From Prevotella sp. (GTDB taxonomy: Bacteria > Bacteroidota > Bacteroidia > Bacteroidales > Bacteroidaceae), in NCBI GenBank assembly GCA_017449675.1, contig JAFTFG010000016.1, positions 1 through 50,576 on the forward strand: a stretch of DNA of 50,576 nt, given 5' to 3'. Below, piece by piece: positions 1-50,576 of this stretch. The position numbers and the translations under genes were made by a program. The stretch's first letter is position 1; each line of letters starts with the position of its first letter. The notes below the pieces were generated by a model, which did no database searches, was not told the DNA's origin, and saw only the letters and a program-made list of their open reading frames with translations.

Positions 1-87
1 GGAGAGAACAGGATTCGAACCTGCGAACCGGTTTTGCCGGTTACACGCTTTCCAGGCGTGCCTCTTCAACCACTCGAGCACCTCTCC
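1..87 (-). tRNA. tRNA-Ser (anticodon GGA)
   Basis: Read on the minus strand, the sequence folds as a class II tRNA. A 7-bp acceptor stem (GGAGAGG with TCTCTCC, closed by one G-U pair) encloses a D arm, an anticodon stem CACGC/GCGTG with loop CTGGAAA, a long variable arm (ACCGGC/GCCGGT) typical of serine tRNAs, and a T arm with GGTTCGAATCC. The anticodon GGA lies at 51-53. The discriminator base and any CCA lie just outside the window, so the gene is cut by about one base at its 3' end. A Bacteroidetes-type promoter lies upstream at 126-157. Confidence 0.97.
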
Positions 88-125
88 TTAGTCTGATTTT
101 GCAGACGATCGTCAAAAATCGACTG

Positions 126-157
126 CAAAGGTACAAAGAAGTGATCAAACTGCCAAA
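126..157 (-). promoter_or_regulatory. Promoter of tRNA-Ser
   Basis: On the minus strand TTTG (154-157) is followed after 20 bp by TACCTTTG (126-133), matching the Bacteroidetes primary sigma consensus TTTG-N19/20-TAnnTTTG. Transcription would start near 119, about 30 bases ahead of the tRNA. This suggests the tRNA can be transcribed independently of the upstream tatD gene. Confidence 0.65.
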
Positions 158-159
158 TT

Positions 160-948
160 TTATAACGAGAAAATTCGAGCGACATTGCGGTTTGTCCTCT
201 CACAGATTTCTTCCTCACTCACGCCATACGCATCGGCAAGACGGGTGATGACATGACGGATAAATGCAGGCTCATTACGCTGTCCACGCATCGGGACAGG
301 AGCCATATACGGGGCATCTGTCTCTAAGACGATACGGTCTAATGGTACACAAGCCGGCAACACCTCCGGCAAGTGACTCTTCTTAAACGTCAACACGCCC
401 CCGATACCCAGTACAAAACGGTCGAACTCCAACAGTTGGCGTGCCTCCTGCTCATTACCCGTAAAACAATGGAAGACACCCCCCGGTAACTCATGCGCAT
501 ACCTTTTTAATATAGCCACCATTTCATTCTGGGCTTTCCTGCAGTGTATCATCAGCGGCAAACGCATTTCTACCGACCAACGGACCTGTTCCTCGAAAGC
601 CTCCAACTGCTCCTGTTCGTACTCACGACTCCAATAGAAGTCGAGCCCCACTTCGCCGATGGCAATTGACTGTTGGCTATTAGCGGTTAGCCTTTGGCGG
701 ATGGATGACAGTACTTCTCGCCAATCAACCTTGACTTCTTCAGGATGCAGACCAAGCATGGGATAGGCGAAGCAGGGATAACGACGGGCAACCTCCATCA
801 CCGTCTGACACGACGGAAGGTCGATGGCAGGAATAAAGACTTTTGCACAACCGGCATCCTTGGCTCGTTGTACTACTGTGTCTAAGTCATCACGAAACTC
901 CTCACCATCCAGATGGCAGTGGGTATCTATGAATTTGGCTGTTGGCAT
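160..948 (-). CDS. tatD: TatD family metal-dependent hydrolase (DNase)
   Basis: This is a 262-residue TatD-type TIM-barrel hydrolase, a two-metal enzyme family with 3'-5' exonuclease and DNA-repair roles. Metal-binding motifs are all visible: DTHCHLDG (H10 and H12), GEVGLDFY with the bridging glutamate, HCRKA, HCFTGN and LETDAPYMAP near the C terminus. The length is normal for the family. The open frame runs upstream to 1104, but that extension lies inside the next gene and is not TatD-like, so the ATG at 946-948 is the start. It begins 4 bases after the stop of the polyprenyl synthase gene, so the two are probably cotranscribed. The exact cellular substrate cannot be read from the sequence. 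Confidence 0.93.
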   Translation of the reverse strand: MPTAKFIDTHCHLDGEEFRDDLDTVVQRAKDAGCAKVFIPAIDLPSCQTVMEVARRYPCFAYPMLGLHPEEVKVDWREVLSSIRQRLTANSQQSIAIGEVGLDFYWSREYEQEQLEAFEEQVRWSVEMRLPLMIHCRKAQNEMVAILKRYAHELPGGVFHCFTGNEQEARQLLEFDRFVLGIGGVLTFKKSHLPEVLPACVPLDRIVLETDAPYMAPVPMRGQRNEPAFIRHVITRLADAYGVSEEEICERTNRNVARIFSL

Positions 949-952
949 TTGC

Positions 953-1930
953 TTACTTGTTGCGATGGAGCAGTTCTTCCATATATTGGCGCAGTGCCTG
1001 CTTACGCTCGTCTGGCACACTGACCTTTGCCAAGTAATGGGCAGCCTGTTGGAAATAGTAGTTGATCTTCTCCTCACAGAGTTGACGAATACCAATCTCG
1101 TCATACAGACGTGTGACGGCAGCCACCTTCACCTCACGATTAAAAGTCTTCGCCTCTATCCATCGCGTCAACTCCGCCCGTTGTTTCTCGTCGGCACGGT
1201 TATAGGCATTGATGAGCATATACGTCTTTTTATTAGATGTGATATCTCCACCAATGGCCTTGCCGAATACCTTCGAGTCCCCATAGACATCGAGCAGGTC
1301 ATCCTGCAACTGGAACGCCAGACCTAACTGTTCACCAAACTTATACAAGCAATCCACGTCCTGCTCAGGAGCATCAGCCAGGATTGCCCCGATCTTCGTA
1401 GCACAGGCCAGCAAGACAGAGGTCTTCAAACGAATCATCTCAATATACTCCTCCTCCCGGACATCATTACGTGTCTCGAAGGCCATATCGTACTCCTGCC
1501 CCTCACCAATCTCCAGTGCTGTCTCCGTAAAGCAATCCAACACAGAAGCCAGTTTCTCAGAAGGCACTTGTGCGATACGCTGATAGGCCAGAACCAGCAT
1601 CGAGTCACCAGAGAGGATAGCGGTATTCGCATTCCAGCGCTTATGCACCGTCTCATGACCACGACGAAGGTCTGCATTGTCCATCAAGTCATCATGCAAC
1701 AACGTATAGTTATGGTAGGTCTCCAGTCCACAAGCCGGCATCAGTATCTCTTGGGGCTGGTCCTTAAACAGGTTATAGGCCATTAGCATCAATACCGGAC
1801 GGATGCGCTTGCCCCCGATGGACAACACATATCGAATAGGATCGTATAATGACTGAGGATTACGCTCGTAAGGCAGTTGTTCTAAGAAATCATTAACCGA
1901 TTTCAGGATTTCATGGGATGTCTGTATCAT
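953..1930 (-). CDS. Polyprenyl (isoprenyl) diphosphate synthase
   Basis: This trans-prenyltransferase of 325 residues condenses isopentenyl diphosphate with allylic diphosphates in isoprenoid synthesis. The first aspartate-rich motif DDLMD is at residues 80-84, followed by LRRG. The second, DDLLD, is at 210-214. GGKRIRP (39-45) binds isopentenyl diphosphate. The first motif has no two-residue insertion (E. coli IspA has one), and a tyrosine sits five residues before it. That pattern fits a short-chain farnesyl or geranylgeranyl-type product rather than a long quinone tail, but the product length is inference. It lies between tonB (25-bp gap) and tatD (4-bp gap). ispH, from the same pathway, lies nearby. 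Confidence 0.9.
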   Translation of the reverse strand: MIQTSHEILKSVNDFLEQLPYERNPQSLYDPIRYVLSIGGKRIRPVLMLMAYNLFKDQPQEILMPACGLETYHNYTLLHDDLMDNADLRRGHETVHKRWNANTAILSGDSMLVLAYQRIAQVPSEKLASVLDCFTETALEIGEGQEYDMAFETRNDVREEEYIEMIRLKTSVLLACATKIGAILADAPEQDVDCLYKFGEQLGLAFQLQDDLLDVYGDSKVFGKAIGGDITSNKKTYMLINAYNRADEKQRAELTRWIEAKTFNREVKVAAVTRLYDEIGIRQLCEEKINYYFQQAAHYLAKVSVPDERKQALRQYMEELLHRNK

Positions 1931-1955
1931 AATCTTTAATGTTTAATGTTCCATC

Positions 1956-2675
1956 TCACAGTTTGAATACGATGGGAATACTGACTTTCGTCCGACAAGG
2001 TTTTCCGTTCTGTACACCCGGTTGCCAGTTGGGCATCATACCCAAGACCCGAAGGGCTTCCCTGTCGCACTCTCTCGACAGCGACTGTACGACTTTAAGA
2101 CCGCTAATACTACCGTCTTTCTCCACATAGAAATGAGCGATAACCATTCCTTGTGTCTTACGGAGTTGTGCGATTTTCGGATATTGCAGGTTCTTTGTCA
2201 GCCACTTCATGAATTCAACGGCACCACCAGGATATTGTGGCAGGTCCTCTACCAAACGGAATTTCAAAGGGTTATCTTCTGGATCGATACCCATCGGTGC
2301 CAATGCTTTCGGCTCCTCTTCTCCTTGTAATTCCTGTAAGAGCATCTCGTCATCACCATCACCCTCAGCCTCCGCCACCTGCTCTTCCTGAGGCGGCAGT
2401 TCCACCTGGTCATCAACAATATGCAATTGTTCCGCCTCTTTGGGTTGTGACTTCTCCGGTTCCAGATGAGCAAACTGTTCTTCCACAGACATCGGGATCA
2501 TCTCATCCTCATGCACCAGTTCACTCAGATCGAGAGTAGCATCCTCGGTCGAGGAGGGTATACTATTCCATTCCAATGTGACAAAGAACAATGCCAGTAC
2601 AACAATCAGCGCCAACAGGAACCTTGTGGTACGCTGTTGTTCGAGATCCGCCTGTGGTGTTTTCTTTTGTTCCAT
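1956..2675 (-). CDS. tonB: Energy transducer TonB
   Basis: This 239-residue TonB protein carries proton-motive-force energy from the ExbB/ExbD inner-membrane motor to outer-membrane TonB-dependent (SusC-like) transporters. It has a short cytoplasmic N terminus, one membrane segment at about residues 19-38 (FLLALIVVLALFFVTLEW), an acidic, proline-poor periplasmic linker at about 45-135, and a C-terminal TonB domain. That domain includes YPGGAVEFMKWLTKNLQYP and GMVIAHFYVEKDGSISG and ends in KVSIPIVFKL. The linker is rich in Glu/Asp/Gln rather than the usual Pro-Lys repeats. It is the first gene of a tonB, polyprenyl synthase, tatD run and has its own promoter facing away from porQ. No exbB or exbD is nearby. 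Confidence 0.93.
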   Translation of the reverse strand: MEQKKTPQADLEQQRTTRFLLALIVVLALFFVTLEWNSIPSSTEDATLDLSELVHEDEMIPMSVEEQFAHLEPEKSQPKEAEQLHIVDDQVELPPQEEQVAEAEGDGDDEMLLQELQGEEEPKALAPMGIDPEDNPLKFRLVEDLPQYPGGAVEFMKWLTKNLQYPKIAQLRKTQGMVIAHFYVEKDGSISGLKVVQSLSRECDREALRVLGMMPNWQPGVQNGKPCRTKVSIPIVFKL

Positions 2676-2712
2676 GCCGTCGGCAATAAAATCTGTTATC
2701 TCCCGTTATTAT

Positions 2713-2744
2713 TTTGCAAAGGTACGAATTAATTCATAACTTTG
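2713..2744 (+). promoter_or_regulatory. Promoter of porQ-cmk
   Basis: TTTG (2713-2716), a 20-bp spacer and TAACTTTG (2737-2744) match the Bacteroidetes consensus. Transcription would start near 2750, giving a leader of about 17-20 bases before the porQ ATG at 2767. Confidence 0.65.
2717..2724 (-). promoter_or_regulatory. -7 box of the tonB promoter
   Basis: CAAAGGTA on the plus strand reads TACCTTTG on the minus strand, a perfect Bacteroidetes -7 element 41 bases upstream of the tonB start. No clear TTTG -33 element was found for it. It sits inside the spacer of the opposing porQ promoter, so the two promoters physically interleave. Confidence 0.55.
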
Positions 2745-2766
2745 ACGCGAATTTAGGAATTATTAG

Positions 2767-3711
2767 ATGAAAAGAATCATTTTTGCCCTCATCACTATTC
2801 CTTTCACTCTCCACGCCAATGCTCAGGAGAGTCAGGAGGTGTATAGTTTCCTGCGACTGCCGGTCAGTGCGCATGTTGCGGCATTAGGCGGTGACAATAT
2901 TACTATCTGCGATGACGACCCCACCCTCATCTTCCATAATCCGGCTCTGATCTCCAATACATCAGACAAGAGTATCAATCTAAACTTCATGACCTACATG
3001 CAAGGTGCCAAGACTGCTTCTGCCTCGTTTGTCAAAGCATGGAGAGAACGCGCCACATGGGGTGTCAGTGCACAGTACATGGACTATGGGAGTATGAAGG
3101 AGACTACTGCCGATGATATTGAGTTAGGTACATTCTCCGCTAAAGACATCGCCATCGCCGGGTCGTTTGCCTACCTGCTCAGCAATCGATGGAGCGGTGG
3201 TATCTCACTACGCTTCATCACCTCATCCATTGCCGGCTACAACTCCATCGGTATTGCCGCCGACCTAGGTCTCAACTACTTTGATGAGGAGCGTGGCTGG
3301 TCGATCTCCGCTGTTGCCAAGAACCTCGGCGGACAAGTGAAAGCCTATCAAGACACCTATGAGAAAATACCTATCGACCTGCAGGTCGGTGTCTCCAAGC
3401 AACTGAATGCTGCTCCGTTACGGTTCTCCGCTACCCTATCCCGCCTCAACCGCTGGGACACCAGTTTTATCCAGCATGTTGCCATAGGCGCTGATGTTTT
3501 TCTCGGAGACTACGTCTATATCGCAGCCGGTTATAATTTCCGCCGCAGAGACGAGATGAAGATCAGCGAAGACGACGGTAGCAGTAGCCATGGTGCCGGT
3601 CTCTCCCTAGGTGCAGGACTGACCTTAAAGCGTTTCAAACTCAATGTGGCCTATGCGAAATATCATGTGTCGGCATCATCACTATTGATCAATGCGACGT
3701 ACTCGTTATAA
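2767..3711 (+). CDS. porQ: Type IX secretion system protein PorQ
   Basis: This 314-residue outer-membrane beta-barrel protein belongs to the PorV/PorQ (FadL-like) group. PorQ works with PorU, PorV and PorZ in the attachment complex that processes type IX cargo at the cell surface. A signal peptide is visible (MKRIIFALITIPFTLHANAQ). The mature N terminus has the family pattern FLRLPVSAHVAALGG followed by DDPTLIFHNPALI, then alternating amphipathic strands to the C terminus. The neighbouring cmk and ispH are the usual partners of porQ in Bacteroidetes, from memory of such genomes. Its presence agrees with the exported proteins in this window that end in type-IX-like tails. Confidence 0.9.
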   Translation: MKRIIFALITIPFTLHANAQESQEVYSFLRLPVSAHVAALGGDNITICDDDPTLIFHNPALISNTSDKSINLNFMTYMQGAKTASASFVKAWRERATWGVSAQYMDYGSMKETTADDIELGTFSAKDIAIAGSFAYLLSNRWSGGISLRFITSSIAGYNSIGIAADLGLNYFDEERGWSISAVAKNLGGQVKAYQDTYEKIPIDLQVGVSKQLNAAPLRFSATLSRLNRWDTSFIQHVAIGADVFLGDYVYIAAGYNFRRRDEMKISEDDGSSSHGAGLSLGAGLTLKRFKLNVAYAKYHVSASSLLINATYSL

Positions 3712-3714
3712 CGT

Positions 3715-3730
3715 GATATCGTAATATCGA
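3715..3730 (+). repeat. 16-bp leader motif, copy 1 (upstream of cmk)
   Basis: GATATCGTAATATCGA occurs in the porQ-cmk spacer, 14 bases before the cmk ATG. The same 16 bases occur, in the same orientation relative to the downstream gene, before the ExuT-like gene at 44508-44523. It contains the near-palindrome GATATCGTAATATC. Confidence 0.6.
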
Positions 3731-3744
3731 ACAAACAAAAAAAT

Positions 3745-4434
3745 ATGAAAAAGATTACAATAGCAATAGACGGTCATTCGTCATGCGGCAAGAGTACAAT
3801 GGCCAAAGACCTGGCCCGTGAGGTAGGTTATGTTTATGTAGATACAGGTGCCATGTACCGTAGTGTCACCCTTTTTGCACTCCGCAACGGTCTGTTTACC
3901 GCAGAAGGCATCAACGAGGACGAGTTACGCCGTCGGATGCCTGAGATCCATATCTCGTTTAAGTTCAATGCCGAGACGGGTCGTCCTGACACCTATCTGA
4001 ACGGAGAACTGGTAGAGAGTGAGATCCGTTCGATGGAGGTGTCCAATCGTGTCAGCCCAATCGCTACCCTCGGCTTTGTCCGTGAGGCTATGGTAGCCCA
4101 ACAGCAACAGATGGGTAAGGACAAAGGAGTCGTGATGGATGGCCGTGACATCGGTACTACCGTCTTTCCCAATGCCGAACTGAAGATTTATGTCACAGCC
4201 TCTGCCGAAGTACGTGCCCAGCGTCGCTATGACGAGTTGAAGGCCAAAGGGATGGAGGCTGACTATGACGATATTCTCAAAAATGTACAGGAGCGCGACT
4301 ATATCGACTCCCATCGTGAGGTATCACCCTTGCGTAAAGCCGATGATGCCATCGAACTCGACAACTCCCACATGACCATTGCCGAGCAGAAGCAATGGCT
4401 TCTGGATCGTTTCAATGAGACGGTGAGAGGATAA
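3745..4434 (+). CDS. cmk: (d)CMP kinase (cytidylate kinase)
   Basis: This is a 229-residue cytoplasmic kinase that phosphorylates CMP and dCMP with ATP during pyrimidine nucleotide recycling. The P-loop GHSSCGKS lies at residues 10-17. It is followed by [18 protein letters not shown], the NMP-binding motif, and by [17 protein letters not shown] and a lid region with RRYDE. The length is typical of bacterial Cmk. It follows porQ by 33 bases and is probably in the same transcript. It is convergent with ispH, 24 bases away. The spacer between those two holds only a weak hairpin (AAACG/CGTTT) followed by T residues. Confidence 0.96.
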
Positions 4435-4458
4435 ATGAAGCCTTCAAACGGGTCGTTT

Positions 4459-5304
4459 TTATGCCATTAACGCATCACGGCATTGCTCCATGAGCCATTT
4501 CGGGGTGCTGGTGGCACCACAGATGCCTACCGTCTGAACACCATTGAGCCATGAGGGGTCTATCTCCTCCGGTCCCTCTATCAGACGACTGTTGGGATTG
4601 ACACGCAGGCACTCGTTGAAAAGCACCTTTCCATTACTGCTCTTACGACCACACACGAAAAGGATAAGGTCGTGCCTACTGGCAAAGGCAGAGATATTGG
4701 GCATGCGGTTTGCCACATTACGGCAGATGGTGTCGAAACTACGGAAGGTTGCCGACGGTGAGATATGCTGCTGGATGTATTCGATAATCTGGTGGAACTC
4801 ATCCAGGCTCTTCGTCGTTTGCGAATAGAGATAGACATCACGGGAGAAGTCAAGTTTCTTCACTTCCTCGAAACTCTCGATGACGATAGCCGTCGACTGT
4901 GTCTGTCCGACAAGTCCTAACACCTCCGCATGACCTTTCTTTCCAAAGATAACGATTTGTCCGTTGCCTGCCTCAAACTGCTTTTTGATTTTCTTCTGCA
5001 ACTGGAGAACCACAGGACAGGTGGCATCGATAATCTCAATATGGTTGCGCCGAGCCAGTTCGTAGGTGGCAGGGGGGTCTCCATGGGCACGCAGCAACAC
5101 CTTGACATCATGGAGTTCACGCATCTCGTCATGGTTGATGGTAATCAGTCCCATCTGTCGCAACCGCTCACACTCCATGCCGTTATGCACGATATCGCCC
5201 AAGCAATAGAGTTTATTGCCCTTTGCCAGTTCCTCCTCTGCTTTCTGTATCGCCGTAGTTACTCCGAAGCAGAAACCACTGCCATTATCTATTTCTATCA
5301 ACAT
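4459..5304 (-). CDS. ispH: 4-hydroxy-3-methylbut-2-enyl diphosphate reductase
   Basis: This is the last enzyme of the MEP isoprenoid pathway (also called LytB). It is an iron-sulfur protein that reduces HMBPP to isopentenyl and dimethylallyl diphosphate. Three conserved cluster cysteines are visible in GFCFGV (C12), DATCPVV and GICGATSTP, with the HGDPP and EEV motifs between. At 281 residues it is full length. It supplies the substrate of the polyprenyl synthase at 953-1930. It is the last gene of the alpha-2-macroglobulin, DUF1573, meaB run, 35 bases after meaB. The AT-rich leader AATCTTTAATGTTTAATC has no Shine-Dalgarno sequence, which is common in Bacteroidetes. Confidence 0.96.
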   Translation of the reverse strand: MLIEIDNGSGFCFGVTTAIQKAEEELAKGNKLYCLGDIVHNGMECERLRQMGLITINHDEMRELHDVKVLLRAHGDPPATYELARRNHIEIIDATCPVVLQLQKKIKKQFEAGNGQIVIFGKKGHAEVLGLVGQTQSTAIVIESFEEVKKLDFSRDVYLYSQTTKSLDEFHQIIEYIQQHISPSATFRSFDTICRNVANRMPNISAFASRHDLILFVCGRKSSNGKVLFNECLRVNPNSRLIEGPEEIDPSWLNGVQTVGICGATSTPKWLMEQCRDALMA

Positions 5305-5339
5305 GAAAGATTAAACATTAAAGATTAAATTCGCTTCGC

Positions 5340-6446
5340 TCAGAGATGCTGTTTCAGGGAATCGAAGTAGCGGTCGAGGAGGTCTTGCGCTGCTGTGAAA
5401 GAGGTCATCTGCCCTGCTAATACAATCCGTTCTGCCTCCAGCAACTGCTGTTGAATCACAGGATTGTTATAGAAATTAAGCCGCAGGTGCTCATTGATAC
5501 TCTCATACATCCAATACTTCGACTGTTCACTGCGACGATAGTCGAAATAGCCATTGTCTTTAACAAAGGCGATATACTCATAGATCATATCCCACACCTC
5601 TTTGATACCTAGTCCATAGAACCCGCTATAGCAGAGTACTTTAGGAGCCCAACCGCTTTCCGGCATCGGGAAGAAATGAAGGGCATTACGGAAATTGGTG
5701 GCAGCCATATGACACTTGTCAACATTCTCGCCATCACACTTATTGATCACGATACCGTCACATATCTCCATAATTCCACGCTTGATACCCTGCAGTTCAT
5801 CACCTGTGCCGGCCAGTTGGATGAGCAGGAAGAAATCCACCATCGAATGACAAGCCGTCTCACTCTGTCCGACACCCACCGTCTCTACAAATATCTTATC
5901 ATAGCCGGCTGCCTCACAGAGGATAATGGTCTCACGGGTCTTACGAGCGACACCACCCAAGGAACCTGCCGTCGGACTAGGACGGATGAAGGAGTCCGGA
6001 TGGACAGACAACTTCTCCATACGTGTCTTATCACCCAGGATACTACCCTTGGAACGCTCCGAACTGGGGTCGATGGCAAGGACAGCGAGTTTACCGCCTT
6101 TCTCCTTCAACACATAGACACCAAACTCATCGATAGAGGTGGATTTTCCGGCTCCTGGTACACCGCTGATACCCACACGGATGGAATTGCCGCTATAGGG
6201 CAGACATTTATTGATCACCTCCTGCGCCTTCGCCTGATGGTCGGGGTTGACACTCTCGACCAAGGTCACTGCCTGGGAGAGTACGGTGACATCCCCTTTG
6301 ACGATGCCCTCTACCATCTCAGCGGCAGTCAGTTCACGACGCTTAAAACGATTACGCTTCAGATAGGGGTTGATGATGGCGGGCTGTTGCACCCCACTGT
6401 TCACCTGCAGGCCAGCATATTCTGCACTATTCTCAGGATGTTCCAT
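5340..6446 (-). CDS. meaB: Methylmalonyl-CoA mutase-associated GTPase MeaB
   Basis: This 368-residue G3E GTPase protects and reloads B12-dependent methylmalonyl-CoA mutase, an enzyme of succinate-propionate metabolism. The P-loop GVPGAGKST spans about residues 95-103. It is followed by AIDPSS, a metal-binding segment FVETVGVGQSE and the guanine-specificity motif NKCDG. The C-terminal dimerisation arm is present. The mutase genes themselves are not in the window. The start lies 2 bases after the stop of the DUF1573 gene, so it is cotranscribed with it. The first 25 or so residues are less conserved in character but no better start is apparent. Confidence 0.94.
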   Translation of the reverse strand: MEHPENSAEYAGLQVNSGVQQPAIINPYLKRNRFKRRELTAAEMVEGIVKGDVTVLSQAVTLVESVNPDHQAKAQEVINKCLPYSGNSIRVGISGVPGAGKSTSIDEFGVYVLKEKGGKLAVLAIDPSSERSKGSILGDKTRMEKLSVHPDSFIRPSPTAGSLGGVARKTRETIILCEAAGYDKIFVETVGVGQSETACHSMVDFFLLIQLAGTGDELQGIKRGIMEICDGIVINKCDGENVDKCHMAATNFRNALHFFPMPESGWAPKVLCYSGFYGLGIKEVWDMIYEYIAFVKDNGYFDYRRSEQSKYWMYESINEHLRLNFYNNPVIQQQLLEAERIVLAGQMTSFTAAQDLLDRYFDSLKQHL

Positions 6447-6448
6447 GG

Positions 6449-7516
6449 TTAATATTTGGCATTAATCGTTATCACTACTTTCGAATTGTCGGGATCATTG
6501 GTTATCATCAGGATACGGGGCTTGGTACGTACCTTCATCAGTTCATCGCGTGAGGCCGTCACTTTCAACTTTGTCGCCTCACCGGGTTGCAGTGTACTCT
6601 TACCTAATGAGATACTCAGTCCATCCGTGAACATCTGCAATGACGAGATGTTTAAGGCTGTTCGTCCCACATTGGTAATCGTCACCATCTCTTTCACCTT
6701 GGACTTACCGTTGAAAACAACATCCACCGTTTCCTTAGACAACTTCATTTTGGGAGCATACTGTTTTTGTTGTGCCGTCATTTTCGTAAAAGAGGGCAGC
6801 AACACCACAGAGACACCTATCAAGTTCTCCTTGGTAGCCTTATCCCCGGGATTAGCAGCCAGATAGACAGATGACTGCGTCAGTCCGAAATCACTAATCA
6901 TGGAAGAGTTCAGTGTCACCGTCATCGTGGCAGCCCGTCCTGGGTTGACGACTTCAGGGACTACCGTTGCAGTAAGATAGGAAGGCAGGTGCATCAGGTT
7001 AGGACGCATCACCGTGCTCCCGTTATTATAAAGATGTATCTGCTCCATCGGTGTCTCTCCTTTATTGACATTATCAAACTCCAGTTCATTCTTGTCAATA
7101 CGCAGTGTACCCATCTCAATAGGATAGGTACCGGAATAATCCTGGTACTCCGTCGACACGACACCTTTCATCCTGATATAGATAGGATTCTTCGTACCAT
7201 TTGAGATGATGGCGGCCTGCTTATCAAAATGTCCAAGCATCTTAGCATCATACGTCATCTTAACCTGGAACGACTCCCCCATTCCTATCGTTGTCTTCGG
7301 GTACTCGACCACTGTACAATTACAATCTGGCTGTACAGACTCTATCTTAAGACGACGTACACTCTTGTTCTTGAATTCAAACACGGCACTGACAGGTTGT
7401 TGAAAACCTGTCTTACCTACATCAATCACTGTTTTTTCCGCAATCAGTTTCTGGGCTGCCACCGGCACCATCGCCATGAACAGCAGCATTGTTATTATCG
7501 TTTTCTTTTTCATCAT
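6449..7516 (-). CDS. Exported DUF1573 domain protein
   Basis: This 355-residue exported protein carries at least two DUF1573 units, an Ig-like (ASPM/SPD-2/hydin-type) fold common in Bacteroidetes. A signal peptide is evident (MMKKKTIITMLLFMAMVPVAAQ). The first unit (about 25-125) has the pattern ATVxFxFKNxS...PDCNCTVVEYPKTTIGMGES. Later units repeat the 'N-G-T-A-L-N-I-S-S' style turn, as in TNVGRTALNISSLQ. The function of the family is unknown; a periplasmic or surface structural role is inference. Its ATG overlaps the stop of the alpha-2-macroglobulin gene by 4 bases, implying translational coupling. Confidence 0.85.
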   Translation of the reverse strand: MMKKKTIITMLLFMAMVPVAAQKLIAEKTVIDVGKTGFQQPVSAVFEFKNKSVRRLKIESVQPDCNCTVVEYPKTTIGMGESFQVKMTYDAKMLGHFDKQAAIISNGTKNPIYIRMKGVVSTEYQDYSGTYPIEMGTLRIDKNELEFDNVNKGETPMEQIHLYNNGSTVMRPNLMHLPSYLTATVVPEVVNPGRAATMTVTLNSSMISDFGLTQSSVYLAANPGDKATKENLIGVSVVLLPSFTKMTAQQKQYAPKMKLSKETVDVVFNGKSKVKEMVTITNVGRTALNISSLQMFTDGLSISLGKSTLQPGEATKLKVTASRDELMKVRTKPRILMITNDPDNSKVVITINAKY

Positions 7517-10500
7517 TCATTAATTTTCAACGTTTCAGACTTGGCCGTAGCGCGATATTCAGGAGAATAGGCACACTGCACCGTGCAGGTACCTGTCTCA
7601 TAAGTTCCGGCTCGGTCGATATAGTATTCTGACTCCAATACATGCTTTCCCTTGCTGATCCCATAATAGTAGTAGTTGGTCGAGAAATCCTTAGGAGACC
7701 AGTAGGCCCCGTTATAATAGCCGGAAAGTTGACGAACAGGTTCCATACATGCCGCACGTCTGTCGAACACCTGTACGAAATCCAGGTCACGTGTCGAATT
7801 GATGGAGATACGCACCATGATACGGTCGCCGACCTTCAAAGGAACTGTAAGCGGTTTCCCGTCTGTCGTCAGGATCTCACGCTTGACAGAGACTCCGCTC
7901 TGGGAGTCCTCCACCTCTGAAGTCTTCTGCATAAACTGGGCATAGACAGCCCCCCATGACGTTCCTGTGGAGGTCTTGGTGGCTGTAAATTCCTTACCCT
8001 GCGGCTGTTGGATAGCAGTCTTCACATACCCTATACCAGCAGTTGCCTGTGGCAGTTCTATAGGCTGTTGGTCAATAGCCAAAACGGTAGGCTCCTGTAC
8101 GGCCAACAGGTCAGCATGGTCGAAGAGGAATGCGTAGATGGCATTCACACTGCTGATGGGAGTGTCCCACATCTGAGTCTTCTTCTCTTGCAGCAACCAA
8201 CGGCGCATCTCATCGATGGTCTTCCCATCCTCCGGAGCAACATGCTTAATCGCCTCGATGACAGCCACCTCGGTAGGAATCTTATAACTATACCATGAAT
8301 AACCGGCACGAGGTGTATCATAATAGCGACCCATCTCTTCAGTATAAACCGTATATTCCTTCAGACTCCGTACATATTCACGGGCTATCTTCGTCTCTCC
8401 CTGCTGTTGGAGGATCACCGCCGTCATTGCCTTCTCATAGATAGACTGTGCCTTGATATCTTTCTTTAGAAGCGGCATCAGATATGCACTGGCCTCCGCT
8501 GCTTTCTTGGACAAGTCTCGTGAGACAATGGCATTAACATATAACCAACGAAGGGCGACAAAGGAGGGGAATGACGGCTTATGTCCTTTCTTCTCCCATT
8601 TCTTCATCTCCTTCACCAGTTCTATGATCTCCTCATCCATGAAGTCCATAGCCTTTGCCTGTATCGACTCCGCCTTACCATAGGTTTTTGTCATTACATG
8701 CAGACGGGACAGCATCTCAGCAACACTCATGGTGATATGGGCACTGGCCGGCATACCGGGATACCAAGAGAAACCGCCGTCGCCTTGCTGGAGTTTCTCT
8801 AATTTCTCCAATGCCGTTGCCAGTCGATTGTCTATTAGGTTCTCATCGAAGAAATCCGCCAGTCGTTGCTTCTGCTCAGCCTCACGGTCGGCATCATTCA
8901 CCCAAGGAGTTTCCGCAAGGACGATATCCTTCAGTTCCTGATTTTTCTCTAAGTTACTCTGCAGAGAAGTTCCGTTACCGCCCGTTCCTGAGCCTTGCTC
9001 GCCTCTGCGTAGACTTTCTTGTCTCCACTGCTCAAAGACTGTCTTCGCCTGGGGAGTCTGTTGGAGAATCGTCTTTGCCAACAGGTTGGAATAATAGGAT
9101 GCTGCCTGATCGATAGCACTGGTCTCCCAAGGTTGTCCGAGGGTTGCCAATGACTGCACCATCAACCATGCAGGATTGTTGGTATATTCGACAGTGAGTT
9201 TCTGCTGACTCGTACCAACCGGGAAGAGTCCCGTGAGGTCAATGGTCTTCACTCCTGGCTCATGCTGGGTAAAAGGAACAGACCGGGTCACTCTCTCCTT
9301 GTCAGGCAAGACAGGCAGGTAATGCTGCTCACCATCAGAGAAGTCTGCCCCTACAGCCGTCATCCTACAGATGAGCAGGGAATACTGGTCGGTAGGTTGA
9401 TAGACGAAAGTCACATGCCCCGTCTTACCAGCCTCCACCGTAAAGGACTGCTCGTCCGTATAGACCACCTTCTCCGTCTCCGGATCAAGAAGTTCCAGAC
9501 GAGCCTTTCCTGTTTGTGACTGCTCGCTGATATTGAAAATACGTGCAGACAACTGTGCTTTGTCACCCATACGAACAAAGCGAGGCATATTAGGCTGGAG
9601 CATCACATCCTTCTGGGCGATAGTCTCACCTCCCAGCGTACCGGTCTGCACCTCCGGAGTCACGGCAAGTCCCATAAAACGCCAAGTCGTCAGACTCTCC
9701 GGCAAGGTGAATCTCAAGGTAACCCTACCCTCTTGATCTGCCACCAAGGCAGGATAAAAGAAGGCCGTCTCCTGCATGTTCTCACGCAACTGTACAGACT
9801 CCTCCTGTTTCTCTTCTGCAGCATTGTCTGTTACCTTCTGATCCTCCACAACTTCCTTAGCCTTCAGTATTTCACCTGCGGCCTCGTCGTTACCCTTCAC
9901 GTCTGCGGCAGCCATAGCCATCACGGGAACCTCCTCCAGTACCATCTCATCTTCCACCATAGCCGACTTCATCACTCGTCTGCCTGTCATATACATATTC
10001 CTACCATAGGCAATATAACGGACAGGATAGACGGAATGGTCGAAATGACTGAATTGCAGATCAGGATAGTCATACCTTCTGGCACTCTTCTCCCCATAGA
10101 CAGACAAGGCACCAAAATTCTTGACGACCCATGAGGTATAAGGTAATGGGGTGTTCATCGAAGGATAGAGAGACCAATAATGAGAAGCCAGTTGGTCGAG
10201 GCTCTTATCATAAAGGACAGCCATCAGTTGTGCATCAGCAGGTTTGCCGTCCTTATCCTTGACGACAAGTTGCCATTCTTCCTGTTGACCCGGTTTCAGA
10301 CGGTCACGGAATGTCTCCCATTGCAGTTTAAGGTGTTTATCAGGCACAGGGCGACCTATCGTGGTCGTATGCTGATAACTATGTCCGTCTTTCACCCATG
10401 CGAAGGTAAGCAACAACCCGTTGCCGTATCTTTCTTGATAAGTGAACTTCCGATTCCACAAAGAACGGTTCTCACAGATAAAGCCCTGTTCAATGACCTG

Positions 10501-13089
10501 GCCGTCAGCAATCATGGTATAGGCGATATACAGATCCGGATCGGAAGAGCCTACCTGTATGGTAACCGGTTTCCCGTCGTTGGGGAAACGGCTGTCACTG
10601 GCATAGAACCAGTCTTTTGTCTCAACAGCAGGTTTCTTATCGTCCAAACTGAACACCGTAAACTTCATATCAATACTATCACCCTCACAGGCTGCCTCCA
10701 GATGATGTTCCCCGCTCTTCAACTGCGCATTGAAAATCGCTTTCGGAGTATTCGCATCACATGAGAGCCACTTGCCGTCGTCCAGACGATAGCGTACCGT
10801 ACCGGCTATCTCACTGCCTGCGGCATTGCGGCGATAGAACGTGATCGGCTGTATCTGATCCTGACGGATACGCTGTGGCACATTACAACTCAGTGCCGTT
10901 GGCCTCGTACCCAGTGGCATCATCTTGGTATTCCGATGGGTCTCACCAGCCTGGTCTGTCACATCAGCCTCCACCTCGAAATGGTAGAACATAGGATAGC
11001 GGCCGTCATCCTCAGGTAATAACATCGGTATCCTTACGTCAAAGGTACCGTCGTCCTTGGTGACCGTCTCATCAGTCAACAACTCCTCCTCATCAGTATC
11101 AAGATCATAGTAGCCACTGCCCCAGTACCAAGAATAACTCATCCACCAGAAAGCGACACGACGACGAACCGTATAACGGACGACAGCATCCTGTACAGGA
11201 ACACCTGCATAACTTACTGCCTTGCCTTGTACGGTGATGGTATCCCCGGCCTTATACGACTCCTTGTAATCTGAGAATGACACCTCAAAGGTCGGACGTT
11301 TGTATTCCTCCACCCTAATACTATGTGACGAACCGTTCAGACGGAGTGTGAAACTGCCATTCCTCAACCCTGTGGGGATGGTGAAGTCGGCCGTACACTT
11401 ACCGAAACGGTCTGTGGTGATGGTCTGTTCCGCCACCAGTTTATAATTGGCATCCCGCAACTGAGCCGTCACCGTTTTCCCTTCTACGGCTGAGGTCTCA
11501 ATATAATTCCTCACCTGATAGAGGATACCTGCCATGTGAATGGTCTGCCCTGGGCGGTAGATGGCACGGTCGGTATAGATATGAGTAAACTCCCGCTGCG
11601 CATTCCCTTCATAGAAACGGTAATTGTCGGAAGCGTTCACAGAGGGACAGGCCTTATCATTCTCCGTATAGACAAATACCCGATGGCTATTATTATTCTC
11701 AAAGGTGTAGGATGTCTCACCCTGAGCGTCTGTGGTCAAAGTTGCCAAGACCTTGCTATCACGATACCGGTAGGATCGAATAAGAACCGTAGCACCCTTG
11801 ACGGGTTGACCGGTTTTTGCCCCTACCACGACATAGCGCATCTTACCATTGGGCTGACCCACTGCCAGGAGCCGTAAATCGGTAACATAATATAGAGCAC
11901 GGTAGATATCTGTCTCCGGCTTTGTGGAGAACTCCAACAGATAGATACCTACGGGAAGACCTGTCAACTGAATAGAATCTTCAAACGACTCATAGTCCGG
12001 ACGAACAGGAAAGGTCCGTTCCTGGAATGCCTCCGGCACCTCTACCAGATGGTCCTTGATCTTCTTATAGTCATTTTCATAATTAGGATTGAGATCATGG
12101 TCGCCTTGGAGATGAGTCCGGAACACACGCAACGTCAACGTATTGAGATGACGGAGACCTCTCAGTTTAACCGTCTGAGACTGGAATGGCAGTTGCACAT
12201 TGGACGAGATCTCTGCCGAGAACTTAGAAGTGATTAACACCTCTTTTTGATTACGCAACTGATCGATACGTTTCCACCGTCCCCATTTCTCCACCGCCAT
12301 ATCCAAGAAAGCGATCTTCTCTTCTGTAGTGGCTGTGGTATAATTCTGCATATAGTCGTAACGCTCCATAGCGACCTCACCGGCTTCCGGCAGATCACCA
12401 TATCGGGCCAGCAGAGAATCCAGTCTCCTGATATAATCGCTCTCTGCTAGTTTTTCCATGGTAGTTCCTTTTCCTTTCTTTTCCTCCAGCATCAAGAGAG
12501 CAGTAAGACAAGCGGCCCGGCGATTACCTGCTTGCTCATAATAGTTATGCATCCATTCCCAAGCACCCAACTCATGTCCGATCACGCTCAACAGGTCGTT
12601 TTCATATATCACCGCATCCTGTCCTACCTCTACAAAGGGATCGTAACTCTTGTCTTTGATGTTCCCCAAGATATCGGGAGCAATCAAGGCCTTCGTACGA
12701 TACGCATCGGCTTTCTCATGAGCATCCTCCCCAAGAGTGGAATTCTCCAGGTATATCCGGTAGAGGACCGCATCATAAACAGCACGTAAGGCGACATCCT
12801 TTACCTGTTGTTCCTCACGCTCCAATCTTTCCACTGACGGCTGCAATGAGTCCGGAGCCACCTCCGCCTGAAGTTGGGCGCGATACAACGTTGCCTTCAA
12901 CAGATGTCCATAGGCTTTCTCCTTTCGTGCCTTATCCTCCAGTTTCTGCAGATAACCGATGGCTGTCTGAGGAAGATCTTTATCTTCTGCTTCCCTTATT
13001 TGTTGCCATAGGGAGTTGTATTCTTGTCCAAAAATCCACATAGTCGAAAATATAAATACTGCAATAATGGTTAGAACCCTCTGTTTCAT
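7513..13089 (-). CDS. Alpha-2-macroglobulin family protein (thioester motif absent)
   Basis: This very large exported protein (1858 residues) has the domain order of bacterial alpha-2-macroglobulins. A signal peptide comes first (MKQRVLTIIAVFIFSTMWIFG), followed by a helical TPR-like N-terminal region. Then come macroglobulin (MG) domains with the hallmark YTDRAIYRPGQTIHMAG, a long acidic insert at about 1080-1130, the A2M domain (LPESLTTWRFMGLAVTP) and a C-terminal alpha-alpha toroid and receptor-like part. At the usual CxEQ thioester site the sequence reads SAIDQ (1324-1328), so no thioester can form. The family traps proteases or guards the envelope, possibly together with the DUF1573 partner, whose start overlaps this stop. 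A promoter lies at 13117-13124. Confidence 0.9.
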   Translation of the reverse strand: MKQRVLTIIAVFIFSTMWIFGQEYNSLWQQIREAEDKDLPQTAIGYLQKLEDKARKEKAYGHLLKATLYRAQLQAEVAPDSLQPSVERLEREEQQVKDVALRAVYDAVLYRIYLENSTLGEDAHEKADAYRTKALIAPDILGNIKDKSYDPFVEVGQDAVIYENDLLSVIGHELGAWEWMHNYYEQAGNRRAACLTALLMLEEKKGKGTTMEKLAESDYIRRLDSLLARYGDLPEAGEVAMERYDYMQNYTTATTEEKIAFLDMAVEKWGRWKRIDQLRNQKEVLITSKFSAEISSNVQLPFQSQTVKLRGLRHLNTLTLRVFRTHLQGDHDLNPNYENDYKKIKDHLVEVPEAFQERTFPVRPDYESFEDSIQLTGLPVGIYLLEFSTKPETDIYRALYYVTDLRLLAVGQPNGKMRYVVVGAKTGQPVKGATVLIRSYRYRDSKVLATLTTDAQGETSYTFENNNSHRVFVYTENDKACPSVNASDNYRFYEGNAQREFTHIYTDRAIYRPGQTIHMAGILYQVRNYIETSAVEGKTVTAQLRDANYKLVAEQTITTDRFGKCTADFTIPTGLRNGSFTLRLNGSSHSIRVEEYKRPTFEVSFSDYKESYKAGDTITVQGKAVSYAGVPVQDAVVRYTVRRRVAFWWMSYSWYWGSGYYDLDTDEEELLTDETVTKDDGTFDVRIPMLLPEDDGRYPMFYHFEVEADVTDQAGETHRNTKMMPLGTRPTALSCNVPQRIRQDQIQPITFYRRNAAGSEIAGTVRYRLDDGKWLSCDANTPKAIFNAQLKSGEHHLEAACEGDSIDMKFTVFSLDDKKPAVETKDWFYASDSRFPNDGKPVTIQVGSSDPDLYIAYTMIADGQVIEQGFICENRSLWNRKFTYQERYGNGLLLTFAWVKDGHSYQHTTTIGRPVPDKHLKLQWETFRDRLKPGQQEEWQLVVKDKDGKPADAQLMAVLYDKSLDQLASHYWSLYPSMNTPLPYTSWVVKNFGALSVYGEKSARRYDYPDLQFSHFDHSVYPVRYIAYGRNMYMTGRRVMKSAMVEDEMVLEEVPVMAMAAADVKGNDEAAGEILKAKEVVEDQKVTDNAAEEKQEESVQLRENMQETAFFYPALVADQEGRVTLRFTLPESLTTWRFMGLAVTPEVQTGTLGGETIAQKDVMLQPNMPRFVRMGDKAQLSARIFNISEQSQTGKARLELLDPETEKVVYTDEQSFTVEAGKTGHVTFVYQPTDQYSLLICRMTAVGADFSDGEQHYLPVLPDKERVTRSVPFTQHEPGVKTIDLTGLFPVGTSQQKLTVEYTNNPAWLMVQSLATLGQPWETSAIDQAASYYSNLLAKTILQQTPQAKTVFEQWRQESLRRGEQGSGTGGNGTSLQSNLEKNQELKDIVLAETPWVNDADREAEQKQRLADFFDENLIDNRLATALEKLEKLQQGDGGFSWYPGMPASAHITMSVAEMLSRLHVMTKTYGKAESIQAKAMDFMDEEIIELVKEMKKWEKKGHKPSFPSFVALRWLYVNAIVSRDLSKKAAEASAYLMPLLKKDIKAQSIYEKAMTAVILQQQGETKIAREYVRSLKEYTVYTEEMGRYYDTPRAGYSWYSYKIPTEVAVIEAIKHVAPEDGKTIDEMRRWLLQEKKTQMWDTPISSVNAIYAFLFDHADLLAVQEPTVLAIDQQPIELPQATAGIGYVKTAIQQPQGKEFTATKTSTGTSWGAVYAQFMQKTSEVEDSQSGVSVKREILTTDGKPLTVPLKVGDRIMVRISINSTRDLDFVQVFDRRAACMEPVRQLSGYYNGAYWSPKDFSTNYYYYGISKGKHVLESEYYIDRAGTYETGTCTVQCAYSPEYRATAKSETLKINE

Positions 13090-13116
13090 ATCGCATCTGA
13101 ATTAATTAATGATATG

Positions 13117-13124
13117 CAAAGATA
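13117..13124 (-). promoter_or_regulatory. -7 box of the alpha-2-macroglobulin operon
   Basis: CAAAGATA on the plus strand reads TATCTTTG on the minus strand, a perfect TAnnTTTG element 27 bases upstream of the start codon. No clear TTTG -33 element lies at the expected distance. It would serve alpha-2-macroglobulin, DUF1573, meaB and perhaps ispH. Confidence 0.5.
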
Positions 13125-13200
13125 GATGAAATAAGTTAAAGTACCAATTCCTTTAACGAGATTTAGGGATTCTTCGCAGGCAAAGCGTACCAAAGAACGG

Positions 13201-14499
13201 TTACATCGAATATTTCCGAGAATAAAGAACCGTTTGGATGACACCGCGAGTGGCGAGATATAGCAGCATCGACAACCATAACCCATGGTTACCCATGAGG
13301 TTCATGAGTCCGACAACCCCCATAAAGAAGACAATGGCCGCAATGCATGAGGAGAGCAGCATACCCTTGGTGGCTGTTATACCAATGAACACCCCGTCCC
13401 AGATAAAAGCGGCCACCCCTGCTATTGGTATGAGGTAGGCCCACCATACATAATCTTGCGACATGGTCACCACGCCCGGCTCATCAGTCAACAACCGCAG
13501 GAAGGGCATACCACCCAGTACATACACCGCAGTAACCAATACCACCATCAGCGTTCCCCATCCAAACAGATGTCTCACCACATCCCGATAGGCCGTTCTG
13601 TTATTAGCCCCCCAATACCTCCCCCCGAGAGCCTCACCGGCATAGGCGAAGCCATCCATAAAATAGGAGAAGAAGAGATAGAGTTGCATCAACAAGGTGT
13701 TCACAGCGAGGATAACAGCCCCTTGCCGGGCTCCCGCTGAGGTAAAGTACAGATTGACTGCCACCAGAAAGAGGGTACGCAGGAAGATATCACGGTTTAC
13801 CCGGAAGAACACCAGCCAATCGGTAAGTTTATCTTTCCACAGAGGAAGGTGATAGTCCCACAAACGGCGATAATACCGGAACCATAGCACTGAGGCCACA
13901 GACAATCCCGTATATTGGGCAATACACGTACCCAGTGCCACGCCCTCCACCTTCATCCCCAATCCATAGACCAGCCATAGTGAGGCTACGATATTCGCAA
14001 TATTCTGTATGACGGATACCAGCATAGGGATACGGGAATTCTGCATACCGATAAACCAACCGCTGAGGGAATAGAGCCCTAACACCGCCGGAGAGCCCCA
14101 TACAACAATGTCAAAATACCTGCTTGCCAGTATCCGTACATCTTCCGTGGGATGGATAAACCATAACATCATCTCACGCAAGGGTACTTGGAGGATGATT
14201 ACTGACAATGAGATAACCAGTGAGACCGTCAAAGAACGCATCAGGACAACCATCACCGCTTGTAAGTCCCGTCTGCCTCGGGCCTGGGCCGTCATTCCGC
14301 TGGATCCCATCCTCAGAAAAGCAAACACCCAATATACCAGATTGAAAATCATAGAACCCACTGCGATAGCCCCGATATAGGCGGCATCACCCATGTGTCC
14401 CACGATTGCCGTATCGACCAGTCCTAACAAGGGAACAGTGATATTGGTGACAATAGCAGGAATGGCAATATTTAATATTTGCGTGTCTCTTTGATTCAT
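13201..14499 (-). CDS. MATE family efflux transporter
   Basis: This 432-residue membrane protein of the multidrug and toxin extrusion family is predicted to export organic cations or drugs using a Na+ or H+ gradient. About twelve hydrophobic segments are spread evenly along it. The N terminus reads NIAIPAIVTNITVPLLGLVDTAIVGHMG, the typical MATE start. The pseudo-symmetric second half begins near residue 235. It resembles the DinF/NorM-like branch, but the substrate cannot be told. It is a single gene with its own promoter at 14510-14540. The 111-base spacer to the downstream alpha-2-macroglobulin gene holds only that operon's promoter. Confidence 0.93.
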   Translation of the reverse strand: MNQRDTQILNIAIPAIVTNITVPLLGLVDTAIVGHMGDAAYIGAIAVGSMIFNLVYWVFAFLRMGSSGMTAQARGRRDLQAVMVVLMRSLTVSLVISLSVIILQVPLREMMLWFIHPTEDVRILASRYFDIVVWGSPAVLGLYSLSGWFIGMQNSRIPMLVSVIQNIANIVASLWLVYGLGMKVEGVALGTCIAQYTGLSVASVLWFRYYRRLWDYHLPLWKDKLTDWLVFFRVNRDIFLRTLFLVAVNLYFTSAGARQGAVILAVNTLLMQLYLFFSYFMDGFAYAGEALGGRYWGANNRTAYRDVVRHLFGWGTLMVVLVTAVYVLGGMPFLRLLTDEPGVVTMSQDYVWWAYLIPIAGVAAFIWDGVFIGITATKGMLLSSCIAAIVFFMGVVGLMNLMGNHGLWLSMLLYLATRGVIQTVLYSRKYSM

Positions 14500-14509
14500 T
14501 TTTCTTGGA

Positions 14510-14540
14510 CAAAGGTACGATTAAGCGAGAACAAAACAAA
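14510..14540 (-). promoter_or_regulatory. Promoter of the MATE gene
   Basis: On the minus strand TTTG (14537-14540), a 19-bp spacer and TACCTTTG (14510-14517) match the Bacteroidetes consensus. The promoter lies at one end of a duplicated intergenic element whose second copy has the same promoter geometry at 42126-42156. Confidence 0.65.
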
Positions 14541-14595
14541 AGAATTTATTCTTTTTTTTGCCGAGTGTGAGTACCTTAACGCATTTTCTTGCGTA
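14510..14595 (+). repeat. Promoter-bearing intergenic element, copy 1
   Basis: This stretch of about 86 bases aligns along its whole length with 42126-42207. It runs from CAAAGGTACGATTAA through a hairpin (AAAAGAAT, TT, ATTCTTTT), a T tract and CGAGTGTGAGTAC to GCATTTT and CGTA. Differences are a few substitutions and single-base indels. It sits between a leftward gene (MATE) and a rightward gene (14658), just as copy 2 does. Confidence 0.8.
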
Positions 14596-14623
14596 AAGGT
14601 AATGGTTTTTCGATAATTTTCAC

Positions 14624-14631
14624 TATCTTTG
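14624..14631 (+). promoter_or_regulatory. -7 box for the 14658-19791 gene run
   Basis: TATCTTTG on the plus strand is a perfect TAnnTTTG element 26 bases before the ATG at 14658. No exact TTTG -33 element is present at the expected spacing. It would drive the membrane protein, acyl-CoA ligase and possibly GH94 genes. Confidence 0.5.
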
Positions 14632-14657
14632 CCAAACAAATATAAACAAGCCATCTT

Positions 14658-15263
14658 ATGGAAATGAAGAACAGAAGGTCGACATGGGCGGCATTGGCCA
14701 CATTAGGAGTCACTGCGATTGCAGCCGGAACTACGGCCATTGTCAAGATTCGCCAGAAGAGAGAGAGACGCAGGAAACTGGCCGAACAGGAAAGAGAGAA
14801 GGAGAAAGATCTGCTGTCCCGGAAACTGTCTCCGGAACAGATGATGGTATATAACGAGGCTGTCAGGAAATTTATCACCCTCAACAACCGAATCTATGCG
14901 TTGCGCCATTCCCAGAAAGAGGTACAACCACTTATCCAGATGCTGGCAACAGGTAAAACTACGGAAGAGGACGGACTGACTGGAAATGAGGAGGTCGACT
15001 TATTGGCAAGTGACATCCGTAAATTCATTGCCCGCCAACTGCCCTTCATCAGTACCTGTGTGAGCATTATCAGTGAGGGTGACTCCTATGAGGATTTCGT
15101 ACACGGCCCTATCAATGGTAAGTTCGACAAAGAACTGGATCGGGAAGAAGACGGATATGACGTTGCTGACGGGACACCTATCAAGCATGTCCTGAAGTTA
15201 GGGTATTTCTTCCCTGAGTCCACCATTACTACGTATCCTGTCAAATCTATAGTGACTGTATGA
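14658..15263 (+). CDS. Membrane-anchored protein of unknown function
   Basis: I do not recognise this 201-residue protein. It has a basic N terminus, one membrane helix at about residues 9-26 (WAALATLGVTAIAAGTTAIV), and then a charged helical or coiled-coil stretch rich in Arg, Lys and Glu (about 28-55). After a helical middle comes a C-terminal part with acidic patches (SEGDSYEDF, DREEDGYDVADG) that ends in a strand-rich segment. The topology suggests a cytoplasmic domain anchored in the inner membrane. Its stop codon overlaps the start of the acyl-CoA ligase gene (ATGA), so the two are translationally coupled and may act together. No function is proposed. Confidence 0.75.
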   Translation: MEMKNRRSTWAALATLGVTAIAAGTTAIVKIRQKRERRRKLAEQEREKEKDLLSRKLSPEQMMVYNEAVRKFITLNNRIYALRHSQKEVQPLIQMLATGKTTEEDGLTGNEEVDLLASDIRKFIARQLPFISTCVSIISEGDSYEDFVHGPINGKFDKELDREEDGYDVADGTPIKHVLKLGYFFPESTITTYPVKSIVTV

Positions 15264-17320
15264 TTAACCGTGAACTGTTAGCACCGAAGTCTATTGCCGT
15301 TATTGGCGGTTCCAATAATGTCCATAAACCAGGGGGTGCTATTGTGCGCAACCTCCTACAAGGCGGATTTGAGGGTATTCTACGTATCGTCAATCCCAAG
15401 GAGGACGAGGTGCAGGGCATCAAAGTATTCCATGATGTCAAAGAATTACCGCCGACAGAACTGGCAGTACTCGTCATCCCTGCCAAGTTATGTCCTGCCG
15501 CTGTAGAGGTGTTGGCGAGTGAGAAACAGACACGTGCGTTCATTATTATCTCTGCAGGTTTTGGCGAGGAGACACAGGCCGGAGCCATCTTGGAACAGCG
15601 CATCCTGGACATCTGTCAACAATACGGCTGCGCCCTCATCGGTCCTAACTGTATCGGACTACTGAACCGCAACCACCATAGTGTGTTCACACAGCCCATC
15701 CCTAAGTTGAATCCACAGGGTGTCGACTTCGTATCAGGTTCCGGAGCCACTGCTGTCTTCATTCTGGAGAGTGCCGTCATCAAAGGCTTACAGTTCAATA
15801 GCGTCTGGTCTATCGGCAATGGTAAACAGATAGGTATCGAGGACGTACTGCAATACATGGACGAACACTTCAATCCTGATACCGACTCTAAGGTAAAACT
15901 GCTCTATATTGAGAATGTCGCAAACCCTGATAAACTACTCTTCCACGCAGGAAGCCTCATCCGAAAGGGGTGTCGCATAGCAGCCATCAAGGCCGGTTCA
16001 TCGGAGAGTGGCAGTAGGGCAGCCTCTTCACATACAGGAGCCATCGCCTCCAGTGACTCCGCTGTCGAAGCGTTGTTCCGCAAGGCAGGTATCGTACGCT
16101 GCCATAGTCGGGAGGAACTCACGACGGTGGGATGTATCTTTACCTTGCCACCTCTTACAGGCAAGCGTTTTGCCATCGTCACCCATGCCGGTGGACCCGG
16201 TGTCATGCTGACGGATGCCCTGTCGAAAGGGGGACTGGAAGTACCAAAGTTGGAGGGGAAGATTGCTGAGGAGTTGAAGACAAAACTATTGCCGGGCAGT
16301 AGTGTGGCTAACCCCATCGATATTCTGGCGACAGGGACTCCAGAGATACTGGGAACAGCCATCGACTACTGTGAAGAGCATTTTGACAATATTGATGCGA
16401 TTGCAGTCATCTATGGCACCCCTGGCCTGACGACCCTCTATGAGGCGTATGAGGTATTACACCAGAAGATACAAACCTGCAAAAAGCCTATCTTCCCCAT
16501 CCTGCCAAGTCTGCATACCGCAGGACCTGAGGTGGCGGAGTTCCTGGCTAAGGGCCATGTCAATTTCTCCGATGAGGTCACACTGGCTACAGCCCTCTCA
16601 CAGATTATGCAGACACCGCCACCCGCTCCGCCAGAGGTGCAACTCTATGGCATTGATATTCCTCGACTTAACAAAACCATCCAGAGCATTAAGGATAACG
16701 GCTACCTCCCACCAGATATCGTCCGTGAGATCCTGTCGTGTGCCGGTATCCCGATGGTACCGGAGATGGCATCTTCCTCGAAAGACGAACTCATTGCCTT
16801 CTCCAATAAGATTGGCTACCCTGTGGTGGCCAAGGTGGTGGGACCCGTCCATAAGAGTGATGTGGGCGGTGTGACCCTCAACATCCGTACTCCTGAGCAC
16901 CTGTCCTTGGAGTTTGAGCGTATGATGCGCATCGAAGGTGCCACAGCCGTCATGGTACAGAAAATGCTGTCAGGTACCGAACTGTTTATCGGGGCCAAAT
17001 ACGAGCAGCGCTTCGGCCATGTGGTCTTGTGTGGCTTAGGTGGTATCTTTGTCGAGGTACTGAAGGACGTACAGAGCGGTCTGGCACCGTTGAGTTATGG
17101 CGAAGCCTTCTCGATGATCCATTCCCTAAAGGGCTACCGTATTATAAAAGGTACGCGAGGACAACAGGGTATCAACGAGCAGAAATACGCAGAGATCATC
17201 GTACGCCTTTCCACCCTCTTGCGTTTCGCTACAGAGATCAAAGAGATGGATATTAATCCACTACTGGCAGATGCTAACGACGTGGTAGCCGTGGATGCAC
17301 GCATATTGATTGAAAAGTAA
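15260..17320 (+). CDS. ADP-forming acyl-CoA (acetyl-CoA) synthetase
   Basis: This 686-residue enzyme fuses the alpha and beta parts of an NDP-forming acyl-CoA synthetase. It interconverts acyl-CoA, ADP and phosphate with free acid, CoA and ATP, so it can make ATP from acetyl-CoA or a related CoA ester. An N-terminal CoA-binding Rossmann domain (SIAVIGGSNNVHKPGG, residues 12-27) leads to a ligase domain with the phosphohistidine motif SSHTGA (H258). The C-terminal ATP-grasp domain occupies about 460-686 (YPVVAKVVGPVHKSDVGGV). The preferred acid is unknown. It overlaps the upstream membrane-protein gene by 4 bases and is followed 32 bases later by GH94. Confidence 0.92.
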   Translation: MINRELLAPKSIAVIGGSNNVHKPGGAIVRNLLQGGFEGILRIVNPKEDEVQGIKVFHDVKELPPTELAVLVIPAKLCPAAVEVLASEKQTRAFIIISAGFGEETQAGAILEQRILDICQQYGCALIGPNCIGLLNRNHHSVFTQPIPKLNPQGVDFVSGSGATAVFILESAVIKGLQFNSVWSIGNGKQIGIEDVLQYMDEHFNPDTDSKVKLLYIENVANPDKLLFHAGSLIRKGCRIAAIKAGSSESGSRAASSHTGAIASSDSAVEALFRKAGIVRCHSREELTTVGCIFTLPPLTGKRFAIVTHAGGPGVMLTDALSKGGLEVPKLEGKIAEELKTKLLPGSSVANPIDILATGTPEILGTAIDYCEEHFDNIDAIAVIYGTPGLTTLYEAYEVLHQKIQTCKKPIFPILPSLHTAGPEVAEFLAKGHVNFSDEVTLATALSQIMQTPPPAPPEVQLYGIDIPRLNKTIQSIKDNGYLPPDIVREILSCAGIPMVPEMASSSKDELIAFSNKIGYPVVAKVVGPVHKSDVGGVTLNIRTPEHLSLEFERMMRIEGATAVMVQKMLSGTELFIGAKYEQRFGHVVLCGLGGIFVEVLKDVQSGLAPLSYGEAFSMIHSLKGYRIIKGTRGQQGINEQKYAEIIVRLSTLLRFATEIKEMDINPLLADANDVVAVDARILIEK

Positions 17321-17352
17321 AAGAAGTAAAAGAACTAAAATAATACAAGATT

Positions 17353-19791
17353 ATGGAAAACAAACGCTATGGTCATTTCGACGACCAACATCGGGAGTAT
17401 GTCATTACAGACCCCAAGACCCCATGGCCCTGGATCAACTATCTGGGCAACGAGGATTTCTTCTCACTCATCTCCAATACGGCAGGTGGCTATTCCTTCT
17501 ATAAAGATGCCAAGTTTCGCCGTATTACCCGCTATCGTTACAATAACGTACCGATGGACAATGGAGGACGGTATTTCTATATCAACGACCAGGGCACCGT
17601 CTGGAATCCGGGTTGGAAGCCCTGTAAGACACCCCTCGACTTCTACGAGTGCCGTCACGGTATGAGTTACACCCGCATCACAGGTCGAAAGAATGGTGTG
17701 GAAGCCAGTGTACTCTTCTTCGTACCCCTGAAGAAATGGGCTGAGGTACAGAAACTTACCCTAAAGAACGAGTCCCAGGAGGTAAAAAAACTGAAACTCT
17801 TCTCCTTCGAGGAGTGGTGCCTGTGGAATGCCGCTACGGACATGGAGAATTTCCAGCGTAACTTCTCCACAGGTGAGGTAGAGATCAAGGGTTCCACCAT
17901 CTATCACAAGACGGAGTATCGGGAGCGTCGCAACCACTATGCGTTCTATCATGTGAACACTCCCATCCAAGGCTATGACACGGATCGAGAGACCTTCGTA
18001 GGTCTCTATAACGAGTTTGCCAATCCTGAGGCTGTCATGGAAGGCAAGCCCCGCAACAGTCATGCACACGGCTGGAGCCCTATCGCCTCGCATTATATCG
18101 AGGTGGAACTGCAACCCGGTGAGTCAAAGGATTTTATCTTCCTCCTCGGCTATATCGAGAATGAGCAAGACGAGAAGTTTGAGGCTCCGCAGGTGATCAA
18201 CAAGCAGAAGGCAACTGCACTGATCGCTGAACTCGACACCACGGAGAAAGTTGACAAGGCTTTCGCTGAACTCAACGAATACTGGGATGCCCTGTTGAAT
18301 ATCTATAAGGTAAACACGGGTAATGACAAACTCGACCGTATGGTGAATATCTGGAACCAGTACCAGTGTATGGTGACGTTCAATTTCTCACGCAGTGCCA
18401 GTTTCTTCGAGAGCGGTGTAGGGCGAGGCATGGGTTTCCGCGACTCCAACCAGGACCTCGTGGGCTTCGTCCATCAGATACCACCACGTGCCCGTCAACG
18501 AATCATTGACATCGCCTCCACTCAGTTCCCTGACGGCGGCTGCTACCATCAGTACCAGCCCCTCACCAAACGAGGTAACAACGATATCGGCGGTGGCTTC
18601 AACGACGACCCCTGCTGGCTCATCTTCGGTACGGTGGCCTATATCAAGGAGACGGGTGACTTCTCGATTCTCGATGAGATGGTACCCTTCGACAACCAGC
18701 CGGGTACAGAGGTGACCCTCTTCGAGCATCTGAAAATATCGATGAATCATGTCATCAATAACCTCGGGCCGCACCTGTTGCCACTCATCGGACGTGCCGA
18801 CTGGAACGACTGTCTGAACCTGAACTGTTTCTCATGGGATCCTAACGAGAGTTTCCAGACCACAGAGAATGTCAGTGAGGGAACGAAGGCTGAGTCACTG
18901 ATGATTGCCGGTCTCTTCGTTGTCACAGGTAAAGACTATGTGGCTCTGTGCAAGCAACTTGGAAAGGCTGACGAGGCCGAGCGCATGCAGCAGGCTGTCG
19001 ATGCCATGATCGAGGCCGTCAAGAAGCACGGCTGGGACGGCGAGTGGTATCTCCGTGCCTACGACTTCTACGGTCGTAAGATCGGTTCCAATGAGTGTGA
19101 CGAGGCCAAGATATTCATCGAGTCACAGGGCTGGTGCACGATGGCAGAGATTGGTGCCGAGGACGGTATGGTCGCCAAATCTCTCGACTCCTGCAAGAAG
19201 TATCTGGAGTGCGAGCACGGTATGGTACTGAATAACCCTGCCTTCACAAAATACATCTACGAATACGGTGAGATTTCCTCTTATCCGGAGGGCTACAAGG
19301 AGAACGCCGGCATCTTCTGCCATAACAACCCGTGGGTCATCATCGGTGAGTGTATGGCTGGGCGCGGTAACGACGCATGGTCGCACTATGCCAAAATCCT
19401 GCCCTCGTACGTCGAGGAGAAATACCAGACACTGCATAAGGTGGAGCCCTACGTCAACTGCCAGATGGTAGCCGGTAAGGATGCTTTCCGTCCTGGTGAG
19501 GGTAAGAACTCCTGGCTCACAGGAACTGCCGCTTGGATGTGGTACACGGTATCAGAGTTCATCCTGGGTATTAAACCCGACTACGACGGCATCCGTATTG
19601 ACCCCTGCCTGCCTGAGACAGCCACCGACTATACAGTCAACCGTAAGTTCCGTGAGGCAGACTATGAGATCACCATCCACCCCAATGGACAACAGAAGGG
19701 TGTCAAACAGGTGATTGTCGACGGCAAAGCCATCGAGGGCAACACCATTCCCTACTCCGCAGGGAAACATACGGTGGAGGTAACGATGTAA
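17353..19791 (+). CDS. Cellobiose phosphorylase (GH94)
   Basis: This 812-residue cytoplasmic inverting phosphorylase splits cellobiose with phosphate into glucose-1-phosphate and glucose, saving one ATP. It has no signal peptide. The N-terminal beta-sandwich starts with [16 protein letters not shown], and the (alpha/alpha)6 barrel contains [16 protein letters not shown] and [14 protein letters not shown]. The likely catalytic acid is D486 in WND. These segments match, from memory, cellobiose phosphorylases such as that of Cellvibrio gilvus more closely than chitobiose phosphorylases, which lack NLNCF. Length is typical. It lies 32 bases after the ADP-forming synthetase, which suggests an energy-saving fermentation cluster. 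A strong terminator follows at 19839-19880. Confidence 0.9.
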
Positions 19792-19838
19792 AAACGTTAC
19801 CTGAACGGTATACAAAACAGCAAAAGATCGTTTCTTTT

Positions 19839-19880
19839 CCGACAGAATGGCATCACAAACCGCCATTTTGTCGGTTTTTT
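19839..19880 (+). terminator. Rho-independent terminator after GH94
   Basis: A 13-bp stem (CCGACAGAATGGC, 19839-19851, with GCCATTTTGTCGG, 19862-19874, one G-U pair) and a 10-base loop are followed by six T residues. It closes the run from 14658 and lies 66 bases before clpB. Confidence 0.85.
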
Positions 19881-19945
19881 CTTATTGGGCACAGAGATTG
19901 AAGTGAGAAAGGTAGAAGCAAAACAAAAACAAGGAGGACAAAACT

Positions 19946-22477
19946 ATGACATTAGACAAGTTTACAATCAAAGCACAAGAGGCTGTTCAACAGGCAGTGA
20001 ACACAGCACAGTTGAACGGTCAGCAGGTCATCGAGCCTGTACATATCCTGAAGGGTATTCTGGAGAAGGCGAAGGACGTGTCCAACTTCATCTTCCAGAA
20101 ACTGGGAGTGAATGGTCAGCAGATTGACCTATTGATTTCTCAAGAGATCCAACATTTGCCAAAGGTACAGGGAGGTCAACCCTATCTCTCGAATGAGAGT
20201 AATAATGTACTCGTGCGTGCACAAGAGACGGCCCAGAAGATGGGAGATGAGTTTGTATCGGTGGAACCTATCCTACTTGCTCTGCTCAGTGTCAACTCCA
20301 CGGCTGCCCGTATCATGAAAGATGCCGGATGTACGGAGAAGGAGATGCAGAAAGCCATCCAAGAGTTGCGTCAGGGACAGAAGGTGCAGAGTCAGTCGGC
20401 AGACGATAACTACCAAAGTCTGGAGAAGTATGCCAAAAACCTCGTAGACATGGCCCGACAGGGTAAACTCGATCCAGTCATCGGACGCGACGACGAGATA
20501 CGCCGCGTGCTGCAAATCCTGTCGCGCCGCACGAAGAACAACCCTATATTAATAGGTGAGCCAGGTACGGGTAAGACAGCCATTGTAGAAGGACTGGCAG
20601 GACGTATCGTTCGTGGCGACGTGCCGGAGAACCTGAAAGACAAACAACTTTACTCGCTCGATATGGGCGCACTGGTAGCCGGAGCGAAATACAAGGGTGA
20701 GTTTGAGGAACGCTTGAAGAGCGTCATCAATGAGGTGACGAAAGCAGAAGGACGCATCATCCTGTTCATCGACGAGATACACACCTTGGTAGGTGCCGGT
20801 GGCGGTGAGGGTGCTATGGATGCCGCCAACATCCTGAAACCGGCTTTAGCCCGTGGTGAGTTGCGTGCCATCGGAGCGACTACGCTGAACGAATACCAAA
20901 AATATTTTGAGAAGGACAAAGCCCTAGAACGACGTTTCCAGACTGTCATGGTGGACGAGCCGGACGAACTCTCTGCCATCTCTATCCTGCGCGGTCTGAA
21001 AGAGCGTTACGAGAACCACCATAAGGTGCGTATTCAGGATGATGCCTGTATTGCTGCCGTACAACTCTCTGAGCGGTATATCTCCGAGCGTTTCCTGCCC
21101 GACAAAGCCATCGACCTGATGGATGAGGCCGCTGCTAAACTACGAATGGAACGCGACAGTGTACCTGAGGAACTGGATGAGATTACCCGCCGATTAGCCC
21201 AACTGGAGATTGAGCGTGAGAGTATCAAGCGGGAGCAGCCTACCGCACCTACCGACCCTACCACCCCCAACAAACTGCAGCAACTGGACAAAGACATCGC
21301 TGAACTAAAAGAACAGGAGCAGCAATACCGTGCCAAATGGGAAGGGGAGCGTCAACTTGTCAATAAGATCCAGCAAGACAAGCAGGAAATAGAGCAGTTG
21401 AAGTATGAGGCTGAGCGTGCAGAACGGGAAGGCGACTACGGTAAGGTGGCCGAGATACGCTATTCTAAGTTAAAGGCTTTAGAGGATGACATCAAGAATA
21501 TCCAAGCACAACTCGCCAACGCACAGGACGGTAATGCGATGGTACGTGAAGAAGTGACAGCGGACGATATCGCTGAGGTGGTAAGCCGTTGGACCGGTAT
21601 TCCTGTCACCCGTATGATGCAGAGTGAACGAGAGAAACTACTGCATCTGGAAGAAGAGTTACACAAGCGTGTGATTGGTCAGGACGAGGCTATTATCGCT
21701 GTCAGTGATGCGGTACGCCGCAGTCGTGCTGGACTACAAGACCCGAAACGCCCTATCGCCTCGTTTATCTTCCTAGGCACTACCGGTGTCGGAAAGACAG
21801 AACTGGCCAAGGCACTGGCCGAGTACCTGTTTAATGACGAGCAGATGATGACCCGTATTGATATGAGTGAGTATCAAGAGAAGCATACTGTCTCACGACT
21901 GATTGGTGCACCTCCGGGTTATGTCGGCTATGATGAGGGTGGACAACTGACAGAAGCCGTACGACGCAAGCCCTATTCTGTAGTCCTGTTTGATGAGATC
22001 GAGAAGGCACACCCTGATGTCTTCAATATCCTCCTACAGGTATTGGATGACGGACGGCTGACGGATAACAAGGGACGAACGGCTAATTTCAAGAACACCA
22101 TTATCATCATGACATCCAATGCCACTCGTGAGCAGTTGAGAATGACGATGCGTCCCGAGTTCCTGAACCGTATCGACGAGACTATCACCTTCCAGCAACT
22201 GACAGAGACACAGATTGCAGATGTAGTACGCTTACAGATGCGTAAGGTCACAGAGATGCTGGAGCCGCAAGGTATCCGTCTGGAGATTACAGATGCTGCC
22301 GTCAAGTATCTTGCCAAGGAAGGTTACGACCCCGATTTCGGTGCACGACCAGTAAAACGAGCCATCCAGCACTTGGTGCTTAACGACCTTTCCCGCAAGA
22401 TTCTTGCTGATGAGGTTGACCGCACGAAACCAATCATCATTGATGAATTTGGGGAAGGACTGATCTTCAGAAACTAG
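19946..22477 (+). CDS. clpB: ATP-dependent disaggregase ClpB
   Basis: This 843-residue Hsp100 hexamer extracts and refolds aggregated proteins with DnaK. A Clp N-terminal repeat domain ([17 protein letters not shown]) leads to AAA+ module 1 with Walker A GEPGTGKT (204-211) and Walker B LFIDEIH. The coiled-coil M domain follows (about 400-520). AAA+ module 2 has Walker A GTTGVGKT (611-618), [12 protein letters not shown] and a sensor-2 GARPVKR near the C terminus. The start is supported by a strong Shine-Dalgarno sequence (AAGGAGG, at about 19930-19936), unusual among its neighbours. No perfect TAnnTTTG box was found in the spacer, so its promoter may use another sigma factor. Confidence 0.96.
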
Positions 22478-22502
22478 TTTCAAGGTAAAAGAAATGGGTA
22501 AC

Positions 22503-22538
22503 AAAAAGTGATAAGGCTTAATGCTTTATCACTTTTTT
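22503..22538. terminator. Bidirectional terminator between clpB and the M6 protease gene
   Basis: A 15-bp stem (AAAAAGTGATAAGGC, 22503-22517, with GCTTTATCACTTTTT, one G-U pair) has a 5-base loop and A/T tracts on both sides. It separates two convergent genes. Its right arm lies within the last codons of the M6 protease gene. Confidence 0.8.
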
Positions 22539-23987
22539 GATTTCTCCTTGTGCGTTCCTTATTATATATACTGGTCCCAGGTCATACAGCACCTTAGACT
22601 GTCCGACGAACGTCTTCTCAAGAATACCAGTGGTACCGCCCATGAATTTAAAGGAAGCAAGCCCCCCTTCTACAGACATCTCCGTGACAGGCTTATTCAT
22701 CAATGTCGTCCCATCGGTATTCTTATGATATAAGGAAGCAGCAGGACTACTCCCATTGGTCAGTACGTTATTGCCGTTATAAGGATAAGCCCACCTACTT
22801 TGGTATGACGTACCAAGTTTATTGTTAGCAGGAATAATCGTATAACGCTTACCTGCATAGGAATTGGGAGTTCCACTTTTCCAGGAGGTCTCATCAAAAT
22901 CGACATGAAATACCACGATACCACTTCCAGGCAAGGAACTGTCCCATCCTGTCTGTTGACGATTTTCGATGATATAATATTCATCACTATAACCATCATT
23001 ACGAATCAGGTAAGCCTCCTTCTGTCCATTACTGATAGACCCCATCCCTGTAATGGTCGTCGCCTCCGTGAGTTCTGGAATCGTAAGCCATCCCAGATAC
23101 ATCTTCTCATGAGCACTATACCCAGGAGGACAGTACCCTCCCTCATTATAGTTCCCACAATCCATAATATCCCATTCGCCGACATAACTGGTACTCCCAT
23201 AGTAGAAGTCAGGAAGCCCCAGACAATGTCCGTATTCATGACATAAAGTACCGAAGGTGCCATAGGTTCCCGAACCTGTCAACTCTGGGAAGATCGCATA
23301 GTTGTCTATCAAATAATCCTTTCCACCGCCAGTCACCGTATACACATGTCCCCATTCTCTGCTATAGGGTCCCAAGGATTGCTCACTCAGTTTCCACTGA
23401 TGTGCCCAGATGGTATTCTCGTCACCGCCGTCATTCTGTCCCTTACCTGCGAACAAGATAAACACCTGATTGACATATCCGTCATTATCCCAGTCATAGG
23501 CCGACCAGTCTGTGATCTCTCCCTTCTTCATGTCCAGGATTTCCGTCAGCAACAGTCCCGCCCGTGTATCGTCAAATTCGTCAATATCCCCACTGCGATA
23601 TTGGCGATGCGCTTTGTCCATATGTACATAATACAGGTCAAACAGCAGATTGAACTGTCCAAAACTCTGGTCGTAGAAATAGTCATGAACAGACCCCCGG
23701 AAAGGAGTCTCCTGAAAGTTCTCTTGATTGAATATCTTATTCCACAGCGTAGCAGGTGCCGCATCCGTAAAGGCAAGATCCGTAAAATCCACCAAGAATA
23801 CCAGTTGGCGTTTGTCCCCTATATACTCATTGGCCCGTTGGGAGGCATCTCCTGACTGCCGTGCCTGGGCGATGGCATGGTTGGGATGACGACCACGTGA
23901 ACAATGAGGCCGTATCTGTTCTGTAGCAACAGCCGACAGACTGATCAGCAACAATAGAGCGGAGAGTACACAACTTCTTTGTCTCAT
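22518..23987 (-). CDS. Exported M6 family metalloprotease (second of a tandem pair)
   Basis: This is a 489-residue exported zinc metalloprotease of the M6 (immune inhibitor A) type. The signal peptide reads MRQRSCVLSALLLLISLSAVA. The zinc motif is HEYGH (H250, E251, H254) within CHEYGHCLGLPDFY, followed by the WDIMDCG met-turn-like motif. The open frame continues upstream to 24158, but that part overlaps the previous gene and is unlike a signal peptide, so the ATG at 23985-23987, one base after the upstream stop, is chosen. The C terminus (VLYDLGPVYIIRNAQGE) resembles a shortened type IX sorting tail. It probably arose with the upstream gene by tandem duplication. Confidence 0.88.
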   Translation of the reverse strand: MRQRSCVLSALLLLISLSAVATEQIRPHCSRGRHPNHAIAQARQSGDASQRANEYIGDKRQLVFLVDFTDLAFTDAAPATLWNKIFNQENFQETPFRGSVHDYFYDQSFGQFNLLFDLYYVHMDKAHRQYRSGDIDEFDDTRAGLLLTEILDMKKGEITDWSAYDWDNDGYVNQVFILFAGKGQNDGGDENTIWAHQWKLSEQSLGPYSREWGHVYTVTGGGKDYLIDNYAIFPELTGSGTYGTFGTLCHEYGHCLGLPDFYYGSTSYVGEWDIMDCGNYNEGGYCPPGYSAHEKMYLGWLTIPELTEATTITGMGSISNGQKEAYLIRNDGYSDEYYIIENRQQTGWDSSLPGSGIVVFHVDFDETSWKSGTPNSYAGKRYTIIPANNKLGTSYQSRWAYPYNGNNVLTNGSSPAASLYHKNTDGTTLMNKPVTEMSVEGGLASFKFMGGTTGILEKTFVGQSKVLYDLGPVYIIRNAQGEIKKVIKH

Positions 23988-23988
23988 A

Positions 23989-25536
23989 TTAATAGATAAA
24001 CTTACGGGCTGTCCCATCTTTTTTCTTAGCGATATAAAGTCTACCCGGCAACGGGATATACACCCGCTGGCCTGATAGTGTATATAACACCTCACTCTCT
24101 TCCTCCAGCATCTGACGAACCTGATGAATCCCCAAGGCATTGTCTGCCATAAAGTCAAACGAAATCAGTCCTTCACTATTCATCTGAATATTCGTGATAG
24201 GTTTCGACAACAAGGTCTCATCACCAGCATTCTTTGTTTTCATCTGTGCGGCAGGTGTAGAGGTATTGGTCAGTTCATGGTTCGTGTCATAAGGATAAGG
24301 AGAAGTACTGAGATATCGTCTGTTCATACGGTCATCATTCAGATAACTACTCAAATTTTCCTGCTTGATCTTATCACCCCATTCACTATAAGTCATGTTA
24401 TCAGCCGAGACGAGCCGATAGCGGAAATCTGCCTCACTGGACACATTATTAACAGAATTGACACTCCAGACCGAAGCGTCATAATTCACATAATAAACAA
24501 CCAGGCCTTTTCCTGGGATACCAGCATCCCATCCTGTCCACTGACGATTTTCCAACAGCAGGTATTCTGTGTCTGTATGTTTGATCTGATAGACAGGTCC
24601 GCCCTCCTCTATCGGTTTCATATCCGTAATGGTCGTTTTCTCTGTCAATGCAACAGGAGTCAGCCACCCCATTAACATTTTCTCCAATGGAGAGAAATTG
24701 GGCGGGCACCAGCCCCTATTGGTAAAGTTACCACCATCCATCAAGTCCCATTCGTCAACAGCAGAGTAAAGACTTCCGCTAGTGGGATAGATATCAGGCA
24801 ACCCCAGACTATGCGAGAACTCATGGCAGATAGTGCCGATACCGCAATAATCAGGAGTCGTCTCAGAAAATTTCCATATCTCCGCACTAGCCGTATAGTT
24901 GTAGATTCTCTTTCCGTCAGGGGTCGTAACCCCAGGGAAACTGGATGTATTCGGCCAGATATAACCAGCGGTAGAACCAGTATTACCTCCAGGCCCCGCA
25001 TGCACAAAGATCACCTGTTCTATCACCCCATTCCCGTCCCAGTCATACTGGGAGTAATCTACCGTAGGATTGGCCTCCAAGACCAGTTGCGTGGCCTCCT
25101 GCATCGACGTGCGCCCATAGTTTGTCACACCTTCCGTCGGACAAGCCTTACCACTCACCTGTACCGGTCCGTAGATATCAAACTCAAAGTTGACGAGTCC
25201 TCCAGACTGTTCTTTGTAATAGTCAGCCACACATCCCAGGCCATATCCCTGATTAAAGCCATGCTCGTTAAACAGTCTCTGGTAATACTCCTTAGGATTC
25301 TCCATCGTATAGTCCTGATCAGAGAAAGTAAAGAGGACCACCATCTGCTTATAGGTCTTATCAGCATCCCAGTCGGTCTTACGCTGAGGCAAACGACGGG
25401 AAGCACGATGGTTTACACCATCCTCCAACAGGTCAGGCATACACCCGCCCTTGATGATCGTAAACTCCTCCCCCTGTGCCATCGCACATAGAGGGAAGAG
25501 TGATAACAGTATTAGTCTTGTGAACTTGATTCTCAT
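23989..25536 (-). CDS. Exported M6 family metalloprotease (first of a tandem pair)
   Basis: This is a 515-residue exported M6-type metalloprotease. A signal peptide (MRIKFTRLILLSLFPLCAMAQ) and a short propeptide-like region precede the catalytic domain. The domain has zinc-binding HEFSH (H238, E239, H242) in CHEFSHSLGLPD, then EWDLMDGG. It ends in a tail of the type IX kind (VLYTLSGQRV, then GRLYIAKKK), so it is probably sent to the cell surface or medium by the PorQ-containing secretion system. It lies 6 bases after the fumarase gene and 1 base before its paralogue, so the pair is cotranscribed. Substrates are unknown; host or dietary proteins are possible. Confidence 0.88.
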   Translation of the reverse strand: MRIKFTRLILLSLFPLCAMAQGEEFTIIKGGCMPDLLEDGVNHRASRRLPQRKTDWDADKTYKQMVVLFTFSDQDYTMENPKEYYQRLFNEHGFNQGYGLGCVADYYKEQSGGLVNFEFDIYGPVQVSGKACPTEGVTNYGRTSMQEATQLVLEANPTVDYSQYDWDGNGVIEQVIFVHAGPGGNTGSTAGYIWPNTSSFPGVTTPDGKRIYNYTASAEIWKFSETTPDYCGIGTICHEFSHSLGLPDIYPTSGSLYSAVDEWDLMDGGNFTNRGWCPPNFSPLEKMLMGWLTPVALTEKTTITDMKPIEEGGPVYQIKHTDTEYLLLENRQWTGWDAGIPGKGLVVYYVNYDASVWSVNSVNNVSSEADFRYRLVSADNMTYSEWGDKIKQENLSSYLNDDRMNRRYLSTSPYPYDTNHELTNTSTPAAQMKTKNAGDETLLSKPITNIQMNSEGLISFDFMADNALGIHQVRQMLEEESEVLYTLSGQRVYIPLPGRLYIAKKKDGTARKFIY

Positions 25537-25542
25537 CGTTAT

Positions 25543-27192
25543 TTACTTTGCATTAGGGCACCAAGGCTTCAACTGTTTAAAAAAGTCATTACCCTTGTCA
25601 TCCACAAGAATAAAGGCAGGGAAGTCCTCCACCTCAATCTTCCAGATAGCCTCCATACCCAACTCAGGATACTCCACACATTCGATGCTCTTGATAGAAC
25701 TCTGGGAGAGTACTGCGGCTACGCCACCGATCGTTCCCAGATAGAAGCCACCATGTTTCTGGCAAGCATCTGTCACTACCTGAGAGCGATTACCCTTGGC
25801 AATCATCACCAGAGAGGCACCATTGTCTTGGAACTCATCCACATAGGGGTCCATACGATTGGCCGTCGTGGGCCCCATCGACCCACAAGGATAACCCTCC
25901 GGAGTCTTGGCAGGACCAGCATAGAGCACGGGATATTTCTTGAAATAATCAGGCATTCCCTCACCTGCATCCAGACGAGCCTTCAGTTTGGCATGAGCGA
26001 TATCACGGGCCACGATGATGGTACCCTTCAGATTCACACGAGTAGAGACCGGATACTTAGTAAGTTCTTTCCTAACGGCATCGATACCCTCGTTGAGATC
26101 GATTTCAATACCCTTGCCGCCCTCACCCGGACGACGCAGTTCTTCCGGAATCAGTTCTGTAGGATTAGCATCCATTTTCTCCAGCCAGATACCGTCACGG
26201 TTGATCTTCGCCTTGATATTACGGTCGGCAGAACAACTGACACCCATACCGATAGGACAAGAAGCACCATGACGCGGCAGACGGATGACACGGATGTCAT
26301 GGGCAAGAGCCTTACCACCAAACTGGGCACCCAGTCCAATCTTATGAGCCTCATCAAGCAGTTTATTCTCTAAATCAATATCACGGAAGGCACGACCAGT
26401 CTCATCACCCGTCGTAGGCAGGTTATCATAGAATTTGATAGAAGCCAACTTCACTGTCAGCAGGTTCTTCTCTGCGGAGGTACCACCAATCACGAAAGCG
26501 ATATGATAAGGAGGACAGGCTGCTGTACCCAACGACTTCATCTTCTCTACCAAGAAAGGCAGCAAGGTGCCTTCATTCTGGATGGTAGCCTTCGTCATCG
26601 GATAGAAATAAGTCTTATTGGCAGAGCCACCACCCTTTGCCACCATGATGAAACGATACTCCGCACCCTCCGTAGCCTCGATATCAATCTGGGCGGGCAG
26701 GTTACAACGGGTATTCACCTCGTCGTACATATTCAACGGAGCATTCTGTGAATAGCGCAGGTTATCTTGTGTAAAGGTATTGTAGACGCCGCGACTGAGA
26801 GCCTCCTCGTCCTCGAAGCCTGTCCATATCTGCTGTCCTTTCTCACCATGGATAATCGCCGTACCCGTATCTTGGCAGAAAGGAAGGATGCCCTTGGCAG
26901 CCACCTCCGCATTACGCAGGAACTGCAAGGCTACATATTTGTCATTCTCGGAGGCCTCCGGGTCGTTCAGGATCGCTGCCACCTGCTCATTATGTTCGCG
27001 ACGTAACATAAACTCCACATCGTGGAAAGCCTGTTGAGCCAGTAAGGTAAGTGCCTCCTTGGAGACCTTCACGATTTCTTTTCCCTCAAACTCAGCAGTA
27101 CTGATACCTTCCTTAGATAGTAATCTGTACTCTGTGTCGTCCTTGCCCACCTGGAACATAGGAGCATACTTAAAATCCGGTGTTGTTGCCAT
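25543..27192 (-). CDS. Class I fumarate hydratase (iron-sulfur)
   Basis: This 549-residue cytoplasmic fumarase reversibly hydrates fumarate to malate. In Bacteroidales it works in the reductive branch from oxaloacetate to succinate. It is the single-chain class I type: the N-terminal alpha domain holds [28 protein letters not shown] and [14 protein letters not shown], and the C-terminal beta domain holds [25 protein letters not shown]. Cysteines in these motifs ligate the oxygen-sensitive 4Fe-4S cluster. Length is full for the family. Its neighbours are proteases on both sides, with spacings of 25 and 6 bases. Confidence 0.95.
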
Positions 27193-27217
27193 AGTCTTAA
27201 ATGTATTTATTTAGTTA

Positions 27218-30151
27218 TTAATATCCAAAAACTTCCTCTAAGGTGAGCCGCTTCACAGGAGCAATCTTCTCCAGTGACTTCATATCCAACTCTTTCTCGT
27301 CACCCAACAGCAGGTAGCGATAGGGCTTACGTGCCATTTGCTGCTGCTCGAAGCGGACGATATTCTGTAAGGTCACGTTCTTCACATCCTGATAGATTTT
27401 TTTGCTGATGTCGAAGTCATAACCCATCTTCTGCATCAAGAGGTATTTGCTGATAACAGCAAACTTGGTGGTACGCTGACTAGCCATCTGTTTGATGACA
27501 GCCTCCTTGGCAATCTTAAAGGCAGCCTCACTTTGCGGGATGGTGTCAAGGATATTGTGGAACTGGCGCACACAGTCCATCATCTTATCATTCTGTGTGA
27601 TGATATGGGTATAGAACGTCTCACTATCCCCTTTCTTGGCAGGACGGGAATAATAGGCTGACGCATTATAGGCAAGACCACGAGCCTCCCGCATCTCCTG
27701 GAAGACGATACCATTCATGCCACCCCCGTAATACTCGTTGAAGACCGTCACAGTGGCTGCCTCGTCGAGGTTGAAGGAGCGTCCCTCGTTATGGAACATA
27801 CGCAGGTAAATATTCTTCGCATCGTAGGGTGCTATCCATATCTCGTTCTGCGGAGTCTGCTCAGCCGTAAAAGGTTTCCCTTGTGGAACAGGCAGCAGTC
27901 GCTGGGGAGTCTGATGCTCTTTGGTGATAAGTGTGGAGAGTTCCTGCTCTGACAGAGGACCGTAATACAATACCCGATGCTCCAATGTATTGAGATTTCC
28001 CAACAGGTCGAGCAACTGCTGTGGGTCTGCCTCACGCAACTGCTGTTCTGTCATGTCGTCACGACGGGTATTATGAGGTCCGTATACACCATAATGATAC
28101 AAGTAATCAAAACAGGTACGCTGGTCTTTCTTCCTGTCGGCACGTGCCTTCAGTGTCAGGTCCACAAACTGGTCGTAAGACGCTTTGTCCGCCTTGGCGT
28201 TGTGCAGCACGTTCTCCAGCAGGTGCAAGGCAGGCTGCATACTCTCATTCAGACCACTGAGGGTGACTTGAATACAGTCGGCGGCCACATGAACACTGTA
28301 GTTACAGGCAAGGCGGTAGAACTGCTGTTTGATGGCGGCAGCACTCAACTCTGGAGTACCCACATAGTCGAGATAGTAACTAGCGATATCATAGCGGTTA
28401 TCGTCCTGATGTCCGAACTCATAGCGGAAGACGAGAGTGAAGAGACTGTCATCCTCGTTATGCTTGTAAAGAAGGGGCAGTCCTTTCTTTATGGTGGAGA
28501 CGGTGAGGTCACGCTGGAAGTCAACGAACTGGGGCTGGATGGGCTCCACCTTCGCATTCTGGATGTCTTTCACAAACTGGCTCACCAAGTCGCGGTTGGT
28601 AGGGATGGGGGTGATGGCAGGCTTGTCGATTTTCTTCTGGAGCGTGTCCACGCCCTGTTTCTTATAGACGACGGCATAGCCGTCGGTAAAGAAACGACGA
28701 GAAAAATCGACCACCTGCTCCTTGGTCATGTGAGAGATACGGTCCATCTTGCCGACGAACTGCTGCCACGGTTCACCATTGATGAAAGACTCCAAATGCA
28801 GCCTGACACGCCAGAGGTTATTATCAAGGGCCCGCTGGTAGAGCAGTTTCCGATTGTTGATGACAGAGAGCAGCAGGTCGTCGCTGAAGTTACCTGCCTT
28901 CAGGTTCTCCAATTGTGTCAGCATGAGGTCTTTCACCTCCTCCAACGACTGACCGGGCTTGGGTTGACCAATCATGAGAAATGCTGAGTAGTCCTGCTGG
29001 GGCAGTACACTAGCCTGTGCCTCCTGAACTTTCATGTTCTGGTTCAGGTTGAGGTCGAAGATACCAGCCTTGCCGTTCGACAACATCTCCTCGATAACCT
29101 CCAACGTATCACGTTGCAGTTCACAGGCTTTCTTGGCCAGCCAGCCCACATACACCTCATCGGCCTGCTGACCCACGACGGTCGTATCGGTAGGTGCCGT
29201 CAACGGTTTCTGTATAGGAAACTCCGGTTGGGGCACCGCCTTGACTATACCATTCTCTACGATAGAGGGTTTCCACGCTCCGAAATAACGGTCGATGATG
29301 GCGATGGTCTGGTCCGGATCGAAGTCGCCTGCCATACAGACAGCCACATTATTAGGAACATACCATTTGTTGAAATAGTTCTTGATATTGACGATAGAGG
29401 GATTCTTCAGATGCTCCTGTGTCCCTATGGTTGTCTGTGTCCCATAAGGATGGGTAGGTGTCAGTTTCTTCCCCATGGCACTCCATATCTTATCCCAGTC
29501 ATCCGTCAAGTAGATATTGTACTCCTCATAGACAGCCTCCAGTTCTGTATGAAAACCGCGTATCACCATATGCTGGAAACGGTCGGCCTGTATCTTCGCC
29601 CAGTTATCAATCTCATTCGATGGGATATCCTCCGTATAGCAGGTGACATCATTGCTGGTAAACGCATTCGTGCCCTGTGCACCAATGGCCGCCATCAACT
29701 TATCGTACTCGTTGGGAATAAAATACTTAGCGGCAAGTTGACTCACGCTATCGATCTCGTGATAGGCCTGTTTGCGCTCCTCCGGGTCAGTCAGTCTACG
29801 ATAGGTCTCATAACGCTTTGTGATCTCATCCAGCAAGGGAGCCTCAGCGACAGGATCCGTCGTACCAAACTGTTGGGTGCCCTTGAACATCAGATGTTCC
29901 AGGTAATGAGCCAGACCCGTTGTCTCTGCAGGGTCATTCTTCGAGCCCGTACGTACTGCGATATAAGTCTGGATACGTGGTTTCTCCCTGTTGACGGAGA
30001 GATACACCTTCAGGCCGTTATCCAACGTATAGATGCGAGTCTTTGTCAGGTCGCCCTCTACGGTTTGATACTTGTAGTCCTTCGCCTGGACATTACCATT
30101 AGCCAACAGCCAACAGCCAATGGCCAACAGTAATAAAAATTTAGTCTTCAT
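27218..30151 (-). CDS. Exported M16 family metallopeptidase
   Basis: This is a 977-residue M16 (pitrilysin/insulinase-like) zinc peptidase with a signal peptide (MKTKFLLLLAIGCWLLANG, ending near VQA), so it acts in the periplasm or outer membrane. The inverted zinc motif HYLEH is at residues 82-86, followed at a distance by ELEAVYEEYNIYL, which supplies the third ligand glutamate. Four M16 half-domains are present. The second catalytic-like half (from about 520) lacks HxxEH, as expected of the inactive partner domain. It degrades peptides of unknown identity. It overlaps the end of the DUF4954 gene by 11 bases and precedes fumarase by 25 bases. Confidence 0.92.
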   Translation of the reverse strand: MKTKFLLLLAIGCWLLANGNVQAKDYKYQTVEGDLTKTRIYTLDNGLKVYLSVNREKPRIQTYIAVRTGSKNDPAETTGLAHYLEHLMFKGTQQFGTTDPVAEAPLLDEITKRYETYRRLTDPEERKQAYHEIDSVSQLAAKYFIPNEYDKLMAAIGAQGTNAFTSNDVTCYTEDIPSNEIDNWAKIQADRFQHMVIRGFHTELEAVYEEYNIYLTDDWDKIWSAMGKKLTPTHPYGTQTTIGTQEHLKNPSIVNIKNYFNKWYVPNNVAVCMAGDFDPDQTIAIIDRYFGAWKPSIVENGIVKAVPQPEFPIQKPLTAPTDTTVVGQQADEVYVGWLAKKACELQRDTLEVIEEMLSNGKAGIFDLNLNQNMKVQEAQASVLPQQDYSAFLMIGQPKPGQSLEEVKDLMLTQLENLKAGNFSDDLLLSVINNRKLLYQRALDNNLWRVRLHLESFINGEPWQQFVGKMDRISHMTKEQVVDFSRRFFTDGYAVVYKKQGVDTLQKKIDKPAITPIPTNRDLVSQFVKDIQNAKVEPIQPQFVDFQRDLTVSTIKKGLPLLYKHNEDDSLFTLVFRYEFGHQDDNRYDIASYYLDYVGTPELSAAAIKQQFYRLACNYSVHVAADCIQVTLSGLNESMQPALHLLENVLHNAKADKASYDQFVDLTLKARADRKKDQRTCFDYLYHYGVYGPHNTRRDDMTEQQLREADPQQLLDLLGNLNTLEHRVLYYGPLSEQELSTLITKEHQTPQRLLPVPQGKPFTAEQTPQNEIWIAPYDAKNIYLRMFHNEGRSFNLDEAATVTVFNEYYGGGMNGIVFQEMREARGLAYNASAYYSRPAKKGDSETFYTHIITQNDKMMDCVRQFHNILDTIPQSEAAFKIAKEAVIKQMASQRTTKFAVISKYLLMQKMGYDFDISKKIYQDVKNVTLQNIVRFEQQQMARKPYRYLLLGDEKELDMKSLEKIAPVKRLTLEEVFGY

Positions 30152-32015
30152 AATCTATTTCGTGATCTAATTTCGAGATGAAGTCATCAAACACATCCTG
30201 TTCGACATCACCCATTGCAAATTCCTTCTCGGCATCCTTGCGGATCTCAGCAATCCAAGCACGACGAGCACGGACATAATCCTCACGGATACGCTGCATG
30301 TCAGGCTCTGTCAGTTCCTCCAGACCGTAGTAGTCGAGTATCATACGATAGGTCCATGTCCACTGGTATTCACGATAGTGCTGGTCTATCTCCCTGAAGC
30401 GATCCAGGATGTCTTTCACACTTTCAACGTTTCCGCTCTTGATATCATCAATCAGGCGCTGTTCCTCCGAGGCAGGCAATAACAGTCCCGACAGGTCATT
30501 CCAGTCACCCAGTCCGATATCTGAGGTCGGTTTGTTCAAGAAGCCCTCCTTCACCGCCCTTTTGAGAACGGCACCCATATAGATACGAAGGGCTATGTCA
30601 TAGTATTTGATACCCTTACGCAATGACGATGCGTTGATGATATACTCATGGTAGTTATAGGACGACACATTATCACCGCCAGCCTGTCGCAAGGCCTCCA
30701 GGATTTTCTTTCCCTGTACGATCTCACCCACCGTAAAGGGCGACAACCAGTCGAAGTTAATGATACTCTTTCGGGAAGATGCCGCACGCTTGTCACGCTT
30801 CGGCCATTTCTTGATGTCACGATAGAGTCCTACTGTGGTGATATTACGACCAGGTACGATATACATCGTCTCGCCATATGCCATCAGATAGGCGAAAGGC
30901 AGGCAACGCATGTCAGGATGGTTCATCAGTTTGCCAAAGCACACGGAGAAGGCTCCGATCTTAGCAGGCATCAGTACATACGCACCACTGGCCGTCTTCG
31001 AGCCACGCTCCAGTGTTCCATAGTGCATAGGTCCCATCTTATAGGCATGGTTGGAGAAATTGGTGTTCGAACCGGCATTATAGAATGAGAACTCACCGCC
31101 AATCAGGAGGCTCGACTTATGATGTGAGGCGGAGAATGGTCCGCAGAAGGCCGCACAAGCCTCGCCATTCGCCATAAACGAGTTGGCAAAGAACACGCTG
31201 GCCTCGGCCGTGAAGCCATTGGTGATCTGACAAGCCTCACCCACAAAGCAGTCTTGCATCTTCACGGAATTGGTTATGGAGCAACCATTGGAGATGATGG
31301 AGTTCTCACAGATAACACCCGTACCGATATATACCGAGGCATCCTTCGATGACATGATGGTACAGTCGCTCAGACGGGCGGCCCCATTGACCTCACACTC
31401 ATCCTTGATGACGGTATTGGTGATCTCCTTGGTATTGATGATCTTCACTCCATTACCGATCGTTCCGCGCTCAGGAAGGGTAAAACGAATCTCCTCGTTG
31501 ATCAGGCGAGTGATATTATCCTTCAATACCTTATCCTTGAAATGCTTCACCATAAAGGCAGCCAACTGGGAGTTCAGGTCATGGAAGAGGATCACATTAC
31601 CGTCACCCATCTCATTCAGTACCGACACCAGATGCCCCTCACCATAGGTAGCGCCCTCAGTGGTCTCCATCGTACAGATATTCGAGATATAACAGTTGTC
31701 TCCGATGATATAGTTATTGATGAAATTACCTACTTTCTCTATCAGACAGTCATCGCCCACGACAACATTACGCAGTGTGGCATCATTGATACCAGAATGC
31801 TTGGTGAATCCCTTGGTCACCTCTACCTGTCTGTCGAAGGAGCCCAGTCGGATGTCGCCATAGAACAATACACGATGGAAGCCATACGGTTTGAAGGTCT
31901 CTGCCACCATCACACGATTCCAGTCCTCTGCCCAACAACTATTGCGTTCGAGAACATCTATTTCCTCTTGTGTCAGTTTTCTGTAGTCTCTCATAAGTTT
32001 ATGTGTTTGGTTCAT
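30141..32015 (-). CDS. DUF4954 family protein with left-handed beta-helix
   Basis: This 624-residue cytoplasmic protein belongs, from memory, to DUF4954, a family found mainly in Bacteroidetes and spirochaetes. The N terminus has the family opening YRKLTQEEIDVLERNSC...DW. From about residue 85 to 300 there are hexapeptide-like repeats (VVGDDCLIEKV, YIIGDNCYISNI, GTGVICENSIISNGCSI), forming a left-handed parallel beta-helix as in acyl- and nucleotidyltransferases. The C-terminal 250 residues are helical. The biochemical function is unknown; a sugar-nucleotide or acyl transfer role is only suggested by the fold. The ATG at 32015 overlaps hflX by 17 bases. Confidence 0.85.
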   Translation of the reverse strand: MNQTHKLMRDYRKLTQEEIDVLERNSCWAEDWNRVMVAETFKPYGFHRVLFYGDIRLGSFDRQVEVTKGFTKHSGINDATLRNVVVGDDCLIEKVGNFINNYIIGDNCYISNICTMETTEGATYGEGHLVSVLNEMGDGNVILFHDLNSQLAAFMVKHFKDKVLKDNITRLINEEIRFTLPERGTIGNGVKIINTKEITNTVIKDECEVNGAARLSDCTIMSSKDASVYIGTGVICENSIISNGCSITNSVKMQDCFVGEACQITNGFTAEASVFFANSFMANGEACAAFCGPFSASHHKSSLLIGGEFSFYNAGSNTNFSNHAYKMGPMHYGTLERGSKTASGAYVLMPAKIGAFSVCFGKLMNHPDMRCLPFAYLMAYGETMYIVPGRNITTVGLYRDIKKWPKRDKRAASSRKSIINFDWLSPFTVGEIVQGKKILEALRQAGGDNVSSYNYHEYIINASSLRKGIKYYDIALRIYMGAVLKRAVKEGFLNKPTSDIGLGDWNDLSGLLLPASEEQRLIDDIKSGNVESVKDILDRFREIDQHYREYQWTWTYRMILDYYGLEELTEPDMQRIREDYVRARRAWIAEIRKDAEKEFAMGDVEQDVFDDFISKLDHEIDYED

Positions 32016-33291
32016 CTTCTATTGTATACAGGAAGTCGTTATAGGGATATTTCTGCACATGCAACTCCCTCACCTTCTGGTAGAGCACATCCCGCAGTTC
32101 GTCGATATTCTCTTTCTTCTTAGCGGAAATAAAAAGTGGAGCGGAAACAAATTCTTCACTTTTCGCCATCCAGGTCTTCTTCAGTTCCTCCAGCGAGACA
32201 TTCTCCCTGGTAGGTGCTGTCAGGTCGTCCTCATCCTGCGGAGTCCAGGTGTAGGCATCTATCTTGTTGAATACCAGCATCGAGGGCTTGTCGGCACACC
32301 CCAGGTCTGCCAGCGTCCTCTCCACCACCTGTATCTGTTCCTCAAAGTCGGGATGGGAAATATCCACCACATGCACCAACAGGTCGGCTTCCCTCACCTC
32401 ATCAAGGGTCGACTTAAAGGAGTCCACGAGGTCGGTGGGTAGTTTACGGATGAAGCCGACAGTATCGGCAAGGAGGAACGGGAGGTTGTCAATGACCATC
32501 TTGCGCACAGTAGTATCGAGGGTGGCAAAGAGTTTGTTCTCCGCAAAGACATCACTCTTTGAGAGCAGGTTCATCATCGTCGACTTGCCCACATTGGTAT
32601 AACCCACAAGGGCGACACGGATCAGACGACCGCGGTTCTTGCGCTGGGTGGTCTTCTGCCTGTCAATCTCTGTCAGACGCTGCTTCAATAACGTGATACG
32701 ATGCAGGATGATACGACGGTCCATCTCCAACTGGGTCTCACCAGGGCCACGCAGACCTACGGATCCCTTTCCACCTCCAGAGCCAGAACCGCCACCCTGT
32801 CGCTCAAGGTGGGTCCATAGACGTTGCAGACGGGGTAGCATATAGCGATACTGCGCCAGTTCCACCTGTGTCTTCGCCTCAGCAGTCTGGGCCCGCATGG
32901 CGAAGATATCGAGAATCAGCGAGGTGCGATCAAGTATCTTCACCTTCAACTCCGCCTCGATATTACGGATTTGTTTTGCCGACAACTCATCGTCGAAGAT
33001 GACCATGCCCACAGGCTGTGTCTCACCAGTAGGATCGTCGTCAGCAGCATCTTCCTGCATCTTGATATACTGTTTGATCTCCTCGAGTTTTCCCTTACCC
33101 ACGTAGGTCACCTGACTGGGGCCCTGTACTTTCTGCGTGAAACGCTTCACCGTCACGGCACCAGCAGTATCAGCAAGGAACTCCAACTCGTCGAGATATT
33201 CCTTCGTCTTCGCCTCGTCCTGCTCTTGCGTGATGAGTCCCACCAGCACAGCGGTCTCAGCCTTGACTTCGGAAATCACAAATTCTTTCAT
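31999..33291 (-). CDS. hflX: Ribosome-associated GTPase HflX
   Basis: This 430-residue GTPase binds the 50S subunit and splits stalled or stress-damaged ribosomes. The N-terminal HflX domain ends in the glycine-rich linker ([15 protein letters not shown]) and the hallmark [13 protein letters not shown] (181-193). The G domain has P-loop GYTNVGKS (230-237), DTVGFI and the NKID specificity motif. Length is normal. It heads a six-gene minus-strand run (hflX, DUF4954, M16, fumarase, M6, M6) with overlaps or short gaps. A -7 box lies at 33311-33318, and nagB is divergent. Confidence 0.95.
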
Positions 33292-33310
33292 ACCTTATTA
33301 TTATTCGGGA

Positions 33311-33318
33311 CAAAGGTA
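33311..33318 (-). promoter_or_regulatory. -7 box of the hflX run
   Basis: CAAAGGTA reads TACCTTTG on the minus strand, 19 bases upstream of the hflX start. No exact TTTG lies at the expected -33 position. It forms a divergent pair with the nagB box. Confidence 0.5.
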
Positions 33319-33361
33319 CAAAAAAATATCAATTCTTACACTTCTTTTGTAAGATTTTTAC

Positions 33362-33369
33362 TACCTTTG
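33362..33369 (+). promoter_or_regulatory. -7 box of nagB
   Basis: TACCTTTG on the plus strand, 35 bases before the nagB ATG, matches the Bacteroidetes -7 consensus. A short hairpin (CTTACA/TGTAAG, 33336-33354) lies between it and the hflX box and could be a regulator site. Confidence 0.5.
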
Positions 33370-33404
33370 CACACAAAACAGATACATCTTTAATTTTTAG
33401 ACTT

Positions 33405-34199
33405 ATGAGAGTAATTATTGAATCCGACTATCAGAAGATGTCACAATGGGCTGCAGAACATGTCATTGAGCGCATCAACGCTTTCCAGCCCACCAAGGAG
33501 AAACCATTCGTATTAGGCCTGCCTACAGGTTCGTCACCTGAGGGAATGTATGCTTGTCTGGTGAAAGCCAACAAGGAGGGCCGTGTATCTTTCAAGAACG
33601 TACTGACGTTCAATATGGACGAGTATGTCAACCTGCCTAAGGACCATCCTGAGAGTTACCACTCCTTCATGGCTCGCAACCTGTTCGACCATATCGACTG
33701 CCCCAAGGAAAATATCCATATCCTCAACGGTAATGCCAAAGACCTCGCCGCTGAGTGTGCTCACTATGAGGAGATGATCCGTGAGGCCGGTGGCATCGAC
33801 CTCTTCATCGGAGGTATCGGTCCTGATGGACATATCGCCTTCAACGAGCCTTATTCCTCTCTGACCAGTCGTACCCGTGTGAAGACACTGACGACAGACA
33901 CGATTATCGCCAACAGCCGTTTCTTCGACAATGATGTCAACAAGGTGCCCAAACTGGCTCTGACCGTTGGTGTGGGTACGGTGATGGATGCCCGTGAGGT
34001 GATGATCCTCGTCAACGGCCACCACAAGGCCCGTGCCCTGAAGGCTGCCATCGAGGGTGCTGTCACACATGAGTGGACCATCTCAGCCCTCCAGATGCAC
34101 CAGCATGGCATCATCGTCGCTGACGAGCCTGCCACTGACGAGTTGAAGGTCGCCACCTACAAGTACTTCAAGGATATCGAGAAGGACAATCTTTTGTAA
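33405..34199 (+). CDS. nagB: Glucosamine-6-phosphate deaminase
   Basis: This 264-residue cytoplasmic enzyme converts glucosamine-6-phosphate to fructose-6-phosphate and ammonia, opening amino-sugar carbon to glycolysis. Family motifs are present: [13 protein letters not shown] (phosphate site), TFNMDEY with the catalytic aspartate, and [16 protein letters not shown], which carries the aspartate, histidine and glutamate of the active site. The allosteric-site residues near the C terminus appear intact. It stands alone on the plus strand, with its own promoter and a hairpin terminator at 34227-34262. No nagA or transporter is adjacent. Confidence 0.96.
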
Positions 34200-34226
34200 G
34201 AAACAGAATCCCGATAAAACAACAAT

Positions 34227-34262
34227 CGCTTCCAATCTAATCTAATGACTGGAAGCGGTTTT
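34227..34262 (+). terminator. Terminator of nagB
   Basis: An 8-bp stem (CGCTTCCA, 34227-34234, with TGGAAGCG, 34250-34257) and a 15-base loop are followed by GTTTTC. The stem is strong but the T tract short, so it is a moderate terminator. Confidence 0.6.
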
Positions 34263-34276
34263 CGTATTAGCATCTG

Positions 34277-34462
34277 TTATTTCAAATTCACTTTAACACC
34301 TGTTATCGTATTGGCTTGATTTCCTGTCCAATAACCTTTTAGGCTCGTGGAAGTCAGATAAGTGATAACGATACCACCGTCAAGCACATCAGTACCATCA
34401 CTTTTATTAATATATACCTTATTCCCACTAACAGAATATTTTACCATAGTGGAAGACCCCAT
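34277..34462 (-). pseudogene. C-terminal remnant of an exported beta-rich protein
   Basis: A 61-codon frame encodes a beta-rich sequence (YSVSGNKVYINKSDG, ITYLTSTSLKGYWTG) ending in ITGVKVNLK. The frame stays open for about ten codons upstream (FFIDGKTNGY) before an in-frame TAG. No ribosome-binding site, promoter or signal peptide precedes it. The pattern resembles the last strands of a lipocalin-like Bacteroidales lipoprotein whose 5' part is gone. It could instead be a small real gene, but the lack of start signals argues against that. Confidence 0.4.
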
Positions 34463-34574
34463 ATAACCGTTTGTCTTGCCATCAATAAAAAACTACAAGT
34501 CACAACCGTGAAAAAAGTATGTGCGACACCTGATAAATAGTAGTACAGATAGTGTCACAAGTCAAGGGAGCATT

Positions 34575-34662
34575 TGTAAATCAATTTGAATTGCAAAGTA
34601 AATCAAATTGATTTGCTGAGTAAAACAAATTGATTTACCAAGTAAATTAAATTGATTTACAT
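34575..34662. repeat. Four tandem 22-bp palindromic repeats
   Basis: Four consecutive 22-base units start at 34575, 34597, 34619 and 34641. The last three share the core AGTAAAnnAAATTGATTT and vary in the last four or five bases. The first unit is more diverged. Each unit is itself close to a palindrome of the form GTAAATCAA/TTGATTTAC. The 22-bp spacing is near two helical turns, so all sites would face the same side of the DNA, as in an operator or iteron array. It ends 30 bases before the -33 region of the HU-like gene. Confidence 0.85.
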
Positions 34663-34692
34663 TTGCGGAACTATCACTTTTCATACGAAAGG

Positions 34693-34724
34693 CTTGGTAG
34701 TTACAGGAATTATGTGTACCTTTG
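34693..34724 (+). promoter_or_regulatory. Promoter of the HU-like gene
   Basis: CTTG (34693-34696, one mismatch to TTTG), a 20-bp spacer and TACCTTTG (34717-34724) fit the Bacteroidetes consensus. The start site would be near 34730, giving a leader of about 24 bases. Confidence 0.55.
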
Positions 34725-34753
34725 GCATTCGAAACCAATATCTTAATCATATT

Positions 34754-35227
34754 ATGGCTATACATTACAGATTAGTTCAGAACAATATCAAGAGTAATAA
34801 GGCTTATGGTAAATGGTATGCCCATACCGTCAAACAAGGTGAACTCAATCTCAATGAGATTGAAAAGCAAATACAGCAACGCTGTTCATTGACCCCGGCC
34901 GACGTACGTGCTGCCATCGTAGCACTCACAGAAGTGGTGGAGGAAGGACTGAAAAACGGACAGACAGTCAACCTAGGTGAGTTGGGAAAGTTTGCTTTAA
35001 GCATCAAAAGCCTATGCGTGGACAAGCCTGAGGACTTCAGGGTCGACACGCACGTCAAGGAAGTGGTATGTAAATACACCCCCGAAGGGCATCGCTCCAA
35101 AAATGGGGACAGACGGATTGTCAGGGCATTTACGAATGGATGCCATTTAGAGCAAGAACCCTATTACGACTCCAACACCGGGGAGAGGAAGCGAGCAAGA
35201 CGTGGTGGAACATTCAGAAAAGGATGA
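34754..35227 (+). CDS. HU family DNA-binding protein (Bacteroidetes type)
   Basis: This 157-residue protein carries the HU/IHF fold in its Bacteroidetes-specific longer form. The N-terminal strand (MAIHYRLVQNNIKS) is followed by helices (TPADVRAAIVALTEVVEEGL), the HU signature turn VNLGELGKFALSI, a DNA-contacting arm and a basic, Arg/Gly-rich C-terminal tail (GERKRARRGGTFRKG). The frame is open back to 34652, but the ATG at 34754 lies just after the promoter and matches the family start. It is probably a nucleoid protein or local regulator. The repeats upstream may be its own or another factor's sites. The GH97 gene starts 3 bases after its stop, so they are likely cotranscribed. Confidence 0.88.
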   Translation: MAIHYRLVQNNIKSNKAYGKWYAHTVKQGELNLNEIEKQIQQRCSLTPADVRAAIVALTEVVEEGLKNGQTVNLGELGKFALSIKSLCVDKPEDFRVDTHVKEVVCKYTPEGHRSKNGDRRIVRAFTNGCHLEQEPYYDSNTGERKRARRGGTFRKG

Positions 35228-35230
35228 GAT

Positions 35231-37171
35231 ATGAAGACTAAACTATTATTATTGACTATGCTCTGCCCGTTAACCATGATGGCAGAACAGCGAGAAGTGA
35301 AATCACCTGACGGCAGACTGGTCGTCGAGGTGAAAGTGGATAACGGATTAGCGACATATGGCGTGACCTATGACGGTATCGAGATGCTGAAGCCCTCACG
35401 ACTGGGACTACAGTCGACCTTCGGCGATTTCGCAAAGGCACTGACTTTCGTTGATGCGAAAGAGGAAGCGGTGGAGAAGCATTATGACATCTCACGCACC
35501 AAGACCTCGCATGTCGATGTCACGGCCAACCGCCTTGACATCACCCTGAAGAACGAGAAAGAGCGTCAGATGGTTGTCACCTTCCTGGTGGAGAACCATG
35601 ACATCGCCTTCCGTTACACGTTGCTCCGACAGGAGAAGAACGACACGAGAAGTATCATCATCGAAGAGGAGAACACCTCGTTCCGACTACCTGACGAGAC
35701 GACGGCATTCCTTTCCCCGCAGAGCCATGCCATGATCGGTTTCGCCCAGACAAAGCCCAGTTACGAGGAGGTATACTCCGCCGACGCTCCCATGACAAAC
35801 AAGTCATGGTATGGTCACGGCTACGTATTCCCTGCCCTCTTCCATGTAGGTGACAAGGGCTGGGTACTGATCAGTGAGACAGGGGTGACCTCCGCATATG
35901 CGGGTTCCCACCTAAGTGACTACGACCAAGAGAACGGATATACCATCGCCTATCCGATGCAGGAGGAGAACAACGGTTTCGGCTCGAATACGGCCAGTAT
36001 CGCCCTACCAGGGAGCACCCCTTGGCGCACCCTGACAGTGGCCAAGGACCTGAGGCCCATCGTCGAGACCACCATCGCCTTCGACCCGTTGAGTCCCTTA
36101 TACCAACCCTCTCAGGACTATCAACCAGGCCGTTACACCTGGAGTTGGCTCATCTGGCAGGACCAGAGTTGTAACTACGACGACCAGGTGACGTTCATCG
36201 ACCTGGCTGCGAAGATGGGATATGAGTACTGTCTGGTGGATGCCTGGTGGGACACGAATATCGGACGTGACAGGATAGCCGACCTCTCGAAATATGCCCA
36301 GTCGAAGGGACTTAGTTTGTTGCTATGGTATAACTCCAACGGACATGCCAACAACGCTCCACAGGGACCTTTCGACTGTATGAACACCACGATAGCACGA
36401 GAGCGTGAAATGGCCTGGATGGAAAGCATTGGTATCAAGGGTATCAAGGTAGACTTCTTCGGAGGTGACAAGCAAGAGACCATCCGTCTCTATGAGGATA
36501 TCCTCAGTGATGCCAACCGTTATGGTCTACAGGTTATCTTCCATGGATGTACCCTGCCGCGCGGATGGGAACGACTCTATCCCAATTATGTGGCCAGCGA
36601 GGCTGTACTGGCCTCCGAGAATGTGTTCTTCGACGAGAATGCAGCCAAGCGACAGGCCTTCGACCTCACCCTGCACCCTTTCTGTCGGAATACGGTGGCC
36701 TCGATGGACTGGGGAGGAACTATCATGAACCGTTTTATGAGTAAGGACAATAAAGGACGACACAGCCGCAAGACCACTGATGTCTTCGAGATGGCCAGCG
36801 GAATCACCATCCAGACCTCCGTACAGTGTGTAGCCATCCAACCTAATAACCTCACGGAACTGCCACAGGTGGAACTTGATTTCCTTAAGACACTGCCCAC
36901 CACATGGGACGAGACACGACTCATCGACGGCTATCCGGGTAAGTATGTCGTACTAGCCCGCCGTCATGGCAACCAATGGTATGTCGCCGGCCTGAATGCC
37001 GAGAAGGAGACGAAGACACTGACCCTCCAGTTGCCGATGCTGGCAGGAAAGACCGTCAACTACTATACGGACGACGCACAAGGGTATGCCATCCTCAAGA
37101 CATTGAAGATTGACAAGAAAGGACAGGCCAAGGTAGTGATACAACCCAATGGAGGTATCATCCTGCAATAA
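35231..37171 (+). CDS. Exported glycoside hydrolase family 97 (retaining, alpha-galactosidase-like)
   Basis: This 646-residue exported enzyme of GH97 has a signal peptide (MKTKLLLLTMLCPLTMMA). An N-terminal beta-sandwich starts with VKSPDGRLVVEVKVD, the (beta/alpha)8 barrel contains YCLVDAWWD and GIKGIKVDFF, and a C-terminal beta domain follows. D408 (KVDFF) and E463 (VLASEN) are 55 residues apart. That equals the spacing I recall for nucleophile D415 and acid/base E470 of the retaining alpha-galactosidase BtGH97b, whereas inverting SusB-type enzymes use glutamates. Periplasmic alpha-galactosidase activity is therefore favoured over alpha-glucosidase. It shares a transcript with the HU-like gene and ends at a strong bidirectional terminator. 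Confidence 0.88.
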   Translation: MKTKLLLLTMLCPLTMMAEQREVKSPDGRLVVEVKVDNGLATYGVTYDGIEMLKPSRLGLQSTFGDFAKALTFVDAKEEAVEKHYDISRTKTSHVDVTANRLDITLKNEKERQMVVTFLVENHDIAFRYTLLRQEKNDTRSIIIEEENTSFRLPDETTAFLSPQSHAMIGFAQTKPSYEEVYSADAPMTNKSWYGHGYVFPALFHVGDKGWVLISETGVTSAYAGSHLSDYDQENGYTIAYPMQEENNGFGSNTASIALPGSTPWRTLTVAKDLRPIVETTIAFDPLSPLYQPSQDYQPGRYTWSWLIWQDQSCNYDDQVTFIDLAAKMGYEYCLVDAWWDTNIGRDRIADLSKYAQSKGLSLLLWYNSNGHANNAPQGPFDCMNTTIAREREMAWMESIGIKGIKVDFFGGDKQETIRLYEDILSDANRYGLQVIFHGCTLPRGWERLYPNYVASEAVLASENVFFDENAAKRQAFDLTLHPFCRNTVASMDWGGTIMNRFMSKDNKGRHSRKTTDVFEMASGITIQTSVQCVAIQPNNLTELPQVELDFLKTLPTTWDETRLIDGYPGKYVVLARRHGNQWYVAGLNAEKETKTLTLQLPMLAGKTVNYYTDDAQGYAILKTLKIDKKGQAKVVIQPNGGIILQ

Positions 37172-37173
37172 AC

Positions 37174-37205
37174 AAGAAAGGGCAGCCTTCCGGCTGCCCT
37201 TTCTT
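37174..37205. terminator. Bidirectional terminator between GH97 and dnaA
   Basis: A perfect 14-bp stem (AAGAAAGGGCAGCC with GGCTGCCCTTTCTT) and a TTCC loop separate two convergent genes and carry an A/T-rich base on both sides. Confidence 0.88.
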
Positions 37206-37216
37206 CATCTCCATCA

Positions 37217-38626
37217 CTATTGTTTGATTTTAAAAGAGTTCTCAATACTGCTCAACTCTGCAGAGAACGACTTGTCTACTTTCAAGCGCTGCTCAACGGC
37301 AGAACAACTGTGTATCACGGTAGAGTGGTCTCTGCCACCTATCAACTGACCGATACGTGAGGCAGGCATCTTCGTGTATTTCTGGGCCAAGTACATTGAC
37401 ACCTGACGGACGATGACATAGTCACGCTTACGCGACTTGCTGAACACGTGCTGCTGAGAGACATGATAATGCCCACATACCTTCTCCAGAATATCATCAA
37501 CGGTCAGCGGATGGTTGTCTACCTTCACGGCACGCTTGATGACACGCTCCGCCAGACGCAGGTCAACAGCACTGTTATAGACAATCGAATAAGCCATCAG
37601 TGAGTTCACCACACCTTCGAGGTCACGGACAGAGCCGTTGGCCGTCTCTGCGATAAACTGAATGACATCCTCCGGAATCACCAGACCGTCACGCTTACAC
37701 TTCGAATGCAGGATATCAATACACAACTGCATATTCGGCTTCTCCAACTCTGCAATCAGTCCACAGGAGAAACGAGTCAGCAAACGGTCCTTCACACCCT
37801 GCAAGTCGACAGGAGGACGGTCGGAGGCCAGTATGATCTGCTTACCCAGACGGAACAGATGGTCGAAGATATGGAAAAAGGTATCCAGCGTCTTCGTGGC
37901 TGTCGCCCACTCCTGAATATCATCCACTATCAGCACATCGATAGACTGATAGAAACGGATGAAGTCGTTGACGGTATTCTGACGGGTGGCATCCGTAAAC
38001 TGCACCTGAAACAGACGGGCAGACACATAGAGCACACGCCTGGTGGGATACATCTCCTTACACTTCACACCAATGGCATTGATCAGATGCGTCTTACCAC
38101 ATCCTGAAGGTCCGAAGACGAAGAAAGGGTTGAAGGTCGACTTACCCGGATGCTCTGCTATCGACAGGCCCACCGTACGAGGCAACTTGTTACTGTCGCC
38201 CTCGATGAAACTCTGGAAAGTCTTATGGACATCCAACTGCGGATTCAGATCCTGCGGGACAGCCGCATCCAGCACCGAGGGCGACTTGTTAACACATGCA
38301 GACCCCAGAGATTGTTCTATATTGACGGGTTCACTACCCTCTTCCTCTACTGTCAACTTATGGGCTTTGTCCACCACGATACGGTAGTTGAGTTTCACAT
38401 TCGTACCGAAACAGCGGCAAATCACCTTACTTAATAAAGACACATAGTATTGCTCCAGATACTCAAACACATACCGGCTCGGCAGTTGTAAGAGTAGCGA
38501 ACGGTTGACCTCGTCGTATTTCTCGAATACGATGGGCGCAAACCAGGTTCTATATTGCTGCTCTGTGACTATGTCCTTGATCAGACGAAGGCAGTCGTCC
38601 CAAAGCGCCTTTGGAGTTTTTTCCAT
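37217..38626 (-). CDS. dnaA: Chromosomal replication initiator DnaA
   Basis: This 469-residue AAA+ protein binds DnaA boxes and melts the replication origin. Domain I (about 1-85) binds helicase or regulators, and a variable linker follows (about 86-135). The AAA+ core has Walker A GPSGCGKT (172-179), Walker B VLIVDDIQEW and sensor motifs. The C-terminal helix-turn-helix domain carries the DnaA signature ASRIGQLIGGRDHSTVIHS. Length is typical for Bacteroidetes. The 375-base spacer upstream is AT-rich, but I found no match to TTATnCACA on either strand. dnaN and other usual partners are not adjacent, so an origin here is not supported. Confidence 0.97.
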   Translation of the reverse strand: MEKTPKALWDDCLRLIKDIVTEQQYRTWFAPIVFEKYDEVNRSLLLQLPSRYVFEYLEQYYVSLLSKVICRCFGTNVKLNYRIVVDKAHKLTVEEEGSEPVNIEQSLGSACVNKSPSVLDAAVPQDLNPQLDVHKTFQSFIEGDSNKLPRTVGLSIAEHPGKSTFNPFFVFGPSGCGKTHLINAIGVKCKEMYPTRRVLYVSARLFQVQFTDATRQNTVNDFIRFYQSIDVLIVDDIQEWATATKTLDTFFHIFDHLFRLGKQIILASDRPPVDLQGVKDRLLTRFSCGLIAELEKPNMQLCIDILHSKCKRDGLVIPEDVIQFIAETANGSVRDLEGVVNSLMAYSIVYNSAVDLRLAERVIKRAVKVDNHPLTVDDILEKVCGHYHVSQQHVFSKSRKRDYVIVRQVSMYLAQKYTKMPASRIGQLIGGRDHSTVIHSCSAVEQRLKVDKSFSAELSSIENSFKIKQ

Positions 38627-39001
38627 GTGGCGTTAATACTTTCTTTATTAATAAACTAACCTTTGTTAAGATTATAGATTTCGTTTTCGATTGCAAATTT
38701 CGCACTTTTTTTTGATATAAACAAATCTTCATATATTTGGGAAAAATATACAATCGACCGTAACTCACTAAAATATCGGGGGTTAGGAATATTTTAAACA
38801 ACGGAACGTCCTCCCCCTCTTGCACAATTTCAAGTACCTGTCTTCCAGTGACTTACAAAATACCGCACACTGGGATACCCATGTGCGGTATTAAAAATAT
38901 GATTGTGCCGAAAGTCGTACTTATCAAGCACTTGCAAAACCTTAGTCGAAACTTTTTAGAACGGTCCCCTTTATTTAGACAAATTTAAAATTGTAACTTT
39001 T
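38627..39001. other. AT-rich spacer between dnaA and the MCE gene
   Basis: This 375-base region holds the dnaA leader and a strong hairpin at 38859-38892. It contains no perfect TAnnTTTG box facing dnaA and no recognisable DnaA box. A 91-codon minus-strand frame (38550-38825) overlaps the dnaA start and has no protein-like composition. Nothing else is supported. Confidence 0.6.
38859..38892 (-). terminator. Hairpin terminator after the amidase-MCE pair
   Basis: AATACCGCACA pairs with TGTGCGGTATT (11 bp), and the loop contains a further TGGG/CCCA stem, giving about 15 bp with one bulged base. On the minus strand it is followed by TTTTGTAAG, so it probably ends the amidase-MCE transcript before dnaA. 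A regulatory hairpin in the dnaA leader is an alternative. Confidence 0.6.
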
Positions 39002-39904
39002 TTATTTGTCCTTTTTTCCGAAAACGGAGAAGTGTACGTAGCGTTTCGGATGCGCCTTCAGATCCCTCATCAACGAATCAGCATCAGCCATCGTCTTCGC
39101 CATATTATTATATAAGGTGGGATCCCTCATCAGCAGTCCCAGTGTTCCCTCATTACTGTTCAGTTTACGAGTCATGGCCTCCACATTGGCCAATGTCTGG
39201 TTGACACTGGCTGTCATCGCTGCCACATCCACTGCCGACAGGTTGGCCGTCAACCGTTGGGTGTTACCCAACACACTGTCTGCCCGTACCATCATCGAGG
39301 GTACGTTACGGCTCAGACTGGCAGAGAGGATGCGCAGGTCAGCACTCGTCTTATCCAGATTAGCCGTCATCCCTTCCACATGATATAAGGTATTACGGAG
39401 GGCCGGATCAGCCAACAACTGATTCAGACTGGTCAGGATGGAGTCGAGTTTAGGCATCATCGTCTCGATGGCAGGTACCATCTGGGCCACCTTCCCCATC
39501 ATCCCCTGTTCGATACTTCCGAGGATGGTGTCTCCGACAGCGATAAACTGCAAGGGATTATCCGACAGCACCAGGTTGACTTTGATATTTCCCAACAGAT
39601 CACTGGATATCTCCGCATGCGAACCTGTTGGTATGCGCATCTGTTTGTCGAGTCCTACCTTTGCCACGATACGCCTGGGGTTGTTATAGTCATAGTCAAT
39701 ACCCTCTACGACACCCACCTTATAGCCGTTGGCATAGACGGGTGAGGAAGCGGAGAGACCTGTGACATCATCGAACACCAGACAGTACGTATTGGAATTG
39801 GAAAAGATACTCAACCCCTTGAGGAAGTTCAGGCCAAAGTAAAGCACGACGAGTGCGACAATGGCCACCAAGGCGATCTGTACTTCTTTCGTAAAGAACT
39901 TCAT
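39002..39904 (-). CDS. MlaD/MCE family lipid-transport protein
   Basis: This 300-residue MCE-domain protein is the periplasmic substrate-binding part of an Mla-type phospholipid transport system. One N-terminal membrane helix (IALVAIVALVVLYFGLNFL, about 10-28) anchors it. A single MCE domain (about 38-120) follows, with the pattern LVFDDVTGLSASSPVYANGYKVGVV. The remaining C-terminal half is a helical coiled-coil-like extension with Asn/Leu-rich segments (LTANLSAVD, VNQTLANVEAM), as expected for a tunnel-forming needle. It follows the amidase gene by 5 bases. The matching permease and ATPase genes (mlaE, mlaF) are not in the window. Confidence 0.9.
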   Translation of the reverse strand: MKFFTKEVQIALVAIVALVVLYFGLNFLKGLSIFSNSNTYCLVFDDVTGLSASSPVYANGYKVGVVEGIDYDYNNPRRIVAKVGLDKQMRIPTGSHAEISSDLLGNIKVNLVLSDNPLQFIAVGDTILGSIEQGMMGKVAQMVPAIETMMPKLDSILTSLNQLLADPALRNTLYHVEGMTANLDKTSADLRILSASLSRNVPSMMVRADSVLGNTQRLTANLSAVDVAAMTASVNQTLANVEAMTRKLNSNEGTLGLLMRDPTLYNNMAKTMADADSLMRDLKAHPKRYVHFSVFGKKDK

Positions 39905-39909
39905 ACTTC

Positions 39910-41145
39910 TTATCTCTTATTTTTCTGTTTTGCTCTGAACTCACGGATGGCGGCACGGACATCAACTTTCTTACCTCCTTTGAGGGCAATGATAAAGGCC
40001 TGCGGGAAGTTACTGATCAGTCGTTCACGGACCTGTACGATCTCATCATAGTCCACCGACTCGCCAACAGTATATTTATAGAAACCGCCTTCCTCATAAC
40101 ACTGTACCTCCCCCTGTCCGTTCAACTGTGACTTGTTGATCTTCTTACGGGAGTTGCTGGCCAGTATCTGTACCTTGAAGACCAGTGCCGTATCCTGCGG
40201 TTCCTGTACAGTCTCCTCCTTGGTCTCTTCCTTCGGCTTCGGCTCTACCACCTCCGGCTCTTTCTTGGTCTTCACTGGTTCCACAGCCACAGGCTCCGGC
40301 TGCCGTTTCTCTTCCTCAGGGACTACAGTAGGGATGTTGATCTCCTGTTGCTGTTCTGCCTGATAAGGTACGGTAATCTTACCGTCATATTTTCGTTTAT
40401 AGTCAAGAAAGGCCTGATAGATACCATACCCCAGTCGGTCGATCCCATTCGCACTGTTCAGCAACTGTTCCTCGTCCGAGGTGGTGATAAAGCCCAACTC
40501 TATCAGACAACTGGGCATGGAAGTCTCGCGCAACACCAGGAAACCGGCCTGTTTGACTCCTTTGTCGGGACGGCTGGCAGCGGCACAGGCTCTTTTCTGT
40601 ACGAAGCGAGCCAGTTCTACACTCTGAGCCATATTCTTGTCTTGCATAAACTCGAACATGATATAACTCTCACTCGAATTGGGATCAAAGCCTTCGTAAC
40701 GCTGTTTATAGTCTTTCTCTATCAGGATGACAGAGTTCTCTCGCTTGGCCACCTCCAGATTGGTATTGGCGCGATGCATACCCAATGTATAGGTCTCCAT
40801 ACCCCTTGCTATCCTCCCTTTAGGTAATGCATTGGTATGAACAGACACAAACAGGTCGGCCTTGTTTTTATTGGCGATGTCAGCACGGGTATGCAACGGA
40901 ATGAAGACATCCGTCTTACGGGTGTAGATCACCTTCACGTCAGGACAGTTATTCTCCACATATCGGCCAAAGGCCAGGGCTACGTTCAGGTTGATATTCT
41001 TCTCCTTGGAGAATGATCCGATAGCACCGGCATCATGACCGCCGTGACCAGGATCGATAACGAGTGTGAATTTCTTGTTTGCAGCCATAGAGACCACTGC
41101 AAACACCATCGTTACCCATATTAAAACTAATATCCTATTCTTCAT
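39910..41145 (-). CDS. N-acetylmuramoyl-L-alanine amidase (Amidase_3)
   Basis: This 411-residue exported zinc amidase cleaves the amide bond between the peptide stem and MurNAc during cell separation. A signal-like N terminus (MKNRILVLIWVTMVFAVVSMA) precedes the Amidase_3 domain with LVIDPGHGGHDAG (zinc ligand H34), E48, VSVHTNA and a final CLIELGFITTSDEE. A Pro/Glu/Lys-rich linker (about 265-320) leads to a small C-terminal domain that may bind peptidoglycan (SPOR-like), though I cannot confirm the fold. The frame opens at 41172, but that ATG lies beyond the -7 box (41160-41167), so the internal ATG at 41143-41145 is preferred. Confidence 0.9.
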   Translation of the reverse strand: MKNRILVLIWVTMVFAVVSMAANKKFTLVIDPGHGGHDAGAIGSFSKEKNINLNVALAFGRYVENNCPDVKVIYTRKTDVFIPLHTRADIANKNKADLFVSVHTNALPKGRIARGMETYTLGMHRANTNLEVAKRENSVILIEKDYKQRYEGFDPNSSESYIMFEFMQDKNMAQSVELARFVQKRACAAASRPDKGVKQAGFLVLRETSMPSCLIELGFITTSDEEQLLNSANGIDRLGYGIYQAFLDYKRKYDGKITVPYQAEQQQEINIPTVVPEEEKRQPEPVAVEPVKTKKEPEVVEPKPKEETKEETVQEPQDTALVFKVQILASNSRKKINKSQLNGQGEVQCYEEGGFYKYTVGESVDYDEIVQVRERLISNFPQAFIIALKGGKKVDVRAAIREFRAKQKNKR

Positions 41146-41159
41146 TTCTTTTAAAGGTG

Positions 41160-41167
41160 CAAAATTA
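41160..41167 (-). promoter_or_regulatory. -7 box of the amidase-MCE operon
   Basis: CAAAATTA reads TAATTTTG on the minus strand, matching TAnnTTTG, 14 bases before the chosen amidase start. No good -33 TTTG is visible. Confidence 0.45.
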
Positions 41168-41193
41168 CGCATTTTCCACGTAAAAAGCCTTAC

Positions 41194-41580
41194 TTATGCT
41201 AGAGTTTTATCATTTATTAAATGTAACTCCACACCAGCCCCCTCACAGTCTGCTCCCATCGGAGGGTTCTGCTTCGTCAGTTTGATGTCGATACTACTGA
41301 CTTGTGGAAACTGTCTGAGGAGGGAGTTGGCAATACGTCCTACCACATGTTCCAGCAGAGCCGAAGGGGTCTCCATCTCCTGTCTCACCAAGGCATAGAC
41401 CTCCGCATAGTTCAGCGTATCACAGACCTCATCAGATACCAACGCCTTGGAGAAGTCGTAGCCGATACGAAGAGAGAGCAGGAAATCAGCCCCGACCTTC
41501 CGTTCCTGAGGCATCACCCCATGAAAGGCATGGAAACGGACTTCCTTCAAAAAAACATATCCAGATTCGACCCGCATCAT
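41194..41580 (-). CDS. folB: Dihydroneopterin aldolase
   Basis: This 128-residue folate-synthesis enzyme cleaves dihydroneopterin to 6-hydroxymethyl-dihydropterin and glycolaldehyde. It has the FolB fold pattern: a first strand (YVFLKEVRFHAFHGV) with the conserved HGV, then QERKVGADFLLSLRIGYD, LNYAEVYALV with the active-site tyrosine, and LLEHVVGRIANSLL. It ends in strands holding the conserved lysine near KLTKQNPP. Length is normal. It lies 4 bases after the upstream orphan domain gene and is cotranscribed with it. Confidence 0.93.
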   Translation of the reverse strand: MMRVESGYVFLKEVRFHAFHGVMPQERKVGADFLLSLRIGYDFSKALVSDEVCDTLNYAEVYALVRQEMETPSALLEHVVGRIANSLLRQFPQVSSIDIKLTKQNPPMGADCEGAGVELHLINDKTLA

Positions 41581-41584
41581 CCGT

Positions 41585-42106
41585 CTATTCCTGAGATTCC
41601 TCCAGGTCCTCGTTATTATCTGGTAAGTATTTCTTCAAAGCACGCTCCACCCCGACCTTCCAGGTATTGATACTCTCATCTTTGAGAGACAAGGAGGCCA
41701 CCAACCGGATGACATGCTCCAAAGGCATACGGTAACGCAAGACACCACTGATCAACTTGGCATAGTTCCAGTACTCCGGATTAAATTTCTCCGAGAGTCC
41801 CTCCACGGTAGTCTTATAACCCCGCTTATTCTCAAACTGGAAGTCATAACGCTTGGTACCATCAGGATTCACCTGTTTGATAATCTTACCACGGGTGACG
41901 GTCTTGGGCAAGACAATTCCCTCCTCGTCATCCTGCAAACCAGTGAATATCTCATAGGGATAGCCGTCGAGCAATCCTACGAAAGCCACCCATTTCTCCT
42001 TGTTGTTCTGGAAACGCACCACATCACACTCTAAGACCTGAGGACGTACCTCCACCACTTCAGGGCGTTCGTTCTGCAATGATTCTTTTTTATTATTTCC
42101 CTCCAT
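41585..42106 (-). CDS. Stand-alone ribonucleotide-reductase C-terminal domain protein
   Basis: This 173-residue protein looks, from memory, like the C-terminal region of Bacteroidetes adenosylcobalamin-dependent ribonucleotide reductases: RPQVLECDVVRFQNNKEKW, FVGLLDGYPYEIFTGL, YDFQFENKRGYKTTVEGLS and FNPEYWNYAKLISGVLRY. Here it is a separate gene. It has its own promoter (42126-42156) and a clean start, with no trace of the catalytic domain upstream. No redox cysteine pair is visible (one cysteine only, in LECDVV), so it cannot be a reductase by itself. It may be a regulatory or cone-like partner of a split enzyme encoded elsewhere. folB follows 4 bases later. Confidence 0.75.
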   Translation of the reverse strand: MEGNNKKESLQNERPEVVEVRPQVLECDVVRFQNNKEKWVAFVGLLDGYPYEIFTGLQDDEEGIVLPKTVTRGKIIKQVNPDGTKRYDFQFENKRGYKTTVEGLSEKFNPEYWNYAKLISGVLRYRMPLEHVIRLVASLSLKDESINTWKVGVERALKKYLPDNNEDLEESQE

Positions 42107-42125
42107 ATCTTCACGATTTTGACGG

Positions 42126-42156
42126 CAAAGGTACGATTAAACGAGCACAAAACAAA
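42126..42156 (-). promoter_or_regulatory. Promoter of the orphan domain-folB pair
   Basis: On the minus strand TTTG (42153-42156), a 19-bp spacer and TACCTTTG (42126-42133) match the consensus. Sequence and geometry are the same as in the MATE promoter at 14510-14540. Confidence 0.65.
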
Positions 42157-42207
42157 GAATTTTATTCTTTTTTTGTCGAGTGTGAGTACTTTCGGCATTT
42201 TTTCGTA
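42126..42207 (+). repeat. Promoter-bearing intergenic element, copy 2
   Basis: This stretch of about 82 bases aligns with 14510-14595. It shares CAAAGGTACGATTAA, an AAAGAAT/ATTCTTT hairpin, a T tract, CGAGTGTGAGTAC and GCATTTT. It lies between the leftward orphan-domain gene and the rightward nitroreductase gene, the same arrangement as copy 1. Confidence 0.8.
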
Positions 42208-42213
42208 CCTTTG
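42206..42213 (+). promoter_or_regulatory. -7 box of the nitroreductase gene
   Basis: TACCTTTG is followed only four bases later by the ATG at 42218. Transcription should therefore start at or next to the start codon, making the message leaderless or nearly so. No TTTG lies at the expected -33 distance. Confidence 0.55.
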
Positions 42214-42217
42214 CAGC

Positions 42218-42955
42218 ATGAAGAATCTTACAACACGGCGAACTATTCGCCAATACAGTGACAAGGAAGTGAGCCAGGAACTCCTTAACCGCCTCATGAC
42301 TGAGGCTAGTCGGACACAGACGATGGGTAACCTCCAACTATACAGTGTGGTGGTGACTCGTTCCGCAGAGATGAAACAAAAACTGGCACCCGCCCATTTC
42401 AACCAGCCGATGGTGACGGCAGCCCCTGTGGTACTCACCATCTGCGCAGACTTCAACCGTACCTCGACATGGGCACGATGCCGTCAGGCAGAACCGGGTT
42501 ATGACAATTTCCTCTCGTTTATCAATGCAGCCACCGATGCGCTACTCTACACCCAGACGCTCTGTAACCTCATGGATGAGGAAGGACTGGGCTACTGTTA
42601 TCTGGGGACTACCGTCTATATGCCCCAGCAAATCATCGATATTCTGGAACTGCCTCAACTCGTCATGCCGGTAGCCACCCTCACTGTCGGATGGCCTGCT
42701 GAAGAACCTCCCCTCTCCGACCGCCTGCCCTTGGAGAGTTTCATTCACGAGGAGACATACACCGACTATCTGGCCAAGGACATTGACACCTATTATTATA
42801 ATAAGGAGCATCTGGCCGAAAACTTGCACTTCGTGGAAATCAACCACAAAGAAACCCTCGCACAGATCTTCACCGATATCCGTTACACGCGTAAAGACAA
42901 CGAGGCGATGTCGGAAGGATTGTTGAAGGCCCTCAAGTGCCAAGGATTCGTATAA
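42218..42955 (+). CDS. Nitroreductase family protein (FMN flavoprotein)
   Basis: This 245-residue cytoplasmic flavoprotein of the nitroreductase superfamily reduces nitro compounds, quinones or flavins with NAD(P)H. The FMN-phosphate-binding start is TTRRTIRQYSD. It is followed by TMGNLQLYSVVV, a central DALLYTQTLCNLMDEEGLGYCYLG and VATLTVGWPAEEP. The last 50 residues form an extended tail. The frame stays open to 42119, but the ATG at 42218 directly follows the promoter and begins the family homology. It is convergent with the ExuT-like gene, with a terminator between. The substrate cannot be told. Confidence 0.9.
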   Translation: MKNLTTRRTIRQYSDKEVSQELLNRLMTEASRTQTMGNLQLYSVVVTRSAEMKQKLAPAHFNQPMVTAAPVVLTICADFNRTSTWARCRQAEPGYDNFLSFINAATDALLYTQTLCNLMDEEGLGYCYLGTTVYMPQQIIDILELPQLVMPVATLTVGWPAEEPPLSDRLPLESFIHEETYTDYLAKDIDTYYYNKEHLAENLHFVEINHKETLAQIFTDIRYTRKDNEAMSEGLLKALKCQGFV

Positions 42956-42976
42956 CACCAAAAACTTCCTTACGAT

Positions 42977-43012
42977 AAAAGGGTAGTTTCCTTACGAGAA
43001 ACTACCTCTTTT
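42977..43012. terminator. Bidirectional terminator between nitroreductase and ExuT-like genes
   Basis: A 9-bp core stem (GGTAGTTTC, 42982-42990, with GAAACTACC, 42998-43006) has outer AAAAG/CTTTT pairing with one bulge. It serves both convergent genes. Confidence 0.8.
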
Positions 43013-43030
43013 ATTGAAACGCTGTGTTGT

Positions 43031-44485
43031 TTACTCCACGATGATGGGCTTGTACTTAGGAACAAGGGCCTTCATGATACACCAACCGATGAGGTAGGCG
43101 ACAGCACAGATGCAGAAGACAACCATATAGGCGGCTGGCTTGCCCTCGAAACCGAAGAACGAGAAGGCAGCACCCTGCCCGGCAGCCCAGTCGAAGAACT
43201 TACCAGAACCGAGGTTGATACTCATGGAGCCCAGACCACCTGCCATCGTTCCCAGACCGACAATCGTACCGATGGTAGACTTCGGGAACATGTCGCCGAT
43301 GGTAGAGAACAGGTTGGCAGACCATGCCTGGTGTCCGGCACCCAGCAGACCAATCAGAATAGCAGGCCACCAAGCACTATAGGCACCCATAGGCTGTGCG
43401 AAAAGACCCAGCACGGGGAAGCAAGCGAAGATAAACATGGCACGCATACGACCCAGGTAGGGGTTCATACCCTTCTTATCGACGAAATAGGTAGGCAGAT
43501 AACCGCCACCGATTGACAGGATTGTCACGATAGCATAGAGGGTGAAGATCAGGGCGATACCCATCGGAGAGTCGGAGGTATAGCCATACTGGTCACTGAA
43601 GTAGGCAGGAGCCCAGAACAGGAAGAACCACCATACGCCATCCGTCATAAACTTACCCACGAGGAACGACCATGTCTGCTTGTAGGTGAAACACTGGAAG
43701 AACGGGATAGTCTTCTCCTCTTTCTCTGCCTCACGATCCTGTGCCTCGGCAATGTCATTATCCTGTTCGATATAGTTCAACTCAGCCTGGTTGACACGCT
43801 TGTTCTTAGCGGGTTTGTCATACAGCCAGGTCCACAGACCCATCCAGATAAAGCCCAGGGCACCGATGATGATAAACGCCATCTCCCATCCCCAGGCACG
43901 AGCCAACAGGGGAATGGTGGCAGGAGCGGCAAGCGCACCTACTGAGGCACCACTATTGAAGATAGAGGTGGAGAACGCACGGTCTTTCTTGGGGAAATAC
44001 TCAGCAGTAGCCTTGATGGCAGCGGGGAAGTTACCTGCCTCACCGACAGCAAGGATCAAGCGACAACTCAGGAACAGCCATACCGAGATGGTAGCGATGG
44101 CGACAGCGGCATCACTGCCAGCCTGAACAGCACGCAGGGCCTCAATAGAGTCATAGCCCTCGACGGTCATAGCCACCCAACCGCAACCGGCATGCAGCAC
44201 AGCACCCAATGACCATACGAAGATGGCGATGAGGTAGCCCTTCTTGGTGCCCATCCAGTCGATGAACTTACCGGCGAAGAGGTTGGCGATAGCATAGAAC
44301 AGGGAGAACATACCGGTAATCGTACCGTAGTCACCATCTGTCCAGTGGAACTCAGGAGCAATAAAATCCTTCCATGTTAATGACAAGACCTGACGGTCCA
44401 TGTAGTTAATCGTCGTTGCCAAGAACAGCAACGCACAGATGACCCAACGGAAGTTGGACATTTTAGTTGTTTGTACAGGAGCCAT
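43031..44485 (-). CDS. MFS hexuronate transporter (ExuT-like)
   Basis: This 484-residue major facilitator protein of the anion:cation symporter group resembles ExuT-type hexuronate permeases. The family opening RWVICALLFLATTINYMDRQVLS is clear. The loop motif DWMGTKKGY follows helix 2, and VGEAGNFPAAIKATAEYFPKKDRA follows helix 4, giving twelve helices with a longer central cytoplasmic loop. It probably imports glucuronate, galacturonate or keto-deoxy-uronates with protons. Its place after kduI supports uronates. It is the last gene of the gatC-like, kduI, exuT-like operon, 49 bases after kduI. The spacer holds the 16-bp motif also seen before cmk. Confidence 0.88.
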   Translation of the reverse strand: MAPVQTTKMSNFRWVICALLFLATTINYMDRQVLSLTWKDFIAPEFHWTDGDYGTITGMFSLFYAIANLFAGKFIDWMGTKKGYLIAIFVWSLGAVLHAGCGWVAMTVEGYDSIEALRAVQAGSDAAVAIATISVWLFLSCRLILAVGEAGNFPAAIKATAEYFPKKDRAFSTSIFNSGASVGALAAPATIPLLARAWGWEMAFIIIGALGFIWMGLWTWLYDKPAKNKRVNQAELNYIEQDNDIAEAQDREAEKEEKTIPFFQCFTYKQTWSFLVGKFMTDGVWWFFLFWAPAYFSDQYGYTSDSPMGIALIFTLYAIVTILSIGGGYLPTYFVDKKGMNPYLGRMRAMFIFACFPVLGLFAQPMGAYSAWWPAILIGLLGAGHQAWSANLFSTIGDMFPKSTIGTIVGLGTMAGGLGSMSINLGSGKFFDWAAGQGAAFSFFGFEGKPAAYMVVFCICAVAYLIGWCIMKALVPKYKPIIVE

Positions 44486-44507
44486 ATTATTTAAGTTTTT
44501 CGTTATT

Positions 44508-44523
44508 TCGATATTACGATATC
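44508..44523 (-). repeat. 16-bp leader motif, copy 2 (upstream of the ExuT-like gene)
   Basis: Read on the minus strand this is GATATCGTAATATCGA, identical to 3715-3730 and in the same orientation to its downstream gene, here 22 bases before the ATG. Similar TATCGATATT bases occur in the leader of the GatC-like gene (about 46908-46917). Confidence 0.6.
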
Positions 44524-44534
44524 CGATATTTCGA

Positions 44535-45521
44535 TTATCTTAGGTCACTGACTGGGATATTGTCCTTGTCGTTATAGTTCAGGTTCTCACCAGCCATACC
44601 CCAGATAAAGGTATAATAATAGGTGGCAGCAGCGCAGTGGATGCTCCACTCCGGCGACATGATAGCCTGCTCGTTCTTCAGCCAGACCACACGGGTCTCC
44701 TGAGGCTCACCCATGAAATGGCTCACCTGCTGACCCTCGGGCACATTGAAATAGTAGTATGCCTCGATACGACGACCATGGGTATGGGCGGGCATCGTAT
44801 TCCACACACTACCTGCCTGCAACTGGGTGAGTCCCATCTGCAACTGGCACGGTCCCTCCTCCAGCGAGGTGTTCACGATCAACTGGTTGATGGTGCGCTG
44901 ATTACTCTCAGCAAGAGTACCGAGAGGTTTTTCCTTGGTACCTACGATGGTTGCCTTCAACGACTGCACCTTTCCGTTCTTACGACCGTCGAGGGTCACC
45001 CACTGTGTCTTGTAGTGCTGGTGGGCAGTAGCGGAGTTCAGATAGAACTTAGCGGGTTTCTGAGGATCCTTCGAGCGGAAGATGACCTCCTTGTTGGAGT
45101 CAATGTCCTTGCCGTCCTTGTCCTTGCCCAGCCATCCGCGACCGACATAGAGTGCCTCACTATAGCCGAGCGGGTATTCCTGTCCGTCGACGATGACGAC
45201 ACCATCACCACCGGTATTGATGATACCCAGTTCACGGTTGCGCATGAAATAGTCGGCACGCAACTGCGGATGCGTCTCTAACTTCAGGTCTTTCGTGACA
45301 GGCATGGCACCACCGTAGATGAAACGGTCATACATTGAATAGGTCAGGTTAATCTCGTCGGCAGCCATCACCTTCTCCATCACGAAACGGTCACGCAGTG
45401 TCTGTGTGTCGTAGTGCTTCACGTCGGTAGGATGACATGCCTGCTGGAAATTCATGGTCTGCTGAGCAGAACCAACCGAAACAGTTCCCATAAGCATTAA
45501 TGTCAAAATTGTCTTTTTCAT
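44535..45521 (-). CDS. kduI: 5-dehydro-4-deoxy-D-glucuronate isomerase with a signal peptide
   Basis: This 328-residue cupin isomerase converts 5-keto-4-deoxyuronate to 3-deoxy-2,5-hexodiulosonate in pectin and unsaturated-uronate breakdown. The zinc ligands are all present: H246, H248, E253 and H295 match E. coli H196, H198, E203 and H245 with a constant offset of 50 (E. coli positions from memory). The protein is 50 residues longer than the usual 278. Part of this is a clear N-terminal signal peptide ([20 protein letters not shown]), and part is a lysine/aspartate-rich insert at about 130-144. Export of KduI is unusual. It lies 7 bases after the GatC-like gene. Confidence 0.93.
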
Positions 45522-45528
45522 ATTTCTA

Positions 45529-46896
45529 CTATTTGTTACTCTTTTCTTCTTTTGTAATGCGCTGGCGGTTCCAGACGACCATACCGATGGTGATGAGGGT
45601 CAGGATACCGGCACCTACCCACTGGAGGTTGTTTACGCATTTATAGATGACCCAACCGAAAAGTGAGGAGGCGAAGTCAAGTGCACCGGCCTGGAAGCCC
45701 TCCGGAATCTTTGCGGCAGGGTCTTGTGTCTGCGCATATACCGTCTGGGCGGCCTGTGTGAAGGCGGGAGCCATGTCCGTGACGAACCACAGACCAATAC
45801 CCACCGTAACAATACCGATGATCAGGGTCTTCACCACGTTACCCTTCGTATAGGGCAGTACCATCACGAACACATAGAACATGCCGGCCAAGGATGCCAG
45901 AGGCAGGAACTCATTACCTGGCAGGATGACAGCCATCAACAAGGCAAGGGGTATCAGGATCAGGGATGCCACCAAGGTGGTCGGATGACCGATAACCAAT
46001 GCGGGGGACATACCGATATACACTTTCTTGCCAGCCCACTTCTTCTGCACCACCTCCTGTGTCTTCTCAGCGATAGGTTTCAGACCGTCGATGAAGAGTT
46101 TGGTGATACGGGGTATCAACTCCATCACAGCACCCATCGTCACGCCCAGGAACAGGATTTTCTTGATGTCCAACTGTGCCACGGCACCAATCAAAGCACC
46201 GACGATGACACCCAGTACGATAGGCTCACCGAGTACACCGAATTTCTTTTTCAGTCCCTCTGCGTCAATATCAAGTTTCGAGAAACCGGGAATGCGGTCC
46301 AGCAACCAGTTGATGCCGATAGCAAAAACGGTGAAACTCTGACAGAAAGGCTGTGGAATGGAGATACCGTCCATATCGTCATAGTAGCCTTGGAACTTAT
46401 CAGCGGTCAGATCCGCCATCACCAAGGTAATGATATAGCAGACAATGGCTGCGAAATAGCCCCAGGCAAGACTCTGGTCCATCACGAAATAGGCCACAGC
46501 ACCGATAAAGGCGAAATGCCAGTAGTTCCACAGGTCGATATTCACGGTACGGGTACATCCTGTGATCAGCAACAGGAAATTGACACCCAGACAGATTGGG
46601 ATGATCAGCGCACCCACCGCCGTGTTATAGGCGACGGCGGCGGCAGCGGGCCAGCCCATATCGAAGACACCCAACTGCAGGTCATAGAGTTTGGATATCT
46701 CACTCAGGGGAGAACCGAAGTTCGTCGTCAGCAATGCTGTGACAATACCCAGTCCCACGAAACCGACGCCCACATACAGACCCGATTTGAGAGACTTTCC
46801 GAACTTCATACCAATACACAGACCGATGATCGTAAACAGAATGGGCATCATCACCGATGCACCCAGACTGATGATATAACTAAAGACTTGTTCCAT
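45529..46896 (-). CDS. GatC-like PTS EIIC permease without PTS partners
   Basis: This is a 455-residue membrane protein of the PTS galactitol/ascorbate EIIC superfamily. It has ten or more hydrophobic segments, the opening [31 protein letters not shown], and a cytoplasmic segment [28 protein letters not shown], both typical of GatC. No EIIA, EIIB, HPr or EI gene is nearby, and Bacteroidales generally lack a PTS, so it probably works as a facilitator or ion-coupled permease without phosphorylation. Its operon partners (kduI and an ExuT-like gene) point to a uronate-derived substrate rather than galactitol. It is the first gene after the promoter at 46949-46979. Confidence 0.85.
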
Positions 46897-46948
46897 TGTA
46901 GTACTTAAAAATATCGATATTCTTCGTTTGTTTTAGCCTATTTGTTTG

Positions 46949-46979
46949 CAAAGATAGTGTAAATCGAGCGAAATACAAA
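46949..46979 (-). promoter_or_regulatory. Promoter of the gatC-like, kduI, exuT-like operon
   Basis: On the minus strand TTTG (46976-46979), a 19-bp spacer and TATCTTTG (46949-46956) match the consensus. The expected start near 46943 gives a leader of about 46 bases. Confidence 0.65.
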
Positions 46980-46997
46980 ATAAATCCACATTTATTT

Positions 46998-47035
46998 TAA
47001 AAAAGAGGTCCGCCTCCACAAAGAGACGGACTCTT
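46998..47035 (-). terminator. Terminator of the lyase and small-peptide transcript
   Basis: On the minus strand AAGAGTCCGTCTC pairs with GAGGCGGACCTCTT (one G-U pair, one bulge), followed by six T residues. It separates the lyase transcript from the downstream uronate operon. Confidence 0.8.
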
Positions 47036-47052
47036 ACTGAATCTTCTAGCAA

Positions 47053-47247
47053 TTACTTCAGCAATTGTTCTATCATACTGTTCGGTCCACCAAAGAGCAG
47101 TTCCTCATCTTCGCGCGACAAACCTACATCGCCATCGCCAGCATCTCCACTAAGAATATTACTTCCATTAGCAGACCCAGCCAATAGACTTGTTGCTATT
47201 CTCATATCCACGACTTCCGTCTGTGGGGACATATAAACTTTCTTCAT
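47053..47247 (-). CDS. Small acidic peptide of unknown function
   Basis: This 64-residue protein starts MKKVYMSPQTEVVDMRIATS. It has a Gly/Ser/Asn-rich middle (LLAGSANGSNILSGDAGDGD) and an acidic end (EDEELLF). A strong Shine-Dalgarno sequence (AAGGAGGG) lies 7 bases before the ATG. From memory, short proteins beginning MKKxYxxP are common in Prevotella and Bacteroides, often next to exported proteins, but no function is established. It lacks a normal signal peptide. It starts 15 bases after the lyase stop, in the same transcript, and ends before a terminator. A leader-plus-core precursor layout is possible but unproven. Confidence 0.7.
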   Translation of the reverse strand: MKKVYMSPQTEVVDMRIATSLLAGSANGSNILSGDAGDGDVGLSREDEELLFGGPNSMIEQLLK

Positions 47248-47262
47248 ACATCTGCCCTCCTT

Positions 47263-50200
47263 TTATTTAATGATGACCTTTTTACCATTCACAATATAGA
47301 AACCTTTCTTAGGATAGAGCACACGACGACCCTGTAAGTCGTAGTATTCCTGATTCTCCATGTCCGTTATAATATCCTCTATACCGGTAGTTCCACCAAT
47401 ACCAAGGAAACTACGAGAGCCAGCCCCGTCTGCTGTCAGATAAGCATGATTTGCAGTCACGATAACAGTACCTGAAGTGACTTTCGCAAAACCGACCTCA
47501 GCACCGCTCTTTTTCAGAATATAACTATTCTCAGGAACCTTGGTCGAAGCATAGACACCGGTCAGTGCCCCATACTGAGGAGCATTCGAGTTGGTCGTAC
47601 CATTAGAGGTAAAGGTATAAGTACCAGCAACAGCATTGATCAGCACAGGCTGATTGGCTGTAATCACATTCACCTCTGTCGTCTTCACCTGATCTTTTCC
47701 CGCTGTGTAATTTACCGTATAGGCTCTCACACCACTAGGCAAAGCAGCGCCGAAGGGTAATACCAAGGTAGCAGCACCAGCATCAGAAACGGTAATCTCG
47801 ATGGATGTTTCTGTCTTACCATACATCAAAGTACCAAAGCCCAACTCGTCGGTTGATGTACCTTCAGCCTCACCCCAGGAATTCTGCTGACGCATATAGT
47901 CTACCCATTGTTTGGTGTAGATATCTGACTTACCTGCATTCACTGCGTAAGCGTGGAATAGTTCCCATGAAGGGCGAACCGTACCTCGTTCTGCTTCCGA
48001 GAGTGTTGCCATAGTGCTATGATCTGCCACGGTATAAGAGGTATAAGGAACCTTGGCAGCACCATACATAAAGTTGTCACTGGCATCCTTCAGATTATAC
48101 TTGCCCACATACTCTGCCATTTCCATGGCTTTGTAAGGAGTAAACAGGTCTGTTCCCTGACTCTGTGCCATCTGACAGAAAGCGCCCAACAGTGTAATGT
48201 CAAGGGTCGCATGTCCTTGGTCACGTCCACTTTCCTGACATTGTGCCAGTGTCTCATCACTATCCGGATCGCTGTGTGTCGCCACTACGGCTTTCGACTT
48301 ATTACCATTTCCTGCACCATTATTGACATAGTCGAGCGCATAGTCCACCAATGCCTGGTCATCGCAAAGTACACCTACTGAGTACATCGCTGTCAATGCT
48401 GCCAAATCCCAGTTCAGCCAGTAGTGCTGAGGATCTGCATTCTTATGGTGATTTCCCAAGAAGAGGATAGCAACATCGGCAAAAGTCTGACGAATCCAGT
48501 TCTGGAACTTCGTAAAGTCAGCAGCCGCCCACCCAGAATAGCCACGCAACAGTTCTGCGGCATTGGCAAACTGATAGGCCTGAATGGTCATCAGATATTC
48601 ATTCGGATCGGGTATATTATTGTTGTAGCCTGTCAAGCGAAGCATACCCTTATTAACTGTTGCCCAGTTATTCAGGATATTCACTGCGGCAGTAGCAGCC
48701 GCCGTACTCCCCTTCAACTGATAGCGCAGTGCTAATTCGTAGGCCAACTTAGCATCCGTTGCAGCACGGCTGAAATTTCCATAATCCGCATAGGTGTCAC
48801 TCCAGTGTGAGTCCATACGTTTCAGATACTCAACGGCACCGGCAGCAGATCCTCCGCTCTGATTCTCCAAACGGCTGTAGGCTGCTGCTGTCAGGGCATC
48901 ACCAGCAGTGATTCTTGCCTTTACGGCATTGATATCCGCACTGGTATGTAACAACCCTGGATGCGTATAACTGTTGGCAACAGGTAACGGCATAACATAA
49001 ATGCCATCCTGTTGTTGTGACAGACGGAAGGTACTGCAAGAGAACTTGCTGGCATCACCTCCCTCTACGAGTAGGCCATAGGCATAGCCGGCTTCTGTCA
49101 CCAATGTCGTTGTCGACCCCATCGTAGCACCGGTGGCTGTTATCGTCAATCCCTTGGCCACATAGATTGATGGTATACCGATAGCACCTTGCAGTATCAG
49201 TTTTCCACCAAGTTTATTGACAACAGCAGCATCAGCAGTGGTCACAACATTCTGTATCGTAACATTATTCAGGGTCGTCGTACCATTATTACTTGCTTCG
49301 ATGACGGCGGCAGAAGTACTGATGCTCTGTCCATCGATTGTCATATCCTTCAGCGTCAGTGAAGCATTCTTCTCACCAGTACCCGGCTTCACGGTCAGGA
49401 ATAACAGACCGTTCGTATAGTCCGTAGCACGTTTGATGGTATAATTTGCACCATCGATGGTGACAGCCTTATTCTGCACGTTGATACGAGAAGACACTTC
49501 CTGATCGGCAAGCAGTGTGATGGTCTCCCCATCCTGTACAGCAGACATTGCCATAGCGACATCCGCATAACCCTTAGTACCTATCTTTGCAGTAGGTGCT
49601 ACTATTTTCAAGTCACTACCTGAAAGCCCCAGTGCCCAACTGTCATTAGTCAGACTAAAGCGGTCTGCGAAGGATGCCTTCACACCTACGACGACAGAGA
49701 TTCCTGCTATGAAAACATTGTTAGCATTCGTGCTCAACCAGTCAATCGTGATGACATTGGAAGCAGTAAAACTATTATCGTCAACCTTGATACGTCCGTT
49801 CACCTGCGTATCACTCTTGTACTCGGCTGTCGCACAGATATTCGTACCAGAGCAGTCACTGTCAATATTCAGGTAGCCCTTCAATACCAACTTATCATTA
49901 GTCACACGCTCATTATAGAAGAATCCTTTTGCCGGATTCTTACTGTTTTTGACAGTAATACCATCCAAGGTTATCACGCCATCAGCATTACCACCTTGAC
50001 AGAGTGCACTCTGGTTGTTCAGGTCGAAGTTCTGGAACGTGACGTTCTTCAACGTAATATTAGCAGTTTTCTCACGTTTGGTAATCGGATAGGCACCCAT
50101 CTTATTGTTTTGTCCATCGAGAGTAATGGCATAGTCACTGCTACCGACAACCAGATTAGCATTATTCTCATTGGCAAGGAACCACATCTGGTTCGTATGT

Positions 50201-50576
50201 CCCTTGATGGTGATGTCCGCCTTCGGGGTGATGGTCAGCGTATGCGCCTTGTTCCATGTGCAGCGACCCGTCAGTGTCTGGTCCTCATAGACCTCCAGTT
50301 CGGTGTCTGCATCCGTCAATGCCGCAAAAGCAGCATTCAAAGAGGAATAAGTAACACCTGTCGTCTTATTGACCACTGTAGGTGTCTCAATGGTAGCCAC
50401 CAAGGTAGGACGGTTAGTCTCTGCCGTAGCAGTATTAGAACTCTGGAACTTACGAGAAGAGTTTGACTTAAGACTCTTGTCTGTAAACATCAGAGTGAAA
50501 GTTCCGTCTTCTGATGCACTGGCCTTTACTGTTGCCAGTGCCGTACCGCTGATGGTAAAGGTAGCCTTGGCGGGAC
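47263..50576 (-). CDS. Large exported alginate-lyase-like protein (5' end outside window)
   Basis: At least 1,100 residues are visible; the frame stays open to the window edge, so the start is missing. The N-terminal half is built of beta-strand repeats (ITLDGITVKNS, LTLKDMTIDGQS, TTLNNVTIQNV) like a right-handed parallel beta-helix. The second half begins HPGLLHTSADINAVKARI, the opening of the alginate-lyase superfamily (PF05426-like), and includes HYWLNWDLAALTAMYS and CQESGRDQGHATLD as likely active-site segments. It ends in YDLQGRRV and GFYIVNGKKV, a type-IX-like tail. Substrate may be alginate, glucuronan or another uronate polymer. It precedes the uronate operon, supplying a likely source of unsaturated uronates. 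Confidence 0.8.
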   Translation of the reverse strand, partial: PAKATFTISGTALATVKASASEDGTFTLMFTDKSLKSNSSRKFQSSNTATAETNRPTLVATIETPTVVNKTTGVTYSSLNAAFAALTDADTELEVYEDQTLTGRCTWNKAHTLTITPKADITIKGHTNQMWFLANENNANLVVGSSDYAITLDGQNNKMGAYPITKREKTANITLKNVTFQNFDLNNQSALCQGGNADGVITLDGITVKNSKNPAKGFFYNERVTNDKLVLKGYLNIDSDCSGTNICATAEYKSDTQVNGRIKVDDNSFTASNVITIDWLSTNANNVFIAGISVVVGVKASFADRFSLTNDSWALGLSGSDLKIVAPTAKIGTKGYADVAMAMSAVQDGETITLLADQEVSSRINVQNKAVTIDGANYTIKRATDYTNGLLFLTVKPGTGEKNASLTLKDMTIDGQSISTSAAVIEASNNGTTTLNNVTIQNVVTTADAAVVNKLGGKLILQGAIGIPSIYVAKGLTITATGATMGSTTTLVTEAGYAYGLLVEGGDASKFSCSTFRLSQQQDGIYVMPLPVANSYTHPGLLHTSADINAVKARITAGDALTAAAYSRLENQSGGSAAGAVEYLKRMDSHWSDTYADYGNFSRAATDAKLAYELALRYQLKGSTAAATAAVNILNNWATVNKGMLRLTGYNNNIPDPNEYLMTIQAYQFANAAELLRGYSGWAAADFTKFQNWIRQTFADVAILFLGNHHKNADPQHYWLNWDLAALTAMYSVGVLCDDQALVDYALDYVNNGAGNGNKSKAVVATHSDPDSDETLAQCQESGRDQGHATLDITLLGAFCQMAQSQGTDLFTPYKAMEMAEYVGKYNLKDASDNFMYGAAKVPYTSYTVADHSTMATLSEAERGTVRPSWELFHAYAVNAGKSDIYTKQWVDYMRQQNSWGEAEGTSTDELGFGTLMYGKTETSIEITVSDAGAATLVLPFGAALPSGVRAYTVNYTAGKDQVKTTEVNVITANQPVLINAVAGTYTFTSNGTTNSNAPQYGALTGVYASTKVPENSYILKKSGAEVGFAKVTSGTVIVTANHAYLTADGAGSRSFLGIGGTTGIEDIITDMENQEYYDLQGRRVLYPKKGFYIVNGKKVIIK

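Follow-up and report, generated by a model that had tools for sequence, protein, structure and literature searches.

A three-gene operon in a 50,576-nucleotide stretch of Prevotella sp. DNA (the window) pairs an orphan EIIC permease of the GAT family with a KduI isomerase that carries a predicted signal peptide. Our reading of the sequences builds on the observed gene order, the absence of PTS components, the strict link between the KduI signal peptide and EIIC, and the presence of linked downstream enzymes. It suggests that KduI probably isomerises 5-keto-4-deoxyuronate in the periplasm and that EIIC, acting as a secondary carrier, then brings in the product; the third gene, for an MFS transporter, would be optional.

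The operon would let 5-keto-4-deoxyuronate into the cell, at the point where its pathway is divided by the inner membrane. Periplasmic polysaccharide lyases and unsaturated-uronyl hydrolases (GH88/GH105) would yield 4-deoxy-5-hexosulose-uronate, which the exported KduI would convert, still in the periplasm, to 3-deoxy-D-glycero-2,5-hexodiulosonate. The orphan EIIC, proposed as a PTS-free importer, would move this product across the membrane as a secondary carrier or facilitator of the elevator type; because we found no PTS phosphoryl carriers, it would be unable to phosphorylate its cargo. Breakdown would be completed by cytoplasmic enzymes, namely a reductase of the DhuD/KduD type, KDG kinase and KDPG aldolase. 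The MFS transporter, found in close and some other relatives, would probably carry saturated hexuronates or provide a second entry route. The initial annotation had the unsaturated uronate isomerised outside the cytoplasm and then imported without phosphorylation by one or both permeases. The place of isomerisation and the mode of import agree with our data, but the substrate of KduI is the opened form, 5-keto-4-deoxyuronate, rather than the unsaturated uronate, and the transport step, with its substrate and energy coupling, is one that we infer, like the actual export of KduI. Uptake without phosphorylation by the galactitol-type PTS of E. coli provides a precedent, as described in the passages of PMC10989795 used here.

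An orphan, PTS-independent galactitol-type IIC has already been published in Bacteroides, and the passages of PMC6281302 that we draw on suggest a secondary-carrier role for it. That single galactitol IIC homologue (TC 4.A.5.1.4) resembles ours by description, both being orphan EIICs of the GAT type from genomes that lack PTS carriers. Our EIIC is of the same single-homologue type, with one gene in 68 of the 69 EIIC-bearing genomes and two in the remaining one (in genome G031, two pieces of a frame interrupted by a TAG stop were counted as one broken gene). The same passages call the IIC genes monocistronic and give no substrate, whereas here an exported KduI is paired with 68 of 70 EIIC genes. 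We did not find this link, and hence the substrate, in the titles, abstract starts and passages of the open-access literature that we searched; 'KduI' and 'galactitol' are absent from the main texts of the pectin papers on Segatella copri and B. xylanisolvens. According to a review on how glycosaminoglycans are used (PMC9067506), monomers pass through the inner membrane in B. thetaiotaomicron; the carrier is unnamed in the passages considered. For ruminant Prevotella and relatives such as Phocaeicola, our results offer a candidate carrier, a candidate substrate and a reason why KduI would be exported. If the proposed pathway is true, it would provide a missing inner-membrane route for deoxyuronates from pectin, glycosaminoglycans or alginate in gut bacteria of the Bacteroides-Prevotella group. 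The orphan EIIC would also be a natural test case for the function of PTS permeases without phosphorylation, and the routine labels 'PTS galactitol transporter subunit IIC' and 'gluconate 5-dehydrogenase' merit re-examination in such genomes.

The open reading frames place the three genes on the minus strand in the order EIIC, KduI, MFS, with spacers of 7 bp and 49 bp. They share a promoter, as previously proposed, at positions 46949 to 46979 of the minus strand, reading TTTG-N19-TATCTTTG; its consensus, TTTG-N19-TAnnTTTG, is one that we take to be of the Bacteroidetes type. The pattern has 8 sites in the window against 0.67 expected. Among the 65 relatives' loci taken into the count (of 80), 11 have the strict pattern 5' of EIIC and 27 have the looser TTG-N17-24-TAnnTTTG, for which shuffles give 0.95 expected. 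A hairpin followed by a T-run (46997 to 47035, minus strand; fold of -19.9 kcal/mol) resembles an intrinsic terminator that ends the upstream unit, and divides the operon from the preceding lyase-like gene. We rejected this alginate-lyase-like frame as a conserved part of the locus, since the tblastn matches listed include it in one of 80 close relatives, at 37%.

The EIIC-KduI pair is the conserved unit and the MFS gene an optional extra. EIIC is present in 69 of the 151 genomes of the family, all 69 of which encode KduI, and in the 68 paired cases KduI is the next gene on the same strand. The same holds for all 77 loci with room among close relatives, and an exported-type KduI is next to EIIC in 5/5 loci from four other families of the order (relatives were assigned to order and family from named kin). 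Among the 73 close relatives with room, 71 have the MFS gene as the next one; across genera this is so for just 3 of 19 EIIC regions, and for none of the five from other families. The cross-genus regions were chosen by hand, 20 in all, to cover many genera and to include two exceptions; neighbours were counted over 19, in a recount including KduI genes matched by tblastn but missed by our ORF script.

The MFS transporter (43031 to 44485, minus strand; 484 aa; PF07690) may be called ExuT/DgoT-like at the family level, sharing 28% identity with E. coli ExuT and 25% with DgoT. Its description as a hexuronate-type transporter (ExuT/ACS family, TC 2.A.1.14) is tentative and fits at that level only, since the best named model, TIGR00893 (D-galactonate transporter), gives 168 bits against a cut-off of 395. 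Either transporter of the window might carry the KduI product. The roles could be reversed, with the MFS protein importing this product and EIIC serving another substrate or the un-isomerised 5-keto-4-deoxyuronate. The MFS protein resembles acid-sugar carriers and shares the operon in nearly all close relatives, and the solved relative of EIIC is named a permease of galactitol, a neutral polyol. Yet the MFS gene is missing from 16 of the 19 cross-genus regions and from 5/5 in other families, whereas an exported-type KduI is present in all EIIC genomes that we sampled from the family. We regard such a reversal as unlikely.

As previously noted, kduD, kdgK and kdgA are absent from the window: a Pfam scan of 32 of its 48 ORFs of at least 150 aa, plus one shorter (the other 16 overlap scanned ones), revealed no further uronate enzyme. 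The single NF005488-type reductase of this genome, which is 54% complete, lies on another contig, and KdgA was not found in it, so that the pathway is seen there in part. The reductase occurs in 67 of the 69 EIIC genomes and also in 22 of the 82 without EIIC; in 12 of 70 cases it shares the strand of EIIC and lies within 5 kb of it, and in the other 58 it is not near. We used NF005488 as marker after dropping TIGR01832 (kduD), which has matches in 151/151 genomes and passes its cut-off in none. Across genera, the reductase lies beside EIIC in 8 of the 19 regions and kinase plus aldolase in 4, with an exported GH88 identified in two; the corresponding figures for the five regions of other families are 3 for the reductase and 1 for kinase plus aldolase. 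The linked enzymes identified (reductase, KDG-type kinase, KDPG aldolase, GH88) belong to the deoxyuronate route. This argues against a scheme in which the exported KduI mainly converts saturated hexuronates in the periplasm (galacturonate or glucuronate to tagaturonate or fructuronate) and EIIC imports the keto-uronates. The linkage of an ExuT/DgoT-like MFS gene and the secondary activity described for E. coli KduI towards hexuronates would fit this scheme, which we nevertheless find quite improbable.

We retain 5-keto-4-deoxyuronate as the probable substrate of KduI (44535 to 45521, minus strand; 328 aa), 5-dehydro-4-deoxy-D-glucuronate isomerase (EC 5.3.1.17). The protein scores 353 bits against the curated model NCBIfam NF002091 (cut-off 250) and is 47% identical to E. 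coli KduI. Residues H196, H198, E203 and H245 (E. coli numbering), presumably the metal ligands, are all found in it and in all 81 rows of exported KduI, some genes being repeated among the rows, except for one R at 198. The window protein has an N-terminal stretch of 21 letters that is absent from E. coli KduI, with a predicted signal peptide at about residues 1-19 (45465 to 45521, minus strand; cleavage set by eye before QQ).

The export predicted in the initial annotation is borne out at the level of sequence in the family sample, where all 68 EIIC-linked KduI have a signal peptide. In total, 71 of the 103 KduI genes have one, all of them in EIIC genomes, and 32 do not. Exported-type KduI occurs in 0/82 genomes without EIIC, and the 22 KduI-positive genomes among these encode a KduI without signal peptide. 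KduI starts were chosen by homology and signal peptides called by a home-made hydrophobicity rule and by eye; the rule passed 67 of the 68 linked proteins, the last (L184) being added on reading its frame. Two of the 32 unlinked signal-less frames (L117 and L123) have a further ATG upstream, which in L123 would add a hydrophobic stretch. It might be argued that the N-terminal segment has no role in export and that a conventional cytoplasmic isomerase is here simply encoded next to a transporter of unsaturated sugars, as export is read from the N-terminal sequence and known KduI are generally regarded as cytoplasmic proteins. This is very improbable, because all linked proteins, in spite of their varying letters, begin with basic residues followed by a hydrophobic core and a sequence resembling a cleavage site (mostly A-Q), whereas the unlinked, cytoplasmic type starts with MKTNYE or close to that.

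Periplasmic isomerisation may have an old association with EIIC. The exported and cytoplasmic types are separated by a single change on the KduI tree; the link could therefore go back to one old event retained by descent, and the Fisher tests on the EIIC-KduI and EIIC-reductase associations, which ignore common descent, overstate the evidence. A cytoplasmic KduI is also kept in 10 of the 69 EIIC genomes, hence the pathways may overlap. The unlinked KduI of our sample probably correspond to the kduI-dhuD cluster (type E) of Bacteroidota, which in the passages of PMC12838403 covered here has the same enzymes of 5-keto-4-deoxyuronate breakdown; a reductase adjoins 29 of these 35 genes. Unlike the EIIC-linked KduI, 32 of the 35 lack a signal peptide. 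Neither 'signal peptide' nor 'PTS' occurs in the main text of that study.

EI, HPr, EIIA and EIIB genes alongside EIIC would speak against phosphorylation-free import. We found a true EI (TIGR01417 over its cut-off) in none of the 69 EIIC-bearing genomes. In a sample of 101 genomes, taken as a subset of the 151, HPr, IIB and IIA occur in three each, the same three throughout; these are also the only genomes with EI, and none has EIIC. Of 14 control genomes, the models exceed their cut-offs in 7 for EI, 7 for HPr, 7 for IIA and 6 for IIB. TIGR01417 has matches in 138 of the 151 genomes, which we rejected as evidence of EI: only three score above the cut-off, and the rest of those listed fall mostly in frames of ~900-950 aa, which we take to be the size of pyruvate phosphate dikinase. 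The window's own genome, at its 54% completeness, yielded no IIA, IIB, HPr or EI, in line with the claim of a GatC-type EIIC without IIA/IIB partner. Coupling to an unrecognised phosphoryl donor would fit the 30 positions (nearly) invariant across orphan and PTS-linked EIICs, but it is barely credible given sampled EIIC genomes devoid of EI, HPr, IIA and IIB, models that pass in 6-7 of 14 controls, and IIA- and IIB-type genes adjoining the PTS-linked homologue in 5/5 opened, of 30 listed; we therefore reject PTS coupling.

The putative secondary carrier EIIC (45529 to 46896, minus strand; 455 aa) has the EIIC-GAT domain of the PTS GAT family, TC 4.A.5 (PF03611, 249.7 bits in a Pfam scan, cut-off 24.2), but scores 375.5 bits against the curated galactitol-IIC model TIGR00827, below its cut-off of 542.2. 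Its sole solved relative is the PTS galactitol IIC 9u82 (E 1.3e-79). GatC (PDB 9u82) and plasmid-borne GAT systems share the PF03611 family with it; in the plasmid-borne systems IIA and IIB genes adjoin EIIC, whereas the orphan clade has neither. In a tree of 79 of the 87 given loci plus the window (alignments shorter than 430 residues, stop-containing frames and duplicate rows were left out), a branch with an SH-aLRT value of 99 sets off the orphans, the window EIIC among them. Identity to five PTS-linked members is 31-41%, and 20 positions, including E259 and Q182, are specific to the orphan clade (in at least 97% of orphans and 0/5 PTS-linked). E259 is present in 80/80 orphan rows and replaced by T, M, L, V and L in the five homologues. 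Tentatively, and with somewhat less than even confidence, we suggest that the EIIC of this order could be an ion-coupled symporter for the periplasmic isomerase product, with the clade-fixed E259 as coupling residue. The ascorbate EIIC UlaA, as presented in passages of PMC6048161, is like the orphan EIIC in belonging to the AG superfamily, in elevator transport and in carrying an acidic sugar derivative, as ours would, but differs in being phosphorylation-coupled. The two sequences have weak similarity (hhalign probability 11%), too weak for mapping the binding site; the local motif GxSIx(H/Q), taken by itself, suggests that Q182 of the orphan EIIC stands at the position of UlaA His194.

Sequence comparisons suggest that an orphan EIIC works in partnership with an exported KduI, which would supply its substrate and make for a uronate pathway divided between the two sides of the inner membrane. 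The window, a complete contig of 50,576 bases from a genome that is 54% complete, encodes on its minus strand three consecutive ORFs: an EIIC of the galactitol family (45529-46896), a KduI that begins with a signal peptide (44535-45521) and an MFS transporter (43031-44485), separated by 7 bp and 49 bp. The promoter (46949-46979) matches what we take to be the Bacteroidetes consensus, and a terminator-like hairpin is located ahead of it. The initial annotation, which had described a three-gene uronate operon, was right in its observation; its interpretation, that unsaturated uronate is isomerised outside the cytoplasm and imported without phosphorylation, appears well supported by the comparisons made here. 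Nearly all of the best 80 named EIIC matches are from Prevotella or Prevotellaceae, mostly of ruminant guts.

Among 151 genomes of the family, each at least 90% complete except the window's own, 69 have the EIIC (PF03611). The model for EI (TIGR01417) has matches in 138 genomes, above cut-off in just three of one genus (G030, G060 and G082), and HPr, IIB and IIA were each found in 3/101 genomes, the same three, adjoining their EI. All three lack the EIIC. Of 14 control genomes, 6 or 7 scored above the cut-off with the same models. Conversely, IIA- and IIB-type genes adjoin plasmid EIIC homologues of other phyla in all five cases opened, of 30 listed. Since the PTS carriers never occur with the EIIC in these family samples, and do adjoin these homologues, the EIIC seems to work without them, as a previous study already proposes for Bacteroides (PMC6281302). 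The orphan EIIC itself is thus already known, but we found no account of its near-obligate partnership with exported KduI in the open-access literature. The compact PTS locus of the three genomes (e.g., G060:C14:27528-30151) encodes EI and HPr, while IIA and IIB share a single frame of ~600 aa; the rest of the family sample is devoid of PTS. In one genome, a TAG stop interrupts the EIIC frame (G031:C381:29734-30893), this copy being broken or mis-sequenced.

KduI is present in 69/69 EIIC genomes, and in 91/151 genomes overall. It is the next same-strand gene after 68 of the 70 EIIC genes, the exceptions being in G126 and G140. We examined the N-terminus of each of the 103 KduI genes. The export claimed for the window's KduI is supported at the sequence level, in that all 68 copies directly next to an EIIC have a signal peptide (67 by a home-made rule, and L184 on reading its full frame). 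Unlinked copies lack a signal peptide in 32/35 cases, and the three that have one all come from EIIC-bearing genomes: G126, G140 and G007, in the last of which it is a second copy. Hence, exported KduI occurs in all 69 EIIC genomes and in none of the 82 others, of which the 22 with KduI have the cytoplasmic type only; both types coexist in 10/69 EIIC genomes. Starts were assigned by homology, and an upstream ATG exists for 2 of the 32 signal-less frames (L117, and L123 from the EIIC genome G090). In a quick tree search, a single state change accounts for the whole exported and cytoplasmic set, and the family's cytoplasmic type forms one group (32 rows, SH-aLRT 93). The two types therefore look like one old split, faithfully kept, rather than many independent gains. 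The second exported KduI of G007 (L148, G007:C1:226000-244000) has no adjoining EIIC and is close to trigger factor and Clp genes. Among close relatives (L002-L081), KduI is more variable than EIIC (identities of 64-98% vs 79-98%) and shows several N-terminal types.

The EIIC-KduI pair extends beyond the family. Among 198 genomes sampled from the order, five, belonging to four further families, have the EIIC, with a signal-peptide KduI directly after it in 5/5; among 296 sampled from the phylum, it exceeded the cut-off only in the window's own genome and in one other from the family. At 80 close loci, KduI follows the EIIC in all 77 with enough sequence, and the MFS gene follows in 71/73. This gene is present in only 3 of 19 hand-picked EIIC regions across genera, and in none of the five from other families, suggesting that it is an addition. 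The MFS gene is also present in Phocaeicola massiliensis, where locus L222 (OY725991.1:4458-8503) has the order EIIC-KduI-MFS in an 81.8 kb "plasmid" record with no genes listed at this position, which may be a mislabelled chromosomal contig.

The neighbouring genes point to the remaining steps. A short-chain dehydrogenase (NF005488) adjoins the EIIC in 8 of the 19 cross-genus regions, with a PfkB kinase and a KDPG/KHG aldolase also present in four; in the five regions of other families, the reductase is found in three, and kinase and aldolase in one (family names were assigned on region L147). One gene row (L150) reads GH43, GH88-like lipoprotein, DUF4861, kinase, reductase, aldolase, EIIC, KduI, and another region (L143) has a signal-peptide GH88-DUF4861 protein within the same cluster. 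The reductase also adjoins 29/35 unlinked KduI genes, matching the kduI-dhuD cluster described for Bacteroidota (PMC12838403), and we infer that it is DhuD. It is present in 67/69 EIIC genomes (all but G076 and G102) vs 22/82 of the others. In the window's genome it maps to G000:C17:325517-326314, with neither kinase nor aldolase adjoining it, and KdgA was not found in this half-complete genome. At L216:6050-7675, a frame with a signal-peptide start, that part without Pfam match, continues as the second half of the reductase; this is probably an assembly chimera. By their predicted functions, the EIIC-linked enzymes catalyse steps on either side of a membrane passage: GH88 and then KduI would act outside the inner membrane, reductase, kinase and aldolase inside, and the transporter would operate between them.

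The four positions that we take to be the KduI metal ligands are kept in 81/81 exported rows, bar one residue of one row, and exported KduI therefore looks active. The orphan EIIC looks specialised, because a single branch (SH-aLRT 99) sets its 80 rows apart, in a tree where PTS branches are very long, and because 20 positions are kept in at least 97% of orphan rows and never in five PTS-linked ones. The most striking of these 20 are E259, an acid within a hydrophobic stretch, and Q182, both fixed in 80/80 orphan rows. Our guess is that E259 may serve in ion coupling. In a weak EIIC-UlaA alignment, Q182 falls within a motif that in UlaA includes His194, which contacts ascorbate (PMC6048161). 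Work on E. coli xylose uptake supports a galactitol-type PTS carrying sugar without phosphorylation (PMC10989795), and altered specificity of GatC is reported in PMC12089948.

Two further minus-strand genes precede the operon in the window. A large alginate-lyase-like protein (47263-50490; PF05426, 37 bits) extends up to the window end and, lying at the contig end, may be incomplete; no such gene was seen next to the EIIC in relatives. Between it and the operon, at about 47053-47247, is a small protein (MKKVYMSPQTEV...) with an SRE-containing tail, whose gene is followed by the terminator-like hairpin.
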